Shown one piece after another: positions 1 to 64,000 of a stretch of 64,000 nt of DNA (positions within the stretch are counted from its first letter, which is position 1; the number at the start of each line of letters is the position of its first letter). The translations under genes and the position numbers were made by a program. The notes under the pieces are model-generated. The model was not told the origin of the DNA and did no database searches. It worked only from the letters and a program-made list of their open reading frames with translations. Origin of the DNA: Methylophilus sp. 14 (GTDB taxonomy: Bacteria > Pseudomonadota > Gammaproteobacteria > Burkholderiales > Methylophilaceae); contig NZ_JADKYS010000002.1 in NCBI RefSeq assembly GCF_015354345.1, positions 62,001 to 126,000 on the forward strand. Direction: 5' to 3'.

Positions 1-2193
1 TTTTTCAACATCGCTGGTCATGGTCTTCATGGTTTCATACACCAACCATGGGCAAACTGCTTCGGCGCCGTAACCTGCCAACAGGGCGAAATGGTGCACT
101 TCACGTGCAGAACCAGTGTCAATCACTAGGCCTGTGCTGGTACGCAAGCCTGCTTTAACCAGGAATTCATGGGTTGCAGAGCAGGCCAGCAGCGCTGGAA
201 TCGCGATGCGGCTGGCAGACACGCTGCGGTCAGACAGAATTAAGACGTTGTAACCGTCATGTACGGCTTTCTCAGCCTGGTCATGCAAGATGTCCAGTGC
301 CTGTTTCATGCCTGCTTTACCTTTGGCAGCGTCGTAAGTCAGGTCCAGTACGATAGACTTGAACTGGCCTTTGGTCAGGGACTCTATTTGTTTGAGTTTT
401 TCCAGGCCGTCCAGGCTTAGTACCGGTTGGCTGCTTTCCAGGCGCAATGGCGGGTTGGTTTCATCCACTGCCAGCAGGTTAGGTTTCGGGCCAATAAACG
501 TCACCAAAGACATCACCAACTCTTCACGAATCGGGTCAATTGGCGGGTTGGTCACTTGTGCGAACAGCTGCTTGAAGTAGTTGTACAACGTTTTGGCTTT
601 GTTGGACAGCACTGGCAATGCCGCGTCGTTACCCATGGAGCCAGAACCTTCTTCGCCGTTATCCAGCATAGGCTGCAACACAAACTTCAGGTCTTCCTGT
701 GAGTAACCAAACGCCTGCTGCGTATCCAGCAAGTCAGAGTTCAGGGTGACTTCGCCGTTGCCAACATTTGGCAACTCGGTCAGGTGGAAGCGAGTTTGTT
801 CAATCCATTGGCGGTAAGGCTTGGCTTGGGCCAATTCTGTTTTTACTTCTTCGTCATCAATGATGCGGCCTTGCTCCATGTCTATCAGCAACATTTTGCC
901 TGGCTGCAAGCGCCATTTTTTAACGATTTTTTCTTGTGGGAAGGTGATCACACCCATTTCAGACGCCATCATGACGATGTCGTCTTCTGTCACCAGGTAG
1001 CGTGCCGGGCGCAAGCCGTTACGGTCCAGGGTGGCGCCGATCATTTTGCCGTCGGTGAACGCAACCGCAGCCGGGCCATCCCATGGCTCCATCAGTGCTG
1101 CGTGATATTCGTAGAACGCGCGGCGGTCCTCATCCATCAATGGATTGCCAGCCCAGGCTTCCGGGATCAGCATCATCATGGCGTGCGGCAGGCTATATCC
1201 ACCAGCGACCAACAGTTCCAGGCAGTTGTCGAAACAAGCGGAGTCGGACTGGCCTTCGGCGATCAATGGCCACAGTTTTTCCAGGTCTTCGCCCAATACG
1301 GCAGACTTCATGGTTTCGTGACGTGCCGCCATCCAGTTAACGTTGCCTTGTACGGTGTTGATTTCACCGTTGTGCGCAATCATGCGGAATGGGTGGGCCA
1401 GATCCCAGGCCGGGAACGTGTTGGTAGAAAAACGCTGGTGCACCAGGGCTAATGCCGAGACCACGCGCGCATCTTTCAGGTCTGTGTAGTAGATGCCTAC
1501 TTCGTTCGCTAGCAACATGCCTTTGTAGACAATGGTGCGGGAAGAGAATGAAGGCATGTAGAACTGCGCTTTGTCTTGCAGGTTGAGCGCGCGAATCGCA
1601 TGCTCAATACGCTTGCGAATGACAAAACATTTGCGTTCAAAAACAGTGCTGTCAGTGGCCGTGCTGGCAATAAATACCTGGCGCATCACTGGCTCAACGG
1701 CACGCGCGGCATCCGCGATGTTGCTGTTGTCCACAGGCACATCGCGCCAGCCCAGCAAGGTCTGGTTTTCTTCAGCGATGATTTGCGCAAAAATGGCTTC
1801 GCATTTGGCGCGGTTGTCTGCATTTTGTGGCAGGAAAGCCTGGCCCACGGCGTATTGGCCTGCGGCAGGCAGGGTCATACCCAGCTTGGCCGCTTCTTCG
1901 CGCATGAAGGTGTCAGGCATTTGCATCAGCAAGCCAGCGCCGTCACCCAGTTTAGGGTCGTAACCGGTCGCACCACGGTGCGTCAGGTTATCCAGCAGTT
2001 GCAGGCCCTTGGCGACGATATCGTGGCTCTTTTGGCCTTTGATATGGGCCACAAAGCCCACGCCACAGCTATCCTTTTCGTGGCGTCTGTCGTATAAACC
2101 CTGGGATTGGGGAGCTAAACCAAACTGGTCGTCCAGAGCGGTTGCGGGATCTTGAGAAACACTCATCACGTTGTTGTCAGACTGCATGTCCAT
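1..2193 (-). CDS. gltB: Glutamate synthase large subunit, N-terminal half (partial)
   Basis: Large subunit of NADPH glutamate synthase, which makes two glutamates from glutamine and 2-oxoglutarate in ammonia assimilation. The frame is open from 2193 to the left edge, giving 731 codons of an expected 1,500 or so; the C-terminal half is outside the window. After a propeptide of about 40 residues comes CGVGFVAHIKG, whose Cys is the catalytic N-terminal nucleophile of class II glutaminase domains once the propeptide is removed. The last visible residues (AVCPWLVYET) belong to the central domain. Start: ATG at 2193, with an in-frame ATG at 2187 as alternative; a purine-rich GTGAAGAA lies just upstream. 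A separate 357-bp leader carries a likely sigma-70 promoter. The gltD partner would lie to the left. Identity is very secure; the exact start is not. Confidence 0.95.
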   Translation of the reverse strand, partial: MDMQSDNNVMSVSQDPATALDDQFGLAPQSQGLYDRRHEKDSCGVGFVAHIKGQKSHDIVAKGLQLLDNLTHRGATGYDPKLGDGAGLLMQMPDTFMREEAAKLGMTLPAAGQYAVGQAFLPQNADNRAKCEAIFAQIIAEENQTLLGWRDVPVDNSNIADAARAVEPVMRQVFIASTATDSTVFERKCFVIRKRIEHAIRALNLQDKAQFYMPSFSSRTIVYKGMLLANEVGIYYTDLKDARVVSALALVHQRFSTNTFPAWDLAHPFRMIAHNGEINTVQGNVNWMAARHETMKSAVLGEDLEKLWPLIAEGQSDSACFDNCLELLVAGGYSLPHAMMMLIPEAWAGNPLMDEDRRAFYEYHAALMEPWDGPAAVAFTDGKMIGATLDRNGLRPARYLVTEDDIVMMASEMGVITFPQEKIVKKWRLQPGKMLLIDMEQGRIIDDEEVKTELAQAKPYRQWIEQTRFHLTELPNVGNGEVTLNSDLLDTQQAFGYSQEDLKFVLQPMLDNGEEGSGSMGNDAALPVLSNKAKTLYNYFKQLFAQVTNPPIDPIREELVMSLVTFIGPKPNLLAVDETNPPLRLESSQPVLSLDGLEKLKQIESLTKGQFKSIVLDLTYDAAKGKAGMKQALDILHDQAEKAVHDGYNVLILSDRSVSASRIAIPALLACSATHEFLVKAGLRTSTGLVIDTGSAREVHHFALLAGYGAEAVCPWLVYETMKTMTSDVEK

Positions 2194-2234
2194 TGCCAGA
2201 TTCTTCACTTACAAAACATTTGGAGGAACCTTCA

Positions 2235-2263
2235 ATGATACCGTTAAAGTTTAGCAATTTCAA
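2235..2263 (-). promoter_or_regulatory. Putative sigma-70 promoter of gltB
   Basis: On the minus strand, TTGAAA (2263-2258) is followed after exactly 17 bases by TATCAT (2240-2235), about 42 bases upstream of the gltB start. This is a good match to -35/-10 elements. The rest of the 2194-2550 gap is AT-rich and holds only this promoter and the hairpin behind hemL. Confidence 0.55.
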
Positions 2264-2508
2264 TTGTTTAGCCTGCGTTAAATAACGGATAAATCCATTT
2301 TTTTATTTCAATTGAGAATGGTTTTTATTTACCATTAAAAATCGCAGTAAACAGCGTTGAAAAGACAATTGTGTCTGGCGAGATTGAGTGGGTGTTTGTG
2401 AGGATGGTGCTGTTTTTATTTAGAAAAACAGGTTTTTGCGCTAAAAAATAAATCTGGAACGCGGATTGCCTTCAGATATTTGAAAAGGCGTGATTAGCGG
2501 CATTTGAT

Positions 2509-2538
2509 ACAACCTGCACGCAGGCGCGTACAGGTTGT
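2509..2538 (-). terminator. Hairpin downstream of hemL
   Basis: An inverted repeat (ACAACCTG ... CAGGTTGT, with an inner ACGC/GCGT stem and a 4-base loop) forms a 13-bp stem with one mismatch, 12 bases after the hemL stop. In the hemL direction no T-tract follows, so it may be a weak terminator or an mRNA-stabilising hairpin. Confidence 0.45.
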
Positions 2539-2550
2539 TTTCAGGTCGAT

Positions 2551-3831
2551 TTAGAGGCTGGCAAAAGCAGTGGCTGCTGCTTGTACGGTTTGGGCAATAT
2601 CTGCGTCGGTATGTGCGGCTGAGACAAAGCCCGCTTCAAACGCGGAGGGGCCAAGATAGATGCCGCTGTCCAGCATGCTATGAAAGAATTTGTTAAAGGC
2701 ATTTTTATCTGCCTGCATCATCTCGGCATAACTGCTTGGGTTGCTGGCGCTGAAATAAAGGCCAAACATGCCGCCTACGCTTTGTGCGCTAAAAGTCACG
2801 CCTGCGGCTTTGGCCGCTTGCGTCAGGCCATCCGTCAGTTTGGCTGTTTGTGCCGTCAGTTTTTCATAAAAGCCGGGGGCTTGCACCAGTTTTAAGGTGG
2901 TCAGGCCTGCAGTCACTGCAACTGGGTTACCAGACAGTGTGCCTGCCTGATAGACCGGGCCTAATGGTGCTAGTACACCCATAATATCTTTACGGCCGCC
3001 AAAGGCACCCACTGGCAAGCCGCCGCCGATGACTTTGCCCAAGGTGGTCATATCAGGCGTGATGCCATACAAAGCCTGTGCGCCGCCCAATGCCACGCGG
3101 AAGCCGGTCATCACTTCGTCAAAAATCAGTACGCTACCGTGCTGGGTACACAGTTCGCGCAGGGTTTGCAGGAATTCCTGTTGCGGCACAATCAGGTTCA
3201 TATTGCCGACCACGGGTTCCAGAATCACACAGGCGATTTCATCACCAATGCTGGCGAAGGTGTCTTTGAGCATTTGCGTGTTGTTGTAGTCCAGCGTCAA
3301 GGTGTGGGCAGCCACTTCTGGCGGCACCCCGGCAGAGCTTGGCTCGCCAAAGGTCAGCAGGCCGGAGCCTGCCTTCACTAATAAAGCATCGGCGTGGCCG
3401 TGGTAGCAGCCTTCAAACTTGATGATTTTGCTGCGCTTGGTGAACCCGCGCGCCACGCGGATGGCGCTCATCGTCGCTTCGGTGCCGCTGCTGACCAGGC
3501 GCACTTGCTCCATGCTGGGCACCAGGGTGTTTAGCAGTTCGGCCATTTCCAGTTCGAGGCCGGTCGGTGCGCCAAAACTCAGGCTGTTGGCGGCCGCTTG
3601 TTGCACGGCAGCAATCACCTCGGGATGCGCATGCCCCAAAATCATCGGCCCCCAGGAGTTGATATAGTCGATATATTCCTTGCCATCGACATCCCACAGC
3701 TTGGACCCCAGGCCTTTTTTAAAGAAGATAGGCGTGCCGCCCACGCTGCGAAACGCGCGCACTGGCGAATTGACGCCGCCGGGGATCAGTTGCTGGGATT
3801 TTTCAAATAATTGCTGGTTGCGAGAGGTCAT
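2551..3831 (-). CDS. hemL: Glutamate-1-semialdehyde 2,1-aminomutase
   Basis: PLP enzyme converting glutamate-1-semialdehyde to 5-aminolevulinate, the C5-route precursor of haem, sirohaem and cobalamin. It has 426 aa, the usual length. Visible hallmarks are the N-terminal [11 protein letters not shown], the SSGTEATM cofactor loop near 114-121, FDEVMTGFR near 237-245, and [18 protein letters not shown], where K266 should form the Schiff base with PLP. It is transcribed alone on the minus strand; the next gene upstream (a protease) shares its direction but is separated by 63 bases. No clear Shine-Dalgarno precedes the ATG. The assignment is firm. Confidence 0.97.
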
Positions 3832-3894
3832 GGATAGGCAATCTGGTAAACATCAAAAAAACGTATTCTATCAGAGCGCGCGGGCTTGATCATG

Positions 3895-4878
3895 CTAGCG
3901 CGCCTGGCTATCTAGCTGCTGGATATGTTGCTCGGCGTTGCTGAGTAATGTGGCTTGCTGTGTCTGTTGTGCCAGGATGGCGAGGCCGCGCCAGGCGTCA
4001 ATATGGTCTGGCTGCAAGCCGGCTGCGCGTTCGTAGGCTTGCTGGGCCGGAGCAGCTTGCCCTTGGCCATGTAGCGCACTGCCCAGGTAAAAATTAGCCT
4101 CCGCCGATTGTGGCTCTTGCGTAAGCCATGCGCGCGCAATGCTTTCTAGCGCCTGCCAATCTCCCGTTTGATAAGGCTGTACCACTTGCATCCAATACGG
4201 GCGCGCCTCTGCGGGCGCATCCCAAAAGGCCGTGGCATCGGGCGTGGTGGTGGTTGCGGCGCTATGTTGCATCAAGTTTCGTATCCACTCCACTGGCACG
4301 CTGTAAAAATAAGCATCTTTGCCCGGGCTTTTAAAGGTGCTTAGGGATACGAGCTCACCCGCACGGTTGAATGTCGGGCTGCCACTGGAACCCATGATAA
4401 AGGCAGCATCCGTGCGCACAATCAGGCTGCCATCGTAAGGATATAAGGCGCGGACCTTGCCTGCGATGGTCTGTGGTTTGGGCGGGCCGCCCGGAAAGCC
4501 AATCGAAAATACCTCGTCGCCATAATGCAGTGAGGCGACTGAAGCGAGTTTGACCGCTGGTAATTCAAGATATTTAAATTTCAGCAGGCAGATATCGTGT
4601 CGCCAGTCGGCAATCATCTCGACCGGGCTCATGCTATCGCCAAACTTGGAAATGCTAATGCCGTTGCTGTTTGCGACCACATGGCAATTGGTGGCGACGG
4701 TGTCTTTATCGACGACGACACCGCTGCCGACACCGTGGCCGCCGCTATTGGTCAAGGCATGCACTTTGACTACCGAGGCTTTGAGGTGGTAAACCAGGTC
4801 CAGGTCGGGCTGGGCATGTGCCGCCTGTGTCAGCAGGCCGTAAGCTATCAATGTAAAGATGTTGGGCAATAAGCGCAT
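3895..4878 (-). CDS. Secreted trypsin-like serine protease with C-terminal TPRs
   Basis: Predicted exported S1-family (DegP/HtrA-like fold) protease of 327 aa. The frame is open to 4977, but ATG 4878 is preferred because GGAG lies 7 bases upstream and the protein then begins with a signal peptide (MRLLPNIFTLIAYGLLTQAA, cleavage after AHA). The catalytic triad is visible: H66 in TNCHVVAN, D95 in WRHDICLL and S167 in GSSGSPTF. No PDZ domain follows; residues from about 220 onward look like tetratricopeptide repeats (ANFYLGSALHGQGQAAPAQQ), giving an unusual protease-TPR layout that suggests protein-protein docking in the periplasm. Substrate unknown. The family call is confident, the role is not. 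Confidence 0.8.
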   Translation of the reverse strand: MRLLPNIFTLIAYGLLTQAAHAQPDLDLVYHLKASVVKVHALTNSGGHGVGSGVVVDKDTVATNCHVVANSNGISISKFGDSMSPVEMIADWRHDICLLKFKYLELPAVKLASVASLHYGDEVFSIGFPGGPPKPQTIAGKVRALYPYDGSLIVRTDAAFIMGSSGSPTFNRAGELVSLSTFKSPGKDAYFYSVPVEWIRNLMQHSAATTTTPDATAFWDAPAEARPYWMQVVQPYQTGDWQALESIARAWLTQEPQSAEANFYLGSALHGQGQAAPAQQAYERAAGLQPDHIDAWRGLAILAQQTQQATLLSNAEQHIQQLDSQAR

Positions 4879-5027
4879 ATAAACTCCAATGACAGGCTGC
4901 AATGGTGATTCCAATCCAATTTCGACCCGAAAATGCAAAAAAAATGCATTCCAGCCCACAAAGCCGTGAAAAGGCATGCAAACAGCGCTAGAATAGCCGA
5001 TATTTTTGATTGTCTTAAGGATTTACC

Positions 5028-5768
5028 ATGCTGATTACAAGCGAAATCGTCGATTTGAACACTCCGACCGGGGTGATGCGTACTTATGTTCATCGTCCAA
5101 AACACGATGGCAAGGTGCCAGCGGTTTTGTTTTACTCTGAAATCTTTCAGCAAACTGGCCCAATTGAGCGTGCTGCACGCTTTTTAGCCGGTCATGGCTA
5201 TGCCGTGCTGGTGCCGGAAGTGTTTCATGAGTTGAATCCGATTGGCACGGTATTAGGTTATGACGACGCTGGCCGCGACAAAGGCAATGCCGACAAAATG
5301 GCCAAAGACGTGCAAGCGTATGACACCGACAACCGTGCCATGATTGATTACCTGAACGCTCAGGCCTGGTATGACGGCAACCTGGGGGCCGCAGGCTTCT
5401 GTATTGGTGGCCACCTGGCTTTCCGTGCGGCTTTACAGCCAGAAGTGAAAGCAACGGCCTGCTTCTATGCTACCGATTTGCACACCAATATTATTCCTAA
5501 CAAACCAGGCCAGCACAGCATGGAGCGCGTCAACGAGATCAAAGGCGAGCTGCTCATGATCTGGGGCAAGCAAGACCCGCATATCCCGGGCGATAAGCGC
5601 GCCGAGCTTTATAACCGCTTTGCCGCCTTGCCTGGTTTGCATTACACCTGGCATGAATTTAACGGGCAACATGCCTTTATGCGCGATGAAGGTGAACGTT
5701 ATGATGCGCAGTTGGTCAACCTGGGGTATCAATTGACCTTGCAAATGTTCGGAAACGTACTCAAGTAA
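5028..5768 (+). CDS. Dienelactone hydrolase family protein
   Basis: Alpha/beta-hydrolase of the dienelactone hydrolase (carboxymethylenebutenolidase) family, 246 aa. The Cys-Asp-His triad is visible: C125 in GFCIGGH, D183 in WGKQDPHIP and H215 in NGQHAFMRD. A good Shine-Dalgarno (AAGGA) sits 7-8 bases before the ATG. It is divergent from the protease gene, sharing a 149-bp promoter region, and ends in a strong terminator at 5878. Members lacking aromatic-degradation neighbours are usually general esterases or lactonases; there is no chlorocatechol pathway here, so the natural substrate cannot be named. Confidence 0.85.
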   Translation: MLITSEIVDLNTPTGVMRTYVHRPKHDGKVPAVLFYSEIFQQTGPIERAARFLAGHGYAVLVPEVFHELNPIGTVLGYDDAGRDKGNADKMAKDVQAYDTDNRAMIDYLNAQAWYDGNLGAAGFCIGGHLAFRAALQPEVKATACFYATDLHTNIIPNKPGQHSMERVNEIKGELLMIWGKQDPHIPGDKRAELYNRFAALPGLHYTWHEFNGQHAFMRDEGERYDAQLVNLGYQLTLQMFGNVLK

Positions 5769-5877
5769 GTGATAGCTAGCAAACTTGAGTGAAAGAAAAC
5801 TACGGTGCTGAATATAGTATGCCAGTTGCGAATTTCAACACAACGAGCATGCAATATTCAATACATACCTTAGTCCA

Positions 5878-5906
5878 AGCACAGGCCAAAAGCCTGTGCT
5901 TTTTTT
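5878..5906 (+). terminator. Intrinsic terminator between the dienelactone hydrolase gene and gnd
   Basis: A perfect 9-bp stem (AGCACAGGC/GCCTGTGCT, 5-base loop) is followed by a run of seven Ts. It ends only about 32 bases before the gnd ATG, so it may also sit inside the gnd leader. Confidence 0.85.
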
Positions 5907-5938
5907 ACAACTAAATTAACCATTTATTAGAGATAACT

Positions 5939-7453
5939 ATGACTACAAAAAATGCGGATATTGGATTGGTGGGATTGGCAGTGATGGGCCAAAACCTGGC
6001 ACTTAACATTGCGGATCACGGCTATACCATTGCGGTCTATAACCGTGACCCAAAAAAAATGCTGAACTTCATTGAGGAATGCAAAAAGAACGAGCCTTCG
6101 CACGAGCGCGTGGTTGGTCATGCCGATCTGGCTTCTTTTGTATTGAGCATCAAACGTCCTCGTAAAATTGTGCTGCTGGTGAAAGCCGGTAGCGCGACTG
6201 ACGTGACGATTAACGCTTTGCTGCCATTTTTGGAGCAGGGCGACATTATTATTGATGGTGGCAATGCCTTGTGGACAGATACCATCCGTCGTGAAAAAGA
6301 GCTGGCTGCCAAAGGCATCGAGTTTATTGGCTCTGGCGTGTCCGGAGGTGAAACCGGTGCGCGTTTTGGCCCTTCATTGATGCCATCTGGCACCCGTAAG
6401 GCCTGGTCTAGCCTTGAGCCAATCTGGCGTGATATTGCGGCCAAAGTTGACCCAGTGACCGGCGCACCTTTAGAAGGTGGCACACCAGGCAAACCGGTGG
6501 AAGGTGGTTTCTCTTGTGCGGAATATATCGGCCCTGACGGGGCTGGCCATTATGTGAAAATGGTGCACAACGGCATTGAATACATCGATATGCAGTTGAT
6601 TTGCGAAGCCTACTGGTTGATGAAAAACTTGTTGGGCATGCCAGCCGATGAAATCGGTAAAGTATTTGCCGAGTGGAACAAAGGTGAATTGTCCAGTTTC
6701 CTGATCGAAATCACTGCCGATATCCTGCAACAAAAAGACCCTGCGGGCAAAGGCTTCCTGGTTGACCAAATCCTGGATACCGCCGGTCAAAAAGGCACAG
6801 GTCAATGGACCGCTGCCAACGCGCTGGAGCTCGGTGCGCCTGCGAACGCAATTGCTGCCGCGGTGTATGCCCGTGCGTTGTCCAGCTTGAAAGAAGAGCG
6901 CGTAGAAGCGAGCAAAATCCTTAAAGGTCCGGCGATTGTGCAAGAGAAAGACAAGGCCGCCATTATTGAAGCAATCAAGAATGCCTTGTATTGCTCCAAA
7001 ATCTGCGCTTACGCACAAGGCTTCCAACTCATCGACAAAGCACAAGTGGCTTATAACTGGAAACTCAACTTCGGTGAGATTGCCCAGATCTGGCGTGGTG
7101 GTTGTATCATCCGTGCGCGTTTCCTGCAAAAAATCACCGATGCTTATGCATTGAATTCACGCCTGAAAAACCTGATGCTGGATCCATACTTCACCAATGC
7201 GATGAACGATGGTCAGGCCGGCTGGCGTAAAGTGATTGCGCTGGCAGTGACCAATGGTATCCCGGCGCAAGGCTTTGCCGCGGCGTTGGCATATTATGAT
7301 GGTTACAGAAGTGCAGATTTGCCTGCAAACCTGTTGCAAGGTCAGCGTGATTACTTTGGCGCGCATACTTATGAGCGTAAAGACCAACCGCGTGGTCAGT
7401 TCTTCCACCTGGATTGGCCAGAGGCGGGTCGTCCGCAATTGGCGATTGAGTAA
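5939..7453 (+). CDS. gnd: 6-phosphogluconate dehydrogenase, decarboxylating
   Basis: Oxidises 6-phosphogluconate to ribulose 5-phosphate and CO2, making NAD(P)H. In RuMP-cycle methylotrophs this step closes the dissimilatory formaldehyde-oxidation cycle. The protein has 504 aa, somewhat longer than the roughly 470 aa enterobacterial form. Visible: Rossmann motif [12 protein letters not shown], the NR of YNRDP after beta-2 that contacts the cofactor 2'-phosphate in NADP enzymes (here followed by Asp), [20 protein letters not shown], and [16 protein letters not shown] with the catalytic Lys. AGAGA lies before the ATG. Methylobacillus is known to have NAD- and NADP-preferring paralogues; which type this is cannot be decided by eye. 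A terminator precedes it closely and two hairpins follow it. Confidence 0.96.
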
Positions 7454-7463
7454 GTGCTTTGTT

Positions 7464-7483
7464 GGGCACCCGCAATGGTGCCC
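7464..7483 (+). terminator. First hairpin after gnd
   Basis: Perfect 7-bp stem GGGCACC/GGTGCCC with a 6-base loop, 10 bases after the gnd stop. It has no T-tract and probably protects the 3' end or acts together with the terminator at 7501. Confidence 0.4.
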
Positions 7484-7500
7484 GTCTCACGGGCAAATAA

Positions 7501-7530
7501 AAAAGATGGCGCTAGTCGCCATCTTTTTTT
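7501..7530 (+). terminator. Intrinsic terminator of gnd
   Basis: GATGGCG/CGCCATC stem flanked by A- and T-runs (seven Ts or more). The symmetry would let it also work from the minus strand, behind the small gene at 7678-7866. Confidence 0.85.
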
Positions 7531-7677
7531 GTGGAATGATCAGAAGCCCTGTTTTAGGGGAAGCAAAGCCAGCTACAGGCTGAGTTCAGATCAGTGTATT
7601 GAGACTCAACGCATGTGTCTGCATTGAGTAAAAATCGTGACCCGAAACCGGGCCTTGCGCCAGCGAATGCTGCGTGA

Positions 7678-7866
7678 TTAAACGCAGTCGCAGCTGGACT
7701 CTAGAAAGCGGTGTAACTCGTTAATGGCTTTCGTGTGTTGCTGTGCTTCAATGGCTGCCTTGGCATCTGCCAGGTTGGCGGCAGAAGGGTTCAGGCTTGG
7801 TGCATAAATTTCGTCCACTAAAAAAAGCTTGGACGGAGTGGCTTGGTGTGACTGAGCGGTTTGCAT
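7678..7866 (-). CDS. Small protein of unknown function ending Cys-Asp-Cys-Val
   Basis: A 62-aa reading frame. The frame is open to 7932, but ATG 7866 is preferred because AAAAGGAA lies about 7 bases upstream. The peptide is hydrophilic with no membrane segment, a likely helix in its second half (NLADAKAAIEAQQH), and ends SSCDCV. I do not recognise it. It has its own apparent leader: an 8-bp hairpin at 7908-7928, and GAATATTG occurs twice between that hairpin and the start. It is divergent from thiS and lies convergent to gnd. A real short gene is likely because of the ribosome site and structured leader; the function is unknown. Confidence 0.5.
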   Translation of the reverse strand: MQTAQSHQATPSKLFLVDEIYAPSLNPSAANLADAKAAIEAQQHTKAINELHRFLESSCDCV

Positions 7867-7907
7867 TTCAATATTCCTTTTGGGATTTCCAATATTCGGG
7901 GCACAAA

Positions 7908-7928
7908 ACGACGAATTGTGTTCGTCGT
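7908..7928. promoter_or_regulatory. Inverted repeat upstream of the small CDC-peptide gene
   Basis: ACGACGAA/TTCGTCGT with a 5-base loop, centred about 50 bases upstream of the start at 7866. It could be an operator or a hairpin in the 5' untranslated leader. Confidence 0.35.
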
Positions 7929-8041
7929 GCATGTGGCGCCAAAATTAACAAAAAGTTCCTTGTACAGCAATGTGAACTCTGCCGTGATGACCAAACTTGT
8001 CAATTTCTTACGACATATTTGTATTGCTACAACATACAAGC

Positions 8042-8059
8042 AAACATGGTGCCATGTTT
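8042..8059. promoter_or_regulatory. Perfect 18-bp inverted repeat in the thiS upstream region
   Basis: AAACATGG-TG-CCATGTTT is a perfect palindromic repeat in the 351-bp gap 7867-8217 between two divergent genes. Two more hairpins follow (CATCCG/CGGATG at 8079-8093, AAGCAC/GTGCTT at 8103-8118). The spacing and symmetry suit a repressor site or structured leader. Nothing else coding was found in this gap. Confidence 0.4.
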
Positions 8060-8217
8060 CCCCACCTTAACGCATGCCCATCCGGTTCGGATGACAGGCT
8101 TTAAGCACGCTTGTGCTTGCACCACACATGAAAAAAGACCGCGCACGAAAAACTGAAAGCCAAATGCGCTGATTTTTCGTAAAATATCGGCTTGATTAAT
8201 CAAAAATGAAGAGCGGC

Positions 8218-8421
8218 ATGCAAATTTTTGTCAACGGTAAAGCCACGGTACTGCCCGCTGAGGCCATGAGCGTGCTGGCGCTGGTGGAGCATATGCAGCT
8301 CACCGGCAAGCGCATTGCCATTGAGCGCAATGGCGATATTGTGCCGCGCAGCCAATTTGCCGACGTGCAGTTGCAGGCGGATGATAAATTGGAAATTGTA
8401 GGCGCCGTTGGTGGCGGCTAG
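8218..8421 (+). CDS. thiS: Sulfur carrier protein ThiS
   Basis: Ubiquitin-like sulfur carrier for the thiazole half of thiamin. Its C-terminus is thiocarboxylated and donates sulfur to ThiG. It is 67 aa from ATG 8218, chosen because GAAGAG sits 6 bases upstream; an in-frame ATG at 8206 has no ribosome site. It begins MQIFVNGK, as beta-grasp ThiS proteins do, and ends VGAVGGG with the essential Gly-Gly tail. It is followed by thiG after 47 bases in the same direction. No TPP riboswitch consensus was found upstream. Confidence 0.93.
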   Translation: MQIFVNGKATVLPAEAMSVLALVEHMQLTGKRIAIERNGDIVPRSQFADVQLQADDKLEIVGAVGGG

Positions 8422-8468
8422 TCATTGATTGCCTGGTATTGAAAAGAATGGAATAGAGAGTTTTGAAT

Positions 8469-9251
8469 ATGAACGACGCTTTGGTCATCGCCGGTAAGCC
8501 TTATCAGTCCCGTTTGTTGGTGGGCACCGGTAAATACGCCGATTTTACGCAGACACGCGCTGCGATTGACGCCAGTGGCGCTGAGATTGTCACTGTTGCG
8601 ATTCGCCGCACCAATATTGGCCAAAACGCTAATGAGCCCTCGTTGCTGGATTATTTGCCACCTGGCGAGTTTACCTATCTGCCAAATACGGCTGGCTGTT
8701 ACAGTGCGGAGGATGCGGTGCGCACCTTGCGCCTGGCGCGTGAGTTGCTGGATGACCATAAGCTGGTCAAGCTGGAGGTGCTGGGTGACCCTAACACCTT
8801 ATACCCGAATGTGACTGAGACCATTGCCGCGGCCAAAACGCTGGTGAAAGAGGGATTTGAGGTCATGGTGTATACCTCGGATGACCCGATTATTGCCAAG
8901 CAACTGGAAGACATCGGCTGTGTCGCCGTGATGCCGCTGGCCTCGTTGATTGGTTCCGGCATGGGCATTTTAAACCCGTGGAACCTGCAGATTATTATTG
9001 AAAGTGCCAAGATCCCGGTGCTGGTCGATGCGGGAGTCGGCTGTGCCTCTGATGCGGCGATTGCCATGGAGTTGGGTTGTGCCGGAGTGTTGATGAACAC
9101 GGCGATTGCTGCGGCGCGTGACCCGGTGCTGATGGCTAGCGCGATGAAAAAAGCGGTTGAAGCGGGTCGCGAGTCATTCCTGGCTGGGCGTATGGCGAAA
9201 AAACTGTATTCTGCCAGCCCAAGCTCCCCAACCACAGGCATGATAGGCTAA
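8469..9251 (+). CDS. thiG: Thiazole synthase
   Basis: Condenses 1-deoxyxylulose 5-phosphate, dehydroglycine/iminoacetate and ThiS-thiocarboxylate sulfur into the thiazole phosphate of thiamin. TIM barrel, 260 aa. ATG 8469 is used since GAGAG lies 8 bases upstream; a TTG two codons earlier is the alternative. Visible: RRTNIG near residues 46-51, KLEVLGD with the Schiff-base Lys near 101, [17 protein letters not shown], and [15 protein letters not shown]. Typical beta-proteobacterial order thiS-thiG. The iminoacetate supplier could be the ThiO-like glycine oxidase at 35641, but that gene is 26 kb away. Confidence 0.96.
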
Positions 9252-9253
9252 TC

Positions 9254-9637
9254 GTGACGGATACTGGCTTATATGCATGTGAAGTGTCGGTGGTTACCGA
9301 GTATTTGGCCGCGCAATCGTCACCCGAGGCGGGGCAATATGTCTATGCCTACACCATTACCATCCGCAATACCGGTAAGACGCCGGTGCAACTCATCAGC
9401 CGTCATTGGGTCATTACTGATGCCATGCAGCAAGTGCGCGAGGTGAAAGGGCTGGGTGTGGTGGGTGAACAGCCCTTGCTGGCACCTGGTGCAGATTACA
9501 GTTACACCAGCAGCGTCATGTTCAGCACGCCCAGTGGCGAAATGTATGGCACGTATCAAATGGTGGCGGTGGATGGTCACTGGTTTGAAGTGGATATCCC
9601 GACCTTTTGGTTGCATCAGGCTGCCGGTTTGCACTAA
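9254..9637 (+). CDS. apaG: ApaG family protein (Co2+/Mg2+ efflux-associated)
   Basis: 127-aa ApaG protein with a fibronectin-III-like beta-sandwich fold. Starts at GTG 9254, two bases after the thiG stop, so probably translationally coupled. Conserved features are YTITIRNTG, LISRHWVITDA, VVGEQPLLAPG and SGEMYGTYQMV. In enterobacteria apaG is linked with cobalt/magnesium resistance and sits with ksgA/apaH; the biochemical role remains uncertain. Identity by sequence is clear. Confidence 0.93.
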   Translation: MTDTGLYACEVSVVTEYLAAQSSPEAGQYVYAYTITIRNTGKTPVQLISRHWVITDAMQQVREVKGLGVVGEQPLLAPGADYSYTSSVMFSTPSGEMYGTYQMVAVDGHWFEVDIPTFWLHQAAGLH

Positions 9638-9722
9638 GCGTGTTGATTCGGCTGACTTAATCCGGCGTATGCATACGCCATATATCGACATTGCAAAAAA
9701 TAACACAGTGATAGCCAACCAT

Positions 9723-10928
9723 ATGCTTAAACTTTGCCAAGCGATTGTGCTGGCCTCCATGTGCTTGCTAGCGAGTTGCCAAAGTGTGCCGCCCGCGACC
9801 AACCCCCCCGTCACCAAACCAATCACACCAGCTAAGCCGCCTGAAAAACCAGCGGCGAGTAATGTGCCGACGCAGCCTTATGCTCTGTTAAAGCCTGCCA
9901 GTTGGGCAGAATTGCCCGGGCTGGCCAAAGAGGACTGGGTTACAAGCTGGCGCGCGTGGATGCAAGGCTGCCAGGGACTCAAAAACAAGCCTGACTGGCA
10001 AGCCGTCTGTGCTGTGGCTTTGCTGGTCAAGGCCGATGATGCCGTTGCTATTCAGGCTTATTGGCAGCAATATTTCAATGTATATCAGACACAGCAGCCA
10101 GAAGGTGCGTCGCAAGGTTTGATGACCGGCTATTACCAGCCGGTATTAAAAGGCGCCCGCACCGCCAGCGCCCGCTACCCGGTGCCGCTGTATAAAACGC
10201 CAGGCGACCTGATTACGGTGAATTTGTCCGGGCTGTTCCCGGAGCTCAAATACAAGCGCGTGCGTGGTCGCCTGCAAGGGCAGTCATTAATCCCTTATTA
10301 CGCACGGGCCGATATTGAGCAGGCGCCATCGCCACTGGCGGGCAACGAGCTGTTATGGGTCAATGATGCTGTTGAAGCGTTTTTCCTGCAGGTGCAAGGT
10401 TCGGGTATTGTCGAGCTTGAAAACGGCGAACGATTGCCGGTGGGCTACGCGGACCAAAACGGCCATCCATACCAGTCCATCGGCAAGTTGTTGGTCGAGC
10501 GTGGCGAGATGGTAGCGAGTGAAGCCTCCATGCAAGGCATTAAAACCTGGGGCCAGCAACATCCAGATGAATTGCGCGCCTTGCTGGATGCGAATCCTAG
10601 TTACGTATTTTTTAAATTTTTACCTGCAGGGTTGTCCGGTCCGCTAGGGGCGTTGGGCGTGCCATTAACCGCAGCGCGCAGTATTGCGGTCGACCCGTTT
10701 TATATTCCATTGGGTGCGCCCGTGTACCTGGCGACCACGTACCCAAATTCAGACACACCCTTGCAGCAGCTGATGCAGGCGCAAGATACCGGCGGTGCCA
10801 TTAAAGGCGGCGTGCGGGCGGATGTCTATTGGGGTGAGGGCGAGCCTGCAGGCAAGCTGGCAGGCGCAATGCGCCAGCAAGGGCAGTTGTGGGTGTGGTT
10901 GCCTAAAACATTCCCCTTGCCGCACTAG
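9723..10928 (+). CDS. mltA: Membrane-bound lytic murein transglycosylase A
   Basis: Outer-membrane lipoprotein that cleaves peptidoglycan glycan strands to 1,6-anhydro-muropeptides. 401 aa from ATG 9723, where a lipoprotein signal starts (MLKLCQAIVLASMCLLASC, lipobox LASC); the frame is open to 9456 over apaG but that part is not signal-like. The MltA domain covers about 90-280 (GLMTGYYQPVLKGART), and the C-terminal 3D domain contains AQDTGGAIKG and ADVYWG with the catalytic Asp cluster. A Pro/Lys/Thr-rich tether follows the lipidated Cys. It precedes ubiC by 5 bases. The cytosolic amidase AmpD, which processes the recycled product, is at 56592. Confidence 0.93.
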   Translation: MLKLCQAIVLASMCLLASCQSVPPATNPPVTKPITPAKPPEKPAASNVPTQPYALLKPASWAELPGLAKEDWVTSWRAWMQGCQGLKNKPDWQAVCAVALLVKADDAVAIQAYWQQYFNVYQTQQPEGASQGLMTGYYQPVLKGARTASARYPVPLYKTPGDLITVNLSGLFPELKYKRVRGRLQGQSLIPYYARADIEQAPSPLAGNELLWVNDAVEAFFLQVQGSGIVELENGERLPVGYADQNGHPYQSIGKLLVERGEMVASEASMQGIKTWGQQHPDELRALLDANPSYVFFKFLPAGLSGPLGALGVPLTAARSIAVDPFYIPLGAPVYLATTYPNSDTPLQQLMQAQDTGGAIKGGVRADVYWGEGEPAGKLAGAMRQQGQLWVWLPKTFPLPH

Positions 10929-10933
10929 CTGCC

Positions 10934-11488
10934 ATGCATCGTGTTCAGGACAGGCAAGACTCTGGCTGGCAAGCCCACGTTGTCGGCCACACGCCTTTGC
11001 GTCCGTGGTTGCAGGAGCGCGGGTCATTAACGGCGCGCTTAAAAAAACAATATCCCGATTTTGCTGTGCAGGTATTGTCGCAAGGCTGGCGCAAGCCGAA
11101 TATCGACGAACGGGTATTATTAAGATTGCCAGCGGCTACCCATGCCTGGGTGCGCGAAGTCATGCTGATGGGCGAGGGACAGCCGCAGGTGTTTGCGCAC
11201 AGCGTCATTGCCCGCAAGGATCTGCGAGGGGCATGGTGCCAGTTGCGCAAGATTGGGCGTGTGCCGTTGGGTGCGGCGCTGTTTGCCAATGCCAGTGTGC
11301 AGCGTGGCCGATTATACTACCGCAAGCTGTCACCTGCGCACCCGCTGCACCAGGCTTTTTGCCGTCATGCCTGCGTGAAAACGTCACAGCGGCTATGGGC
11401 TAGGCGCTCATTGTTTTGTCTGCGGCATTATCGCTTGCTGGTCACGGAAGTGTTTTTGCCATCCTGCGCCCGGCCATCTGTTCGTTAA
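10934..11488 (+). CDS. ubiC: Chorismate lyase (chorismate--pyruvate lyase)
   Basis: Releases pyruvate from chorismate to give 4-hydroxybenzoate, the first committed step of ubiquinone synthesis. 184 aa. Visible: WLQERGSLTARL, THAWVREVMLMGEG with the Arg that binds the product, GRVPLGAALF, and LLVTEVFLPS with the conserved Glu. It lies between mltA (5 bases upstream) and ubiA (22 bases downstream), which performs the next step, so the ubiC-ubiA pair is functionally coherent. The C-terminal part is more divergent than in E. coli. Confidence 0.93.
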   Translation: MHRVQDRQDSGWQAHVVGHTPLRPWLQERGSLTARLKKQYPDFAVQVLSQGWRKPNIDERVLLRLPAATHAWVREVMLMGEGQPQVFAHSVIARKDLRGAWCQLRKIGRVPLGAALFANASVQRGRLYYRKLSPAHPLHQAFCRHACVKTSQRLWARRSLFCLRHYRLLVTEVFLPSCARPSVR

Positions 11489-11510
11489 TCCTTATCAGGA
11501 ATCCTTTTTT

Positions 11511-12383
11511 ATGCGATCACTCGCCCAATGGCATGCTTATTACCGGCTGACGCGGCTGGACAAGCCTATCGGCATCTGGCTGCTGTTATGGCCTACCCTG
11601 TGGGGGCTGCTGATTGCCGGACAGGGGCGGCCGCAATGGTGGGTGGTGTGCGTGTTTGTGCTGGGCACGATACTGATGCGTTCAGCCGGATGTGCATTGA
11701 ATGATATTGCCGACCGACATTGGGACGGCGCCGTGGCGCGCACCCATCAGCGGCCGCTGGCGACAGGGGAAATCTCTGTCAAGGAAGCCTACCTGGTCGC
11801 AGCGGGGTTATCGTTGCTGGCGTTTGTGCTGGTGTGTACGCTGGGCTGGCAGGTCGTGTTATGGTCTGTGCCTGCGCTGTTTCTCGCCGTCAGTTATCCT
11901 TACACCAAGCGCTTTTTTGCGATTCCACAAGCCTATCTAGGCATTGCCTTCGGCTTTGGCATCCCGATGACCTTTGTTGCCTTGCAGGGGCAGGTGCCTA
12001 CGGTCGCCTGGTGGCTATTGCTGGCTAACGTCTGCTGGTCGGTAGCTTATGACACGGCTTATGCCATGGTCGACCGTGAAGATGACCTCAAAATAGGCAT
12101 CCGCTCGTCGGCCATCACCTTCGGCCGTTTTGATGTGCTGGCGATTATGGCGTGCTTTGCCGTCATGCTGCTGATATTGGCCTATGTTGCGCATATACTT
12201 GCGCTGGGCTGGCCGTTCTGGCTGGGCTGGGGCGCGGCGGCTGTGCAGTTATGGCGGCAATATAGGCTGATTCGTCACCGGCAACCCGGCGATTGTTTCA
12301 AGGCGTTTCTGGAGAATTTCTGGATCGGTGCGGCATTAACTGCCGGGCTAGCAGTCAGTTATGGATTAGGCGGACTTGCGTAA
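11511..12383 (+). CDS. ubiA: 4-hydroxybenzoate polyprenyltransferase
   Basis: Integral membrane prenyltransferase that attaches the polyprenyl tail to 4-hydroxybenzoate. 290 aa with seven to nine predicted transmembrane helices. Both Asp-rich Mg-diphosphate motifs are present: NDIADRHWD near 64-72 and YAMVDREDDLKIG near 182-194. It follows ubiC and is probably in the same transcript. Its last 18 bases overlap the end of the convergent FimV-like gene, leaving no room for a terminator between them. Confidence 0.96.
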   Translation: MRSLAQWHAYYRLTRLDKPIGIWLLLWPTLWGLLIAGQGRPQWWVVCVFVLGTILMRSAGCALNDIADRHWDGAVARTHQRPLATGEISVKEAYLVAAGLSLLAFVLVCTLGWQVVLWSVPALFLAVSYPYTKRFFAIPQAYLGIAFGFGIPMTFVALQGQVPTVAWWLLLANVCWSVAYDTAYAMVDREDDLKIGIRSSAITFGRFDVLAIMACFAVMLLILAYVAHILALGWPFWLGWGAAAVQLWRQYRLIRHRQPGDCFKAFLENFWIGAALTAGLAVSYGLGGLA

Positions 12384-14015
12384 TGTTGAAGGCTCATCCA
12401 GCTCAAAGGTGAAGTCTGTCCAGTATTGGAACGGTGTGTGTTCAACTGGTGCCAGAATATAAAGATCTTCTGACAGTTGCTGCAATTCGCGCAAATTACC
12501 ATTGATCGGTTCTTCATGGTCAGTCGTTTTTGGCGCTGGCGGTACTGCAGGCAGGTTTTGTGTCTGGCAGGCAATTTCCTTCAATAGCATCAGGTCTTCA
12601 AACACGCTGCGCTCAAAGCCCATGCGTGGCACCAGTCGCGTGTTGTAAACCAAGTCATCAATCAAGGCAATCACCTGCGGTGTGCCCCAAGCCTGCTGTA
12701 AAGCCTTCATCACGCGCGGGAACGATTCAATGCCTTGCTGCTTCAAGTCCGGCGCATGCTCCACGTTGAGGTTGAAATGCTTGCGACATTCACCAGCCAC
12801 AATATCAAACTCTTGCTGCTTGCCTTCTTTAGATAACAAATCCAGCAAATACAGCCACATCCAGGGCGAGGATTTCGGGTGCTTGGCCAAATGCTGCTGC
12901 AAATGATCAATCGCCTGATTCACCCGGCCATGTGTAAACAGGCGTGAGGCATCTTGCATCACTGTCTGGGTGCTTTGCTGTGAGCTCACTTTCTGCGGTA
13001 CGCCGTGTGGCATCACCGCATCATCGTTGGCATGCATGGGCACCGATTTTAACCGGCTGCTTGTTTTGGTCGGTGTTGGCGGTTGTGTTGGCGTATGCAG
13101 GCGGTTGGCGTCACTCGTCTGCTGCGTTGGCAATACAGTGGCGGAAAAAGATTTGCCGCTTAATGGGCGCGTTGCCGGGCCGGATGTACCCTCGGTCGGT
13201 ATGGATGGCGCATCACTTTGCTTGGAGCCGCGGCGCGACTTCATCACTTTGGGTACGGCGGCGTGGCGGCGTAACCAGTCAGCAAAGAAAAAACCGCTGG
13301 CAATCAGCGCCAGCCCCAGGGCGATGACCAAGGTGCGCAATAAATGGTTTTCGTTTTGCAGGTGGATCAGCTGGGTTTTCAGCGTCGCCAGGATATCTGC
13401 TTGCGCCAGGTTGCTGGCATACAATACATCAGACTTGGTTTGTAGTTGTTTGAAGTTGTGCTGCAAATCATTGATTTGCGCTTGCAGTGCGGTATAGGCC
13501 TCCACCGGGATAGCTGGTGGCGCGGGCGGTAATGCTACGGCTTCTGGTTGAGTGGCCACCGGCTCAGGCGTTGTGTTGCTGACAGGCGGCGGCACAGCTG
13601 CCATGGCGATGGCGACGGTATTGTCGGGGTGAATAGTGACAATTTGTCGCGAGTGCTGGCAGCGATCCGTGAGTGTCAGCGTCAGGGGGCTGGCAATGGC
13701 GGCATCAGACCACAGCATTAAAACGCCCTGTTGGCTACCCAGTGTGGTGTACTCCAGGTGGACTGGGTTGGAATCTGCTGAGGCTTGTTTGGAAGATTGG
13801 CTCAGGCTGAAGCAGCTGATGTCAGTGTTGGCCTGCACCTGATTCAGCGGCAGTTGTGCCAGCAGTGGCTGGCCTGGCGCAGACTCAATGGTCAGTGCGC
13901 CGAACTCTGCAGCTTGCAGCAAGGGCGTCAACGCAAACAGCAGGGAAGCGCAAAGCCCTCGCCAGCTGGCAGCGTGAATATATGGTTTAGCTTTGTATAT
14001 GCCCGAAAGTATCAA
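12366..14015 (-). CDS. FimV/HubP-like membrane protein with coiled coil and TPR-like C-terminus
   Basis: 549 aa from TTG 14015. No ATG or GTG exists near a plausible start and no ribosome site is clear, so the start is tentative. Order of parts: signal peptide (CASLLFALTPLLQA) to about residue 35; FimV-type N-terminal domain (EFGALTIESAPGQPLLAQL); Pro-rich linker; coiled coil about 175-225; one transmembrane helix about 228-248 (VIALGLALIASGFFFADW); Thr/Pro/Ser-rich cytoplasmic linker; helical TPR-like C-terminal region from about 370. FimV/HubP proteins organise the pole and are needed for type IV pilus assembly in related bacteria; the pilS/pilR pair at 58-61 kb is consistent. Family call is moderately confident; function is inferred. 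Confidence 0.7.
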   Translation of the reverse strand: MILSGIYKAKPYIHAASWRGLCASLLFALTPLLQAAEFGALTIESAPGQPLLAQLPLNQVQANTDISCFSLSQSSKQASADSNPVHLEYTTLGSQQGVLMLWSDAAIASPLTLTLTDRCQHSRQIVTIHPDNTVAIAMAAVPPPVSNTTPEPVATQPEAVALPPAPPAIPVEAYTALQAQINDLQHNFKQLQTKSDVLYASNLAQADILATLKTQLIHLQNENHLLRTLVIALGLALIASGFFFADWLRRHAAVPKVMKSRRGSKQSDAPSIPTEGTSGPATRPLSGKSFSATVLPTQQTSDANRLHTPTQPPTPTKTSSRLKSVPMHANDDAVMPHGVPQKVSSQQSTQTVMQDASRLFTHGRVNQAIDHLQQHLAKHPKSSPWMWLYLLDLLSKEGKQQEFDIVAGECRKHFNLNVEHAPDLKQQGIESFPRVMKALQQAWGTPQVIALIDDLVYNTRLVPRMGFERSVFEDLMLLKEIACQTQNLPAVPPAPKTTDHEEPINGNLRELQQLSEDLYILAPVEHTPFQYWTDFTFELDEPSTLRKSA

Positions 14016-14244
14016 AATTATTTTTAGTGTCGGTGCTGCTGTTTAGTTAAATGGCGATGGCTTAAATCAGTTCAGTCGCAACAAGTAAACGGGTGCAGAA
14101 AGTCAAAACTTGAGCTAATATAGCACCCAGTTGCAATTATCCTTGAAAAAACAAGGCTTGTTTGTGATAAAAGCACGTTTTATGTCAGGTAATTTGCATA
14201 ATTGATGGCAAAAAAGCCACAAAATTGCTTGCCTTAGTCAGCAA

Positions 14245-14259
14245 CCTGATGCCATCAGG
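14245..14259. promoter_or_regulatory. 15-bp palindrome upstream of rplM
   Basis: CCTGATG-C-CATCAGG is a perfect inverted repeat about 29 bases upstream of the rplM promoter -35 element, in the 343-bp gap 14016-14358. A possible operator; no protein can be named. The remainder of the gap shows only the promoter. Confidence 0.3.
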
Positions 14260-14287
14260 CGGGTTACGATTATTTTAGAATAATTCG

Positions 14288-14317
14288 TTGACAACCTTTC
14301 TCAAGCTGACTTATAAT
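14288..14317 (+). promoter_or_regulatory. Consensus sigma-70 promoter of rplM-rpsI
   Basis: TTGACA (14288-14293) and TATAAT (14312-14317), both perfect consensus hexamers, with an 18-base spacer, 42 bases before the rplM start. Expected for a highly expressed ribosomal protein operon. Confidence 0.85.
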
Positions 14318-14358
14318 CCGCCCTCTTAATTTATACGCTATAACTCGGTAGTTATAAA

Positions 14359-14787
14359 ATGAAAACTTTTTCAGCAAAATCGCATGAAGTACAACGTGAC
14401 TGGTTCGTGATCGACGCCACTGACTTGGTATTGGGTCGTTTGGCCAGCGCAATCGCTCATCGCCTGCGTGGTAAGCATAAAGCTATTTACACACCACACG
14501 TGGATACTGGCGACTACATCATCGTAGTCAATGCGGACAAAATTAAAGTAACCGGTAACAAGGCTGGCGACAAGTTGTACCACCGTCACTCCGGTTACCC
14601 AGGCGGTATCACTACAACTTCATTCTCAAAAATGCAAGATCGTTTCCCAGGTCGCGCGTTGGAGAAAGCTGTGAAAGGCATGTTGCCAAAAGGTCCTTTG
14701 GGCTATGCCATGATCAAGAAAATGAAAGTGTATGCGGGCGACAAGCACGAGCACATTGCGCAACAACCGCAACCATTAACCATCTAA
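14359..14787 (+). CDS. rplM: 50S ribosomal protein L13
   Basis: Large-subunit protein L13, 142 aa, the normal length. Starts [20 protein letters not shown] and carries the family signature region [21 protein letters not shown]. Forms the conserved rplM-rpsI pair, 22 bases before rpsI, driven by the perfect promoter at 14288. Confidence 0.99.
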
Positions 14788-14809
14788 TTTAAGACGATTA
14801 GGATAAAAC

Positions 14810-15202
14810 ATGATCGGTAAATACAACTACGGCACCGGCCGCCGCAAAAGTTCAGTGGCACGTGTGTTCCTGAAGTCCGGCAGTGGCAACATCGTGGTCA
14901 ACGACAAGCCAGTTGACGTTTACTTCTCACGCGAGACTTCTCGCATGATTTTGCGTCAACCACTGGAATTGACTAACAACACAGCCAGCTTTGATATTCT
15001 GGTGAATGTGCATGGTGGTGGTGAATCCGGTCAAGCGGGTGCAGTGCGTCATGGCATTACCCGTGCGTTGATTGACTACGATGCAGCTTTGAAGAGCGCA
15101 TTGTCTCACGCTGGTTTCGTGACACGTGATGCACGTGAAGTTGAACGTAAGAAAGTCGGCCTGCGTAAAGCGCGTCGTCGTAAACAGTTCTCCAAACGTT
15201 AA
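14810..15202 (+). CDS. rpsI: 30S ribosomal protein S9
   Basis: Small-subunit protein S9, 130 aa. Visible: [15 protein letters not shown], the [19 protein letters not shown] signature, and the basic tail [11 protein letters not shown] that reaches toward P-site tRNA. TTAGGA precedes the ATG. The operon ends with the terminator at 15233. Confidence 0.99.
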
Positions 15203-15232
15203 TTTCCAACGTTTGTTACAAACCTGTTGTGC

Positions 15233-15260
15233 AAAAAGGTCGCATTGGCGGCCTTTTTCA
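15233..15260 (+). terminator. Intrinsic terminator of rplM-rpsI
   Basis: AAAAAGGTCGC/GCGGCCTTTTT hairpin (one G-T pair, 4-base loop) with T-tract, 30 bases after the rpsI stop. Confidence 0.85.
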
Positions 15261-15320
15261 TTTATATTGTTTAACCTTTTATGCATGAGTCGTTGTTGAA
15301 CGCGCATCTGGTTTAAAGAT

Positions 15321-16367
15321 ATGGAAAAAATCAAAGTTGGCATTGTAGGTGGAACGGGTTATACCGGTGTTGAGTTGCTGCGTTTGCTGGCAAGGCATCC
15401 TAATGTGCAATTACAAGTGATTACCTCCAGGGGTGAGGCCGGGTTGCCGGTCGCCGATATGTTTCCCAGCTTGCGTGGTGTTGTGGACTTAAAGTTCAGC
15501 GATCCGGCCACGGTCGATTTAACCCAATGCAATGTGGTCTTTTTTGCAACGCCACATGGTGTCGCGATGGCGCAAACGCCTGCGCTGGTGGCGGCAGGTG
15601 TGAAAGTGATTGATCTGGCGGCGGATTTCCGTCTGCAAGATGCCGTTGAGTTCGAAAAGTGGTACAAGTTACCGCATAGCTGTACGGACGTGCTGAAAGA
15701 GGCCGTGTATGGTTTGCCTGAGCTGTATGCCGCTGATGTGCAGCAGGCACAAGTCATTGGTAATCCTGGTTGCTATCCGACGACGGTATTGCTTGGCCTC
15801 GCACCGCTACTGGAAAACGGCTGGATTGATTTCTCTGTGCCTATTATTGCAGATGCCAAATCCGGCGTCTCCGGTGCTGGTAGAAAAGCCGAAGTGGGCA
15901 CCTTGTTCTCAGAGTCCAGTGATAACCTGAAAGCCTACGGTGTGGCTGGCCACAGGCACCATCCCGAAATTCTGGCCCAGTTAAAGAAACTGTCCGGTAG
16001 CGAAGTGGTCAACCTCATATTCGTCCCGCATTTGATTCCGATGATTCGTGGCATGCTGACCACTTTACATGTCAAACTTAACGCACAAGGCAAGCAACAG
16101 GCGTTGCAACAAGTCTATGAGCAACGTTATCAGGGCGCTACGTTTGTCGATGTGATGCCTGCAGGCTCACTGCCTGAAACACGCTCAGTCCGCGGTGCTA
16201 ACGTTTTGCGGATGGCACTATACCCACAAGCGGGCGATTATGTCACAATCGTTGTCGTGCAGGACAACCTGGTTAAAGGTGCTTCTGGCCAAGCCGTGCA
16301 GAATATGAATTTGATGTTTAACCTGGCGCCGGATGCCGGTTTGCAAGTGCTGCCGTTGTTGCCATAA
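15321..16367 (+). CDS. argC: N-acetyl-gamma-glutamyl-phosphate reductase
   Basis: NADPH-dependent reduction of N-acetylglutamyl-phosphate to the semialdehyde in arginine synthesis. 348 aa, type 1. Nucleotide-binding start [18 protein letters not shown], catalytic Cys in [25 protein letters not shown], and HRHHPEI. In beta-proteobacteria argC commonly follows rpsI, as here. Its stop overlaps the start of the next gene (TAATG), so the two are translationally coupled. Confidence 0.98.
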
Positions 16368-16729
16368 TGATCCGGCCGATACGCAGAAGACTGAGAAACC
16401 ATTTTGGCCTGACCGCCAAGCAGGTGGCAGTACGCTCGCACAGGCCCTGGTATTTTCAAAGCATGCTGGCGGTTTCTTATGTCCTGATTGGTTTTGCATT
16501 GGCCTACTGGGTGGTGCATGATGATGATGGTGAGCATATACGCCAGCGTTTGCGTCAAGTGACCACCGAAAATATTGAATTACAGAAAAAACTGATTGCC
16601 TCGCAGCGTGAGTTGCAAGTAGAGCTGGCCACCAGTAATAACCTGGCCAAGACGCTCACAGCGCAGCAGGATGAAAGCATCAAACTGAAAGAAGAATTGG
16701 TGTTTTACAAGAATATGACCAAGCGTTAG
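16367..16729 (+). CDS. Membrane-anchored coiled-coil protein (DUF6776-like)
   Basis: 120 aa: a basic N-terminus ([14 protein letters not shown]), one transmembrane helix about 31-50 (SMLAVSYVLIGFALAYWVV), then a coiled coil to the end (QVTTENIELQKKLIASQREL). Overlaps the argC stop by one base. It lies just before bactofilin, and beta-proteobacteria often keep this small gene in that place. The layout suits a structural or scaffold role at the inner membrane together with bactofilin, but this is inference; the family has no assigned function. Confidence 0.75.
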   Translation: MIRPIRRRLRNHFGLTAKQVAVRSHRPWYFQSMLAVSYVLIGFALAYWVVHDDDGEHIRQRLRQVTTENIELQKKLIASQRELQVELATSNNLAKTLTAQQDESIKLKEELVFYKNMTKR

Positions 16730-16797
16730 CAGGCTGCATGATATGGCTGATGCTTAATGGACATCGCCATTTAAGATAATTCGGAACAGGAAGTAGC

Positions 16798-17190
16798 ATG
16801 TTTTTCAAAAAAAGCGTTCAAATCGATAGCCACATTGATACCCTGATTGGCCATGAGACACAAATCAATGGCAATATGCAGTTTGCCGGAGGCTTGAGAG
16901 TCGATGGTTTGATTGCCGGCAATGTGATTGAAAAACGTGAACACCCCAGCACTTTGATCATTAGTGAAAACGGGGCGGTGACAGGCGCGGTAGAAGCTTC
17001 TAAAATAGTTTTGAATGGCATGATACGCGGCCCGGTCAGATCCTCTGTGTTTATCGAATTGCAAAGCAAGGCACGGATTGTGGGTGACTTGTATTACAAG
17101 TCACTGGAAATGCACACCGGTGCAGTGATTGAAGGAAAACTGATTTACCTGGGCGAGCAGGCAGAAACTGCCGAACCAGAGGCGACTTGA
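16798..17190 (+). CDS. Bactofilin
   Basis: Polymer-forming cytoskeletal protein (formerly DUF583), 130 aa, almost entirely a right-handed beta-helix of repeating short strands (INGNMQFAGGLRVDGLIAGN, ARIVGDLYYKSLEMHTGAVIEGK). The start MFFKKS matches the short amphipathic membrane-targeting N-terminus of bactofilins. AGGAAG precedes the ATG. It follows the coiled-coil membrane protein and precedes erpA. Bactofilins localise cell-wall enzymes or polar complexes; the cargo here is unknown. Confidence 0.92.
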   Translation: MFFKKSVQIDSHIDTLIGHETQINGNMQFAGGLRVDGLIAGNVIEKREHPSTLIISENGAVTGAVEASKIVLNGMIRGPVRSSVFIELQSKARIVGDLYYKSLEMHTGAVIEGKLIYLGEQAETAEPEAT

Positions 17191-17242
17191 AATTAAATTT
17201 TTCGTCGCCATATTGTTATTGAGAATTTGACAGGAGTCTATG

Positions 17243-17599
17243 ATGACCGCAGAAGCTACCCTAGAAATGCCAGTACCGCTGGTATTCACCGATAACGCCG
17301 CCAAAAAAGTCAAAGAGCTGATTGACGAAGAAGGCACCCCTGACCTGAAACTGCGCGTGTTTGTGAGTGGCGGTGGCTGCTCAGGTTTCCAGTACGGTTT
17401 TACTTTTGAAGAAGAAGTGAACGACGATGATACGCAAGTGGATAAAGACGGCGTGACGTTGCTGATCGACCCGATGAGCTTGCAATACCTGGCCGGTGCC
17501 GAAATTGATTACACCGACAGCCTGCAAGGTTCACAGTTCGTAATTCGTAACCCGAATGCCACCACGACTTGCGGTTGCGGTAGTTCGTTCTCGGTATAA
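17243..17599 (+). CDS. erpA: Iron-sulfur cluster insertion protein ErpA
   Basis: A-type carrier that delivers Fe-S clusters to apoproteins, including isoprenoid-synthesis enzymes. 118 aa from ATG 17243, chosen because AGGAG is then 6 bases upstream; ATG 17240 is only 3 bases from it. The three ligand cysteines are in [11 protein letters not shown] and TTCGCGSSF with spacing identical to E. coli ErpA. Conserved location after bactofilin in beta-proteobacteria. Ends at a bidirectional terminator. Confidence 0.96.
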
Positions 17600-17617
17600 G
17601 TCGTATATGAACAAAAC

Positions 17618-17645
17618 AAAAGCCGGGTGAATCCCGGCTTTTTGT
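17618..17645. terminator. Bidirectional terminator between erpA and the FAD oxidoreductase gene
   Basis: AAAGCCGGG/CCCGGCTTT with a 5-base loop and A/T tracts on both sides, exactly filling the gap between two convergent genes. Confidence 0.88.
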
Positions 17646-19253
17646 TTATGTGGTCGAGTGATTGTTCTTGCCCAAGATGTTTTTAGCGGCCCTCACGCCT
17701 TGGGCAAAGGCCTCTTCAAAAATAGATATCCCGGCAGCATCTGTATGCGCAATGTGTAATTGCGGGTGCGTGTGATTCAGTAACTGGCGCGCTTGATTGG
17801 TCAGAAAGCCGGGTTGAGGGTAAGTCATGGCGTGTCCCCAGCGCCAGATGTCCATATTCAGGATGTGTTGCGATAGCTCAGGGTGTGCTTTTTGCAAGTC
17901 TTGCACAATACTGGTTTGCAAAGACGTCCATGTCCCTGCATATAACTGTTGGCGGGCCTGGTGTTCATCACTATGTGCCAATGCCCGGTAGTAAGTGAGC
18001 ACTAACTGGTCATGATAGCGTTGTGTGTCTTGATGATTGGCGACAACATAGCCCAGTCCAGCGCTGTCATATAACACATTGTCCCAGGCCAACGGCAAGT
18101 TGCCGTTCAGTTGATCCGGCTGGTTGATACTGAGATTAGCGACTAGCCATGGCGCATGTCTGATTGTCTGTGCTGCTTGTGTGAGGCTGGGGTCATTACG
18201 CAATACATAAGGCAGGGTATGTAGCGGAGACGCATAGATAACATGGTCCGCAATCCAGCGCGTGGTTTGTTGTGTGGTCAGGTCATAGACGTCTACTGTC
18301 ACGTGATGGGCTTCGAGTTGAATAGCATGGACCAGTTGACGGGTATGTATGGCGTCCTGTTGCGGGTTGGCCAGTTGCTGCGTTAGCCATGCATTGCCTT
18401 GTGGCCAGGTGAGCACCTGGTCTGTGTCGGCATTGGCCGCTTGTCCGCGCCTTGAGGCAAAGTAATGTATGCCTGCCCAGGCAGAAATGCTGGTATGAGG
18501 CATGCCGTAATCATCACGGCAGGCGTAATTCACGTACCAGTGCAAGGGTGCGCTGTGCCATCCCTGGCCATGCAGATATTCTGCCATTGTGATGCTATCC
18601 AGCATGGTGAACTGAGGGTCATGCGAGGAGGCTGCCAGTGGGATAGTAAACGCCGGTTTGTTATCGCGACCAGTGGCCTCCCTGAACACCTGCATTTGTT
18701 TTTCAAACGCTTGTATTTCTGCACGCTCGCGGTGGCCGAGTCCGTGATCCGGGCGTAAGCCTTCTTGCCATTGACCATGAATAAACAAGCGTTCTTGTGG
18801 TGCAAAGCATAAGTAGCGTTCTTGGTATAGCGGGCGGTGGCTGTCTACATTGGCGGTGATCGCCCCCGTTTCGGCAAGAAACTGCTTGAGTAGCACGTTG
18901 TCATGGTTGGGCAACGGCAGGTAATGTGCCCCCCAGGGGTAGGCGCTTATTGTATTTTTACCACTGCGCGCGTTACCGCCTACCTCAGCCTCGAGCTCTA
19001 GTAGCGCAACATCATCCATCTGGTGTTTTTGCAAATACCACCCGGCAGCCATGCCGCTGACGCCGGCACCGACAATCGCTACCTTGGTCCGCTGTGTGCT
19101 CGAGAAGGCCGGGAAGTCTGCCTGTCTGAGTTGATGTCCGGCCATATGATTGGGGCCCAGCAATGTTCCGCCAAACTGTGTTGGTGTGCTGCGTTGGCAA
19201 TGCATCAGGGCCGGGCTGAGAGCCAGACCCAGCAGAAATGTACGTCTATCCAT
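17646..19253 (-). CDS. Exported FAD-dependent amine-oxidase-like protein
   Basis: 535 aa flavoprotein. The N-terminus MDRRTFLLGLALSPALMHC resembles a twin-arginine signal (RRTFLLG) ending in a Cys, so a folded, flavin-loaded periplasmic or lipid-anchored enzyme is likely. The FAD-binding motif VAIVGAGVSGMAAGWYLQ is near 58-75, followed by ELEAEVGGNARSG as in monoamine/polyamine oxidases and phytoene desaturases. A second conserved part near the end includes THPQLHIAHTDAAGISIFEEAFAQG-type residues that close the FAD site. It is the last gene of the minus-strand block with the membrane spermidine-synthase-like gene, 7 bases apart. A polyamine-type substrate is inferred from context only. Confidence 0.78.
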   Translation of the reverse strand: MDRRTFLLGLALSPALMHCQRSTPTQFGGTLLGPNHMAGHQLRQADFPAFSSTQRTKVAIVGAGVSGMAAGWYLQKHQMDDVALLELEAEVGGNARSGKNTISAYPWGAHYLPLPNHDNVLLKQFLAETGAITANVDSHRPLYQERYLCFAPQERLFIHGQWQEGLRPDHGLGHRERAEIQAFEKQMQVFREATGRDNKPAFTIPLAASSHDPQFTMLDSITMAEYLHGQGWHSAPLHWYVNYACRDDYGMPHTSISAWAGIHYFASRRGQAANADTDQVLTWPQGNAWLTQQLANPQQDAIHTRQLVHAIQLEAHHVTVDVYDLTTQQTTRWIADHVIYASPLHTLPYVLRNDPSLTQAAQTIRHAPWLVANLSINQPDQLNGNLPLAWDNVLYDSAGLGYVVANHQDTQRYHDQLVLTYYRALAHSDEHQARQQLYAGTWTSLQTSIVQDLQKAHPELSQHILNMDIWRWGHAMTYPQPGFLTNQARQLLNHTHPQLHIAHTDAAGISIFEEAFAQGVRAAKNILGKNNHSTT

Positions 19254-19260
19254 TCGTCAG

Positions 19261-20826
19261 TCACGGCCCTTGGTGATGCCACTCCTGCTCGTAGTAATGC
19301 ACCAGTTTCTGGTTGTTCAGGCGGTTCACCTCGGCTGGCACTGCCTGCATATCCAGCGGAAATTGGAACAGTGTGGTTAATGTTTCGGGCGTCATAAAAC
19401 GCAACCCGCTCACCGCTATTTGCTGCGGGGGATGATAAGGTTGATGACTGGCAATCACATATCCCCACTCACCAAAGGAAGGAACCAGCGTATGGTAGGG
19501 GCTGGTGAGCAAGCCCACGCTCTGGATGGTATTAACGATGCACCAGTAGGACTGGCGTGCATACAGCGGTGAAGTTGATTGGATCACTGCCAGCCCGTGC
19601 TGGGATAAATGCGCTGCAACCAGTTGATAGAAACTGCTGCTATAGAGTTTGCCTAAGGCAAAGTTGGTCGGGTCAGGAAAGTCCACGACAATAAAATCAA
19701 AGAAATCTTTTTGTTGATCCAGCCAGACGAACGCATCCGCCGTCACAACACTGACTTTTGGCGAAGAAAATGCGTGTGCATTGAGCTGGCTGAGGCGGAT
19801 ATTATGTTTGAATATATCCGTCATTTCACGGTCCAGATCCACCAGTGTCACGTGCTCTATCGTGGGATACTTTAATATTTCGCGCAATGCCAGCCCATCG
19901 CCGCCACCCAGGACAAGTACGTTGCGTGGCTGCTTGATTGCGCTGAGTGCAGGATGCACCAGCGCTTCGTGATAGCGATATTCATCGCGTGAAGAGAATT
20001 GCAAGTTGCCATTGAGAAACAGCCGGGTGTCATCGTGCCATTGTGTGAGCACAATGCGCTGATAGCGTGTAGTTTTTGAAAAAATGACCCGGTCTTCAAA
20101 CAGCATTTCCTCGCTGTAACGGGTGAGGTGTTCTGCAAATAACAGTCCGGCAATTAAGCTCAAGCCAACGAGCAGGCATTGCCATAGCAGCAGCCGTGGC
20201 CGTTGCAATTGTTCGCGGAACAAGTGAATGGCCCACAGGGCGACTAATACATTCAAGAGTCCAAAGACCAGGCTGGTGCGCATCAGGCCCAGGTGTGGGA
20301 CCAGTAACAGTGGAAACGCCAGTGAGACGGCGAGTGCGCCAAGATAGTCAAAGGTCAGGACACGGGAGACCAGCTCCTTTAATGACAGCGATTGCTCCAA
20401 TATGCGCATTACTAAGGGGATTTCCAGGCCGACCAGCATGCCAATAATAAATACCAGCAGGTATAGCACGGCCTGAAAAGCGACATTGCCGTTATAGCCT
20501 ATTTGTGCAAATGCCAGAAACAACAGGGCGGCCGAAAAGCCGCCGCTAATCGCGACCAGTAGCTCCAGCTCAATAAACCGCCTCACCAGTGCGCTGGTGA
20601 TGTATTTGGAAGCCCAGGAACCTGCGCCCATGGCAAACAGGTAAACGCCGATTACGGTCGAAAACTGGGTGACGGAGTCGCCGAGTAAATAACTGGATAA
20701 TGTGCCTGCAACCAGTTCATATACCAAGCCACAACTGGCAATAATAAACACAGACGCAAAGAGCGCCTGCCGCATCGCCCGGTCGGGATTGCCGGGCCGG
20801 TGCGATGGACCTGCAGGATTAACCAT
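19261..20826 (-). CDS. Membrane-embedded spermidine synthase-like aminopropyltransferase
   Basis: 521 aa. The first 220 residues hold about six to seven hydrophobic helices (ALFASVFIIASCGLVYELVA onward); the C-terminal half is a Rossmann-fold spermidine synthase domain with VLVLGGGDGLALREIL, VTLVDLDREM, FIVVDFPDPTNFALGKLYSSSFY. GGGDG and the acidic residue of DLD bind decarboxylated SAM, and the Asp of VVDFPDP replaces the usual D-S-SDP catalytic loop. ATG 20826 is preferred to an in-frame TTG at 20841; it overlaps the stop of the DUF350 gene by 8 bases, so coupling is likely. Such membrane-fused synthases are distinct from soluble SpeE. The acceptor amine or lipid is unknown. Confidence 0.85.
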   Translation of the reverse strand: MVNPAGPSHRPGNPDRAMRQALFASVFIIASCGLVYELVAGTLSSYLLGDSVTQFSTVIGVYLFAMGAGSWASKYITSALVRRFIELELLVAISGGFSAALLFLAFAQIGYNGNVAFQAVLYLLVFIIGMLVGLEIPLVMRILEQSLSLKELVSRVLTFDYLGALAVSLAFPLLLVPHLGLMRTSLVFGLLNVLVALWAIHLFREQLQRPRLLLWQCLLVGLSLIAGLLFAEHLTRYSEEMLFEDRVIFSKTTRYQRIVLTQWHDDTRLFLNGNLQFSSRDEYRYHEALVHPALSAIKQPRNVLVLGGGDGLALREILKYPTIEHVTLVDLDREMTDIFKHNIRLSQLNAHAFSSPKVSVVTADAFVWLDQQKDFFDFIVVDFPDPTNFALGKLYSSSFYQLVAAHLSQHGLAVIQSTSPLYARQSYWCIVNTIQSVGLLTSPYHTLVPSFGEWGYVIASHQPYHPPQQIAVSGLRFMTPETLTTLFQFPLDMQAVPAEVNRLNNQKLVHYYEQEWHHQGP

Positions 20827-21034
20827 GGATAGCTGCTGCAATAATCAGGGCAATTCCCAGGCACATGGCGGCGACAATAATCGCCAGGGATAAGTTGTTT
20901 TTTTCAACCACCTCTCGCCACAAATCATAAGGGGTGATTTTGTCCAGCACAACAAAGCATAGCCAGAAAATAATGACCCCCAGCAGTGAAAAAATGATGG
21001 AGTTCTGCAAGTTGGTGAAGAGTAGAGTGTTCAA
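20819..21034 (-). CDS. DUF350 (YjfL-like) small membrane protein
   Basis: 71 aa starting at TTG 21034, which has AAAGGA 6 bases upstream; the longer open frame to 21169 runs over the preceding small gene and lacks a ribosome site. Two transmembrane helices (SIIFSLLGVIIFWLCFVVLD and LAIIVAAMCLGIALIIAAAI) flank the family signature DKITPYDLWREVVEKNN, and the protein ends AAAIHG as DUF350 proteins do. DUF350 proteins recur beside polyamine or glutathionylspermidine-type enzymes in proteobacteria; their biochemical role is not known. Confidence 0.85.
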   Translation of the reverse strand: MNTLLFTNLQNSIIFSLLGVIIFWLCFVVLDKITPYDLWREVVEKNNLSLAIIVAAMCLGIALIIAAAIHG

Positions 21035-21050
21035 CGCAATTCCTTTCAGC

Positions 21051-21194
21051 TTATTTGTGTTGCGATTCGTGGGAGCTGCCTTTGTTGACGCGCACAGAGT
21101 CGCTGCTTGTCCATAAAGGTTCGCCGTAGTACTGTAGTTTGCAAAAATAGGCGATTGCCAATACAGCACTGAGTTTATATATTTTTAGCCACAT
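21051..21194 (-). CDS. 47-aa membrane-anchored peptide (unrecognised)
   Basis: A short frame between DUF4178 and DUF350 that fills what would otherwise be a 172-bp gap in a tightly packed operon. ATG 21194 lies 12 bases after the DUF4178 stop, and its TAA is 16 bases before the DUF350 start. The peptide has a basic start (MWLKIYK), one hydrophobic stretch (LSAVLAIAYF) followed by Cys, then a polar tail rich in Ser, His and Lys (SVRVNKGSSHESQHK). It could be a small membrane subunit or a poorly conserved lipoprotein. The position and spacing support it; no family is recognised. Confidence 0.55.
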   Translation of the reverse strand: MWLKIYKLSAVLAIAYFCKLQYYGEPLWTSSDSVRVNKGSSHESQHK

Positions 21195-21206
21195 AAGGGT
21201 GTCCGG

Positions 21207-23168
21207 TTATCCATTCAGAGGGTGATCACTGTCAGCCCAGCGCCGATGTTCAAATTGCGTTCTGTAATGATAAAAGAGGGCAGGCCCAATGAGCAGGAAG
21301 ATGACCAAGGTCCAGAAATTTCCCCAGAGAGGGACGTCTGAAATGATGCGTACGGATTGAAATTTGCCCCGAGTCTGGATGTCTCCGCTACCATCACTTT
21401 CCGCTTCAATTTGCAGTTGGTATTTGCCTTTAGGCACAGCACTGAAAATGATTTCTGCATGACTGTCATTTTCACGCCAGTATTCGCCGCCGTCATAACC
21501 TGAGTAATCGCTTATTTCACGGTTGGCTGAATAGGTCAGGCCACTCTCCAGGCCAATCAGACGCACAGTCGAATACAGCCAGCTATTACTCAGGGCACCA
21601 TCCAGCTCAATGATGACATTTTGTTTGGTTGGGAATATATAAAACGGATCACTTTCGACTTCGCTTGTCACCGTGTTGTAGCGCCCATAAGAGCCAGACC
21701 AGTCATCCGACGGGTTGTTTGCGATTTGCATGGATGTGCTAAACACTACTTGTTGGCGTGCGTGCATGACAAATTCAAGCTGGATGAAAATGGCCGCGAC
21801 CATAAACAGCAAGGTAGCGTTGCGCCAGGCTGACACCGATTGGCCATAAGGATTGGGTTGGTTGGCAAAGACCCCCTGCGTTTTCGGCAGGTTTAGTGGT
21901 GTTTTGAATGCGGATGCAACTTGCTCCGGGGTCAGGTATTCGCCCTGACTCCAGTTGATTTCTTTACCTTGTAGTTCTTTGCTTAATAGGTAGGGCGGAG
22001 CAATAAAGTCTTCAATGGTTGCTGTGTCCCCCAGTTGTACCTGCCAGTAAAATTCGCCCGCGACGATCTCCACCTTGCTTTTGTATTTGGCAAAGTGCTG
22101 GTACGTATTGCCTGCGTGCAGGGCTTCGGGGCCACGGCTATATCGTGCATTGAGTTTGGGGGCGTTCAGTAAGGGTTTGAGGATATTCCAGTGTCCCTGG
22201 CTGCACACCAGCCAGCGAAAACCATAACCAGAATGATGTAGTAAATATTCTTCCCATGAGAAGAGTGTGCCGTATGCCCTGGTTGAGCGTTGGAGATAGC
22301 CGGTCACCGTAAACGCGGCCTGCTCAAAATGCCCTACACTGCCCAGCGGGAGTGTAGGGCTACCTAATAGTTTTAGTTTCTTTTGATATTTGAGTAATGT
22401 GGCCACCTGGCTGTGGCCGGCATCCAGCACAGCCGTGCAATGCGGGCAGGTGACGGTTTGTATGTTTTGTAGGCGTATAGACAGGCTGCCGCCACATTGC
22501 GGGCATTGTAACTGGCGTGTTGGTGTTTTGATGCCAGCCATCTCCATGTCACGCAAATGAGCAAGGTGCAAGTGCTCAAGGGCGACGGGCATGCCTATGA
22601 ACAGAGTGGGTGCTTGCTCTCCGCTAAACTCTAGAGTGGCATAGGTTTGTGCATCACTTAGTTCTACAAAGTGACTGGTTTTTCCGGTGATCAGTGCTTT
22701 AGGTAATTCGCCCTGGCCAGCAATACAATCCGCTTGCTCAATCCGCGTTACCGTGAGCCGTTTGCCCTGGATGGGTACACTTAATTCAGGCTGGTAACGT
22801 GACAATGGCAGGTCTGGCACAGCGCTTTTGTCGGCCTCAAAGCTCATGATATAGGCGCCGGATGACTCGGAGAGCCAACCTGTTTTTCCTGAGTCAAACA
22901 GCACGTGCCACTCGTTCCACACACCGCAGGCATGTTGGAACTGTACGCGGCCAATGACGCTAAAATGCGCTTGCAGATGGTAACCGCTGGAGCCGATCTG
23001 CAATAAGGTATTGTCAGGCAATAACTCCGCCATTTTGCCTAGGTTTTCAACGTCCTGGTCTTGGCGTAACAGGGTACTGCGACAATGTTCGCAGATAACC
23101 AGCAAGGAACTGCCTGCACGAAACTGTACTTTTGCCCCGCAGGCGGGACATTGGCTATAACGGATCAC
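21207..23168 (-). CDS. DUF4178 protein with two zinc ribbons and C-terminal membrane segments
   Basis: 653 aa. It begins with a zinc ribbon (C7, C10, C26, C29 in QCPACG and CEHC), then a DUF4178 beta-domain about 55-190, a second zinc ribbon (QCPQCGG ... TCPHC near 215-240), a second DUF4178 copy about 280-420, and two transmembrane helices (about 455-475 and 615-635) enclosing a beta-rich, probably extracytoplasmic region. The duplicated ribbon-plus-DUF4178 layout is clear in the sequence. It is downstream of and close to the SPFH gene (12 bases). DUF4178 is known mostly from this type of neighbourhood; molecular function unknown. Confidence 0.82.
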   Translation of the reverse strand: MIRYSQCPACGAKVQFRAGSSLLVICEHCRSTLLRQDQDVENLGKMAELLPDNTLLQIGSSGYHLQAHFSVIGRVQFQHACGVWNEWHVLFDSGKTGWLSESSGAYIMSFEADKSAVPDLPLSRYQPELSVPIQGKRLTVTRIEQADCIAGQGELPKALITGKTSHFVELSDAQTYATLEFSGEQAPTLFIGMPVALEHLHLAHLRDMEMAGIKTPTRQLQCPQCGGSLSIRLQNIQTVTCPHCTAVLDAGHSQVATLLKYQKKLKLLGSPTLPLGSVGHFEQAAFTVTGYLQRSTRAYGTLFSWEEYLLHHSGYGFRWLVCSQGHWNILKPLLNAPKLNARYSRGPEALHAGNTYQHFAKYKSKVEIVAGEFYWQVQLGDTATIEDFIAPPYLLSKELQGKEINWSQGEYLTPEQVASAFKTPLNLPKTQGVFANQPNPYGQSVSAWRNATLLFMVAAIFIQLEFVMHARQQVVFSTSMQIANNPSDDWSGSYGRYNTVTSEVESDPFYIFPTKQNVIIELDGALSNSWLYSTVRLIGLESGLTYSANREISDYSGYDGGEYWRENDSHAEIIFSAVPKGKYQLQIEAESDGSGDIQTRGKFQSVRIISDVPLWGNFWTLVIFLLIGPALFYHYRTQFEHRRWADSDHPLNG

Positions 23169-23180
23169 AGCAGATTGCGC

Positions 23181-24182
23181 CTAGTTGAGCTTGCTCAGCA
23201 ACTCGGCTTTTTTGCTATCGAATTCAGCCTGGGTCAAAATGCCTTTGCCGACAAGCGCATGCAGTTTTTCCAGCGTGGACACGATATCATCTGCAGCGAT
23301 AGGTTGCGAGGCGGCAGGTGTGGTTGCTGTCGACAAGTGATTTGCCATTGTTTGTGCCATGGCCATGCCTGCGCCCATACCGGCGCCTGCTCCGGCAACG
23401 CCTGCCTCATTTTGTGCTGCGAGAGGAATGGATTCGGCGACCTGAAACTGACTAAATTTGCTTAAATCACCGACGACATTCATGCTGATGCGTTTATCTA
23501 GGATGGTTTGCAGTTCTTCAGGCAGTGAAATGTTTTCGACCACCAGGTTATCCAGCGTTAGGCCATAGCGTGCAAACAATGGAGACATTTGGGTCGTGAG
23601 CAGGGTCGCTAAGGCATGCTGATTGGCGGCCATGTCAATAAAAGGTAACTTGCTATTGGCGAATATCTGGGTCAGCTCGGCAATGATCAGGTGGCGCAAC
23701 TGTCCATCCAGCTCGTCTGCGGTATATTCAGCCCGTGTGCCGCAAACCTCTTTGTAAAACAGTGTGGGATTGGTCAGGCGATAACTATACATGCCAAACG
23801 CACGTAACCTGACCATGCCAAATTCCGGGTCACGCAAGGTGATCGGGTTGGAGGTGCCCCATTTGCGGTCAAGTTGTAAACGGTTGCTAAAAAACAGAAC
23901 ATCCGATTTGAAGGGGGATTCAAACAGCTTGTCCCAGTGTTTGAGGTTGGTGAGTACCGGCAGGTTCTGGGTGTTCAGCGTATGTAAACCAGGACCAAAA
24001 TTGTCGGCAATTTGTCCTTCGTCTATGAGTAACACGCTTTGCGAGTCACGCACTGTTAATTGTGCGCCATATTGAATTTCCATATCCATCATGGGATAAC
24101 GGTAGGCAAGTATGCCATTACTGTCTTCCGTCCATTGGATAACATCAACGAATTGTTTTTTTACGAAATCGAATATACCCAC
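23181..24182 (-). CDS. SPFH-domain (virion-core/YdjI-like) protein with SHOCT tail
   Basis: 333 aa from GTG 24182, chosen because AGGGAG sits 7 bases upstream; the frame is open to 24248. It starts VGIFDFVKKQFVDVIQW, typical of the bacterial SPFH subgroup annotated as virion core protein or YdjI-like. The SPFH domain spans about 25-240, then a Gly/Ala/Met-rich segment (AGAGAGMGAGMAMAQ) and a C-terminal SHOCT helix pair (LEKLHALVGKGILTQAEFDS). SPFH proteins oligomerise at membranes and scaffold partners. It heads the minus-strand block and shares a 126-bp intergenic region with speD. Confidence 0.85.
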   Translation of the reverse strand: MGIFDFVKKQFVDVIQWTEDSNGILAYRYPMMDMEIQYGAQLTVRDSQSVLLIDEGQIADNFGPGLHTLNTQNLPVLTNLKHWDKLFESPFKSDVLFFSNRLQLDRKWGTSNPITLRDPEFGMVRLRAFGMYSYRLTNPTLFYKEVCGTRAEYTADELDGQLRHLIIAELTQIFANSKLPFIDMAANQHALATLLTTQMSPLFARYGLTLDNLVVENISLPEELQTILDKRISMNVVGDLSKFSQFQVAESIPLAAQNEAGVAGAGAGMGAGMAMAQTMANHLSTATTPAASQPIAADDIVSTLEKLHALVGKGILTQAEFDSKKAELLSKLN

Positions 24183-24308
24183 TGCTGCTCCCTGTTTGTT
24201 TTTATTAGGATGGCCATGGTCAGAACGCAAATTACTATACAATGCCAATCGACCAATTATTGTTAATATACTTCAAAATCGTGATAGATGTATTGCATCC
24301 GTTAGCAT

Positions 24309-24680
24309 ATGAAAAGATTAGCGCATAGTGGCCTGCATTTGATCGCCAATTTGCATGGTGTTGAAGCGGGGGTGAGTGTGATGACTAGTCTGCCTGCCTG
24401 CAAAAACCTCTGCCGACAGGCGGTGAAAGATGCCGGTTTAACCTTGGTTGGCGAAAGCTTTCACGATTTTGGTGAGGGGCTGGGGGTCACTGGTGCGCTG
24501 GTGCTGGCTGAGTCGCATTTGGCCATACATACCTGGCCTGAGTCTGGGTATGTGACGCTTGATGTCTTTGTGTGTAACTACACAGCTGATAACTCTGACA
24601 AAGCGAAACAGGTTTTTGAGACGTTGATCGAGGCGTATCGCCCGCAGCGGGTGCAACGGATTGAGTTGCCACGTGAGTAG
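24309..24680 (+). CDS. speD: S-adenosylmethionine decarboxylase proenzyme
   Basis: Pyruvoyl enzyme that makes decarboxylated SAM, the aminopropyl donor. 123 aa, the short prokaryotic class 1b form. Self-cleavage at the Ser of LAES-H gives the pyruvoyl group: S69, with H74 and C89 at the same relative spacing as S63/H68/C83 of the Thermotoga enzyme, so it should be active. No soluble speE lies nearby; the only aminopropyltransferase-like gene in the window is the membrane one at 19261, in the divergent block. Ends at a strong terminator. Confidence 0.95.
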   Translation: MKRLAHSGLHLIANLHGVEAGVSVMTSLPACKNLCRQAVKDAGLTLVGESFHDFGEGLGVTGALVLAESHLAIHTWPESGYVTLDVFVCNYTADNSDKAKQVFETLIEAYRPQRVQRIELPRE

Positions 24681-24693
24681 ATGGATTGAAATA

Positions 24694-24720
24694 AAAAACG
24701 CCGGTATCTCCGGCGTTTTT
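24694..24720. terminator. Bidirectional terminator between speD and gltA
   Basis: AAAAACGCCGG/CCGGCGTTTTT, perfect 11-bp stem with 5-base loop, between two convergent genes. Confidence 0.9.
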
Positions 24721-24740
24721 TATTGGGTAATACAGTGCTG

Positions 24741-26030
24741 TTAGCGCTGATGCAGCGGCACAAACTCTCTTCTCTCTGAACCGACATACAACTGGCGCGG
24801 GCGGCCGATTTTCTGGTCGGGGTCTGCATTCATTTCGCACCATTGTGAAATCCAGCCTGCGGTACGCGCCAGGGCAAAAATGGCGGTAAACATGGAGTTG
24901 GGGATGCCCATCGCACGCATCACGATGCCGCTGTAGAAGTCGACGTTTGGATACAGTTTGCGTGAGACGAAGTATTCATCTTCCAGTGCGATTTTTTCCA
25001 GTTCCATCGCCAGTTTGAACATCGGGTCATCGTGCAGGCCCAGTTCGTTTAATACTTCGTGACAGGTTTTACGCATGATGGAGGCGCGTGGGTCCATGTT
25101 GCGATAAACGCGGTGGCCAAAGCCCATGAGGCGGAAGCTGTCGGTTTTGTCTTTGGCGCGCTTGATGAACTCACCAATGCGGCTGACATCGCCGATTTCT
25201 TCCAGCATATTCAGTGTGGCCTCGTTGGCGCCACCGTGTGACGGGCCCCATAAGGAGGCAATCCCCGCCGCGATACAGGCAAACGGGTTGGCGCCGCTGG
25301 AGCCAACCAGACGCACAGTCGAGGTCGAGGCGTTTTGTTCGTGATCTGCATGCAGGATCAGGATGCGTTCAAACGCACGGGCCAGGATAGGGTTAGGCAC
25401 ATATTCTTCGCATGGGGTGGCGAACATCATGTGCATGAAGTTTTCAGCGTAACCCAATTTGTTTTTGGGGTACATGAATGGCTCACCGATATTGTATTTG
25501 TAGCTCCAGGCGGCGATCGTCGGCACCTTGGCCAGCAGGCGCATGGCGGCTACTTTGCGCGATTCCGGGTCTGCCACGTTGTTATTGTCGGGGTAAAACG
25601 CTGCCATGGCGCCGACGACGGCAATCATGACGGCCATCGGGTGGGCATCACGGCGGAAACCGCGGAATACATTGCTCATCTGGTCGTGCAGCATGGTGTG
25701 CTGGCGGATGGTGCCGACAAACTCTTCACGCTGTTGCAGGTCTGGCAATTCGCCATTGAGCAGCAGGTATGAGACTTCGAGGAAGTCACAGTTTTCTGCC
25801 AGTTGCTCGATCGGGTAGCCACGGTAATACAGCAGGCCTTGTTCACCATCGATAAAAGTGATGCCCGAGTTACAAGAGGCGGTAGACATAAAGCCGGGGT
25901 CAAAGGTGAAGTAGCCGTGTTTGCCCAGGCTGCGGATGTCGATCACATCTGTGCCTAAAGAGCCTTTTAAGACGGGTAATTCAATTGCAGCACTGTCGTT
26001 GTCAAATGTAATGGTCGCTTTGGTAGCCAT
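24741..26030 (-). CDS. gltA: Citrate synthase
   Basis: Condenses acetyl-CoA and oxaloacetate to citrate. 429 aa from ATG 26030 ([12 protein letters not shown]); the frame stays open to 26369 but that extension overlaps anmK and is not homologous. Type II (hexameric, NADH-sensitive family) layout: N-terminal beta domain, then catalytic His in [11 protein letters not shown] and [14 protein letters not shown], and [13 protein letters not shown] near the C-terminus. A TATAAT-like -10 element lies at 26069-26064 on the minus strand, 34 bases upstream of the start, but its -35 is poor. Confidence 0.97.
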
Positions 26031-26197
26031 AACGTACTCTGTCTTTAAGTCTAGGTTGTCTAAATTATACGCAATCGTTTTTGAATATGGGCGCTTGTGC
26101 AGAAATGAGCATGGAAAAGTTAAAAAATCGTCTTCAATCCTGCACCAGTTTAAATCAAACGTTGAGTGCATTCGCACTGCTTTAGGGTGTCTTTGGT

Positions 26198-27325
26198 TTA
26201 ATTTGGGTAAATTGCACCTAACACTCGTGGCCCTGCTGCGCCGGTAACGGCGGGCAGGTTGCCGGGTTGGTGATCCAGGCAGCGTTGCGCCAGCCAGGCA
26301 AAGGCAACGGCTTCCACCCAGTCGACCCCAATGCCGAGTACGTCGGTGCGTTGCACCGGCAGTCCGCATAGGATTTGCAGCCGGTCTATCAGGGCAAGGT
26401 TATGCGCACCGCCGCCACAGGCATAAATCTCGGTGGCACCGCTACAATGTTGCTTTAAAGCCTGGGCAATGGTCACAGCGGTTAATTCCAGCAGCGTGCG
26501 GGCGACATTCTGAGGTGTATCCGCATGGGCTTGCAGGTGTGCGTTAAGCCAGGTTTGGTTAAACAGATCACGTCCGGTGCTTTTGGGGATGGGGAGCGCA
26601 AAATACGGCTCGGCGAGCAATGCGTCCAGTAAGGCTTGATTGACGCTGCCGCGCACGGCCCAGGCACCTCCGGCATCATACGTCTGGCTGGTGTGTTGCA
26701 GGGTCCAGGCATCCATGAGCAAGTTGCCGGGGCCGGAATCAAACCCGGTCACGCTGCCACTTATAGGTAAATCACTCAGGTTGGCAATGCCGCCAATATT
26801 CAAGATCACGCGATGGGTATCAGGTGCGGCAAAGATTGCCTGGTGAAAGGCTGGCACCAAAGGCGCACCTTGTCCGCCAGCGGCAATGTCGCGGCTGCGG
26901 AAGTCGCCGACCACGGGGATGCCCGTGCGCTCCGCCAGGCGCGCATGATTGCCCAATTGCAAAGTATAGGCCTGGCCGTGCGCTAAATCGGGGCAGTGGC
27001 GTATGGTTTGCCCATGGCAGCCAATGGCCGTCACGGCCTCTGCGGATACTTTGGCGGCTTGCAACAACCCCTGGACGGCGGTGGCGTAGAGGTCGGCCAA
27101 CTGGTTAGAGGCGATGGCTGCAGTATGTAGTTCGTTGACTGCTGGTGTATGCAAATCCAGCAGCAGTTGCCTGATCTCTGCTGGGTAAGGCAGGAAAAAC
27201 TGGCTTCGTTGTTGCAGATGGCCGCCTTGTTGTTCGACCAGCACTGCATCCACCCCATCCAGACTGGTACCAGACATCAGGCCGATAAACAGGCGTGTTT
27301 GAGTGGGCGGGGCAGAAAAATTCAT
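26198..27325 (-). CDS. anmK: Anhydro-N-acetylmuramic acid kinase
   Basis: Phosphorylates and hydrolyses 1,6-anhydro-MurNAc to MurNAc-6-phosphate in cell-wall recycling. 375 aa from ATG 27325; a GTG six codons earlier is possible. The signature [17 protein letters not shown] is at the N-terminus; [26 protein letters not shown] and [14 protein letters not shown] are family motifs. It is divergent from tyrS, the usual beta-proteobacterial order. Together with mltA and ampD in this window it forms a murein recycling set, though the three are far apart. Confidence 0.96.
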
Positions 27326-27446
27326 AAGGCATAAGTGTAACACTGCTCATGCCTTGCTTACAGAAATGCCTGGGATTACGTTAAAATAGCCGTTTTACTT
27401 TCGTGACGAAGCGTGCGCAACGCGCGCCTCAAAAAAAAGAATCTTT

Positions 27447-28703
27447 ATGACAGACGTAAACCAAGCTTCAACGGTAAACCAGGCCTCAACGGCGGCTGAA
27501 GCCCTGAGTCCAGACATTGTAAATGCGCTGGCGATTATCAAACGCGGTGCCGATGAGTTGTTAATTGAGCAAGAGCTGATTGAAAAGCTGAAAACCGGCA
27601 AGCCTTTGCGTGTGAAAGCCGGGTTTGACCCGACCGCACCAGACTTGCATTTGGGTCACACCGTGCTGATTAACAAATTGCGCCAGTTGCAGGATCTGGG
27701 GCACCAGATTTTGTTTCTGATTGGTGATTTTACCGGCATGATCGGTGACCCGACCGGCAAAAGTACCACGCGCCCACCGTTAACCGTTGAACAGGTCAAA
27801 GCCAATGCCGATACCTATTCTGAACAGGTGTTCAAGGTTTTGGATCCGGCCAAAACCGAAATTGTGTTTAACTCCAAGTGGTTAAGCGACCTGGGAGCGG
27901 CAGGCATGATCAAGCTGGCAGCCAGCCACACGGTGGCCCGTATGCTGGAGCGTGATGATTTCTCCAAACGCTTCAAAGGCAACCAGCCGATTGCGATTCA
28001 TGAGTTTTTGTATCCTTTGTTGCAAGGCTATGACTCTGTCGCGTTGCAGGCAGATTTGGAACTGGGTGGTACGGACCAGAAGTTTAACCTGCTCATGGGT
28101 CGTGAGTTGCAAAAGCAGGCGGGGCAGTCACAACAATGCGTATTGATGATGCCATTGCTTGAAGGCCTGGATGGCGTCAACAAGATGTCCAAGTCTTTGG
28201 GCAACTACATTGGTATCAGTGAAGCGCCTGAGACTATTTTTGCCAAAATCATGTCAATTTCTGATGAACTGATGTGGCGTTACATCGACCTGCTATCGTT
28301 TGCTAGCCTGGAAACCATTGCTGAGTGGAAGGCGCAAGTAGCTGGTGGCGACAATCCGCGCAATATCAAGGTTGGGTTCGCGCAGGAAATCGTTGCCCGC
28401 TTTCACGGCCAAGCCGCGGCTGAAAAAGCCCTGCAAGACTTTCAGACGCGCGCCAAAGGCGGGATTCCTGACGATGTGCCTGAGGTAGAGGTGAGCATCG
28501 ACGGTGATAGCATAGGCATCAGCCAGTTGCTCAAACAGGCAGGCCTGGTGGAAAGTACCAGTGAAGCCATGCGTGCGGTGCAGCAAGGCGGAGTGAAGCT
28601 GGATAGCGTGAAGGTCGACGACAAGAACTTGCCGGTTGCCAAAGGAGCGACCGTGGTGGCGCAGGTGGGCAAACGCAAGTTTGCCAAAATCACCATCAAG
28701 TAA
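27447..28703 (+). CDS. tyrS: Tyrosyl-tRNA synthetase
   Basis: Charges tRNA-Tyr. 418 aa. The class I motifs HLGH (in [16 protein letters not shown]) and KMSKS (in [11 protein letters not shown]) are visible, and an S4-type RNA-binding domain ends the protein ([20 protein letters not shown]). The first 25 residues are an Ala/Thr/Ser-rich extension with a short repeat (VNQAST twice), so a slightly later start is possible. Ends at the terminator at 28734. Confidence 0.97.
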
Positions 28704-28733
28704 AAGCGCAAGTAAAAGCGTTAGCCACCCATG

Positions 28734-28760
28734 AAAAAGGCCGCATGTGCGGCCTTTTTT
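28734..28760. terminator. Bidirectional terminator between tyrS and rpoN
   Basis: AAAAAGGCCGCA/TGCGGCCTTTTT with essentially no loop beyond the central TG, followed by Ts, in the gap between convergent genes. Confidence 0.88.
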
Positions 28761-28762
28761 GT

Positions 28763-30310
28763 TTATAACGATTTGCGTAAATTAGCGGGTGGAATATTCA
28801 GTGATTCACGGTATTTGGCGATGGTTCGGCGCGCAACCACAATGCCTTGTTGCGCCAGGGTGTCGGTGATCTGATTATCAGACAGCGGTTTTTTCGGGTT
28901 TTCTTCGGCCACCATTTGCTTGATCAGGGCGCGAATCGCAGTCGCTGAACAAGAGCCGCCGGCATCGGTCGCTACCGAGCTGCCGAAGAAATATTTCAAC
29001 TCAAACACACCGCGCGGTGTGAGCATGTACTTATGTGTGGTGACGCGTGAAACCGTACTTTCGTGCAGATCCAGCTCTTCGGCAATTTCGCGCAATACCA
29101 AAGGGCGCATGGCAATTTCGCCATGCTCAAAAAAGTTGCGTTGCCTGTCTACAATCGCCTGTGACACGCGCAGGATGGTCGAAAAGCGCTGCTGGATATT
29201 CTTGATCATCCATTTTGCTTCCTGCATCTGGCTTTGCAGGTATTGCCCTGAGCTTTCACGGTTGCGCTTGAGAATATCCGCATAGAGCTGGTTGATGCGC
29301 AGCTTGGGGATCACGCCGTCATTGAGCGAGGCCATCCAGATGCCTTTGATTTTTTTGACCACGACATCGTGCTGGATAAAGTGGTCATGGCTAAAGCTGG
29401 CAAACTCGTTGCCGGGTTTCGGGTTTTGCTGGCGAATCAGTTGCTGCGCACCTTTCAGGGCAGTTTCGTCGCAACTGAGCAATTTGCGTAGTTTGACAAA
29501 GTCCTTGTTGGCCAGCAAGGCCAGGTGGTCTTTGGCAATAGCGATGGCGGTACGCAAATAAGGCGTATCTGCGGGCAGTACTTGCAGTTGCAGTAATACG
29601 CATTCGCGCAGGTCTCTTGCACCGACGCCAATCGGGTCCAGGTTCTGGATCAGTTTGAGCGCAGTTTCCAGTTCCAGTAATTCAACTTCCAGCTCCAGTG
29701 GCAGGTTGTCGACCACTTCCTGCAGGTCTTGCTCCAGGTAGCCGTCGTCATTAATGCTGTCCAGCAACAGTTTCACCAGGCTCATGTCGCGTTGTGACAG
29801 GTGGGCCAGCTGAATCTGGTTCATCAGGTGTTCGCGCAGGCTGATGTTACTGGCATCCTGGCGTGAGAAATCGCTATCTTCATCATCGAGGTTGTTGCGG
29901 CCAGCTTCATCCCAGTTGCTGGTGCTGCCAAACTCTTCGTAGTCGTCTTCAAACTCGGGCGGTGAAAATTCTTCGCTCAGGTTAGCTTGTTCGCCTTCGT
30001 TACCGCCGAGTTCTTCGTGCAACTCTTCGCGCAAGGTCTCTGCTGGCGCGGTAATTTCTGTCTGCGTCGCGACATCAAACGAACTTGCATCAGGCAGCTC
30101 AGATTCTGTTGCCCCGGTTGCGGTAGGGGCGTTATCTTCAAACTCGCCTTCTTCACCATCGGCCATTTCCAGCAGCGGGTTTTCCTGCAGGATGGTTTCC
30201 AGTTCCTGGCTCAGCTCAAGCGTGGATAATTGCAGCAGACGGATAGACTGCTGCAATTGCGGCGTCAGCGCCAGATTTTGCGAAATACGTAATTGCAGGT
30301 TTTGCTTCAT
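28763..30310 (-). CDS. rpoN: RNA polymerase sigma-54 factor
   Basis: Alternative sigma factor for -24/-12 promoters that needs AAA+ activators. 515 aa. Order: Gln/Leu-rich activator-interacting region I (MKQNLQLRISQNLALTPQLQ), acidic region II about 50-150, core-binding domain, helix-turn-helix (ESTVSRVTTHKY), and the C-terminal RpoN box as ARRTIAKYRE. A PilR-type activator that needs it is encoded at 58341. It follows lptB by 6 bases in the lpt operon. The hpf-ptsN genes that often follow rpoN are not here: the operon stops against tyrS. Confidence 0.98.
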   Translation of the reverse strand: MKQNLQLRISQNLALTPQLQQSIRLLQLSTLELSQELETILQENPLLEMADGEEGEFEDNAPTATGATESELPDASSFDVATQTEITAPAETLREELHEELGGNEGEQANLSEEFSPPEFEDDYEEFGSTSNWDEAGRNNLDDEDSDFSRQDASNISLREHLMNQIQLAHLSQRDMSLVKLLLDSINDDGYLEQDLQEVVDNLPLELEVELLELETALKLIQNLDPIGVGARDLRECVLLQLQVLPADTPYLRTAIAIAKDHLALLANKDFVKLRKLLSCDETALKGAQQLIRQQNPKPGNEFASFSHDHFIQHDVVVKKIKGIWMASLNDGVIPKLRINQLYADILKRNRESSGQYLQSQMQEAKWMIKNIQQRFSTILRVSQAIVDRQRNFFEHGEIAMRPLVLREIAEELDLHESTVSRVTTHKYMLTPRGVFELKYFFGSSVATDAGGSCSATAIRALIKQMVAEENPKKPLSDNQITDTLAQQGIVVARRTIAKYRESLNIPPANLRKSL

Positions 30311-30316
30311 AACGGG

Positions 30317-31063
30317 TTACAGCCTAAAATTTTTGCCCAGATAGACCTCACGTACGCCTTCGTTCTGAATGATTTCGTCTGGCGTGCCAGCGGCAAACAC
30401 CGCGCCCTCATTGACGATATACGCCCGGTCACAAATATCCAGGGTTTCACGCACGTTGTGGTCTGTGATCAAAATACCAATATTCTGGCTACTCAGGTAG
30501 CGGATGATTTTTTGAATCTCAATCACCGCAATCGGGTCAATCCCGGCAAACGGTTCATCCAGCAGGATAAATTTCGGGTCTGTGGCCAGGCATCGTGCGA
30601 TTTCCACACGGCGGCGCTCACCGCCTGACAGGCTCACCGCCTGGCTGTGGCGGATATGCTGGATATGCAATTGATCCAGCAATGACTCTAGCCGTGCTTC
30701 GCGCTCCTCTTCGTTGTAAGGGCGGGTTTCCAGGATCGACAGGATGTTGTCGGTAACGGACATTTTGCGAAAAATAGACGCCTCTTGTGGCAGGTAGGCC
30801 AGGCCCATGCGGGCGCGCTCGTGCATGGGCGCGCGGCTGACATCGGCGCCATTGAGCGTGATCTCACCATCGTCGAGTGCCACCAGGCCTACAATCATGT
30901 AAAAACTGGTGGTTTTGCCCGCACCATTGGGGCCTAGCAGGCCAATCACTTCGCCACTGCGTAACTCCAGCGTGGTGTTTTTCACGACCGTGCGGCCCTG
31001 ATAGGCCTTCTTCAGGCGGCTGACGTGTAAATGGTTATGATCTGATGGAGCGGTTGTTTGCAT
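30317..31063 (-). CDS. lptB: LPS export ABC transporter ATP-binding protein
   Basis: Cytoplasmic ATPase that powers LPS extraction by LptFG. 248 aa. Walker [12 protein letters not shown], signature [16 protein letters not shown], Walker [14 protein letters not shown], and the H-loop in [10 protein letters not shown]. Between lptA (11 bases) and rpoN (6 bases), the conserved order. Confidence 0.98.
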
Positions 31064-31074
31064 AAGGCCAGTCT

Positions 31075-31731
31075 TTACGGTTGCGCTTTCGCGGGCTCAC
31101 TATTGGTGTCGGCAGGGGCCGGTTCCACTTTGATTTGCAGTGAGCGATTCATGCGCAGTCCTTGCTGCGAGGTTGGCTTGTTATCAATCACAGGTGGCGT
31201 GGTTTTGTTTTTGGGCTGGATGGTCGCCTTGACGCGGCTGCCAGCCGTGCCATTCGGGTTGGCTTTGGTGCCGCCGATGACTTCGGCATATTCTGCATTG
31301 GCGTCGTAGCTGATGTAGTCGCCGGTGACGACGTCTTCGCCGCGTTTGACCCAGGCGTTGGTGTAGAGCTGGACCTTGTCCATGCGGGCGTTGTATTCAA
31401 TGCGCTGACCGCTACCTTGCATCCACTCGTCTTTGCCGGTACGTTTTTGTTTGAAGGTGGTCGGGTTGCCGGTGCAGGTGCTGTGCTGAAAGCCATCCTG
31501 GTCTTCACGCACGATCATTTTGTCTGCCTTGATTTGCAGCGTGCCCTGGTTAAGGATCACATTGCCAGTGTAAATGCTGATTTTTTTGGCATCGTTCACC
31601 GTCACCGTGTCGGCTTCCAGCTCAATTGGCTGGTCACGGTCAGACTCTTCAGCCAGCACGCTGGTTGACCACTGTAGCAGTGCCCATAAGGTCAAGCAGG
31701 TGGCAAAAAATAATGGCTTGTGCGTGTTCAA
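31075..31731 (-). CDS. lptA: LPS transport periplasmic protein LptA
   Basis: Periplasmic beta-jellyroll bridge for LPS. 218 aa with a signal peptide ([20 protein letters not shown], cleavage before EESDRDQ). OstA-type repeats are visible: [39 protein letters not shown] and later short strands. The C-terminal tail is Pro/Ala-rich and extends beyond the E. coli protein. Gap of 31 bases to lptC. Confidence 0.93.
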
Positions 31732-31762
31732 CTCATTTCTCCAGAATCAACGACCCTTGTGA

Positions 31763-32395
31763 TTACCTATGTTGGTGATTACCTGTTTTGGCCTTCGCTG
31801 CCGGGCGTGCAGTTTTGGCGACGGCGGGTGGGCGTACGTAATGTACATGCACCCGGTTAAATAATTGCATGGTGCCTGCCTTGTTATCAAAACGCATACC
31901 GGTCCCTGTAATCACCGTCGCCGGGAGTTGGCGGATGGTGACCGGCAAATCGGTGTATGCGAGGTCTGTATCCGGCTCCAGCGTTAAATGCTCGGTTTGC
32001 AACTGCATTTCAGGTTTGTCCAGCGTGCCCTGGCGTATCACCTTGACCTGCTGGCTAAATTCGACCAGTTTACCATTGGCCGAGACTTTGCCATGCTGGC
32101 CATGAATTTGCGTATAAGGTTTATCCTGCCCAAACTGGGTGAAGCGCGGGCGTTGTAATTCGGTGTAGTCGTTATCCGGAAAATGGCGCATTTCTGCGGC
32201 TGCCAGCACGTATTTAGTCTTGCCGGTGGCGTCGGTGCGCGTACTGACAAAGTTATACAGCATGTAATCCGGGTCATGACGACTCAATCGGCTCAAGCTC
32301 AGAGCCTGCTCCTGTACGGTCTGGTTAATCCAGAACGTCAGTAGCGCTAAAAACAGCATGAGTGCAATCGGCAATAATATCGGGTGTTTAAGCAT
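31763..32395 (-). CDS. lptC: LPS export system protein LptC
   Basis: Inner-membrane-anchored periplasmic protein that passes LPS from LptBFG to LptA. 210 aa: one N-terminal transmembrane helix (ILLPIALMLFLALLTFWINQ), then a jellyroll (YMLYNFVSTRTDATGKTKYV, TGTGMRFDNKAGTMQLFN). The C-terminus is basic and Ala-rich. Follows kdsD by only 25 bases; the kdsC phosphatase gene normally placed between them is missing. Confidence 0.9.
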   Translation of the reverse strand: MLKHPILLPIALMLFLALLTFWINQTVQEQALSLSRLSRHDPDYMLYNFVSTRTDATGKTKYVLAAAEMRHFPDNDYTELQRPRFTQFGQDKPYTQIHGQHGKVSANGKLVEFSQQVKVIRQGTLDKPEMQLQTEHLTLEPDTDLAYTDLPVTIRQLPATVITGTGMRFDNKAGTMQLFNRVHVHYVRPPAVAKTARPAAKAKTGNHQHR

Positions 32396-32420
32396 GCGGG
32401 AGTTCCAGGTACTAGTCAGC

Positions 32421-33422
32421 CTAAACGATTTTTGCCTTGAGTAAATCGTGCATGTTAAATGCGCCCACCAGTTGCTGTTGCTCGTTCACTGCCATAAACC
32501 CATTAATTTTATATTGTTCCATCAGGTTGACTGCTTCAACCGCCATTTGTTGCATGCCCAATAAACGGGGCTGCGTATTCATCACGGTTTTGATTGATTG
32601 TTGCGTATCGGTGTCGCCTTGCATAAACAGGCGGCGCAAGTCACCGTCGGTAAACACGCCGATCGGGTGTTGTGCGCTATCCACAATCGCCGTAAAGCCC
32701 ATGCCCTTGCTCGATATCTGTGCAATGGCTTCCTGTACGGTGCCATGCTCGCTGATGGCTGGAATGGCATCACCCGTGCGCATGACATCTTTAATGCGTA
32801 CCAGTAGTCGTCTGCCCAGACTGCCGCCTGGATGTGACCGCGCAAAGTCCTCGGCAGTGAATTCGCGCAAATCAAGCACGCAAAGGGCCAATGCATCGCC
32901 CAACGCTAGCGCAGCCGTGGTGCTGGCAGTGGGTGCTAGCCCCAGCGGGCAGGCTTCGTGACTGACGGCGGCACTTAAATGCACTTCTGACTCACGCGAC
33001 AAGGTGGAGTCTTCGCTACCAGTAATGCTCAGGATGCGGGCGCCGATACGGCGGATGGCCGGCAAAATATTGATGATTTCATCACTTTCACCTGAGTTGG
33101 AGAGTGCAATAACAACATCTTCAGCCGTGATCATGCCCAGGTCGCCATGGCTAGCCTCCGCAGGGTGCATGAAAAAAGCAGGTGTGCCCGTGCTGGCCAG
33201 GGTGGCCGCAATTTTGCCGCCAATATGGCCTGATTTGCCCATGCCGGTGACGACGATGCGGCCGCGACAAGTGAGAATCATGCTGACCGCGGCTTCAAAC
33301 TCGCTGCCGATACGGTCTGCCAGTTGGCGGATTTCATCTGCTTCGTGCAGCAGTATGCCTCGTGCACGCGTCACGATGTCTGGACTTTTCACGAGGTGGA
33401 CACCTGATTTTGCTGTGTTCAT
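32421..33422 (-). CDS. kdsD: Arabinose-5-phosphate isomerase
   Basis: Converts ribulose 5-phosphate to arabinose 5-phosphate for Kdo synthesis. 333 aa: SIS sugar-isomerase domain about 40-190 (VVTGMGKSGHIGGKIAATLA, PAEASHGDLGM, SNSGESDEI) and a CBS pair about 215-330. First gene of the minus-strand kdsD-lptC-lptA-lptB-rpoN run; divergent from the antiporter gene. Substrate ribulose 5-phosphate is also the gnd product and RuMP intermediate. Confidence 0.95.
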   Translation of the reverse strand: MNTAKSGVHLVKSPDIVTRARGILLHEADEIRQLADRIGSEFEAAVSMILTCRGRIVVTGMGKSGHIGGKIAATLASTGTPAFFMHPAEASHGDLGMITAEDVVIALSNSGESDEIINILPAIRRIGARILSITGSEDSTLSRESEVHLSAAVSHEACPLGLAPTASTTAALALGDALALCVLDLREFTAEDFARSHPGGSLGRRLLVRIKDVMRTGDAIPAISEHGTVQEAIAQISSKGMGFTAIVDSAQHPIGVFTDGDLRRLFMQGDTDTQQSIKTVMNTQPRLLGMQQMAVEAVNLMEQYKINGFMAVNEQQQLVGAFNMHDLLKAKIV

Positions 33423-33529
33423 GGCGGGTTAGTATAGCAAGTGACGCCCCCGGCAAGAAAGCGAAACACCGCTTTTTTACGGTTTTTTTATTAGCGGGCA
33501 CATTTTTTGCATAAAATAGTGTTTTGTGG

Positions 33530-33578
33530 CAGGATGCATCATCCTGAAACAGGATTGTTTCAAGCGTCATCACTGACG
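33530..33578. promoter_or_regulatory. Three consecutive stem-loops between kdsD and the antiporter gene
   Basis: CAGGATG/CATCCTG (33530-33546), GAAACA/TGTTTC (33546-33561) and CGTCA/TGACG (33565-33578) lie back to back in the 229-bp divergent region. They could be operators or leader hairpins for either gene. Confidence 0.35.
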
Positions 33579-33651
33579 ATGCGTCATAATATATGTTCGC
33601 TGGCTGATATAACGTCCGCACGGCCTGACATTAATGCTTTAGAATTTTTGC

Positions 33652-35628
33652 ATGTTTGATTCCCTGATCCATTTATTATTACTGCTCACCAGCTCGGTCT
33701 TCGCCGTCGGCTTGTTCCGCATCCTGGGTTTGCCCGCGATGCTGGCTTACTTCATGATCGGCATTGTGCTCGGCCCGCACGCGCTGGGTTTGCTGGAAGA
33801 CGAAGAAACTGGCCGCCAGGTGGCTGAGTTCGGTATTGTGTTCCTGATGTTTAGTATCGGCCTCGAGTTCAGCCTGCCTAAACTGTATGCCATGCGCAAA
33901 ACCCTGTTTGGCTTGGGCGGTGGGCAGGTGGTGCTGACCTTGCTGGCCAGCCTGGTCCTCGGCAAACTGGCTGGCCTTAGTCTGACCTCTGCGTTCATTA
34001 TTGGTGCAGCTATTACCATGTCTTCGACCGCCATCGTGTCCAAAATCCTGATGGAACGTGTCGATTTAAACTCCAGGCACGGCCGTTTGAGTATTGGCGT
34101 GCTGCTGTTCCAAGATCTGGCCGTGATCCCAATTCTGGTGCTGATCCAGACACTGGGTTCGCACAGCGATAACTGGCTGGATGTGCTGGGGCTGACCTTG
34201 TTCAAGTCTTCCATCCTGCTGTTTTTGCTGTTCAAGTTCGGCAAAAACATCCTCAACTTCTGGTTCGAGCTGGTGGCCAAACAGCGCTCGCGTGAGCTGT
34301 TTGTGCTCAATGTGTTGATGGTGACTTTGTTGATGGCAGCGGCTACCAACTTTGTCGGCTTGTCATACGCCCTGGGGGCATTTGTCGCAGGCATGCTGAT
34401 TTCAGAAACCAAATACCGTTACCAGGTGGAATCTGATATTGCGCCTTTCCGCGATATTTTGCTGGGGCTGTTTTTTATCAGTGTCGGCATGTTGCTGAAC
34501 GTCTCTGTGCTGGTTGAGCATATCGGCCTCATTATTTTGCTGCTGATTTTGTTCCTGGTGTTCAAGATCGGCCTTATCGCACTGTTAACCAAGTTCTACG
34601 GCTTTGAGATGGGCGTAGGCGTGCGTACCGGGATTATTCTCGGTCAGGCGGGTGAGTTCAGCTTTGTGGTGCTGGCGCTGGGGTTGCAGACCAACCTGAT
34701 TGATGGCGATTCCTTGCAACTGGTATTGTCTGTGGCCGTGCTGTCTATGTTGGTGGCGCCATTTATTATCCAAAAAAATGGCCGCATCGCACGTGCGTTG
34801 GTTAAGAGTTACAGTCGCAACAGCATTAAAGTGGTGGATACCATACAAGAGCATAGCCAAGACTTGCGCGACCATGTGATTATTTGCGGCTATGGCCGTA
34901 GCGGCCAGTATCTGGGACGCTTCCTGCGCGAAGAAAATATCCCTTATGTCGCACTCGATATGGACGCTAGCCGCGTGCAAGAAGCGGCCTCAGCCGGTGA
35001 AAATGTGATTTATGGCGATGCCGGGCGGCGCTCTGTGTTGGAAGCGGCTGGCTTGGCCAGGGCCAAGGCGGTGATCATCAGTTACGCTGAAACACGCGGC
35101 ACCATGAAAGTGTTGCATGTGATTCAAGAGCGCAACCCTAATCTGCCAGTGATTGTGCGTACGCACGATGACAGTGAAATGGATGCATTGCGAGATGCCG
35201 GTGCGGCCGAAGTGGTGCCGGAAATCCTGGAAGGCAGCCTGATGCTGGCCTCACATGCGCTGGTGACCTTGGGTATTCCGCTAAATCGCGTGGTTAAACG
35301 TATCCGTTTGTTCCGCGAAGAGCGCTACAAAATGTTCAAAGGCTATTTCCGCGGCGTGAGTGATGCAGATACCTCGACTGCCTCATTGCCACAATTGCAT
35401 TCGGTAGAAGTCTATAAAAATTTCTATGCGCATGGCTTGCGGCTGGATCATATCCCGTTTGGTGACTTTGCCGTCGAGGTTAAGCAATTGCGCCGACCCA
35501 ATATGCCAGAGCCTATCTCTCCCAGGGATGATATCGTGTTGAATGAAGGCGATATCCTGGTCTTGCTGGGTAGTAACGCCGCCCTGATTGCGATGGAAGT
35601 CTATCTGATTTCCGGCCGCAAACCATAA
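33652..35628 (+). CDS. CPA2-family cation:proton antiporter with TrkA domains
   Basis: 658 aa KefB/KefC/YbaL-like K+ or Na+/H+ antiporter. About 12 transmembrane helices to residue 380 with the family segments GIVFLMFSIGLEFSLPKL and SSTAIVSKIL. Then a TrkA-N (RCK) nucleotide-binding domain, VIICGYGRSGQYLGRFL near 408-424, and a TrkA-C domain ending the protein. In beta-proteobacteria such a gene is typically divergent from kdsD, as here. The ion and ligand (glutathione adducts for Kef) cannot be settled by eye. Confidence 0.9.
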   Translation: MFDSLIHLLLLLTSSVFAVGLFRILGLPAMLAYFMIGIVLGPHALGLLEDEETGRQVAEFGIVFLMFSIGLEFSLPKLYAMRKTLFGLGGGQVVLTLLASLVLGKLAGLSLTSAFIIGAAITMSSTAIVSKILMERVDLNSRHGRLSIGVLLFQDLAVIPILVLIQTLGSHSDNWLDVLGLTLFKSSILLFLLFKFGKNILNFWFELVAKQRSRELFVLNVLMVTLLMAAATNFVGLSYALGAFVAGMLISETKYRYQVESDIAPFRDILLGLFFISVGMLLNVSVLVEHIGLIILLLILFLVFKIGLIALLTKFYGFEMGVGVRTGIILGQAGEFSFVVLALGLQTNLIDGDSLQLVLSVAVLSMLVAPFIIQKNGRIARALVKSYSRNSIKVVDTIQEHSQDLRDHVIICGYGRSGQYLGRFLREENIPYVALDMDASRVQEAASAGENVIYGDAGRRSVLEAAGLARAKAVIISYAETRGTMKVLHVIQERNPNLPVIVRTHDDSEMDALRDAGAAEVVPEILEGSLMLASHALVTLGIPLNRVVKRIRLFREERYKMFKGYFRGVSDADTSTASLPQLHSVEVYKNFYAHGLRLDHIPFGDFAVEVKQLRRPNMPEPISPRDDIVLNEGDILVLLGSNAALIAMEVYLISGRKP

Positions 35629-35640
35629 GGCATAACGCCA

Positions 35641-36651
35641 TTGGCTAAGCGTTCAGTCGTGGTCGTTGGCGGGGGCATCGTCGGATGCCTGACCGCCATG
35701 CAATTGTGCAAGCAAGGCCATGCGGTCACGCTGGTCGAGCGCAATATCGTGGCCGCACAAACCTCTGGCGAATCCTCATGGGCCGGGGCTGGCATCGCGT
35801 TCCCCTTGTTGCCGTGGTTTTATCAGGATGTGGTCAATGAATTGGCGCTTGCCGGTGCGCGCGCCTATCCGGCAGTGAGCGCTGAGCTGTTTGCCGACAC
35901 CGGCATAGACCCCGAATGCAGCCAGAGTGGCATGTTGATTCAACCGCCATTTGACCAACAACAAGCCATAGACTGGTGTACGCGGTTTGGCCTGGCGTAT
36001 GTGCTACAAGGCGACAACCTGTTGATTCCCGAAGTCGTGCAAATCCGTAATCCGCGCTTATTACAATCCCTCAAAGCTTGGCTGATCAAGCATGGTGTGA
36101 CCTTGCGTGAACAAACGCAACTGGTGCCCCTGCAAGAAGGCAACGCACGCATCACCAACTGGCAAACTACCACTGGCGAAACGTTATCTGCTGACGCATT
36201 TGTCGTGACTTCTGGCGCCTGGAGCTTTGAGTTGCTCAAACAAACCAGCGCAAGCCTGGACATCAAGCCCATGCGCGGACAAATGCTGCTCTACCAAATG
36301 GAGCCCGGCCTGTTGCCGCATATTCTGTATCGGGATGGTTTTTACATGCTGCAACGGCGTGATGGTCATCTGTTGGCCGGGAGCAGCCTGGAAGATGTAG
36401 GCTTTGATACCGGCGTGACCGATAGTATGCGGCAGGAAATGCTGCAAAAAGCCGAGGCGATATTACCCGCTTTGCGCGGGCAGCCGATTATCAAACACTG
36501 GAGTGGTTTGCGTCCAGGCACACCACATAATATCCCGACCATAGGGCGGCATCCGCAGATTGAGAATTTATACCTGAACACCGGGCATTTTCGCTATGGC
36601 GTGACCATGGCACCGGAATGCGCGCGGCGGATTGCGGCGTTGTTGGATTAA
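35641..36651 (+). CDS. thiO: Glycine oxidase ThiO-like FAD-dependent oxidoreductase
   Basis: 336 aa D-amino-acid oxidase family flavoprotein. It starts at TTG 35641 with TAAGG upstream, 12 bases after the antiporter stop. The FAD motif SVVVVGGGIVGCLTAMQL is at the N-terminus; MRGQMLLYQ, GHLLAGSSLEDVGFDTG, HWSGLRPGTPHNIPTIG and LNTGHFRYGVTMAPECA match glycine oxidase. ThiO would make iminoacetate for ThiG; thiS-thiG are in the window but not adjacent. Other substrates (D-amino acids, sarcosine-like amines) are possible. Confidence 0.8.
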   Translation: MAKRSVVVVGGGIVGCLTAMQLCKQGHAVTLVERNIVAAQTSGESSWAGAGIAFPLLPWFYQDVVNELALAGARAYPAVSAELFADTGIDPECSQSGMLIQPPFDQQQAIDWCTRFGLAYVLQGDNLLIPEVVQIRNPRLLQSLKAWLIKHGVTLREQTQLVPLQEGNARITNWQTTTGETLSADAFVVTSGAWSFELLKQTSASLDIKPMRGQMLLYQMEPGLLPHILYRDGFYMLQRRDGHLLAGSSLEDVGFDTGVTDSMRQEMLQKAEAILPALRGQPIIKHWSGLRPGTPHNIPTIGRHPQIENLYLNTGHFRYGVTMAPECARRIAALLD

Positions 36652-36656
36652 GCAGG

Positions 36657-37381
36657 GAAGGTCATTCTTTTTGTTGCTCAGCCATATTCATTCACTCTGC
36701 GTCATTCCGGCGTAGGCCGGAATCCAGGCAAGGTGAGATAGCTGTAAAAGGTTGTTCTTTAGATTGGTTGTTGTAGGGTGGGCATGAATGGCCACGTGGT
36801 TGTGGGTGTTTGTGTGGTTGCTTTTCGCCTTTTTGGCGAGTTACTTTTCTTTGCTTGCACAAAGAATAAGTAACCAAAAGAAAGTGCACCCCAGCTTCCG
36901 CTTTTTTCCTGCGCTACTCGGCTTGCCGGGCGCCCATCGAAACTCAACCTGGCAGCTCACACAAAGCGTGAGCTGCTGCGGGATTCGAACAGCCGATGGC
37001 CGAGGACTCCCGCCAAGCCTGCGTTGCTCGGCGCGGCAGATGGGGACCCCGAATACCATGCGACTGCGACCATCGATGGTTATTAAGATAAAGAATTACT
37101 TTTTTGAACTGTCCAAATTTAGGCGATGTGAGTTTGGCGAGAATAATCCCATCCCATCACGCTGAGTAGCGGAGACAAAATAAGAGTAGAGGGAGCGACT
37201 GTCTGAGCTCCGCGACAAGCCACGTTCTGTGTGGCTTGTTAGGGCGAGTTTCGTGACCGCTTATTTTGTTGAGCAACGCAAGGGAGCCGAAGGCCGTGAT
37301 GGCTGGGTGCCCTCTTCTTTGGTTACTTTCTGAGGGGCAAGCATCAGAAAGTGACTCGCCGAGAGGCGAAAAAGAGTGTTT
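36657..37381. repeat. 725-bp structured intergenic repeat, copy 1
   Basis: Matches the element at 54693-55417 over its whole length, from GAAGGTCATTC to AAGAGTGTTT, with diverged internal segments. Parts: a REP-like palindrome (36704-36723); a left module with hairpin 36840-36874, hairpin 36952-36976 and long-range pairing 36920-36925 with 37014-37019 plus 36934-36939 with 36994-36999; a middle spacer; and a right module in inverted orientation with pairing 37176-37184/37260-37268, hairpin 37215-37239 and end hairpin 37322-37355. Frames inside it are not conserved between copies, so it is judged non-coding. Such sequences recur in many proteobacterial intergenic regions; I know no assigned function. 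Confidence 0.85.
36704..36723. repeat. REP-like palindrome in repeat copy 1
   Basis: ATTCCGGC-GTAG-GCCGGAAT, an 8-bp stem with a 4-base loop, identical in copy 2 (54740-54759). This motif is a common dispersed palindrome in proteobacteria. Confidence 0.75.
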
Positions 37382-37432
37382 ATTTCTCTCAGGAATTTTG
37401 AACTCAAACGTGCAGGGCTTGAAGTGTTAGAG

Positions 37433-37924
37433 CTAATCGTTCGCTACCCAATCCCCACTCTTCCCCCCATGCTTCTCCAGTACTCGCACACCTTGTATCG
37501 TCATGCCTCTATCAATCGCCTTGCACATATCATAAATCGTCAGCAAGCCAACTTGCACGGCTGTAAGTGCTTCCATTTCTACACCGGTCTGACCTGTAGT
37601 TTCGCATTGCACACGGCAGCTGATGCTGTGTTGTGTTTCATCTGCCATAAAACTGACATCGACCCGGCTTAGGCTGAGCGGGTGGCAGAGTGGAATCAAA
37701 TCGCTGGTTTTTTTGCTGGCCTGAATGGCAGCGATGCGGGCGATGCCGAGCACGTCCCCTTTTTTGGCATTGCCTTGCAGGATGGTTTGCAGCGTGGCCG
37801 CTTGCATCACGATGTGGCCTTCGGCAATGGCGATGCGCTTGGTATGGGCTTTGTCGCCGATGTCGACCATATGCGCGTGGCCTTGGGCGTTGAAATGGGT
37901 GAGTCCTGAGATTGGTTTGGTCAT
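37433..37924 (-). CDS. moaC: Cyclic pyranopterin monophosphate synthase
   Basis: Converts the MoaA product to cyclic pyranopterin monophosphate in molybdenum cofactor synthesis. 163 aa from ATG 37924 ([20 protein letters not shown]); the open frame upstream starts only with TTG. Visible: [47 protein letters not shown]-type core with the catalytic Lys and the DMCKA ending. It sits alone between the repeat and the protease gene; no other moa or moe gene is in the window. Confidence 0.95.
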
Positions 37925-38038
37925 GGGTTTGGCTAGGATGAAAAAGGATGAACTCAAGCGATGAAGTCGCTATCATAACAAGTTTGGGTAGTTGGCACAG
38001 GCTTGTGATGCGGGCCTGTCATTTCAAACGCTGGAATC

Positions 38039-39607
38039 ATGGTTTTAAAACACATTCAACATGCTTATCAACAGAGTCGTCGTCGCTGGGTGCGCGGCTT
38101 GCTGCTGTGCGGCTTGTTGCTGGTGCCGGGGGCGACCTTGTTGGCCAATTATTCTACCGGCGTGTTTTCTGGCAAGCCTTATGAGCCGGATGATCTTGAC
38201 CTGAGTTTGCCATCGGATTCGTCTAATCAATTACCTGAGTTGGGCGATGCATCACAAACGGTGTTGTCACTGCGCGATGAAGAAAAAATTGCGCACCAGA
38301 TTCTCAAACAGGTTGCCACCAGCGAGGATGTGCTGGATGACGCCGAAGTGACGGATTATTTGCAGGCACTGGGGACCCGCCTGGGGGAAAGCAGCCCCGA
38401 CCGGCAACAGAAGTTTTATTTTTTTGTGGTGCAGGATAAAACCATTAACGCGTTTGCCATGCCGGGCGGTGTGATCGGTGTGCATACCGGTTTGTTTATG
38501 GCCGCCAATAGTGAGTCCGAGCTCGCCAGTGTGCTAGGGCATGAGATCGGCCATGTTACCCAGCATCACCTGGCACGCATGCTGGCGTCACAAAAGTACG
38601 ATATGTTTAAGAATATCGCGGCGACGGCGTTGGCCTTATTGATCGCGCGTTCTAACCCGCAGGTGGGCATGGGCGCCATGACGGCTGCCTCGGCCGCCGG
38701 GATACAAAAACAGCTGGATTACACGCGTGAGCATGAGCGCGAGGCGGACCGCGTGGGCCTGACCATTTTGCAGGATGCCGGATTTGATGTGCGCGCCATG
38801 CCCGCTTTTTTTACCACCATGCAGCGGGCGACACGTTTTGCCGATGGTGGCAGCATGCCCAGCTATTTGCGTACCCACCCGCTCACCAGTGAGCGTATTG
38901 CCGATATTGGTAACCGCGTGCAAAACCTGCCTTACAAGCAGGTGAATGAAAGCCTGACCTTTTTTCTGATGCGGGCGAAAATCCGCGCTTTTCAAGGCGC
39001 GCCGCAACAAATGGTGGAGGAGTTCCAGAATAATATTAATGAGGGCCGCTACCAGAATGAGATGGCCGAACACTATGGCCTGGCGTATGCATGGTTGCGG
39101 GCGAACCAGGCCAAAAACGCACAGGTAGAGGTGGATTGGCTGGTGCAGCATGGAATGGCTAATCCTTATCTGGTGACATTAAAAGCCGTGACCCTGGCCA
39201 AGCTGGGGCAAGTCGCGCAGGCACAAGCACAGTTTGTGCAGGGCTTGCAGCAGTACCCCAAGCATAGAATCTTGGCACAAGGCGAGGCTGAGTCTTTGAT
39301 ACGGAGTAATCAATGGCCGCAAGCGGTGACTTTTATCCAGAAGCAACTGGAAACTTTTGCTGATGACCCCAAATTATATGATTGGCTGGCGGCGGCGTAT
39401 CAGGGGCAAGGCAAGCAGATGTTGCGGCATCAGGCCTTGGGCGAAAGCTATGTGCGCAAATATGATTTGCCGCGCGCGATTGACCAGTTTGAAATCGCCA
39501 GCAAAGCCAAGGATGGCGATTTTTATCTGCAATCGAAAGTCGAGGCGCGACTGAAAACGCTCAGGCAGCAGCTTAAGCTTGAGCAGGGCGACGATAAAAA
39601 CGGATGA
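38039..39607 (+). CDS. BepA-like M48 metalloprotease with TPRs
   Basis: 522 aa periplasmic zinc protease/chaperone of the BepA (YfgC) type that monitors outer-membrane protein assembly. An N-terminal signal segment (GLLLCGLLLVPGATLLANYS) is followed by the M48 domain with HEIGH in LGHEIGHVTQHH near 163-174 and the third zinc Glu in HEREADRVGL. TPR-like helices run from about 330 (EHYGLAYAWLRANQAKNAQ) to the end. The next gene overlaps its stop frame or starts just after it. Confidence 0.92.
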   Translation: MVLKHIQHAYQQSRRRWVRGLLLCGLLLVPGATLLANYSTGVFSGKPYEPDDLDLSLPSDSSNQLPELGDASQTVLSLRDEEKIAHQILKQVATSEDVLDDAEVTDYLQALGTRLGESSPDRQQKFYFFVVQDKTINAFAMPGGVIGVHTGLFMAANSESELASVLGHEIGHVTQHHLARMLASQKYDMFKNIAATALALLIARSNPQVGMGAMTAASAAGIQKQLDYTREHEREADRVGLTILQDAGFDVRAMPAFFTTMQRATRFADGGSMPSYLRTHPLTSERIADIGNRVQNLPYKQVNESLTFFLMRAKIRAFQGAPQQMVEEFQNNINEGRYQNEMAEHYGLAYAWLRANQAKNAQVEVDWLVQHGMANPYLVTLKAVTLAKLGQVAQAQAQFVQGLQQYPKHRILAQGEAESLIRSNQWPQAVTFIQKQLETFADDPKLYDWLAAAYQGQGKQMLRHQALGESYVRKYDLPRAIDQFEIASKAKDGDFYLQSKVEARLKTLRQQLKLEQGDDKNG

Positions 39608-39618
39608 TTGGGGGGCGT

Positions 39619-40443
39619 ATGCAAAACTCAACGCAGTTGCAAAGACGGGCGTGGTTGAAAGCGGGTTTGGCCTTCGTCGCGCTACCGTTTTGCTTGCTGG
39701 CGCGCAAGGTGGAAGCGGCGGCCTGGTTTGCCCAGGCCTTTGAGGCTAAGCAAACCGCACAGGTGATGACGGCGTTTCAAGCCACGGCGGTGCCGGTGTC
39801 ACCAGACTTGCAGATTGACGCGCCGCAAAAAGCAGAAAATGGCGCCGTGGTGCAAGTTGAGCTCACGAGCAAGCAGGCCGCGGGCAATGTGAGTAGTTTG
39901 CGCTTGTTGGCAGATGCGAATCCGACGCCGTTGATTGCCAGTTTTGAGCTGGGTAAACAAGTGCTGCCAAAGTTGGTGACACGTATCAAACTGGCGCAGT
40001 CGGGTGAGGTGATTGCCCTGGCGCAGCAGGCGAGCGGGCAGTTTCAGCAACAGCGTCGCCAAGTGATTGTGCTGGAGGATGGCTGTGCTGGCAGTGAGCG
40101 TGAAGAGCCGTTTGCGAGCAGCATGAAGATGCGCGCGCGGTTACTGGATGATGCGTCGCTTGGCACAAATATCACCGAGCTTAAAATCATTATTTTGCAT
40201 CCCATGCGCACTGGCCGCAGCAAAAATGATGACGGCCAGGTACTGCCTGCGCATTTTATGCAACTGATGCAGGTGGTGCTCAATGGGCAAGTGATTGTCG
40301 ATGCGCAAACCGGCACCGGCATCTCACGTAACCCTTACTTTACCTTTTATATTAAAGAGGCCAAGGTGGGCGATGTGATTGCGGTAAACTGGCAGGATAA
40401 CCTAGGGTATGAAGGCCATGGTCAGGTGACTGTATCTGCCTAA
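39619..40443 (+). CDS. SoxYZ-like fused carrier protein, twin-arginine exported
   Basis: 274 aa from ATG 39619, chosen over ATG 39604 because a run of six Gs lies just upstream. A Tat-type signal (RRAWLKAGLAFVALPFCL) precedes a SoxY-like domain about 40-155 (AENGAVVQVELTS) and a SoxZ-like domain about 165-274 (KMRARLLDD, HPMRTGRSKNDDGQVLPAHFM). In true SoxY the sulfur-carrying Cys is in a C-terminal GGCGG; here the only similar site is C156 in LEDGCAGS at the domain junction. Fused SoxYZ-like carriers are known beside quinoprotein dehydrogenases in methylotrophs. No other sox gene is here, so thiosulfate oxidation is not implied. Confidence 0.8.
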   Translation: MQNSTQLQRRAWLKAGLAFVALPFCLLARKVEAAAWFAQAFEAKQTAQVMTAFQATAVPVSPDLQIDAPQKAENGAVVQVELTSKQAAGNVSSLRLLADANPTPLIASFELGKQVLPKLVTRIKLAQSGEVIALAQQASGQFQQQRRQVIVLEDGCAGSEREEPFASSMKMRARLLDDASLGTNITELKIIILHPMRTGRSKNDDGQVLPAHFMQLMQVVLNGQVIVDAQTGTGISRNPYFTFYIKEAKVGDVIAVNWQDNLGYEGHGQVTVSA

Positions 40444-40495
40444 GCGTTTTATTTGATAAATTAAATTTATTGATAAAATTAAAATAATCAATTTT

Positions 40496-40510
40496 ACATA
40501 TTAAATATGT
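40496..40510. promoter_or_regulatory. AT-rich palindrome upstream of ahpC
   Basis: ACATATT-A-AATATGT, a perfect 15-bp inverted repeat in the very AT-rich 150-bp region before ahpC. It may be part of the control region of the peroxide-response genes, but it does not match an OxyR site closely. Confidence 0.3.
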
Positions 40511-40593
40511 ATGCTTAAAATGCATCCATTCGCTGTTGATTAGCAGCAAATTTTTAATTAACCCGTGTTTTATAAATCATAAAGGAGAACTAC

Positions 40594-41157
40594 ATGTCAT
40601 TGATTAACACACAAGTACAACCATTCAAGGCGCAAGCATTCCACAACGGTAAATTTATCGAAGTGACTGAAGAGTCTTTGAAAGGCAAATGGTCTGTGTT
40701 GATTTTTATGCCAGCAGCGTTCACTTTCAACTGCCCAACAGAAGTTGAAGATGCGGCTGACAACTACGCAGAGTTCCAGAAGGCTGGTGCTGAAGTGTAC
40801 ATCGTGACCACCGATACCCACTTCTCCCACAAGGTTTGGCACGAGACTTCACCAGCAGTAGGCAAGGCAAAATTCCCACTGGTTGGCGACCCGACACACC
40901 AATTGACACGTGCATTTGACGTGCATATTGATGAAGAAGGTCTGGCATTGCGCGGTACATTCGTGATCAACGCTGAAGGCGTGATCAAAACTGCTGAAGT
41001 GCATAGCAACGAAATTGCACGTGATGTAAAAGAAACCTTGCGCAAGTTGAAAGCAGCACAATATACCGCTGCTCACCCAGGCCAGGTTTGCCCAGCCAAA
41101 TGGAACGACGGTGCTGCCACATTGACACCATCATTGGACTTGGTCGGTAAGATCTAA
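40594..41157 (+). CDS. ahpC: Alkyl hydroperoxide reductase subunit C (peroxiredoxin)
   Basis: Typical 2-Cys peroxiredoxin reducing H2O2 and organic peroxides. 187 aa with peroxidatic C47 in FTFNCPTEVED and resolving C166 in GQVCPAKW. A strong Shine-Dalgarno (AAGGAGA) precedes the ATG. Codon use is markedly biased, as expected for a highly expressed gene. ahpF, its reductase, follows after 174 bases containing two stem-loops. Confidence 0.98.
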   Translation: MSLINTQVQPFKAQAFHNGKFIEVTEESLKGKWSVLIFMPAAFTFNCPTEVEDAADNYAEFQKAGAEVYIVTTDTHFSHKVWHETSPAVGKAKFPLVGDPTHQLTRAFDVHIDEEGLALRGTFVINAEGVIKTAEVHSNEIARDVKETLRKLKAAQYTAAHPGQVCPAKWNDGAATLTPSLDLVGKI

Positions 41158-41176
41158 GTTTAGTGTTTTGAGCAAT

Positions 41177-41237
41177 GCCCTGCGCAAGCAGGGCGCTCAG
41201 GTAAAGTCACTCATCCATTGGTGGTTTTACCTGAGCG
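41177..41237 (+). promoter_or_regulatory. Two stem-loops between ahpC and ahpF
   Basis: First, GCCCTGC-GCAA-GCAGGGC (41177-41194), a 7-bp stem with a GNRA-type tetraloop. Second, CGCTCAGGTAAA (41194-41205) paired perfectly with TTTACCTGAGCG (41226-41237). Neither has a T-tract, so they may stabilise the ahpC message or attenuate read-through into ahpF. Confidence 0.6.
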
Positions 41238-41331
41238 AGCTTCCCCCAACCATTTTTAATTGCCATGCGTCATGGCCACGGCTGACTGTCGCCGCAAGGT
41301 ACAGAAAGCACGTGAATTTGGAGAATAAAAA

Positions 41332-42897
41332 ATGTTAGACGATACCTTAAAGACACAACTGCAAACCTACCTGGGCATGCTGCGTCAGCCTATCCGTCTG
41401 ATTGCCTCCCTGGATAACAGCGACAATGCGGCCAAAATGCGTGAGTTGTTGCAAGAAATCACAGCCTTGTCCGACAAAGTCAGCCTGGATGAAACCGGCA
41501 ACGATGCGCGCAAACCTTCATTCGTGATCGCCAAAGAAGGCGAAACCCACGGCGTGCGTTTCGCGGCGATTCCATTAGGCCATGAATTCACTTCACTGGT
41601 GCTGGCGTTGCTATGGACTGGCGGCCACCCACCAAAAGTGGAGCAGGATGTGCTCGACCAGATCAAGGCGCTGGATAGCGATTTGAACTTCGAAGTGTAT
41701 ATGAGCTTGTCTTGCCATAACTGCCCGGACGTGGTGCAGGCGACCACACTGATGACCGTGTTTAACCCGCGCATCAATGTGACAGTGATTGATGGTGGCT
41801 TGTATCAGGACGAAGTCAACGCACGCAACATCATGGCCGTGCCTGCGACTTTCCTGAATGGTGAGATGTTTGCTTCTGGCCGTATGCTGGTGGAAGAAAT
41901 TTTGGCCAAAGTGGATACGGGCGCGGTGGCTAAAGAAGCTGAGAAAATCAGTGCCAGAGAGCCATTTGATGTGTTAGTGGTGGGCGGTGGCCCGGCTGGT
42001 GCATCCGCAGCGATTTATGCAGCGCGTAAAGGCATCCGTACTGGCATTGTCGCTGATCGTTTTGGTGGTCAGGTCAACGATACCTTGGCGATTGAAAACT
42101 TCATTTCTGTCAAAGAAACCGAAGGGCCAAAACTGGTGGCGGCGCTTGAAGAGCATGTCAAAACCTATGACGTCGATATCATGCCGCTACAGCGTGCTGT
42201 CGGCCTGACTGAGCCTGCGAAAACCGACAACAAGCATGCTGGGTTGATTGAGGTGAAACTGGAAAATGGCGCCACCTTGCGCAGCAAATCTGTGATTCTG
42301 GCCACCGGCGCGCGTTGGAAAAACCTCAACGTGCCGGGTGAAGTGGAATACAAAAACAAAGGCGTGGCTTATTGCCCGCACTGCGACGGCCCGCTATTTA
42401 AAGGCAAACATGTAGCGGTGATTGGTGGCGGTAACTCTGGCGTAGAAGCGGCGATTGACCTGGCGGGTGTGGTCGGTCATGTCACGTTGCTGCAATTCGA
42501 CACCGAGCTTAAAGCCGATGCCGTGCTGCAGCGCAAACTGCGCTCACTGCAAAATGTGACTATTTTGACCAGTGCGCAAACCACGGAAATTACCGGCGAC
42601 GGTACCCGTGTCAATGGCCTGACCTACACTGACCGCGTGAGTGGTCAGAGCAAGCATGTGGCGCTGGAAGGTGTGTTTATCCAGATTGGCCTGGTACCCA
42701 ACAGTGACTGGTTGAAAGGCACGCTGGACTTGAGCAAATATGGTGAAATTGAAATTAACAACCATAATGCGACCTCATTGCCTGGTGTGTTTGCGGCAGG
42801 GGATGTGACAACGATTCCTTACAAGCAAATCGTCATTGCCATGGGTGAAGGTTCAAATGCAGCGCTGGGTGCATTTGATTATCTGATTCGTCAGTAG
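41332..42897 (+). CDS. ahpF: Alkyl hydroperoxide reductase subunit F
   Basis: FAD/NADH disulfide reductase that recycles AhpC. 521 aa. The N-terminal tandem thioredoxin-fold domain carries C128-x-x-C131 (SCHNCPD). Then FAD-binding [20 protein letters not shown] near 215, the second redox pair in AYCPHCDGP near 345, NADH-binding [16 protein letters not shown] and [20 protein letters not shown] precedes the ATG. Ends at the terminator at 42918. Confidence 0.98.
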
Positions 42898-42917
42898 TTT
42901 TGTTGCCATTAAACAAG

Positions 42918-42944
42918 CGGCCACCAACAGGTGGCCGTTTTTTT
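42918..42944 (+). terminator. Intrinsic terminator of ahpF
   Basis: CGGCCACC-AACA-GGTGGCCG followed by seven Ts. Confidence 0.9.
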
Positions 42945-43086
42945 ATTTAAAGTGAGTTTTGCAGGTATCCGTCGTTTAATTTTTCCAAGTATTGGTAGTG
43001 AACTTGCATAAATAAGCATATATTCATAAAGCACGTCTATGCTATTTGATAATCCCGTATTTATAACCATACCTATGGAGTTGATT

Positions 43087-43710
43087 ATGAAAAGAACAAT
43101 AGAGTTAACTTTACTAACGATACTTTCTTTATTGATGCTACCTAATGCGTATGCGGCGAATCTGTTGACTGGAGAAGTCACTTTTGATAACAGTACCAAC
43201 TTATACACTTATACCTATACATTAGACACTACCACGCTCCTAGACCATACTGTCAATATTGGTATATTGCAAAATCTTGGTATTGATTGGAGTCACCCTC
43301 TTCCTGTTTCACATACAGAACCTGTTCTAGGTGACTGGATATTTAAGATGACTGCGGGGGGATTAAGCAATTCAGGCTCGCTAAATATATATGGCACCTT
43401 CTGGACTTGGGAGCACAATTATTTTTCTGAGTCAGTTAGCAATGTTGGAAATTTAGTTTTTTCAATCACTACACCTAGAGGCGTTAATACATCTACTGCC
43501 AATAATTACTTTATCTATAATGGAGGAGCCACCACAGGGCCCAGCGAGAATGCAGGATTTATAGAAATAGGGCATATTGTTGGCCCTGAATTCATAAATT
43601 TTACTCCCCCTCCATTGCCTGTACCTGAGCAACAAGTGTACGTAATGATGATTGTTGGATTGGGATTGATTAGGCTTATACGATTCTTAAGAGTCCAAAC
43701 GGCTCTTTAA
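43087..43710 (+). CDS. PEP-CTERM-like exported protein
   Basis: 207 aa from ATG 43087 (TGGAG 6 bases upstream). A signal peptide (TLLTILSLLMLPNAYAA) is followed by a beta-rich domain without Cys, rich in Thr, Asn and Tyr (NSTNLYTYTYTLDTTTLLDH), and a C-terminal sorting-like tail: Pro-rich PPPLPVPEQQ, hydrophobic VYVMMIVGLGLIRLI, then Arg. This is a PEP-CTERM signal with a non-canonical PEQQ, which would be processed by exosortase. The DNA is visibly richer in A and T than its neighbours, suggesting recent acquisition. Family call by tail only; function unknown. Confidence 0.75.
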   Translation: MKRTIELTLLTILSLLMLPNAYAANLLTGEVTFDNSTNLYTYTYTLDTTTLLDHTVNIGILQNLGIDWSHPLPVSHTEPVLGDWIFKMTAGGLSNSGSLNIYGTFWTWEHNYFSESVSNVGNLVFSITTPRGVNTSTANNYFIYNGGATTGPSENAGFIEIGHIVGPEFINFTPPPLPVPEQQVYVMMIVGLGLIRLIRFLRVQTAL

Positions 43711-43726
43711 GGATTGTACGTCTTTG

Positions 43727-45373
43727 CTAAATGGAGGTAAGACTCAAGCTAACCGCCTCTGCCACTTTAATGCCATCCACCGCGGCCGATAAAATACCCC
43801 CTGCATAACCGGCGCCTTCACCACAGGGGAACAAGCCTTTGGTGTTGATGCTTTGCAGGGTGTCGTCGTCGCGTTTGATGCGAATGGGGCTGGAGGTGCG
43901 GGTTTCCACACCGGTGAGGACGCCGTCGGCCAGGTCAAAACCTGGCACTTGTTTGGCAAAGGCTGGAATCGCTTCACGGATGGCGCTGATGGCAAACTCG
44001 GGTAAAACGCTATCGAGATTGGTTAAATGCACGCCGGGCGTGTAAGACGGTGTGACTTCGCCAAATTGGGTGGATGGGCGATTGGCCAGAAAGTCGCCAA
44101 TCAATTGCCCCGGCGCCGAGTAATTGCTACCACCCACGACATAGGCCTGACTCTCAAGCTGGCGCTGGAATTCGACGCCAGCCAATGGATGGCCTGGGTA
44201 GTCGACTTCTGGCGTGATGCCGACGACGATGCCGGCATTGGCGTTGCGTTCGTTGCGGCTATATTGGCTCATGCCGTTGGTGACGACGCGGTTTGGTTCA
44301 GACGCCGCTGCGACGACCGTGCCGCCCGGGCACATACAAAAGCTGTAAACACTGCGGCCATTGCTGGCGTGGTGCACCAATTTGTAATCGGCGGCGCCTA
44401 ACTTTTGCAGAATATCGTCGCTATAGCTTTTGCCATAGCGTGCGCGGTCAATCAGACTCTGCGGATGCTCGATACGGAAGCCAATCGAGAACGGCTTGGC
44501 TTCGACATAAATACCTTTGGCATGCACCATTTCAAAGGTGTCGCGCGCGCTGTGGCCAACGGCCAGCACCAGATGCTGGGTAGCAATAAATTCGCCGGTA
44601 TGCAGCGTCACGCCCTGCACTTGCTGGTGTTCAATTGCAATATCCGTCACGCGGCTTTCAAAGCGGATTTCACCGCCGAGGCTGATGATAGTGTTGCGCA
44701 TGTCTTCCACCATACCAACCAATCTGAAAGTCCCAATATGCGGATGGCTGACGTATAAAATTTCTTCCGGCGCCCCGGCTTTGACAAACTCCTGCAACAC
44801 TTTGCGACTGTAATGCTTGGTGTCTTTAATCTGGCTATACAGTTTGCCGTCAGAAAACGTGCCCGCACCGCCTTCACCAAATTGCACATTTGATTCAGGA
44901 TTGAGTTCACGTTTGCGCCATAAGCCCCAAGTGTCCTTGGTGCGTTTGCGCACCTCTTTACCGCGTTCGAGCACAATCGGCTTGAACCCGGCCTGGGCCA
45001 GAATCAGTGCTGCAAATATGCCTGCCGGACCAAAGCCGACCACCACTGGGCGTGCTGCTGAGCCGGTTTGTAGTGTGTTCGGCTGTGTTGCAACAAAGTG
45101 GTAATTGGTGTCAGGCGCAGGTTTGACGTGTGGGTCTTTTTTAAAGCGGGCCAGTAATTTGGCTTCGTTTTTGACCGTGACATCCAGGTTGTACACATAC
45201 AAGATGGCATGTGATTTTCGGGCATCGACGCCGCGTTTAAAAATCTCAAAGCTGATCAGTTCGCTTTCCGGTATTTCGAGGCGTTTAAGAATGGCGGCCC
45301 TGATTTGGTCGTCCTGGTGCTTGAGCGTGTCTGCTAGCGCAATCGGTAGTTTGATTTCAGTAATTCTGAGCAT
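43727..45373 (-). CDS. FAD-dependent oxidoreductase (COG2509 type)
   Basis: 548 aa flavoprotein of the uncharacterised NAD(P)/FAD dehydrogenase family. An N-terminal RNA-binding-like domain of about 90 residues (MLRITEIKLPIALADTLKHQ) precedes the FAD motif PVVVGFGPAGIFAALILAQAG near 107. Later: FGEGGAGTFSDGKLYSQIK, VGHSARDTFEMVH, FCMCPGGTVVAAASEPN and the closing FPCGEGAGYAGGILSAAVDG. Widespread in bacteria with no assigned substrate. It overlaps no neighbours and is convergent with the PEP-CTERM gene. Confidence 0.88.
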   Translation of the reverse strand: MLRITEIKLPIALADTLKHQDDQIRAAILKRLEIPESELISFEIFKRGVDARKSHAILYVYNLDVTVKNEAKLLARFKKDPHVKPAPDTNYHFVATQPNTLQTGSAARPVVVGFGPAGIFAALILAQAGFKPIVLERGKEVRKRTKDTWGLWRKRELNPESNVQFGEGGAGTFSDGKLYSQIKDTKHYSRKVLQEFVKAGAPEEILYVSHPHIGTFRLVGMVEDMRNTIISLGGEIRFESRVTDIAIEHQQVQGVTLHTGEFIATQHLVLAVGHSARDTFEMVHAKGIYVEAKPFSIGFRIEHPQSLIDRARYGKSYSDDILQKLGAADYKLVHHASNGRSVYSFCMCPGGTVVAAASEPNRVVTNGMSQYSRNERNANAGIVVGITPEVDYPGHPLAGVEFQRQLESQAYVVGGSNYSAPGQLIGDFLANRPSTQFGEVTPSYTPGVHLTNLDSVLPEFAISAIREAIPAFAKQVPGFDLADGVLTGVETRTSSPIRIKRDDDTLQSINTKGLFPCGEGAGYAGGILSAAVDGIKVAEAVSLSLTSI

Positions 45374-45491
45374 GATGGTGGATAGTGGTTATCTATCAAA
45401 AGTGTATTTTATTATAATCAGACTAGTCGTATCATAGATTTTATTCGGCTTAGATTTAATCTACGCAAAAAAATGACGATATAAACTTCGT

Positions 45492-46655
45492 ATGTTTAAC
45501 TACAAGCGACGAATACTTATCCCGTTAATCATTGCTGCTGCACTTTTGTGCGTTTCAATGATATGGCTGTTTATTGCCATGTATCAGCTTGTCTATTATT
45601 CAGAACAAAAAGATATTGTAGACAGGCAACGCTACGACATTGTGGCCTTGGGCAAGGCCATTACCAATGCCGAAAGTGGGCAGCGCGGCTATTTGCTCAC
45701 CGGCCATACCCTGTTTCTTGATACGCTGGAACAAGGGCGTACAGAGACCAAGCAGGTGATGGCCAAGCTGGAGAAGCAGTCATTGGATTTCCCGGAGGTG
45801 CGGTCCGGCCTGGAAACTATCAAACAATTGGTGCACCAGAAATTTGATGTGATGGATCAGAGTATTCAGGTGCAACTCCATGCGGGTGAATTTGCATCGC
45901 ATTTGTCACTCACTAAAGATAAAAGCCGTGAATTGATGAAGCTGATTGATGATCAGCTCGACGAGATTGACAGCAAGTTACAACGGCTCAGAGAAGGCTT
46001 TGAGCAGGAAATCCGCAAGCGTATGTTTGCCTCTGTGATTGGCGCCATTTTGCTGGGGGTGCTGATTATTGGCGTGTTGCTGTTTTCTTATCGCAGTACC
46101 ACAGAGTTGCTGGAACAGGTGCTGGAAAATCAGGCCGTCGCCAAACAGGCCAGTCATCAGGCTGATCACGATTTATTAACTGGCTTGCCTAACCGTCGCA
46201 GCGTCGATGTGCATCTGGCCAATACTTATCAATTGGCCAGACATACCTCTAAGCAGTTTGCGATTCTGTTTATGGATCTGGATGGCTTTAAGCTGGTGAA
46301 TGATAAATATGGCCATGGCGTGGGCGATGCCCTGCTCATAGAAGTGGCCGATATGTTTAAAAAAGTGCTCAGGCAATCGGACTTTCTGGCGCGCCAGGGC
46401 GGGGACGAGTTTGTGCTGGTGGTTGGCAGTTATTTATATCGCCACGAATTAACACAGCTGGCCGAGCGGCTGATTAAATTATTTGCCCAGCCGGTGATGG
46501 TGCGCGGAATTCCGCTGGAGATCGGCGTCAGTATCGGCATTGCCGAATATCCGCACCATGGCAAGCATGTGAAACAACTGCTGCATGTGGCGGATAAGGC
46601 CATGTACGACTCGAAGAAGAACGGTAAAAACCGCTATAGTTTTGGGTCGGAGTAA
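45492..46655 (+). CDS. CHASE3-sensor diguanylate cyclase
   Basis: 387 aa membrane protein making cyclic di-GMP. TM1 about 10-32, a periplasmic CHASE3 domain about 35-175 with the signature AITNAESGQRGYLLTG, TM2 about 177-200, and a GGDEF domain from about 225 (DLLTGLPNRRSVDVHL, MDLDGFKLVNDKYGHGVGD). The active motif GGDEF is intact in RQGGDEFVLV and the RxxD product-inhibition site (RQSD) lies five residues before it, so an active, feedback-controlled cyclase is expected. No EAL partner is adjacent. The CHASE3 ligand is unknown. Confidence 0.92.
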   Translation: MFNYKRRILIPLIIAAALLCVSMIWLFIAMYQLVYYSEQKDIVDRQRYDIVALGKAITNAESGQRGYLLTGHTLFLDTLEQGRTETKQVMAKLEKQSLDFPEVRSGLETIKQLVHQKFDVMDQSIQVQLHAGEFASHLSLTKDKSRELMKLIDDQLDEIDSKLQRLREGFEQEIRKRMFASVIGAILLGVLIIGVLLFSYRSTTELLEQVLENQAVAKQASHQADHDLLTGLPNRRSVDVHLANTYQLARHTSKQFAILFMDLDGFKLVNDKYGHGVGDALLIEVADMFKKVLRQSDFLARQGGDEFVLVVGSYLYRHELTQLAERLIKLFAQPVMVRGIPLEIGVSIGIAEYPHHGKHVKQLLHVADKAMYDSKKNGKNRYSFGSE

Positions 46656-46677
46656 ACGCGGTCATCGCGCATGCTGG

Positions 46678-47274
46678 TCAGGTATCCTGCAGCATTTTTT
46701 TCAGTGACTGCACCGTGACCGCTTTTTTGGTGGTGAGCGACCATTCATCTAGTGCTTCTACCACGGCCATCAAGGTGGGCAAGTCGCGGCGCAAGTAACG
46801 CAAACAGTAAGCGATCACTTCGTCTGGTAATTTCATACTGCGATCACGAGCATGTGCGCGTAGCGCATCGGCTTTTTCATCATCACTCAGCGGATGTAGC
46901 TGGTAGACCAAACCCCAGGCCAGGCGCGTGGCCAGGTCATCACGCAGGCCCATTTGTGTCGGCGCGTGGCTGCCCGCTGTGACTAACATGCCGCCTTCTG
47001 CCTTGATCTGGTTGTAGGTGTCAAACAGCACAATTTGTGACTCTTCATCTAGCGTGTGTACGTCATCTGCAATGTGCGCGCCCATCTCTTGCGCGGCCAG
47101 TAGCAAGTGGCTTTTACCACTGCCTGATTCGCCCCACAGGTAAATAAAACGGGTGGGCGCCTCACCTGCCAGCACGGCGTGCACACTGGCGAGCGCCTCC
47201 TGGTTTTGGCCGACAATAAAATTATCAAAACTCGGCGCAGCCGGTGGTTGAATATTGAGTAACAGTTGTTTCAC
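46678..47274 (-). CDS. hda: DnaA regulatory inactivator Hda
   Basis: 198 aa DnaA-like AAA+ protein lacking the DNA-binding domain. Hda stimulates DnaA-ATP hydrolysis with the beta-clamp after initiation. Walker A is GESGSGKSHLL; the clamp-binding peptide is probably the N-terminal MKQLLLNI. Conserved arrangement with the AI-2E transporter gene and divergent purM. No terminator separates it from the convergent GGDEF gene; the gap is 22 bases. Confidence 0.9.
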   Translation of the reverse strand: MKQLLLNIQPPAAPSFDNFIVGQNQEALASVHAVLAGEAPTRFIYLWGESGSGKSHLLLAAQEMGAHIADDVHTLDEESQIVLFDTYNQIKAEGGMLVTAGSHAPTQMGLRDDLATRLAWGLVYQLHPLSDDEKADALRAHARDRSMKLPDEVIAYCLRYLRRDLPTLMAVVEALDEWSLTTKKAVTVQSLKKMLQDT

Positions 47275-47299
47275 AGCAGTTATTTCTGGTATCTGGAAA

Positions 47300-48430
47300 T
47301 CATTCGTCCAGGGTTTGAATGATTTGCGGTTGGCTGCTCAGGTAAGCCTCACTCCGCAAATAACTTTGTTTGGTATGGCGCAGGCCAACCGCAATCGCCG
47401 CACTGACGGGTAATGCCAGCAGCACACCGGCAAAGCCAAATAGCTGGCCACCGGCCATCAAGGCCAAAATCACAATCACCGGATGCAGGCCAATGCGGTC
47501 ACCCACTAGTATCGGGGTGAGGATAAAACTTTCGACCAACTGCCCGACGCCAAATACCAGCAACACCGGCACCACTTCTGGCAGCGAGGCAAATTGTAGC
47601 AGTGCCAGCACGACGGCCAGCACAAAGGCCAACGCAAATCCCAAATAGGGCACAAAGCTCAGTAAACCGGCAATCATGCCGATAGAGAGTGCCATATCGA
47701 GGCCTGCCAGCCACAAGCTGACGCTGTAAAACACACACAATGACAACATGACGGACAACTGGCCGCGCAAAAATTCGGCGACCACACGGTCAATTTCAAC
47801 CGACATGCTACGTACGCGGCCTATCCAGTCACGCGGAATCAGCTCGCCGATCTCAGCCACCATATCATCCCAGTCGCGCAAAAAGTAAAACAGCACCACG
47901 GGTAGTAAGCAAATATTGGCAAAAATGCCAATCAGGCTCAGGCTTTTTTGGCCCGCGCTGAGCAAGAATGACCCTATCATGCTGCCAGCGGTTTGCCAGT
48001 GTTCGGTGATCAGCTTTTGCACATCGGCGTGATTTACATCGAGGTGAATACCAAACCGTTGCAGCAGCCAGGGTTCGACCTGCTGGTGAAAGTGATCGAG
48101 TAGCAAAGGTAGCCGTTGCGCAATCAGCAGTGATTGTTGTTGTAGCAAGGGGATAATGATCAGCAGCAAGCCGGTCACCGCCAGAATCACGCCCAGCATC
48201 ACCAGCAAGGTCGCCAGTGTGCGGCCAATCTGCCAGCCATTAATGCCAGTTTCACTGAGGCGGTCTACCAGCGGGTCCAGCATGTAGGCGATCACGGCTG
48301 CTGCCAGAAATGGCGTCAGGATAGGCTCCAGCAGGTAAAACAGGTAGATAAAAACCGCCGTCACAATCCACCAGCGGTGATCGCTGACAAACTGGGTGGC
48401 GACAGATTTCTGATGATCCTGGTCTGACAT
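47300..48430 (-). CDS. AI-2E family transporter (PerM-like)
   Basis: 376 aa from ATG 48430; the frame is open to TTG 48478 and no start has a good ribosome site. About eight transmembrane helices; family segments FLAAAVIAYMLDPLVDRL, LPVVLFYFLRDWDDM, GQLVESFILTPILVGDRIGL and GQLFGFAGVLLALPVSA are present. PerM-type proteins are usually annotated permeases of unclear cargo; the AI-2 link is by family name only. Divergent from purM with a palindrome between them. Confidence 0.88.
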   Translation of the reverse strand: MSDQDHQKSVATQFVSDHRWWIVTAVFIYLFYLLEPILTPFLAAAVIAYMLDPLVDRLSETGINGWQIGRTLATLLVMLGVILAVTGLLLIIIPLLQQQSLLIAQRLPLLLDHFHQQVEPWLLQRFGIHLDVNHADVQKLITEHWQTAGSMIGSFLLSAGQKSLSLIGIFANICLLPVVLFYFLRDWDDMVAEIGELIPRDWIGRVRSMSVEIDRVVAEFLRGQLSVMLSLCVFYSVSLWLAGLDMALSIGMIAGLLSFVPYLGFALAFVLAVVLALLQFASLPEVVPVLLVFGVGQLVESFILTPILVGDRIGLHPVIVILALMAGGQLFGFAGVLLALPVSAAIAVGLRHTKQSYLRSEAYLSSQPQIIQTLDE

Positions 48431-48484
48431 GGGCATGTGTGACACATCCGCACAATCCGGCATAGGTCGAAGCGGCAAGATGCG

Positions 48485-48505
48485 TTAAAATAATGATTAT
48501 TTTAA
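48485..48505. promoter_or_regulatory. Perfect 21-bp AT-rich palindrome between perM-like gene and purM
   Basis: TTAAAATAAT-G-ATTATTTTAA lies in the 175-bp divergent promoter region. The core AATAATGATTATT resembles half of a Fur box, but no complete repeat is seen. A possible operator for one or both genes. Confidence 0.4.
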
Positions 48506-48605
48506 AATTATACTGAATTTCAACGCTGTATCGCGCTTTGTTGCAAACATCTGCGCGACTTGCCAGTGTTGACTGATTAATCGCATTGAAAGAAACGAGA
48601 GCACC

Positions 48606-49652
48606 TTGACGACTTCTTCTGATAAAACATCACTCACTTACCGCGATGCCGGTGTCGATATGGAGGCTGGTGACGCCTTGGTCGAGCAAATCAAGCCATT
48701 TGCCAAACGCACCATGCGCCCTGAAGTGATGGGTGGTATTGGCGGTTTTGGCTCGCTGTTTGCCATGCCTAAAAAATTCAAGGAACCCGTACTGGTTTCA
48801 GGCACCGATGGCGTGGGTACTAAACTCAAACTGGCTTTTCAGCTCGACAAACATGATACCGTGGGTATCGACCTGGTGGCCATGAGTGTCAACGATATTC
48901 TGGTGCAAGGTGCTGAGCCGCTGTTTTTCCTCGATTATTTTGCTTGCGGCAAACTCGAAGTCGGTACCGCTGCGGCCGTGATTAAAGGTATTGCCCAAGG
49001 CTGTGAAGAGTCTGGTTGTGCGCTGGTGGGTGGTGAAACGGCTGAAATGCCGGGCATGTATCCAGCCGGTGAGTATGACCTGGCCGGTTTTGCCGTGGGT
49101 TGCGTAGATAAAGCGAATATCATTGATGGATCTACCATCAAGGCGGGTGATGTGGTGTTGGGCCTGGCTTCCAGTGGTGCGCACTCCAACGGTTATTCAC
49201 TGATCCGCAAGCTGATTGAAAAGTCAGGTATCGATATGGAGTCTGATTTCCACGGCCGCCGCTTTAAAGATGTGGTGATGGCACCAACCAAATTGTATGT
49301 GAAATCTATCCTCAAATTGCTGGACACCTTGCCAGTGAAGGGTATGGCCCATATTACCGGTGGCGGTATCACTGAAAACATTCCACGCGTGTTGCCAGAA
49401 GGCCTGACAGCGGAAGTACAGAAGTCCAGCTGGACCTTGCCACCGTTGTTCAAGTGGTTGCAGGCGCAAGGCAACATTGAGCCGATTGAAATGTACCGCA
49501 CATTTAACTGCGGTATCGGCATGGCGGTGATTGTTGCGGCTGAGCATGCAGAACAGGCACACGCAGTGCTGGCAGGCGCAGGTGAGACGGTGTACCGCAT
49601 TGGCCAGATTCGTGCGCAACAGGCAGGTGAAGCACCAACCGTGGTTGTTTAA
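48606..49652 (+). CDS. purM: Phosphoribosylformylglycinamidine cyclo-ligase
   Basis: AIR synthetase, the fifth step of purine synthesis. 348 aa from TTG 48606 (CGAGAG upstream). Visible: [62 protein letters not shown]. The stop overlaps the next start (TAATG). In many beta-proteobacteria purN follows purM; here DUF3108 genes follow directly. Confidence 0.97.
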
Positions 49653-50368
49653 TGTTGATTGGTTTAACGCTGCGTTTCAGCAATCATAAGCACTATGTGG
49701 CCAGTCTGCTGGCCACCATGCTGCTGTTGGTGTCGCCATTCTTATCGGCCGCGCCCAAGCAGCTCACGCTGAAATATGATTTGCTGCAACAAGGCATCAC
49801 CATAGGCACCATTAAAGACCAGTTACGTGTGACGGGCAACCGTTACCAGATTGCTTCTCTGGCTGAGGGTAAAGGCATTTATAAGCTCATGGGTGAGCGC
49901 ACACTTTCTAGCCAGGGCCAGGTAGTGGTGAATACGTTGCGGCCCACTCGATTTGAGTCGCGGCAATCCAAACATCCTGATAAAGCACTGATCAGTGAGT
50001 TTGACTGGTCGAAAAAAGTGCTCAATATGCAAATTAAAGATGAGCAGGCGACCGACACTTTACCCAAGGGCACGCAGGATTTATTAAGCGTCATGTATTG
50101 CTGGATGTGGCAGCCGCCCAAGGCCAAACAGATTAATTTTTCGGTGGCTAATGGTAAGAAACTTGCCCCGCATAGTTTTGTGGTGACCGAGGAAAACACG
50201 CCGTTGGAAACAGCTGCAGGTACGTTTAACGTGATTAAACTCACCGATACGGACGGCGAAAAAACCTTGTATCTGGCTAAGGATAAAGGCTATTTGCCGG
50301 TCAAACTGGTGGTGCAGGATGATGGCAAACGCATGGAGCAGGTGATCACCAGTATCACCGGTCAGTAG
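49652..50368 (+). CDS. DUF3108 periplasmic protein 1
   Basis: 238 aa, overlapping the purM stop by one base. A signal peptide (ASLLATMLLLVSPFLSAA) is followed by a DUF3108 beta-domain (LTLKYDLLQQGITIGTIKDQ, ETAAGTFNVIKL, GYLPVKLVVQDDGKRMEQVI). DUF3108 proteins are uncharacterised, thought exported. A second DUF3108 gene follows. Confidence 0.82.
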   Translation: MLIGLTLRFSNHKHYVASLLATMLLLVSPFLSAAPKQLTLKYDLLQQGITIGTIKDQLRVTGNRYQIASLAEGKGIYKLMGERTLSSQGQVVVNTLRPTRFESRQSKHPDKALISEFDWSKKVLNMQIKDEQATDTLPKGTQDLLSVMYCWMWQPPKAKQINFSVANGKKLAPHSFVVTEENTPLETAAGTFNVIKLTDTDGEKTLYLAKDKGYLPVKLVVQDDGKRMEQVITSITGQ

Positions 50369-50392
50369 TTCTCCAGCGATAGAAAGCGCGTG

Positions 50393-51478
50393 ATGCAAGC
50401 ATCAGGTCTGCGACACTGGATTCAACAACATGTTTCATGGACATTGGCGCTGGCACTCTGTGTGTCACTGTTGCTGCATATGGTTGTGTTGAGTGAAGTG
50501 AATTGGCGCAACTGGTTTGTGGAAGATGCGCCACAGCAGACCGTGCTGCAAGCGCGACTGTCACCGCCTCCCACTCAAACAGCGCCTGCCGCGCCCATCA
50601 GCAAACCACGGCCCGCAGCGATGAAACCAGTATCACCGTCGCCAAGGGCACCCGCCGTCAAGCCTGAGCCTCCAGCGGAGTCTGCTGCCGACGTGACCGC
50701 GCCTGCATCTGAGTCACCCACGGCGGCTGAACAGGCTGCTGCGATCACTGAGGAAGAATCGCAAGCGAAATTGGCAGAAATTGCTGCCTGGCATGAAATG
50801 GATCAACCGGCGGCTGTGGCAGATGATGCCAGGCCGACGCCTTACCAGCGTGTGAGTACTGCGTTTGTGGTGTATGTGAATGGCGAAGAGCGGCCCGCGG
50901 GCAGTGCCAGTATTGACTATGCACAGGATAGCCCCGGCCATTACACGCTGCGTTGGCTGGTTGAGGGGCGTGGTCTGTTAAAATTGCTCTATCCCTCGCT
51001 GGAGCAGCAAAGTACAGGCGAAGTCGGGCCAGGCGGTTTGAAGCCGCATGTTTACCGTTATGCGTTTGGTAGCCGTGCCAGCAAAACATACGAAGCCAAG
51101 TTTGACTGGGAAACCAATGTGATTACCCTAAAAACAGCTAAAGGCGAGCAGCAGCGGGATTTACGCGTGAATACGCAAGATATCCTCAGCTTTATGTACC
51201 AGTTTATGTTTGTGCCACCGCTGCAGGAAATGCATGTGACGCTCACTAATGGCCGCCGCGTTGGTGAGTATGAATATAGTTTTGAAGGTGAAGATAGCCT
51301 GGTGATTGATGATCGAACCATTCAAACTGTGCATATTGTGCATACACGTGGTGACACTGACGAAAAAGTAGAACTTTGGCTGGCCAGCGATTACCGCTAT
51401 GTGCCGGTCAAAATCAAAAAACTGGAGAAAAACGGCATGGTGATCGAACAAGTCGCCACAAAGTTAATCACCGAATAA
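50393..51478 (+). CDS. DUF3108 protein 2, membrane-anchored with Pro/Ala linker
   Basis: 361 aa from ATG 50393, the codon after GTG 50390. An N-terminal transmembrane helix (TLALALCVSLLLHMVVLSEV), then a long Pro/Ala/Ser linker about 45-110, and a DUF3108 domain to the end (STAFVVYVNGEERPAGSASI, IQTVHIVHTRGDTDEKVELW, RYVPVKIKKLEKNGMVIEQV). The TonB-like build (anchor plus Pro-rich spanner) suggests the domain works at a distance from the inner membrane. Same C-terminal pattern as the preceding gene, so the pair looks like an old duplication. Confidence 0.82.
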   Translation: MQASGLRHWIQQHVSWTLALALCVSLLLHMVVLSEVNWRNWFVEDAPQQTVLQARLSPPPTQTAPAAPISKPRPAAMKPVSPSPRAPAVKPEPPAESAADVTAPASESPTAAEQAAAITEEESQAKLAEIAAWHEMDQPAAVADDARPTPYQRVSTAFVVYVNGEERPAGSASIDYAQDSPGHYTLRWLVEGRGLLKLLYPSLEQQSTGEVGPGGLKPHVYRYAFGSRASKTYEAKFDWETNVITLKTAKGEQQRDLRVNTQDILSFMYQFMFVPPLQEMHVTLTNGRRVGEYEYSFEGEDSLVIDDRTIQTVHIVHTRGDTDEKVELWLASDYRYVPVKIKKLEKNGMVIEQVATKLITE

Positions 51479-51500
51479 TGTAGGTATTTGAAAGATTCTG

Positions 51501-52778
51501 ATGAACCAATCCCTGATGCGCCAGACGGCGATGTTATTAAACGACATGCTGAAATTCGAAAGCCCGGCCGATGCCAGGCTCAGCGAATTTTTTCGTCAAC
51601 ACCGTGAGTTAGGCACCAAAGACCGCGCCTGGGTGGCTGAAACCGCTTATGGGGTGTTGCGTCGTTATCGTTACTTGCGCGAAGTCTCGGTGAGCGAGGC
51701 CGACGAACAGGAAGATACACGTAAACTGATTATCGCCTGGATGCTCAAAATTGAAGGCAAAAGCATCCGTGACCTGGATGAGATGCTGGACGAACGCCAG
51801 AAAGAATGGGCGGTGACCATCAAAGCCAAAAACAGCGAAGGCTTTGCACCTGCCGTGCTGGCAGATGTGCGCGACTGGTTCTGGCTCAAACTGGTAGAGC
51901 AATACGGCGAAGCCGAGGCCATGACCATCTGCCGTAGCATGTTTGAACAAGCCAGCCTCGACTTGCGCGTGAATACGATTAAATCCAGCCGTGAAGAAGT
52001 GCTGTCACGTATGCTGGCCGAAAACACGGTTAAAGATAACGTCATTACGCCCACGCCTTATTCCCCGGTGGGTATCCGTATGGGCGCGCGTTTGAATATC
52101 GGCAAACATATCCTGTTCACCGAAGGCAAAATTGAAGTGCAGGACGAAGGCAGCCAATTGCTGAGTTATTTGGTCGCCCCTAAACGCGGTCAGATGGTGG
52201 CCGATTTATGTGCGGGTGCCGGTGGTAAAACCCTGGCTCTGGGCGCACTCATGAAAAACACCGGTCGTTTATATGCGTTTGATGTGTCTGAAAAGCGCCT
52301 GAATAACCTTGGCCAACGCTTAAAGCGCAGTGGTTTATCTAACCTGCAAGCACAGTTGATTAATAACGAAAACGACTTGAAACTCAAGCGCCTGAACGGC
52401 AAGTTCGACCGCGTGCTGGTCGATGCACCCTGCAGCGGTTTGGGCACTTTGCGCCGCAACCCGGATTTAAAATGGCGCCAGGCCGAAGAAGATGTGGCTG
52501 AGTTGAACGTCAAGCAAACCAATATCCTCGCCCGTGCCGCCAAATTGTGTAAGGCCGGTGGCCGTGTCGTTTATGCAACCTGTAGTCTGTTGCGTGACGA
52601 AAATGAAGCGATTGCCGAAGCGTTCTTGCAAGCGCATCCGGAATTTAAATTGGTGCCCGCCAATGAGGTGCTGGCGCAACAAAATATTGTGCTGGATACG
52701 GGTGATTATCTGAAACTGTTGCCGCACTTGCATGGCACCGATGGCTTTTTTGCGGCGGTGTTTGAAAAGACCGCTTAA
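51501..52778 (+). CDS. rsmB: RsmB-type 16S rRNA (cytosine-C5) methyltransferase
   Basis: 425 aa SAM-dependent RNA m5C methyltransferase. NusB-like N-terminal region about 1-140 (LGTKDRAWVAETAYGVLRRY), SAM motif I DLCAGAGGKTLALGALM near 235-250, catalytic motif IV DAPCSGLGTLRRNPDLKWR and motif VI YATCSLL, each with its Cys. Assignment as RsmB rests on the NusB domain and length. Follows the DUF3108 pair by 22 bases; ends at a terminator. Confidence 0.85.
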   Translation: MNQSLMRQTAMLLNDMLKFESPADARLSEFFRQHRELGTKDRAWVAETAYGVLRRYRYLREVSVSEADEQEDTRKLIIAWMLKIEGKSIRDLDEMLDERQKEWAVTIKAKNSEGFAPAVLADVRDWFWLKLVEQYGEAEAMTICRSMFEQASLDLRVNTIKSSREEVLSRMLAENTVKDNVITPTPYSPVGIRMGARLNIGKHILFTEGKIEVQDEGSQLLSYLVAPKRGQMVADLCAGAGGKTLALGALMKNTGRLYAFDVSEKRLNNLGQRLKRSGLSNLQAQLINNENDLKLKRLNGKFDRVLVDAPCSGLGTLRRNPDLKWRQAEEDVAELNVKQTNILARAAKLCKAGGRVVYATCSLLRDENEAIAEAFLQAHPEFKLVPANEVLAQQNIVLDTGDYLKLLPHLHGTDGFFAAVFEKTA

Positions 52779-52789
52779 GTGTAAAAGTT

Positions 52790-52815
52790 GAGGTGGCGTA
52801 AGCCGCCTCTTTTTA
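52790..52815 (+). terminator. Intrinsic terminator after rsmB
   Basis: GAGGTGGC-GTAA-GCCGCCTC (one G-T pair) followed by five Ts. Confidence 0.82.
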
Positions 52816-52868
52816 TTCAGGGCTGCGAGCCGCTAGTGGGCACGTCATTATAAGGTTGTTTTACAGAC

Positions 52869-54104
52869 ATGAAGAAACTCGGACTCAATGGGCAAATCTT
52901 CCTCGCCGCGACGCTTGCGGTGGCGCTGGGGATTGGTGCGCATGGCAACAACGTCGATCATGCCTTATATGCTGCCAACCTGGTCGGCACCCTATTTATC
53001 GACCTGCTCAAAATGGTGATGATTCCACTGGTGTTCTGCGCGATTGTCACCGGCATTGCCAATTTGCGTCAGCATCGCCAGATGCATGTGGTGTGGAAAA
53101 CCACCTTGCTGTTTTTTGCCACGACGACCTTGATCGCTGTCGTCATCGGCCTCGGCGCCAGTCATTTGTTCCAACCCGGCGCAGGCCTGCATCTGGATAT
53201 GTTTGCCGATGCCATGCAGCAGTTTGAAACCAAGCAGCTCACCTTGCCTGAGTTTTTCACACAATTCTTGCATGGCATTTTTATGAATCCGTTCAAGGCA
53301 CTGGCAGAAGGCAATATTCTGGCGATTGTGGCGTTTGCGCTGGTGCTGGGCATTGCGTTAGTGGTGTCTGCCGAGCGTTATCCGCATTTGCTTGCCGTGT
53401 TTGAGGAAGGCATGGCGGTGGCGATGCAAATGATTAACTGGATCATGCGCCTGGCACCGTTCGGCATTGCGGCCTTGCTGTTTAAACTGGTCGCCACGCA
53501 AGACGTGAGTTTGTTTGCGAACTTGGCCAAATTTATGCTGGTAGTCACAGGCACGACCTTGTTGCACGGCATGGTCGTGTTGCCCCTGTTGCTGTTTCTG
53601 CTCACCGGCAAGCGCCCGTGGTGGTTTCTGCGGCAAGCCAAAGAGGCATTGTTAACTGCGTTCGCCACCAGTTCGAGTAACGCCACCATGCCGGTGACCA
53701 TGCGCTGCACCACGCAGAATATGCAAGTCAAACCCGAGATTGCCGGTTTTGTGGTGCCATTAGGGGCCACCGTGAATATGGATGGCACCGCATTATACGA
53801 AGCTGCCGCCGCCCTGTTTGTGGCACAGCTGGCAGGCATAGAGTTGTCACTCGGCCAGCAACTGGTGGTGTGCTTTACCACCATGATTGCCGCCATGGGC
53901 GCGCCCGGCATCCCCAGTGCGGGCATGGTGACCATGGTCATGGTCTTGCAAAGCGTCGGTTTGCCCGCTGAGGCGATTGCCATTTTGCTGCCGATAGACC
54001 GTTTGCTGGATACCGTGCGTACCGCAGTCAATGTCGAAGGTGACATGATAGGCAGCCTGGTAGTACAGCACCGCATAGAAAAATTAGCAAAACAAACGTC
54101 ATGA
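52869..54104 (+). CDS. Dicarboxylate/amino acid:cation symporter
   Basis: 411 aa member of the DAACS (GltP/DctA) family. Eight or so transmembrane helices plus two re-entrant loops; the family signatures ATSSSNATMPVTMRC (serine-rich loop) and VPLGATVNMDGTALYEA are intact, as is GAPGIPSAGM. It takes up glutamate/aspartate or C4-dicarboxylates with Na+ or H+; which substrate cannot be told. Its stop overlaps the GNAT start by four bases (ATGA). Confidence 0.93.
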   Translation: MKKLGLNGQIFLAATLAVALGIGAHGNNVDHALYAANLVGTLFIDLLKMVMIPLVFCAIVTGIANLRQHRQMHVVWKTTLLFFATTTLIAVVIGLGASHLFQPGAGLHLDMFADAMQQFETKQLTLPEFFTQFLHGIFMNPFKALAEGNILAIVAFALVLGIALVVSAERYPHLLAVFEEGMAVAMQMINWIMRLAPFGIAALLFKLVATQDVSLFANLAKFMLVVTGTTLLHGMVVLPLLLFLLTGKRPWWFLRQAKEALLTAFATSSSNATMPVTMRCTTQNMQVKPEIAGFVVPLGATVNMDGTALYEAAAALFVAQLAGIELSLGQQLVVCFTTMIAAMGAPGIPSAGMVTMVMVLQSVGLPAEAIAILLPIDRLLDTVRTAVNVEGDMIGSLVVQHRIEKLAKQTS

Positions 54105-54664
54105 CTGAATTAATCATCAGACCTGCCCAGGTGCAAGATGCCGATGCGATTGCGGCGCTGGTCAATCGTGCTTATCGCGGCGACAGTAGTCGGGCAGGCT
54201 GGACCACAGAGGCAGACTTGCTCGATGGCAAACGCACGACCACAGAGGCAGACTTGCTCGATGGCAAACGCACGACCATAGAGAATGTCTTGGCATTGTT
54301 AAATCGTCAGGATGTGTTGATCCTCACTGGCTGGGTCGCGGAAATGCTGATGGTCACGCTCTGTGCTGAATGGCATGCGGAAGAACAGGTCGCGCATCTA
54401 GGCATGATTGCGGTAGAGCCCACGGCACAAAACCAGGGTTATGGGAAAAAGATGATTCTGGCGGCGGAGCAGTTAGCGGTTGAGCGCTGGGGAGTGCGTG
54501 CCAGTCAAATGGCTGTGGTCAGTGTACGGGAAACACTGATTGCTTTTTACCAACGCTTGGGCTATCAGGCTACGGGAGAGTTAAAGCCCTTTCCGCACCT
54601 GCCGGAGATGTGGCAGGCGAAGGTGGAAAATATGCAGTTGATGACCTTACAAAAGGACTTGTGA
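54101..54664 (+). CDS. GNAT family N-acetyltransferase with 12-aa tandem duplication
   Basis: 187 aa acetyltransferase. Motif A (AVEPTAQNQGYGKKMI) holds the acetyl-CoA pyrophosphate loop QNQGYG; the final helix includes VRETLIAFYQRLGYQ. Near residues 35-58 the segment TTEADLLDGKRT appears twice in tandem because of a 36-bp direct repeat (54203-54274). It overlaps the symporter stop and so is likely co-transcribed with it. Substrate unknown. Confidence 0.88.
   Translation: MTELIIRPAQVQDADAIAALVNRAYRGDSSRAGWTTEADLLDGKRTTTEADLLDGKRTTIENVLALLNRQDVLILTGWVAEMLMVTLCAEWHAEEQVAHLGMIAVEPTAQNQGYGKKMILAAEQLAVERWGVRASQMAVVSVRETLIAFYQRLGYQATGELKPFPHLPEMWQAKVENMQLMTLQKDL
54203..54274 (+). repeat. Perfect 36-bp tandem duplication inside the GNAT gene
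   Basis: Two identical in-frame 36-bp units, 54203-54238 and 54239-54274, each starting ACCACAGAGG. No mismatch between the units, so the duplication is recent. It adds 12 residues without breaking the frame. Confidence 0.97.
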
Positions 54665-54692
54665 TTCAAGTCGTGTTGTTGATTTAAGTTGT

Positions 54693-55417
54693 GAAGGTCA
54701 TTCTTTTTGCTTCTCGCCCATATTCATTCACTCTGCGTCATTCCGGCGTAGGCCGGAATCCAGGCAAGGTGAGATAGCCGTAAAAAGTTGTTCTTTAGGT
54801 TATTCGTTGTAGGGTGGGCAATTATGCCCACGCGGTTGTGGATGTTTGTTAGTTTTTTTCGCTTTTACAGCGAGTTACTTTTCTTTGCTTGCACAAAGAA
54901 TAAGTAACCAAAAGAAAGTGCACCCCAGCTTCCGCTTGTTCCCTGCGTTGCTCGTCAAAATAAGCGGTCACGAAACTCAACCTTGTAGCTCACACAGAAC
55001 GTGAGCTACTGCGGGATTCGGACAGTCGCTCCCTTTTTCCTTATTTTGCCTGCGCTACTCGGCGCGTCAGATGGGGACCCCGAACACCATGCGACTGCCA
55101 CCGCTCCTAAATTAAACAAAGAAGAAAAAAAGAATCTAGTTTTTAACCGTCCAAACTGTGGTGTCGCTACTTAAATGAGAATAATCCCATCCCATCACGC
55201 TGAGTAGCGGAAACAAAATAAGAGTAGAGGGAGCGACTGTCTGAGCTCCGCAACAAGCCACGAAGTGTGTGGCTTGTCAGGGCGAGTTTCGTGACCGCTT
55301 ATTTTGTTGAGCAACGCAAGGGAGCCGCAGGCCGTGATGGCTGGGTGCCCTCTTTTTGGTTACTTTTTTGGGGCAAGCAAAAAAAGTAACTCGCCAATAA
55401 GGCGAAAAAGAGTGTTT
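54693..55417. repeat. 725-bp structured intergenic repeat, copy 2
   Basis: Same element as at 36657-37381, again 725 bp. Left module: hairpin 54874-54908, long-range pairing 54956-54964/55040-55048 (CAAAATAAG with CTTATTTTG), hairpin 54985-55009. Right module, inverted: pairing 55214-55222/55298-55306, hairpin 55253-55277, end hairpin 55359-55390. The REP-like palindrome is at 54740-54759. Its left and right arms align to each other as inverted copies over about 230 bases. No conserved reading frame. The rest of the 54665-55653 gap holds a further hairpin pair before the EamA gene. Confidence 0.85.
54740..54759. repeat. REP-like palindrome in repeat copy 2
   Basis: ATTCCGGC-GTAG-GCCGGAAT, identical to 36704-36723. 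Confidence 0.75.
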
Positions 55418-55583
55418 GATTAGACGAACGCAAATAACGCCCTTGACCATTCTCCCAAACCCACGTAAATTCGATAACCTTATGAACAAGCAATTCCTCC
55501 AATCTACTGTTGTGGTGATGAACCGAAAGGCATTGTGGCTAGTCGCCACATCATGCTGCGGTTGCTGCTTGTCGTAATTTTTA

Positions 55584-55652
55584 TGCAACCGCGGGCTCTC
55601 CGCGGTTGATCTTGTAATCCCTTCCCGGTGAGCCCCATTGATTTAGGGCTCC
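55584..55652 (+). promoter_or_regulatory. Leader hairpins of the EamA gene
   Basis: AACCGCGG/CCGCGGTT (about 55584-55604) and GAGCCC/GGGCTC (about 55632-55651). The right arm of the second covers AGGG, the only ribosome-site-like sequence before ATG 55654, so folding could block translation. No known riboswitch consensus recognised. Confidence 0.4.
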
Positions 55653-55653
55653 T

Positions 55654-56595
55654 ATGAAAGACTATTCCCATCCTTATTACGGTGCCATGCTGGTGCTGCT
55701 ATCGTCCGTGGCTTTTTCGTCAAAAGCGATTATGGTCAAGCTGGCGTACGTCTATCACATTGATACCGAAACCTTGATCGCTTTGCGTATGGCATTCGCC
55801 ATTCCGTTTTTTGCTGGACTGGGTTGGTGGACGATGCGTCAGGGTGTGCCTATGGATATGACTGGTAAAGACTGGCTGGCCCTATTGCTGCTGGCGGTGG
55901 TTGGTGGTTATGGTTCTATGTGGCTGAACTTTGAAGGGTTGCGCTATGTGTCGGCCGGGTTGGAGCGGGTAATTCTGTTTCTCTACCCAACGCTGGTGGT
56001 GGCCATGAGTGCGTTATTTCTCAAACACGCTATTACGCGTCGCGAGTGGTTTGCCATGGTGACCAGTTATGCCGGGGTAGTGCTGGTGGTCTGCCATGAT
56101 GTGGAATTGGCAGGGCTGGATTCCGCGGACACGCTCTATGGCGCATGGCTGGTATTGCTGAGTGCGATTGTGTATGCGGGGTATTTGCTGGTGAGCGGGC
56201 AATTGATTCCTAAATTGGGTGCCAGCCGGTTTACTGCGATGACCATGAGTCTGGCCGCGCTTGCCAGTGCGGCCCATTTTGGTGCCAGTGGTTCGTTTGA
56301 CCAGGTGACTGCGCTGCCAAACGCGGTGTATGTGCTGGCTTTTTTAATGGCGCTGATTGCAACGGTATTGCCTTCGGTATTGATGAATCTGGGTATACAC
56401 CAGCTTGGTAGCCGCAAGGCGGCCTTGATTAGTGCGATTGGGCCGGTAGCGATGATTGTGCTGGCTTATCTGTTTCTGGGGGAGTCACTGTCCTGGATAC
56501 AGGTGATGGGTACTGCGCTGGTGCTGGTCGGGGTGATGGCTGTGAGTCTGGAAAAACCGCCGCGCGCGCCTGAAGCAGTCGATGCCGACGCTTAA
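55654..56595 (+). CDS. EamA/DMT-family transporter
   Basis: 313 aa inner-membrane exporter-type protein of the drug/metabolite superfamily. Ten transmembrane helices in two EamA halves (about 8-140 and 160-300); family segments SSVAFSSKAIMVKLAY and ALISAIGPVAMIVLAYLFLGE. Substrate unknown. Last 4 bases overlap the end of convergent ampD. Confidence 0.92.
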   Translation: MKDYSHPYYGAMLVLLSSVAFSSKAIMVKLAYVYHIDTETLIALRMAFAIPFFAGLGWWTMRQGVPMDMTGKDWLALLLLAVVGGYGSMWLNFEGLRYVSAGLERVILFLYPTLVVAMSALFLKHAITRREWFAMVTSYAGVVLVVCHDVELAGLDSADTLYGAWLVLLSAIVYAGYLLVSGQLIPKLGASRFTAMTMSLAALASAAHFGASGSFDQVTALPNAVYVLAFLMALIATVLPSVLMNLGIHQLGSRKAALISAIGPVAMIVLAYLFLGESLSWIQVMGTALVLVGVMAVSLEKPPRAPEAVDADA

Positions 56596-57152
56596 TCTGT
56601 TGATCGTGAGATGCGTTGCCAATCAAAGAATGGGCCGGGGTCAGTTTTGCGCCCCGGTGCAATCTCTGAGTGGCCGACAATATGCTGGATGGCATAACGT
56701 TGCCGCAAGGCATGGATCAGCGCCTGTAAGGTGACGTATTGCGCATCTTCAAACGCTTCTATGTCACTACCTTCTAACTCAATGCCGACTGAAAAGTCAT
56801 TGCAGCGTTCGCGGCCCTGCCATTGGGAGAGTCCGGCATGCCAGGCGCGCTGGTTACAACTGACAAATTGTAATAACTCACCTGTGCGGCGAATCAAAAA
56901 ATGTGATGAGACCTTGAGGTGCGCAATCTCGGCATAATAGGGGTGTGCTTGCGGGTCTAGCTGATTGGTGAATAGCTGCATAATGCCCTGGCCACCATAC
57001 TGGTTGGGCGGCAGGCTGATATTGTGGATCACAATCATGTCCACTTCGGCCGGTGGCGGTCGTTCATCCTGATTGGGTGACAATAGGTATTGGGCTGGGC
57101 TGGCAAGGCCAGCGGTATCAATGTGGATAGCAGAAGCAGGTGTGTGCGACAT
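56592..57152 (-). CDS. ampD: 1,6-anhydro-N-acetylmuramyl-L-alanine amidase AmpD
   Basis: Cytosolic zinc amidase of peptidoglycan recycling. 186 aa, amidase_2 fold: zinc ligands in IVIHNISLPP and GHSEIAPGRKTDPGPFF (His and Asp), plus WHAG and NDFSVGIELEG. Acts on the anhydro-muropeptides released by lytic transglycosylases such as MltA at 9723; anmK at 26198 acts later in the same pathway. Confidence 0.96.
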   Translation of the reverse strand: MSHTPASAIHIDTAGLASPAQYLLSPNQDERPPPAEVDMIVIHNISLPPNQYGGQGIMQLFTNQLDPQAHPYYAEIAHLKVSSHFLIRRTGELLQFVSCNQRAWHAGLSQWQGRERCNDFSVGIELEGSDIEAFEDAQYVTLQALIHALRQRYAIQHIVGHSEIAPGRKTDPGPFFDWQRISRSTD

Positions 57153-57278
57153 GCGAACATTGTAGGTGAATTTGGGCGAATTGCGTTATGATTCCGCCCG
57201 CGTGTACACGTTTGTCATGCACATGCTGGCCAGGCGGTGGCCGCATGCGAGATTGATTGCCGCCAGACAGGAACAGTC

Positions 57279-58289
57279 ATGGTTTTTTTACAATTATTGC
57301 TAATGTTGCTGCTGATTTTGGTGGCAGCTGAGGTCTTCACCAATGCCCTAGAGCATTTAGGCGAAAAGCTCGGTATTTCCGAAGGCGTCACCGGTTCTAT
57401 TTTTGCGGCAGTGGGCACGGCCTTGCCGGAAACGCTGGTGCCCTTGCTGGCGATTTTCTCCTATACCTCATCGACCGGCGACAGCCATGCTGGACATGAT
57501 ATTGGTGTTGGGGCCATTTTGGGTGCACCACTGATGCTAGCGACACTGTCTATCAGCTTGATGGCACTCTCTGTACTGAAGCGTCGCGGCGCGCATGGGC
57601 ATATTCGTCCCGAGCGTACCGGCCTGATTCGTGATCTCAACTTCTTTATCCTGGCCTTTATTTTTGCCACCATCGCCATGTTTATTCCGCACACCGAGGC
57701 ATTGGTGCGCTACGGTATCAGCATCCTGATGATTCTGACCTATTTTGTGTATGTGCTGATGACGATTAAAGCCTCCAAAGGCCTAGTTGAAGAAGGCCAT
57801 GCGACTGAAGCTGAAGACGTCATGATGCTATCCAGGCTCGGCTTGCCGACCAATATGGCGACCATTGTGCTGCAATTGCTGATTGGCCTGGGCCTGTTAA
57901 TTGCAGGCGCCAAAGGCTTTATCAACGAGGTAGAAACCGCGGCGGCGATTTTAGGTGTGTCAGCTTTGCTGCTGTCTTTGCTGATTATTCCGATTGCGAC
58001 TGAGCTACCAGAAAAAGTGAACAGCATTTTGTGGATACGCAAAGGTAAAGATACCCTGGCGTTTGGCAATATCACAGGCGCCATGGTGTTTCAGGGCACA
58101 CTGTTACCAGCCATTGGCATTATGCTGACTGACTGGGCCCCAAGACAGGAAGTTGCGTTAGGCATATTGATCACCTTGCTGGCAGCCATTTGGGTGCGTT
58201 ACCGCATCGCCAAAGGTGGCTTACTGGTGTGGCATTTGCTGGTAAATGGATTGTTTTACCTGGCGTATCTGGCGATTGTATTGAGCTAG
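57279..58289 (+). CDS. CaCA-family sodium/calcium antiporter-like protein
   Basis: 336 aa from ATG 57279 (CAGGAA upstream; frame open to 57237). About ten transmembrane helices in two inverted halves, with alpha-repeat signatures GSIFAAVGTALPETLVPLLA near 42-61 and IIPIATELPEKVNSI near 245-260, where Glu residues line the ion path. A His-rich loop (GDSHAGHDIG) follows the first repeat. Cation not determinable. Ends at a bidirectional terminator. Confidence 0.88.
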   Translation: MVFLQLLLMLLLILVAAEVFTNALEHLGEKLGISEGVTGSIFAAVGTALPETLVPLLAIFSYTSSTGDSHAGHDIGVGAILGAPLMLATLSISLMALSVLKRRGAHGHIRPERTGLIRDLNFFILAFIFATIAMFIPHTEALVRYGISILMILTYFVYVLMTIKASKGLVEEGHATEAEDVMMLSRLGLPTNMATIVLQLLIGLGLLIAGAKGFINEVETAAAILGVSALLLSLLIIPIATELPEKVNSILWIRKGKDTLAFGNITGAMVFQGTLLPAIGIMLTDWAPRQEVALGILITLLAAIWVRYRIAKGGLLVWHLLVNGLFYLAYLAIVLS

Positions 58290-58301
58290 ATCTAGGGTGC
58301 T

Positions 58302-58330
58302 AAAAAGGGCGACTTGTAGTCGCCCTTTTT
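58302..58330. terminator. Bidirectional terminator between the antiporter gene and pilR
   Basis: AAAAAGGGCGAC-TTGTA-GTCGCCCTTTTT, perfect 12-bp stem between convergent genes. Confidence 0.9.
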
Positions 58331-58340
58331 ATTGTCTGTC

Positions 58341-59840
58341 TTATTCGTCGTCGCCTTCGGTGTCATCCAGGTCGGCATCCTGTTCTTTTGACAAGCCCAG
58401 TTTGGACAAGCGATAGCGCAGGGTACGGAAGCTGATGCCTAATAATTTAGCCGCCGCCGTTTTGTTGTTATTGGTTTTTTCCAGGGCCTGCAAAATAGTG
58501 CGTTTTTCAATATCTTCCAGGTAGTCAGACAGGCTGATATCCATAGGCAACATGGTACCGCCTGGCGTTGCCTGGGCCGTTGGCTGGCTCTCGCGTGGTG
58601 GTGTGGCAGCGAGAATGGCTGGGATTGGCTGGCTGGGTTGTTCCAGACTGGGGGCATTCCATGGCAGCACTGGCTTGTCGCTCAGGCTGGCAGGCATCTC
58701 CTCCAGAGACAGGTCTTCCACCGTAATCGTGACACCGTCACATAAGGCCAGCGCACGTTCCAGCATGTTTTCCAGTTCGCGCACATTGCCATGAAAAGGC
58801 AGTTGTTGAATATAGACCTTGGCTTCATCTGCAATGCCAGGAATGCCGATGCCCTGCATCAGGCACAATTTGCCTAGCAAGCGTTCAGTCAGCTCGGGGA
58901 TATCTTCTGGCCGCTCGCGCAGCGCGGGCATTTTGAGTTGAATCACATTCAGGCGGTAATATAAGTCCTGGCGGAACTCGCCTTTTTCCATCATGGCATT
59001 CAGGTTTTTGTGGGTGGCGGAAATAATGCGTACATCTACCGCTTCCTCACTAGTGCTGCCGACCACGCGTACTTTTTTCTCCTGGATCGCACGCAACAGT
59101 TTTACCTGCATGGCTAGTGGCAAGTCTGCGACCTCATCGAGAAACAGCGTGCCGCCGTTGGCCGCCTGGAACAGGCCTAGCGTATCCTGGATGGCACCGG
59201 TAAAGGAGCCTTTTTTATAGCCAAAGAATTCGCTTTCCATCAGGTTTTCCGGGATCGCCCCGCAGTTCACGGCAATAAAAGACTGGTCCTTGCGCGAGCT
59301 ATTGAGGTGAATCAGCCTGGCGGCCAGTTCTTTACCGCTGCCGGACTCGCCACTGATATACACCGGCGCCTGGCTGCGCGCCAGCTTGGCAATCATGGTA
59401 CGTACGTAACCCATGGCAGGTGACGCGCCAATCAGGTCTACCGTGTTAGCGCCTTGAGATTCTTTTTGAGACGACAGCTTGAGCGCCGACTCTACCAGTG
59501 GCCGTAACTGCTTGAGGGAGATTGGTTTGGTGATGTAGTCATAGGCCCCCGCTTTTAAGGCGGAGACGGCATTTTCTGCGCTGCCATAAGCGGTAATCAC
59601 CGCGACTGGCAGGCCAGGAAATTGCGCATTGATATATTGCACCAGCTCAAGCCCCAGGCCATCAGGCAGTCGCATATCGGTCAGGCAGAGGTCGTAGCTA
59701 AACGAATTCAGCATGTGTTTTGCGTCGGTGACCGAGCTGGCACTTTCTGCCTGTATGCCCATGCGTTCCAGGGTCAGTACGACCAGTTCCCGGATATCGG
59801 TCTCATCATCGACCACCAGGCAGCGATAAGAATTTGCCAT
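58341..59840 (-). CDS. pilR: PilR-type sigma-54 response regulator
   Basis: 499 aa NtrC-family activator. Receiver about 1-120 with phospho-acceptor D55 in LTDMRLP; AAA+ domain with Walker A GESGSGKE, the sigma-54-contact loop as GSFTGA (PilR-type rather than GAFTGA), Walker B GGTLFLDEVADLP; a Pro/Gln/Thr-rich linker; Fis-type helix-turn-helix ILQALEKTNNNKTAAAKLLG. The stop of pilS is immediately followed by its ATG (TAAATG). In known systems PilR switches on pilin transcription with RpoN, encoded at 28763. No pilA is in the window. Confidence 0.9.
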   Translation of the reverse strand: MANSYRCLVVDDETDIRELVVLTLERMGIQAESASSVTDAKHMLNSFSYDLCLTDMRLPDGLGLELVQYINAQFPGLPVAVITAYGSAENAVSALKAGAYDYITKPISLKQLRPLVESALKLSSQKESQGANTVDLIGASPAMGYVRTMIAKLARSQAPVYISGESGSGKELAARLIHLNSSRKDQSFIAVNCGAIPENLMESEFFGYKKGSFTGAIQDTLGLFQAANGGTLFLDEVADLPLAMQVKLLRAIQEKKVRVVGSTSEEAVDVRIISATHKNLNAMMEKGEFRQDLYYRLNVIQLKMPALRERPEDIPELTERLLGKLCLMQGIGIPGIADEAKVYIQQLPFHGNVRELENMLERALALCDGVTITVEDLSLEEMPASLSDKPVLPWNAPSLEQPSQPIPAILAATPPRESQPTAQATPGGTMLPMDISLSDYLEDIEKRTILQALEKTNNNKTAAAKLLGISFRTLRYRLSKLGLSKEQDADLDDTEGDDE

Positions 59841-61445
59841 TTAAACGATTGCCTTTTTAACTGTCAGTGAAAATTGCGTGCCATTGGCACTGCTGATGTA
59901 ATTGAGTTTTGCGCCGTTGGCTTCGGCCAGCTCACGGGCGATAAATAAACCCAGGCCGGTGCCGGTTTTTTCTGTGGTCATGAATGGCTCGAACAAATGC
60001 GGCTGAATTTTCGGATCTATGCCGCTACCATCATCCTTGATGGTGATATGAATAAACTGGCCGCTTTTGTCGCCCAACACTTTCAGTTGCAGGCTCTTGG
60101 CGTGCTGCTGGCTATGCCGCCAGCCGTTCTTACATAAGTTCCATAAAATCTGGTTGATATGCCTGCGGTCGAAAACGATAGTACTCTCTTTGGCAGGCAG
60201 GTCTAGCGTAAAGTGAGCCAGGTCTATCTTTTCTACAGCACCAAACTGCTGGTAGAACTCTTGCACAAAATGGTTGATATTGAGTTGTTCCTGATTGGTG
60301 CGGTCACGGCGGTTGAGCTCTAGCACGTCCTTGATAATCTGATCCAGTCGCTGCACGTTATCAGAAATGATCTGCAGCATGCGCTGTGTGCCGGGCTGCT
60401 GGGTGTCTTCCTGCATGAGTTGCGTTGCATGGCTGATCGCGCTGAGCGGGTTGCGGATTTCATGTGCGATATTGGCCGTCAGTCTGCCCAGTGCGGCGAG
60501 CTTGACCTGGTGCGCCTGGGTTTGGATTTGTGACCAGTCTTCAATGAAGATCACCACACCGTTATCAATATTCTCAGAAATAGCATGAAAGCGGATGCCC
60601 AAGTCGCGGTTGTTAATACTCAGTTTGATGGCATCGGCGGCAGTCAGTTTGCTGGCGGGCGAAGACTGTAGCAGTTGTATCACTGCCGGCATGAGTTGTG
60701 CCAGCGGTGTGCGTAGTTGCACGGCTGCCTGCATCATGTCTTCTTCCAGCCCGAGCAGGTTGCAGGCCTGCTGGTTATAGTGCTTGAGTTGCTGATGCTG
60801 ATCTATGACCAGCACGCCGTTAGGCATTTCCTGCGTAATCAGTGCATTGGTTTTGGCCAGATATTCAATATCCTGGCCGCGTTGTGTTGCCAGGGTTTCA
60901 CTCGTTTGCATGCGTGCGGTCAGCGTTTGCGCCAACCAGGCCGTCGCGAAGCAGCTCAATGACAACAAGACGGCATTGCTGTAGTCATTGAGCGGCAGGT
61001 TGCGGTGAATCACCTGGAAGGTGTTTTCCAGCAAAATACCTATGGTGGCAATGGCGGCATAAAACAGGGCGAAGCGTCCGTCACTGATCAGCCCGGCAAA
61101 GATAATATTAATAATCAGTAGCAGCCCGATGCCGCTTTGGTTGCCAGGTAAAAAGTGCATCATGCCGACGATAAACACAATATCCAGGCTGGTTTGGACT
61201 TTTAATGCCAGGCCACGTTTGCATTGTAGTGACTCGAAACTGACGCTGACGGCGATGGCATACAAGAAGAATATCAGCAGCAGCCAGAACGAAAATGAAG
61301 GCTCGGTAGGGGCATTCCTGAAGTAAGGCCAAAGCTGGCTGCCAAACAGCATGCCTGAAGCGCCGAGGCGGAAGAGGCTGTAAAGCCGCAGGTGCTGGCT
61401 GTCTGGTGTTCTGTCTGTGGTTGGTGCGAGGGTGTCTGCAGGCAT
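59841..61445 (-). CDS. pilS: PilS-type membrane sensor histidine kinase
   Basis: 534 aa from ATG 61445 (GGAG 8 bases upstream; frame open to 61490). About six transmembrane helices to residue 190, a PAS-like domain about 215-320 (NGVLVIDQHQQLKHYNQQAC), HisKA with H-box ANIAHEIRNPLSAISH, and HATPase with N-box NLCKNGWRHS, G1 DDGSGIDP and TGTGLGLFIARELAEANG. Adjacent to pilR with no gap, so they form a two-component pair. PilS senses pilin in the membrane in Pseudomonas. Confidence 0.9.
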   Translation of the reverse strand: MPADTLAPTTDRTPDSQHLRLYSLFRLGASGMLFGSQLWPYFRNAPTEPSFSFWLLLIFFLYAIAVSVSFESLQCKRGLALKVQTSLDIVFIVGMMHFLPGNQSGIGLLLIINIIFAGLISDGRFALFYAAIATIGILLENTFQVIHRNLPLNDYSNAVLLSLSCFATAWLAQTLTARMQTSETLATQRGQDIEYLAKTNALITQEMPNGVLVIDQHQQLKHYNQQACNLLGLEEDMMQAAVQLRTPLAQLMPAVIQLLQSSPASKLTAADAIKLSINNRDLGIRFHAISENIDNGVVIFIEDWSQIQTQAHQVKLAALGRLTANIAHEIRNPLSAISHATQLMQEDTQQPGTQRMLQIISDNVQRLDQIIKDVLELNRRDRTNQEQLNINHFVQEFYQQFGAVEKIDLAHFTLDLPAKESTIVFDRRHINQILWNLCKNGWRHSQQHAKSLQLKVLGDKSGQFIHITIKDDGSGIDPKIQPHLFEPFMTTEKTGTGLGLFIARELAEANGAKLNYISSANGTQFSLTVKKAIV

Positions 61446-61730
61446 CAGGCTGACTCCGCAAAGGCGTGGCTGATGGCGTGGAAACGGCATGGATACAATG
61501 AATCAAGCAGGGGCATTGTTATTTTCGTCGTCATTAAGGAGTGTGCGTACTTTCGCTGCTATCGGCCTTATTCTAACAGTAAATAAATTTAAAACTGATA
61601 TACTCGCAAGCGACAGGGAGATAAAACGGTGCATATTTCTGTGATGACATCTCATAATTCACAACAATATCGCGAAAAAAGCACGTGCGTCAGTGGCAAA
61701 CACTGGTGATCTCGGGGAAGAGGATTTGTA

Positions 61731-62312
61731 GTGGCGAGTGCGCAAGAAATATCGGATTTTTTACGTCAGGTTGAAAAGCGGGCGTTCAGGCAAACTGCTT
61801 ATGCAGTGCGTGATGACCATGTTGCGCTGGATATTGTGCAAGATGCCATGCTGAAACTGGCCGATAAATATGCCAGTAAACCTGTTGAAGAATACCCTAT
61901 GTTGTTCCAGCGTATCCTGCAAAATACCATGCGGGATTATTGGCGCCGGCAGAAAGTACGCAACCTATGGACCACGCTGTTTTCGTCTTTTGGCCAGTCT
62001 GAGGACGAAGATTATGATCCACTGGAAACCATCGAGGTTGAAAGTGCAGACAGCAACCCCGCCGATCAACTGGAGCGGTCGCAAATCATGGCCCTGATCG
62101 AAAAGGCATTGGCAAAATTACCTTTACGTCAACGAGAAGCATTCGTGCTGCGTTATTGGGAAGAGTTGGATGTTGCTGAAACGGCATCGGTCATGGGTTG
62201 TTCAGAAGGAAGTGTCAAAACGCATTGCTCGAGAGCGGTCAGTGCGTTATCTACATTGTTAGAGCAAGCCGGGATCGGAACCCGCAAGTTACAAAAAGGA
62301 GTGAAGCCATGA
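61731..62312 (+). CDS. ECF-type RNA polymerase sigma factor
   Basis: 193 aa from GTG 61731 (AGAGGA 7 bases upstream). Sigma-2 region DIVQDAMLKLADKY ... RDYWRRQK about 30-75; sigma-4 helix-turn-helix LPLRQREAFVLRYWEELDVA and MGCSEGSVKTHCSRA about 130-175. Its stop overlaps the start of the DUF3619 gene (ATGA). The sigma/DUF3619/DUF3106 order is conserved in beta-proteobacteria, where the DUF3619 protein may act as a membrane partner. Confidence 0.93.
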   Translation: MASAQEISDFLRQVEKRAFRQTAYAVRDDHVALDIVQDAMLKLADKYASKPVEEYPMLFQRILQNTMRDYWRRQKVRNLWTTLFSSFGQSEDEDYDPLETIEVESADSNPADQLERSQIMALIEKALAKLPLRQREAFVLRYWEELDVAETASVMGCSEGSVKTHCSRAVSALSTLLEQAGIGTRKLQKGVKP

Positions 62313-62680
62313 GGAAACAACGTCATCTAGAAGACGACTTGCCTACCCCTCTGCGCGAAGGTGTTGAGTGGCTGAAGCAAGATGATCGCCCTTTGTCGGC
62401 TGAGGTGGAGGCGCGCCTGGCTGATGCGCGACAGGCGGCATTGCAGCAGTTCGCCAAATCAAGCCAGTCTGGGCATGCCTGGGCCGATGCGCTGTCCTGG
62501 GCCTCTTTTGGCCACCCGCGCATGGCTGGTATGGCCGCCTTGTCTGTATTTTTTGCGGTTGGCCTATTTGTCCTTTCAGCCAGCCATAACGATGATGCCA
62601 TGCTGCTGAGCGATGATTTGCCGGTCGAGGCCTTTGTTGATAGCGGATTTGACGCCTGGCAATATTCAGAAAATATTTAA
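62309..62680 (+). CDS. DUF3619 single-pass membrane protein
   Basis: 123 aa from ATG 62309 (AAAAAGGAG 8 bases upstream). The N-terminal part is charged (PLSAEVEARLADARQAALQQ), one transmembrane helix about 75-95 (MAALSVFFAVGLFVLSA), and a short acidic tail (LLSDDLPVEAFVDSGFDAW). Coupled to the sigma gene by ATGA. The build resembles a minimal anti-sigma factor, but no zinc motif is seen; that role is inference. Confidence 0.8.
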   Translation: MRKQRHLEDDLPTPLREGVEWLKQDDRPLSAEVEARLADARQAALQQFAKSSQSGHAWADALSWASFGHPRMAGMAALSVFFAVGLFVLSASHNDDAMLLSDDLPVEAFVDSGFDAWQYSENI

Positions 62681-62750
62681 GTGGCCAGGCTGGATACAAG
62701 CAAATGCTGGGTGTGATGAAAAGAATAATGTGTTAATGGAACAATGAGAA

Positions 62751-63251
62751 ATGATGCGAAATCATTCTGTGTTATTAGGGTGGGTGGTGTGGTTGATGTG
62801 TGCGCCAGTCAATGTGAATGCGGCTGATGATGAGTCCGGTCAGCGCTGGCTCGCCATGGCGGATATCGGTGCGATCAAGAATGATTTGTCCCCTGCTGAT
62901 CCTGCGGCCAATGTGACTTGGTCACAGCTGACTGACCAGCAGCGCGCTGTGTTATCACCGCTGGGAGGTGAGTGGGATACCTTACGCCCATGGCAGCGTG
63001 AGAAGATGCTGGATATTGCCAAAGAGTACCCCAAAATGGATGCGCAAAAGCAGCAGCGTATTCAGCATCAGTTGGTGAAATGGAGCCGTATGACGCCGTA
63101 TGAGCGTGAAAATGCGCGCAAGCGTTATCAGCAGTTCCAGAATTTAAGCCCTGAGAAAAAAGAAGTGCTGCGCAAGCAGTGGAAAGAGCATAAGCAAAAA
63201 GCGGCGATCACTGAGGGTTATGATCCTGAGTTTGATGGCGCTGAACATTAG
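62751..63251 (+). CDS. DUF3106 periplasmic protein
   Basis: 166 aa with a signal peptide (VLLGWVVWLMCAPVNVNAA). The mature part is an all-helical DUF3106 domain made of repeated short segments with the pattern LSPLGGEWDTLRPWQREKML and PYERENARKRYQQFQNLSPE, ending in a basic helix. Third gene of the sigma/DUF3619/DUF3106 run. Function unknown; a helical, periplasmic sensor or chaperone-like protein is possible. Confidence 0.85.
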   Translation: MMRNHSVLLGWVVWLMCAPVNVNAADDESGQRWLAMADIGAIKNDLSPADPAANVTWSQLTDQQRAVLSPLGGEWDTLRPWQREKMLDIAKEYPKMDAQKQQRIQHQLVKWSRMTPYERENARKRYQQFQNLSPEKKEVLRKQWKEHKQKAAITEGYDPEFDGAEH

Positions 63252-63300
63252 CCTGATTGTTTTAGAGCCTGATTGTTTGGTGATCGGAATCGGATAATAA

Positions 63301-63328
63301 AAAACCCGCGAATATCGCGGGTTTTTTA
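63301..63328. terminator. Bidirectional terminator between the DUF3106 gene and the PBP gene
   Basis: AAAACCCGCG-AATAT-CGCGGGTTTT with T-tract, between convergent genes. Confidence 0.9.
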
Positions 63329-63346
63329 TTTGAATCTATGCAGTGA

Positions 63347-64000
63347 TTAGTTGGCTTCGTCGCCCAGTGTTTTGCTCATTGAGAGGCCTGTCAGCACAAT
63401 GCCACCCTCGTTTTGTGAGCTCAGGGTGCTGTAGTTATGCTCCATCCATTTTTTAATGCGTCTGGCATCGCCGATACGGGTCAGTTTGCCCACGGAGTCC
63501 AGCAATACCAGGATTAATGGTTCGCCTGCGATCGTGGCTTGCATGACCAGGCAGCGGCCAGCTTCACTGATATAGCCGGTTTTGGAGAGGCCGATTTCCC
63601 AGCTGCTGTTCGTGCTCTCACGCACCAATGCATTGGTGTTGTGGAAGTGTATCGGTTGGCGTCTGCTGCCCACATTCAAATCGTAGTCGGAGGTGGTGGT
63701 GATTTGACGAATCAGCGGATATTGATAAGCCGCGTGTACCATCTTGGCCAGGTCCATGGCCGTGGATACATTGTTGCTGGTCAGGCCGGTAGAGTCTTCA
63801 AAATGGGTATTCATCATGCCCAGGCTGGCTGCTTTGGCATTCATGTCCTGAATAAAGCGTGCTTTGCCGCCCGGGTAATTGGTAGCCAATGCCGAAGCAG
63901 CGCGGTTTTCTGAGGCGATCAAGGCCAGGTTCAGCATGTCTTCGCGCGTCATGGTAGTGCCCACTGGCAGGCGTGAAGAAGTCCCTTTCAGGTAATCCAC
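63347..64000 (-). CDS. pbpG: D-alanyl-D-alanine endopeptidase (PbpG-like), C-terminal part
   Basis: Partial: 217 residues, the N-terminus (with the catalytic SxxK) is beyond the right edge. The remaining penicillin-binding motifs are present: SEN in IASENRAASALA and KTG in GLSKTGYISEAGRCLVM, together with FEDSTGLTSNNVST. This matches low-molecular-weight class C enzymes that cut DD-crosslinks in the periplasm. It lacks a recognisable C-terminal membrane-anchor helix, as in PBP7. Ends GDEAN at a bidirectional terminator. Confidence 0.88.
   Translation of the reverse strand: MDYLKGTSSRLPVGTTMTREDMLNLALIASENRAASALATNYPGGKARFIQDMNAKAASLGMMNTHFEDSTGLTSNNVSTAMDLAKMVHAAYQYPLIRQITTTSDYDLNVGSRRQPIHFHNTNALVRESTNSSWEIGLSKTGYISEAGRCLVMQATIAGEPLILVLLDSVGKLTRIGDARRIKKWMEHNYSTLSSQNEGGIVLTGLSMSKTLGDEAN

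Follow-up and report, generated by a model that had tools for sequence, protein, structure and literature searches.

A gene cluster of Methylophilus sp. 14 that is built around decarboxylated S-adenosylmethionine (dcSAM) is of a type already known, to which three things are added here: the association of its parts across genomes is non-random, a tail ending in lysine is a conserved part of it, and the domain of its membrane aminopropyltransferase is predicted to face outward. Our leading reading, in which doubt still slightly outweighs confidence, is that the cluster encodes an envelope protein-modification system, in which the outward transferase would aminopropylate the lysine of the tail with dcSAM supplied by SpeD to give a protein-tethered spermidine. 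A terminal lysine on an operon-encoded tail reduces the acceptor question to one mass-spectrometry measurement. If true, this would be a new protein modification, a hypusine-like chemistry linked to the bacterial envelope, and would suggest a purpose for S-adenosylmethionine decarboxylase (AdoMetDC) in bacteria without spermidine synthase.

Li et al. are said to have described in 2019 clusters of AdoMetDC, an MFS-SpdSyn fusion and DUF350, with no acceptor named; such fusions reportedly failed to complement a spermidine synthase deletion, spermidine was absent and the acceptor was not putrescine. To our knowledge, no acceptor has since been named for these widespread membrane aminopropyltransferases. 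The present cluster is like those of Li 2019 in having the same fusion, a SpeD with its processing residues in the genome, a clustered DUF350 and, in our reading, an acceptor other than putrescine, and differs from them in the conserved lysine-ended tail identified here and in the predicted outward position of the enzyme domain. PMC11237479 (Ravi 2024) describes a PspA-CesT/Tir operon with a 7TM-spermidine synthase, DUF350, the Ctha_1186 lipoprotein and DUF4178, as well as, for an ATP-grasp group, a band-7/SHOCT variant that includes AdoMetDC and a polyamine oxidase. The fusion, DUF350 and DUF4178 are common to that operon and the present cluster; unlike group 2 as described there, our six-gene block is without the PspA-CesT/Tir dyad and has an SPFH-SHOCT protein, a Tat-type oxidase and a 47-aa protein instead. 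The main text of PMC11237479 mentions neither lysine nor Tat. Since the occurrence of DUF350 and DUF4178 beside polyamine-type enzymes, to which a sequence-only reading of this DNA had pointed, is in print in that source, the cluster is less new than that reading supposed; its idea of one dcSAM system that includes SpeD, with the membrane aminopropyltransferase as the likely user, has held.

The window, that is, the whole stretch of 64,000 nucleotides analysed, carries the cluster as follows.

17646-19253, minus strand: FAD amine-oxidase-like enzyme with a twin-arginine signal (DRRTFLLG..LMHC); PF01593, 48 bits
19261-20841, minus strand: seven-TM protein with an aminopropyltransferase domain (NF002956/PRK03612), the fusion; Spermine_synth 140 bits, NF002956 692 bits, AF2 pLDDT 93.3
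20819-21034, minus strand: short DUF350 membrane protein, 71 aa, TTG start; PF03994, 51.5 bits
21051-21194, minus strand: 47-aa protein with one hydrophobic segment, ending in ..HESQHK; proposed aminopropyl acceptor (C-terminal Lys)
21207-23168, minus strand: DUF4178 protein with two CxxC zinc ribbons and two DUF4178; 83 bits, 2 stretches
23181-24248 (likely GTG start at 24182, from the start choices), minus strand: SPFH/Band_7_1 protein with a C-terminal SHOCT; Pfam Band_7_1 254 bits, SHOCT 27 bits
24309-24680, plus strand: SpeD, probable class 1b S-adenosylmethionine decarboxylase; PF02675 94.5 bits, TIGR03330 93.1 bits, ESHLAIHTWPE and VCN present

Read 5' to 3' on the minus strand, the genes are SPFH, DUF4178, the 47-aa ORF, DUF350, the fusion and the FAD oxidase, with spacers of 12, 12, 16, -23 and 7 bases, and the SpeD gene on the plus strand is divergent from them; these spacings agree with the six packed genes, with gaps of at most 16 bases or overlaps, first described from the sequence. 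The 47-aa ORF is the sixth gene of the block, left unnamed in that description. The DUF350 copy of a congener is likewise 71 aa long, and for the SPFH protein the relative at locus L200 has a length of 332 aa. Two stretches matched in the Pfam search confirm the duplication of DUF4178 noted earlier. The DUF4178 protein has TM segments at residues 442-468 and 615-645 with a beta-rich domain (473-610) between them, and its zinc-ribbon cysteines are conserved in the 26 sequences compared. Its AF2 model (pLDDT 82.8) gave in Foldseek, as top rows, long beta matches only, with TM-scores of about 0.1.

SpeD scores 94.5 bits against Pfam AdoMet_dc (cut-off 25) and 93.1 bits against NCBIfam SAM_DCase_Bsu (cut-off 75.65), and is the sole PF02675 match in its own genome. 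The essential serine, histidine and cysteine of SpeD-type enzymes named in PMC10407285 are all kept, and a proline is present within IHTWPE. From these scores and processing residues the enzyme is apparently active, as had been thought; that it is instead an ornithine or arginine decarboxylase is not favoured, as neither the NCBIfam scan nor the residue comparison gave a positive sign of this. No soluble spermidine synthase lies nearby, and a search of the rest of the genome turned up no soluble SpeE whose catalytic residues are intact and that could account for speD instead. A second Spermine_synth match (L066, PRK04457 family) was considered for this role and rejected: it retains the Tyr and the first Asp and is without the His, the Asp of GGGDG and the second Asp-Pro. 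A third (C14) stays under the cut-off at 14.6 bits.

Tabulating neighbours, as the sequence-only reading had proposed, revealed a non-random association. DUF4178 is present in 20 of the 32 fusion-bearing genomes versus 0 of 267 without the fusion, and among 37 genomes of the same family the fusion and SpeD occur in the same 2 genomes only. AdoMetDC (PF02675 or PF01536) is matched in 29 of the 32 fusion genomes; none of either class was found in G037, G057 (nearly complete) and G169 (71% complete). DUF350 is clustered with the fusion in 93 of 112 loci. The order SPFH-(SpeD)-DUF4178-small-DUF350-fusion-oxidase, full or largely so, recurs in many of 80 loci, with record titles from Acidobacteria, Gemmatimonadetes, Bacteroidetes, Leptospiraceae, Elusimicrobia and Proteobacteria, so that chance is an unlikely cause of the cluster.

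The fusion belongs to NF002956/PRK03612, its residues 20-523 aligning to 15-520 of 522 with 692 bits against a cut-off of 472. Its AF2 model (pLDDT 93.3) places seven long helices ahead of the enzyme domain, unlike soluble SpeE, in keeping with the six or seven membrane helices fused to a spermidine synthase fold that had been predicted. The fusions keep GGGDG, D-x-PDP (D-x-x-DP) and Tyr290/His291, the catalytic residues of the SpeE type. At the acceptor-side P-x-Y region they read PSFG[ED]WG; of the 33 long proteins compared, 97% have Phe there, whereas 88% of the 8 shorter enzymes have Tyr. Thus the fusion has GGGDG/D-x-x-DP in common with canonical soluble SpeE and differs from it in having a membrane domain and in being without the P-x-Y motif. 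The best 50 Foldseek matches listed are all aminopropyltransferases, and therefore nothing was learned on the seven-TM part; the closest solved structures among those listed, the triamine/agmatine aminopropyltransferase 1uir and thermospermine synthase 6bq2, are enzymes of larger acceptors. The Thermus thermophilus (1uir, 3anx) and plant (6bq2) enzymes share the fold and catalytic core at about 30% identity, but they are soluble, take free polyamines or agmatine as acceptors and have no membrane domain.

On which side of the membrane does the enzyme domain lie? In all 112 fusions the K+R count of loops 2, 4 and 6 exceeds that of loops 1, 3 and 5 (means 8.9 versus 1.9), and this positive-inside charge, itself a prediction of topology, would place the domain of the transferase on the outer side of the membrane, together with the oxidase. 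We know of no case of dcSAM outside the cytoplasm. Made as it is in the cytoplasm, dcSAM could be used there, with the enzyme domain and the tail both cytoplasmic during the reaction and the modified tail exported later. Later export would likewise be needed for the ATP-using YgiC/YjfC of Escherichia coli (discussed below) if these modify lipoprotein tails, as the E. coli ligases, listed as ATP-grasp relatives, should be cytoplasmic. Against this stands the charge pattern of all 112 fusions, which favours an outward enzyme domain, and we hold a cytoplasmic reaction to be quite improbable. The architecture of the fusion, a membrane domain joined to a transferase, also resembles that of MprF-type proteins, which modify phosphatidylglycerol, and SPFH and PspA, found as partners in the clusters, are membrane-associated proteins. 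The transferase might thus modify a membrane lipid head group in the manner of MprF, raising the positive charge of the surface. No lipid enzyme is found among the 9 annotated neighbour-family representatives, however, and the lysine tail, present on differing carriers, would go unexplained; we consider a lipid acceptor very improbable.

The small gene is a conserved part of the cluster that was overlooked before, and the comparison with the congener (pS 0.755, pN 0.215) shows it to be coding. A flexible tail ending in lysine, mostly as -HK or -GK, occurs in 97 of the 112 loci, at the small-protein position, at the end of the DUF4178 protein or at the end of another protein; none was found in the remaining 15 within the stretch fetched. 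Among the 87 loci with DUF4178, a small hydrophobic protein of its own is encoded in 53, and in 33 the tail belongs to the DUF4178 protein, all K-ended according to the script; at L089, the only locus that the script missed, an ORF starting with TTG ends in ..YIGGK. Where DUF4178 is absent (25 loci), 10 loci have a tail that is polar, mostly rich in G/S/R, and ends in GK or HK; one filter-passing ORF (L036), with an end of different make, was left out of the tail count. When small ORFs were chosen blind to their ends, 53 of 54 ended in K versus 40 of 601 controls, the place and size limits having been fixed after the pattern was seen and related loci being non-independent; the preceding residue was H in 27, G in 24 and I in 2. 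Loci fetched later also carry a K-ended tail (3 of 3 on plasmids, 5 of 5 relatives).

Similar tails are borne by unrelated carriers: the 47-aa protein here, the DUF4178 end in many Burkholderiales and, in other cluster types, a larger protein that often resembles a lipoprotein. The segment preceding the tail is the sole hydrophobic one in 31 of the 33 fused DUF4178 proteins, and charges of the small proteins favour an N-in/C-out orientation in 32 of 53, oppose it in 7 and are tied in 14. Two hydrophobic segments precede the tail at L054, so that it would be inside there. A membrane-anchored tail ending in lysine suggests that the enzyme acts on a protein and not on a free polyamine. The tail might instead be an unmodified docking or sensing element, for example for the SPFH/PspA scaffold, DUF350 or the transferase, with the acceptor elsewhere, since a recognition signal could look just the same, being short, C-terminal and fixed at its end. 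This reading, which we think unlikely, gives no account of why an amine end goes with an aminopropyltransferase and, in E. coli, a GG end with a carboxyl-using ligase.

The E. coli proteins YgiC and YjfC were reportedly described as peptide-spermidine ligases by Pederick et al. in 2023. So named in RefSeq, they adjoin YgiB and YjfM, whose tails end in GG. The ygiBC and yjfIJKLMC systems resemble the present one in a DUF350 partner (yjfL), in polyamine chemistry and in a G/S/R-rich C-terminal tail protein beside the enzyme, but theirs is an amide ligase acting on a carboxyl end (GG tails), whereas here an aminopropyltransferase would act on an amine (K tails). No ATP-grasp ligase is present in the window cluster and no DUF1190 match in its genome; a script that guessed the ends of DUF1190 proteins apparently chose the wrong frame in about 5 of 25 cases. 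If our reading is right, the cluster would be an amine-based twin of E. coli spermidine ligation to GG-ended tails, and one logic would hold for the K-ended and GG-ended families of tail operons, tied to PspA/SPFH envelope-stress proteins.

From what was computed (gene set, co-occurrence, conserved lysine end, the small gene being a coding one, and charge-based topology), we infer as follows what the acceptor is and how it is modified, how dcSAM crosses the membrane, what the oxidase does and which physiological purpose is served: SpeD would make dcSAM in the cytoplasm, the seven-TM domain would carry it across the membrane, and the outward transferase domain would move its aminopropyl group to the C-terminal lysine of the anchored tail. 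In the side chain of lysine an aminobutyl amine is already tethered, so that a single transfer would give N6-(3-aminopropyl)lysine, in effect a protein-fixed spermidine. The Tat-exported FAD oxidase would then likely oxidise or trim the added group, the DUF4178/zinc-ribbon and SPFH proteins would form an inner scaffold with DUF350 as a membrane partner, and the purpose may be envelope stress. That the transfer takes place on dedicated tail proteins at the outer face of the cytoplasmic membrane, with the seven-TM part passing dcSAM and the Tat flavin oxidase acting as trimmer or eraser, seems possible but distinctly doubtful. Among the papers searched, none was found on aminopropylated lysine or protein, nor on a modification of this kind.

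The oxidase has MAO, putrescine oxidase and LSD1 as relatives in its superfamily, and putrescine oxidase, spermidine dehydrogenase and the polyamine oxidase FMS1 are among its distant relatives. Where it matches structurally known amine oxidases, this is mainly in the FAD-binding N-terminus, which tells little about the substrate, and its matches in the NCBIfam scan are all far under the cut-offs. With putrescine oxidase, spermidine dehydrogenase and FMS1 among these relatives, the fusion might make a free polyamine or another aminopropylated small molecule at the membrane and export it for the oxidase to consume, the lysine tail being something else. The transferase does keep its catalytic residues, and the one OKR_DC_1 decarboxylase of the genome could supply putrescine or cadaverine. 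Such fusions reportedly failed, however, to complement a spermidine synthase deletion, with spermidine absent (Li 2019), and the conserved lysine tail is left unexplained; we judge a free product to be a minor possibility. Of the two outcomes that the sequence-only reading had offered, a membrane-bound acceptor, for which the lysine-ended tail is the candidate, is thus favoured, and a free exported polyamine has become less likely.

The oxidase is found in only 78 of the 112 loci and may therefore lie outside the core. Its probable export, also suspected earlier, is suggested by the twin-arginine signal here and by the comparison of 79 oxidase ORFs, of which 76 could be assessed and 67 have a twin-Arg with a hydrophobic stretch after it; about 6 of the 9 misses are wrong frames in over-long ORFs, and of the others L137 has NR for RR, L124 has none and L097 has a short hydrophobic stretch.

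The sequence-only reading had described six same-strand genes with gaps of at most 16 bases, divergent from SpeD, as one membrane system based on decarboxylated SAM (dcSAM). The gene cluster is indeed present in the window, and both the count of six and the limit of 16 bases on the gaps are correct provided that the ORF of a 47-aa protein is included. Its features, in the order of transcription from 24.2 to 17.6 kb, are as follows:

Minus strand, first: SPFH/SHOCT protein
Minus strand, second: zinc-ribbon/double-DUF4178 membrane protein
21051-21194, minus strand, third: 47-aa protein
Minus strand, fourth: short DUF350 protein
19261-20841, minus strand, fifth: 7-TM aminopropyltransferase, hereafter the fusion (NCBIfam NF002956, 692 bits against a cut-off of 472)
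17646-19253, minus strand, sixth and last: FAD amine-oxidase-like enzyme, hereafter the oxidase
Divergent from these six: SpeD

The earlier interpretation stands in outline, and a specific, testable candidate acceptor, the C-terminal lysine of the small protein, is now added to it. A random association of these gene families would have spoken against a common system, and the association is not random. Among 299 genomes of the phylum, including that of Methylophilus sp. 14, 32 have the full fusion; SpeD (PF02675) is found in 26 of these 32 versus 45 of the other 267 (Fisher p 3e-13, relatedness among genomes ignored), and DUF4178 in 20 of the 32, one of them under the curated cut-off, versus 0 of 267 (Fisher p 3e-23, relatedness again ignored). 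Three further fusion genomes without PF02675 (G216, G290 and G162; loci L075-L077) have a class 2, eukaryote-type AdoMetDC (PF01536), encoded far from the cluster or on a different contig, leaving only G037, G057 and the 71%-complete G169 without either class. In the best 80 of at least 558 loci encoding a relative in named genomes across phyla, the neighbours within the retrieved stretch include DUF4178 (68), the oxidase (68), DUF350 (67), SPFH (50) and SpeD (40), which are lower bounds because many contigs are short and which were counted with profiles built from the first locus set. In the family of Methylophilus sp. 14, represented by its own genome and 36 more (21 from the same genus), the two genomes with the fusion are also the two with SpeD; here the cluster forms a sporadic and co-inherited unit.

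A soluble SpeE encoded elsewhere could have accounted for SpeD, but no SpeE with intact catalytic residues was found in the Methylophilus sp. 14 genome. It has one SpeD and one OKR_DC_1 decarboxylase, and the sole strong match to Orn_Arg_deC_N reads as a LysA-type protein. A 263-aa protein named 'polyamine aminopropyltransferase' (PRK04457; L066:5915-6706, C9) lacks the catalytic His, the GGGDG Asp and the second Asp-Pro; the name given by NCBI is questionable, and the protein may instead be a methyltransferase. An extra aminopropyltransferase-like match in an open frame of 287-451 aa is present in four of the 32 fusion genomes (G001, G007, G082 and G196), and a weaker one lies in an 892-aa frame of G255. 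In G082 and G196 (L071 and L072) a single-ORF SpeD-SpeE fusion is found apart from the membrane cluster, so that dcSAM would feed two pathways.

Many loci have a gene of about 45-65 codons between DUF4178 and DUF350. The encoded proteins share hardly any sequence except a hydrophobic helix and a polar tail, of which the last residue is Lys, mostly preceded by His or Gly. Burkholderiales loci lack the separate small gene, and their DUF4178 protein itself finishes with a hydrophobic segment and a tail such as ..SSGGSYGGYSSGGSHK. Small proteins ending in GGK or SGK occur in seven loci (L045, L046, L048 and L050-L053), at least four of which have PspA or CesT/YjfI-like neighbours, and another cluster type has a protein of 311-367 aa ending in RGK or GGK, with a recognisable lipobox in 5/7. 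Over 112 loci (the window, 31 from the phylum search and 80 named), DUF4178 is present in 87, and the lysine-ended tail is separate in 53 of them and fused in 33 by script, plus L089 by reading; of the 25 loci without DUF4178, 10 have such a tail and 15 have none. As the separate tails had been chosen among candidates ending in K, the choice was repeated without regard to the last residue: in 53 of 54 loci the small ORF of highest hydrophobicity between DUF4178 and DUF350 has a terminal K, the sole exception, L140, having its K-ended ORF further on. Place and size limits were fixed after the pattern had been seen, and identical limits in the control gave a K end at 40 of the 601 random anchors having such an ORF (3802 anchors tried). 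Taking all 19,402 ORFs in these loci with a length of 25 aa or more, the background frequencies of the ends are 4.4% for K, 0.38% for HK and 0.37% for GK. Loci fetched later also have the tail (plasmids 3/3, from 13 plasmid records with a match; relatives 5/5). Between the window and the congener G302, the 47-aa gene differs at 13/7/25 sites in codon positions 1/2/3 (pS 0.755, pN 0.215), a pattern that disappears in other frames, and in 26/53 loci the small gene starts with an overlap of 1 or 4 bases on the stop of DUF4178; the 47-aa gene is therefore coding. The lysine tail is almost certainly a true part of the system.

What could the tail be for? The enzyme domain of the fusion retains GGGDG, D-x-PDP and the Tyr-His pair and has PSFG[ED]WG in place of the acceptor-side motif P-x-Y, and the solved structures nearest to it, in sequence as well as in fold, belong to enzymes that act on larger acceptors. 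The lysine side chain carries an aminobutyl amine as putrescine does, so the predicted product, N6-(3-aminopropyl)lysine or a protein-held spermidine, would need no new chemistry. Relatives of the oxidase with solved structures include monoamine oxidase, putrescine oxidase, spermidine dehydrogenase, polyamine oxidase and the lysine demethylase LSD1; the matches lie mainly in the FAD-binding N-terminus and thus indicate the superfamily rather than the substrate. We lean slightly towards the lysine tail being the aminopropyl acceptor, on whichever side of the membrane.

Escherichia coli K-12 offers a comparison. YgiC and YjfC, named peptide-spermidine ligases in RefSeq, both adjoin DUF1190 proteins, and yjfC also has yjfL (DUF350) and yjfJ (PspA) in its vicinity. 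The G/S/R-rich DUF1190 tails (ygiB, L161, ..SSRSMGG; yjfM, L162, ..SSSARGHWGG) are similar in make to the cluster tails but end in GG, not K. A search of 200 genomes gave 25 DUF1190 matches in 22 of them; among the ends chosen for these, 14 are GG, four GS and two SS, five look mis-framed or different, and none is K. A carboxyl-using ligase stands beside GG ends and an amine-using transferase beside K ends, the pairing expected if the tails are substrates; we infer that the DUF1190 tails would be the substrates of YgiC and YjfC.

In the AF2 model of the fusion (pLDDT 93.3), the enzyme domain is preceded by seven long helices, which by our own assignment would be the TM helices. Mean K+R over 112 fusions is 2.81 in loop 2, 3.55 in loop 4 and 2.55 in loop 6, and 0.16 in loop 1, 0.84 in loop 3 and 0.86 in loop 5, with even loops exceeding odd ones in 112/112; the mean is 1.33 for the N-terminus and 1.44 for the stretch after TM7, which also has 3.51 acidic residues. 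Under the positive-inside rule, the even-loop excess puts the N-terminus inside, and the enzyme domain probably faces outward. The presence of a twin-arginine motif could be judged for 76 of the 79 oxidase ORFs, and 67 have one followed by a hydrophobic stretch (65 RR proper); about six of the nine without it are wrong frames in over-long ORFs. Between the zinc-ribbon part and the tail, 31/33 fused DUF4178 proteins have a single hydrophobic segment (L039 has one further weak segment, L054 two segments), the charges of the small proteins favour N-in/C-out in 32, oppose it in seven and are tied in 14, and the lipoprotein-like tail proteins should be exported. Together these sequence features would place the enzyme, the tail and the oxidase on the outer side of the membrane, with SpeD inside, and the 7-TM domain would be the obvious candidate route for dcSAM out of the cytoplasm.

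This cluster type was reportedly already published by Li et al. in 2019. No mention of the terminal lysine, the outward enzyme domain or lysine aminopropylation was found in the mostly open-access literature searched. In Ravi et al., 2024 (PMC11237479), the cluster type is likewise described, and PspA-based systems are proposed to monitor polyamines or the aminopropylation of other substrates; the words lysine and Tat are absent from its main text.

Some loci show further arrangements. In Solitalea agri (L117:5440-8910), DUF4178, the small K-tail protein and DUF350 are duplicated in tandem upstream of a single fusion gene. A large plasmid of Alteromonas mediterranea (L164:8932-15590) has a further cluster type, consisting of the fusion, SpeD, a toxic anion resistance protein, DUF4178, a lipoprotein-like protein ending in SSGK and DUF350, adjoining a DNA cytosine methyltransferase gene. 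In the window at 16367-17190 (plus strand), a bactofilin gene follows a small gene whose match to DUF6776 is sub-threshold, and lies just upstream of the iron-sulphur insertion gene that borders the SpeD/fusion cluster.
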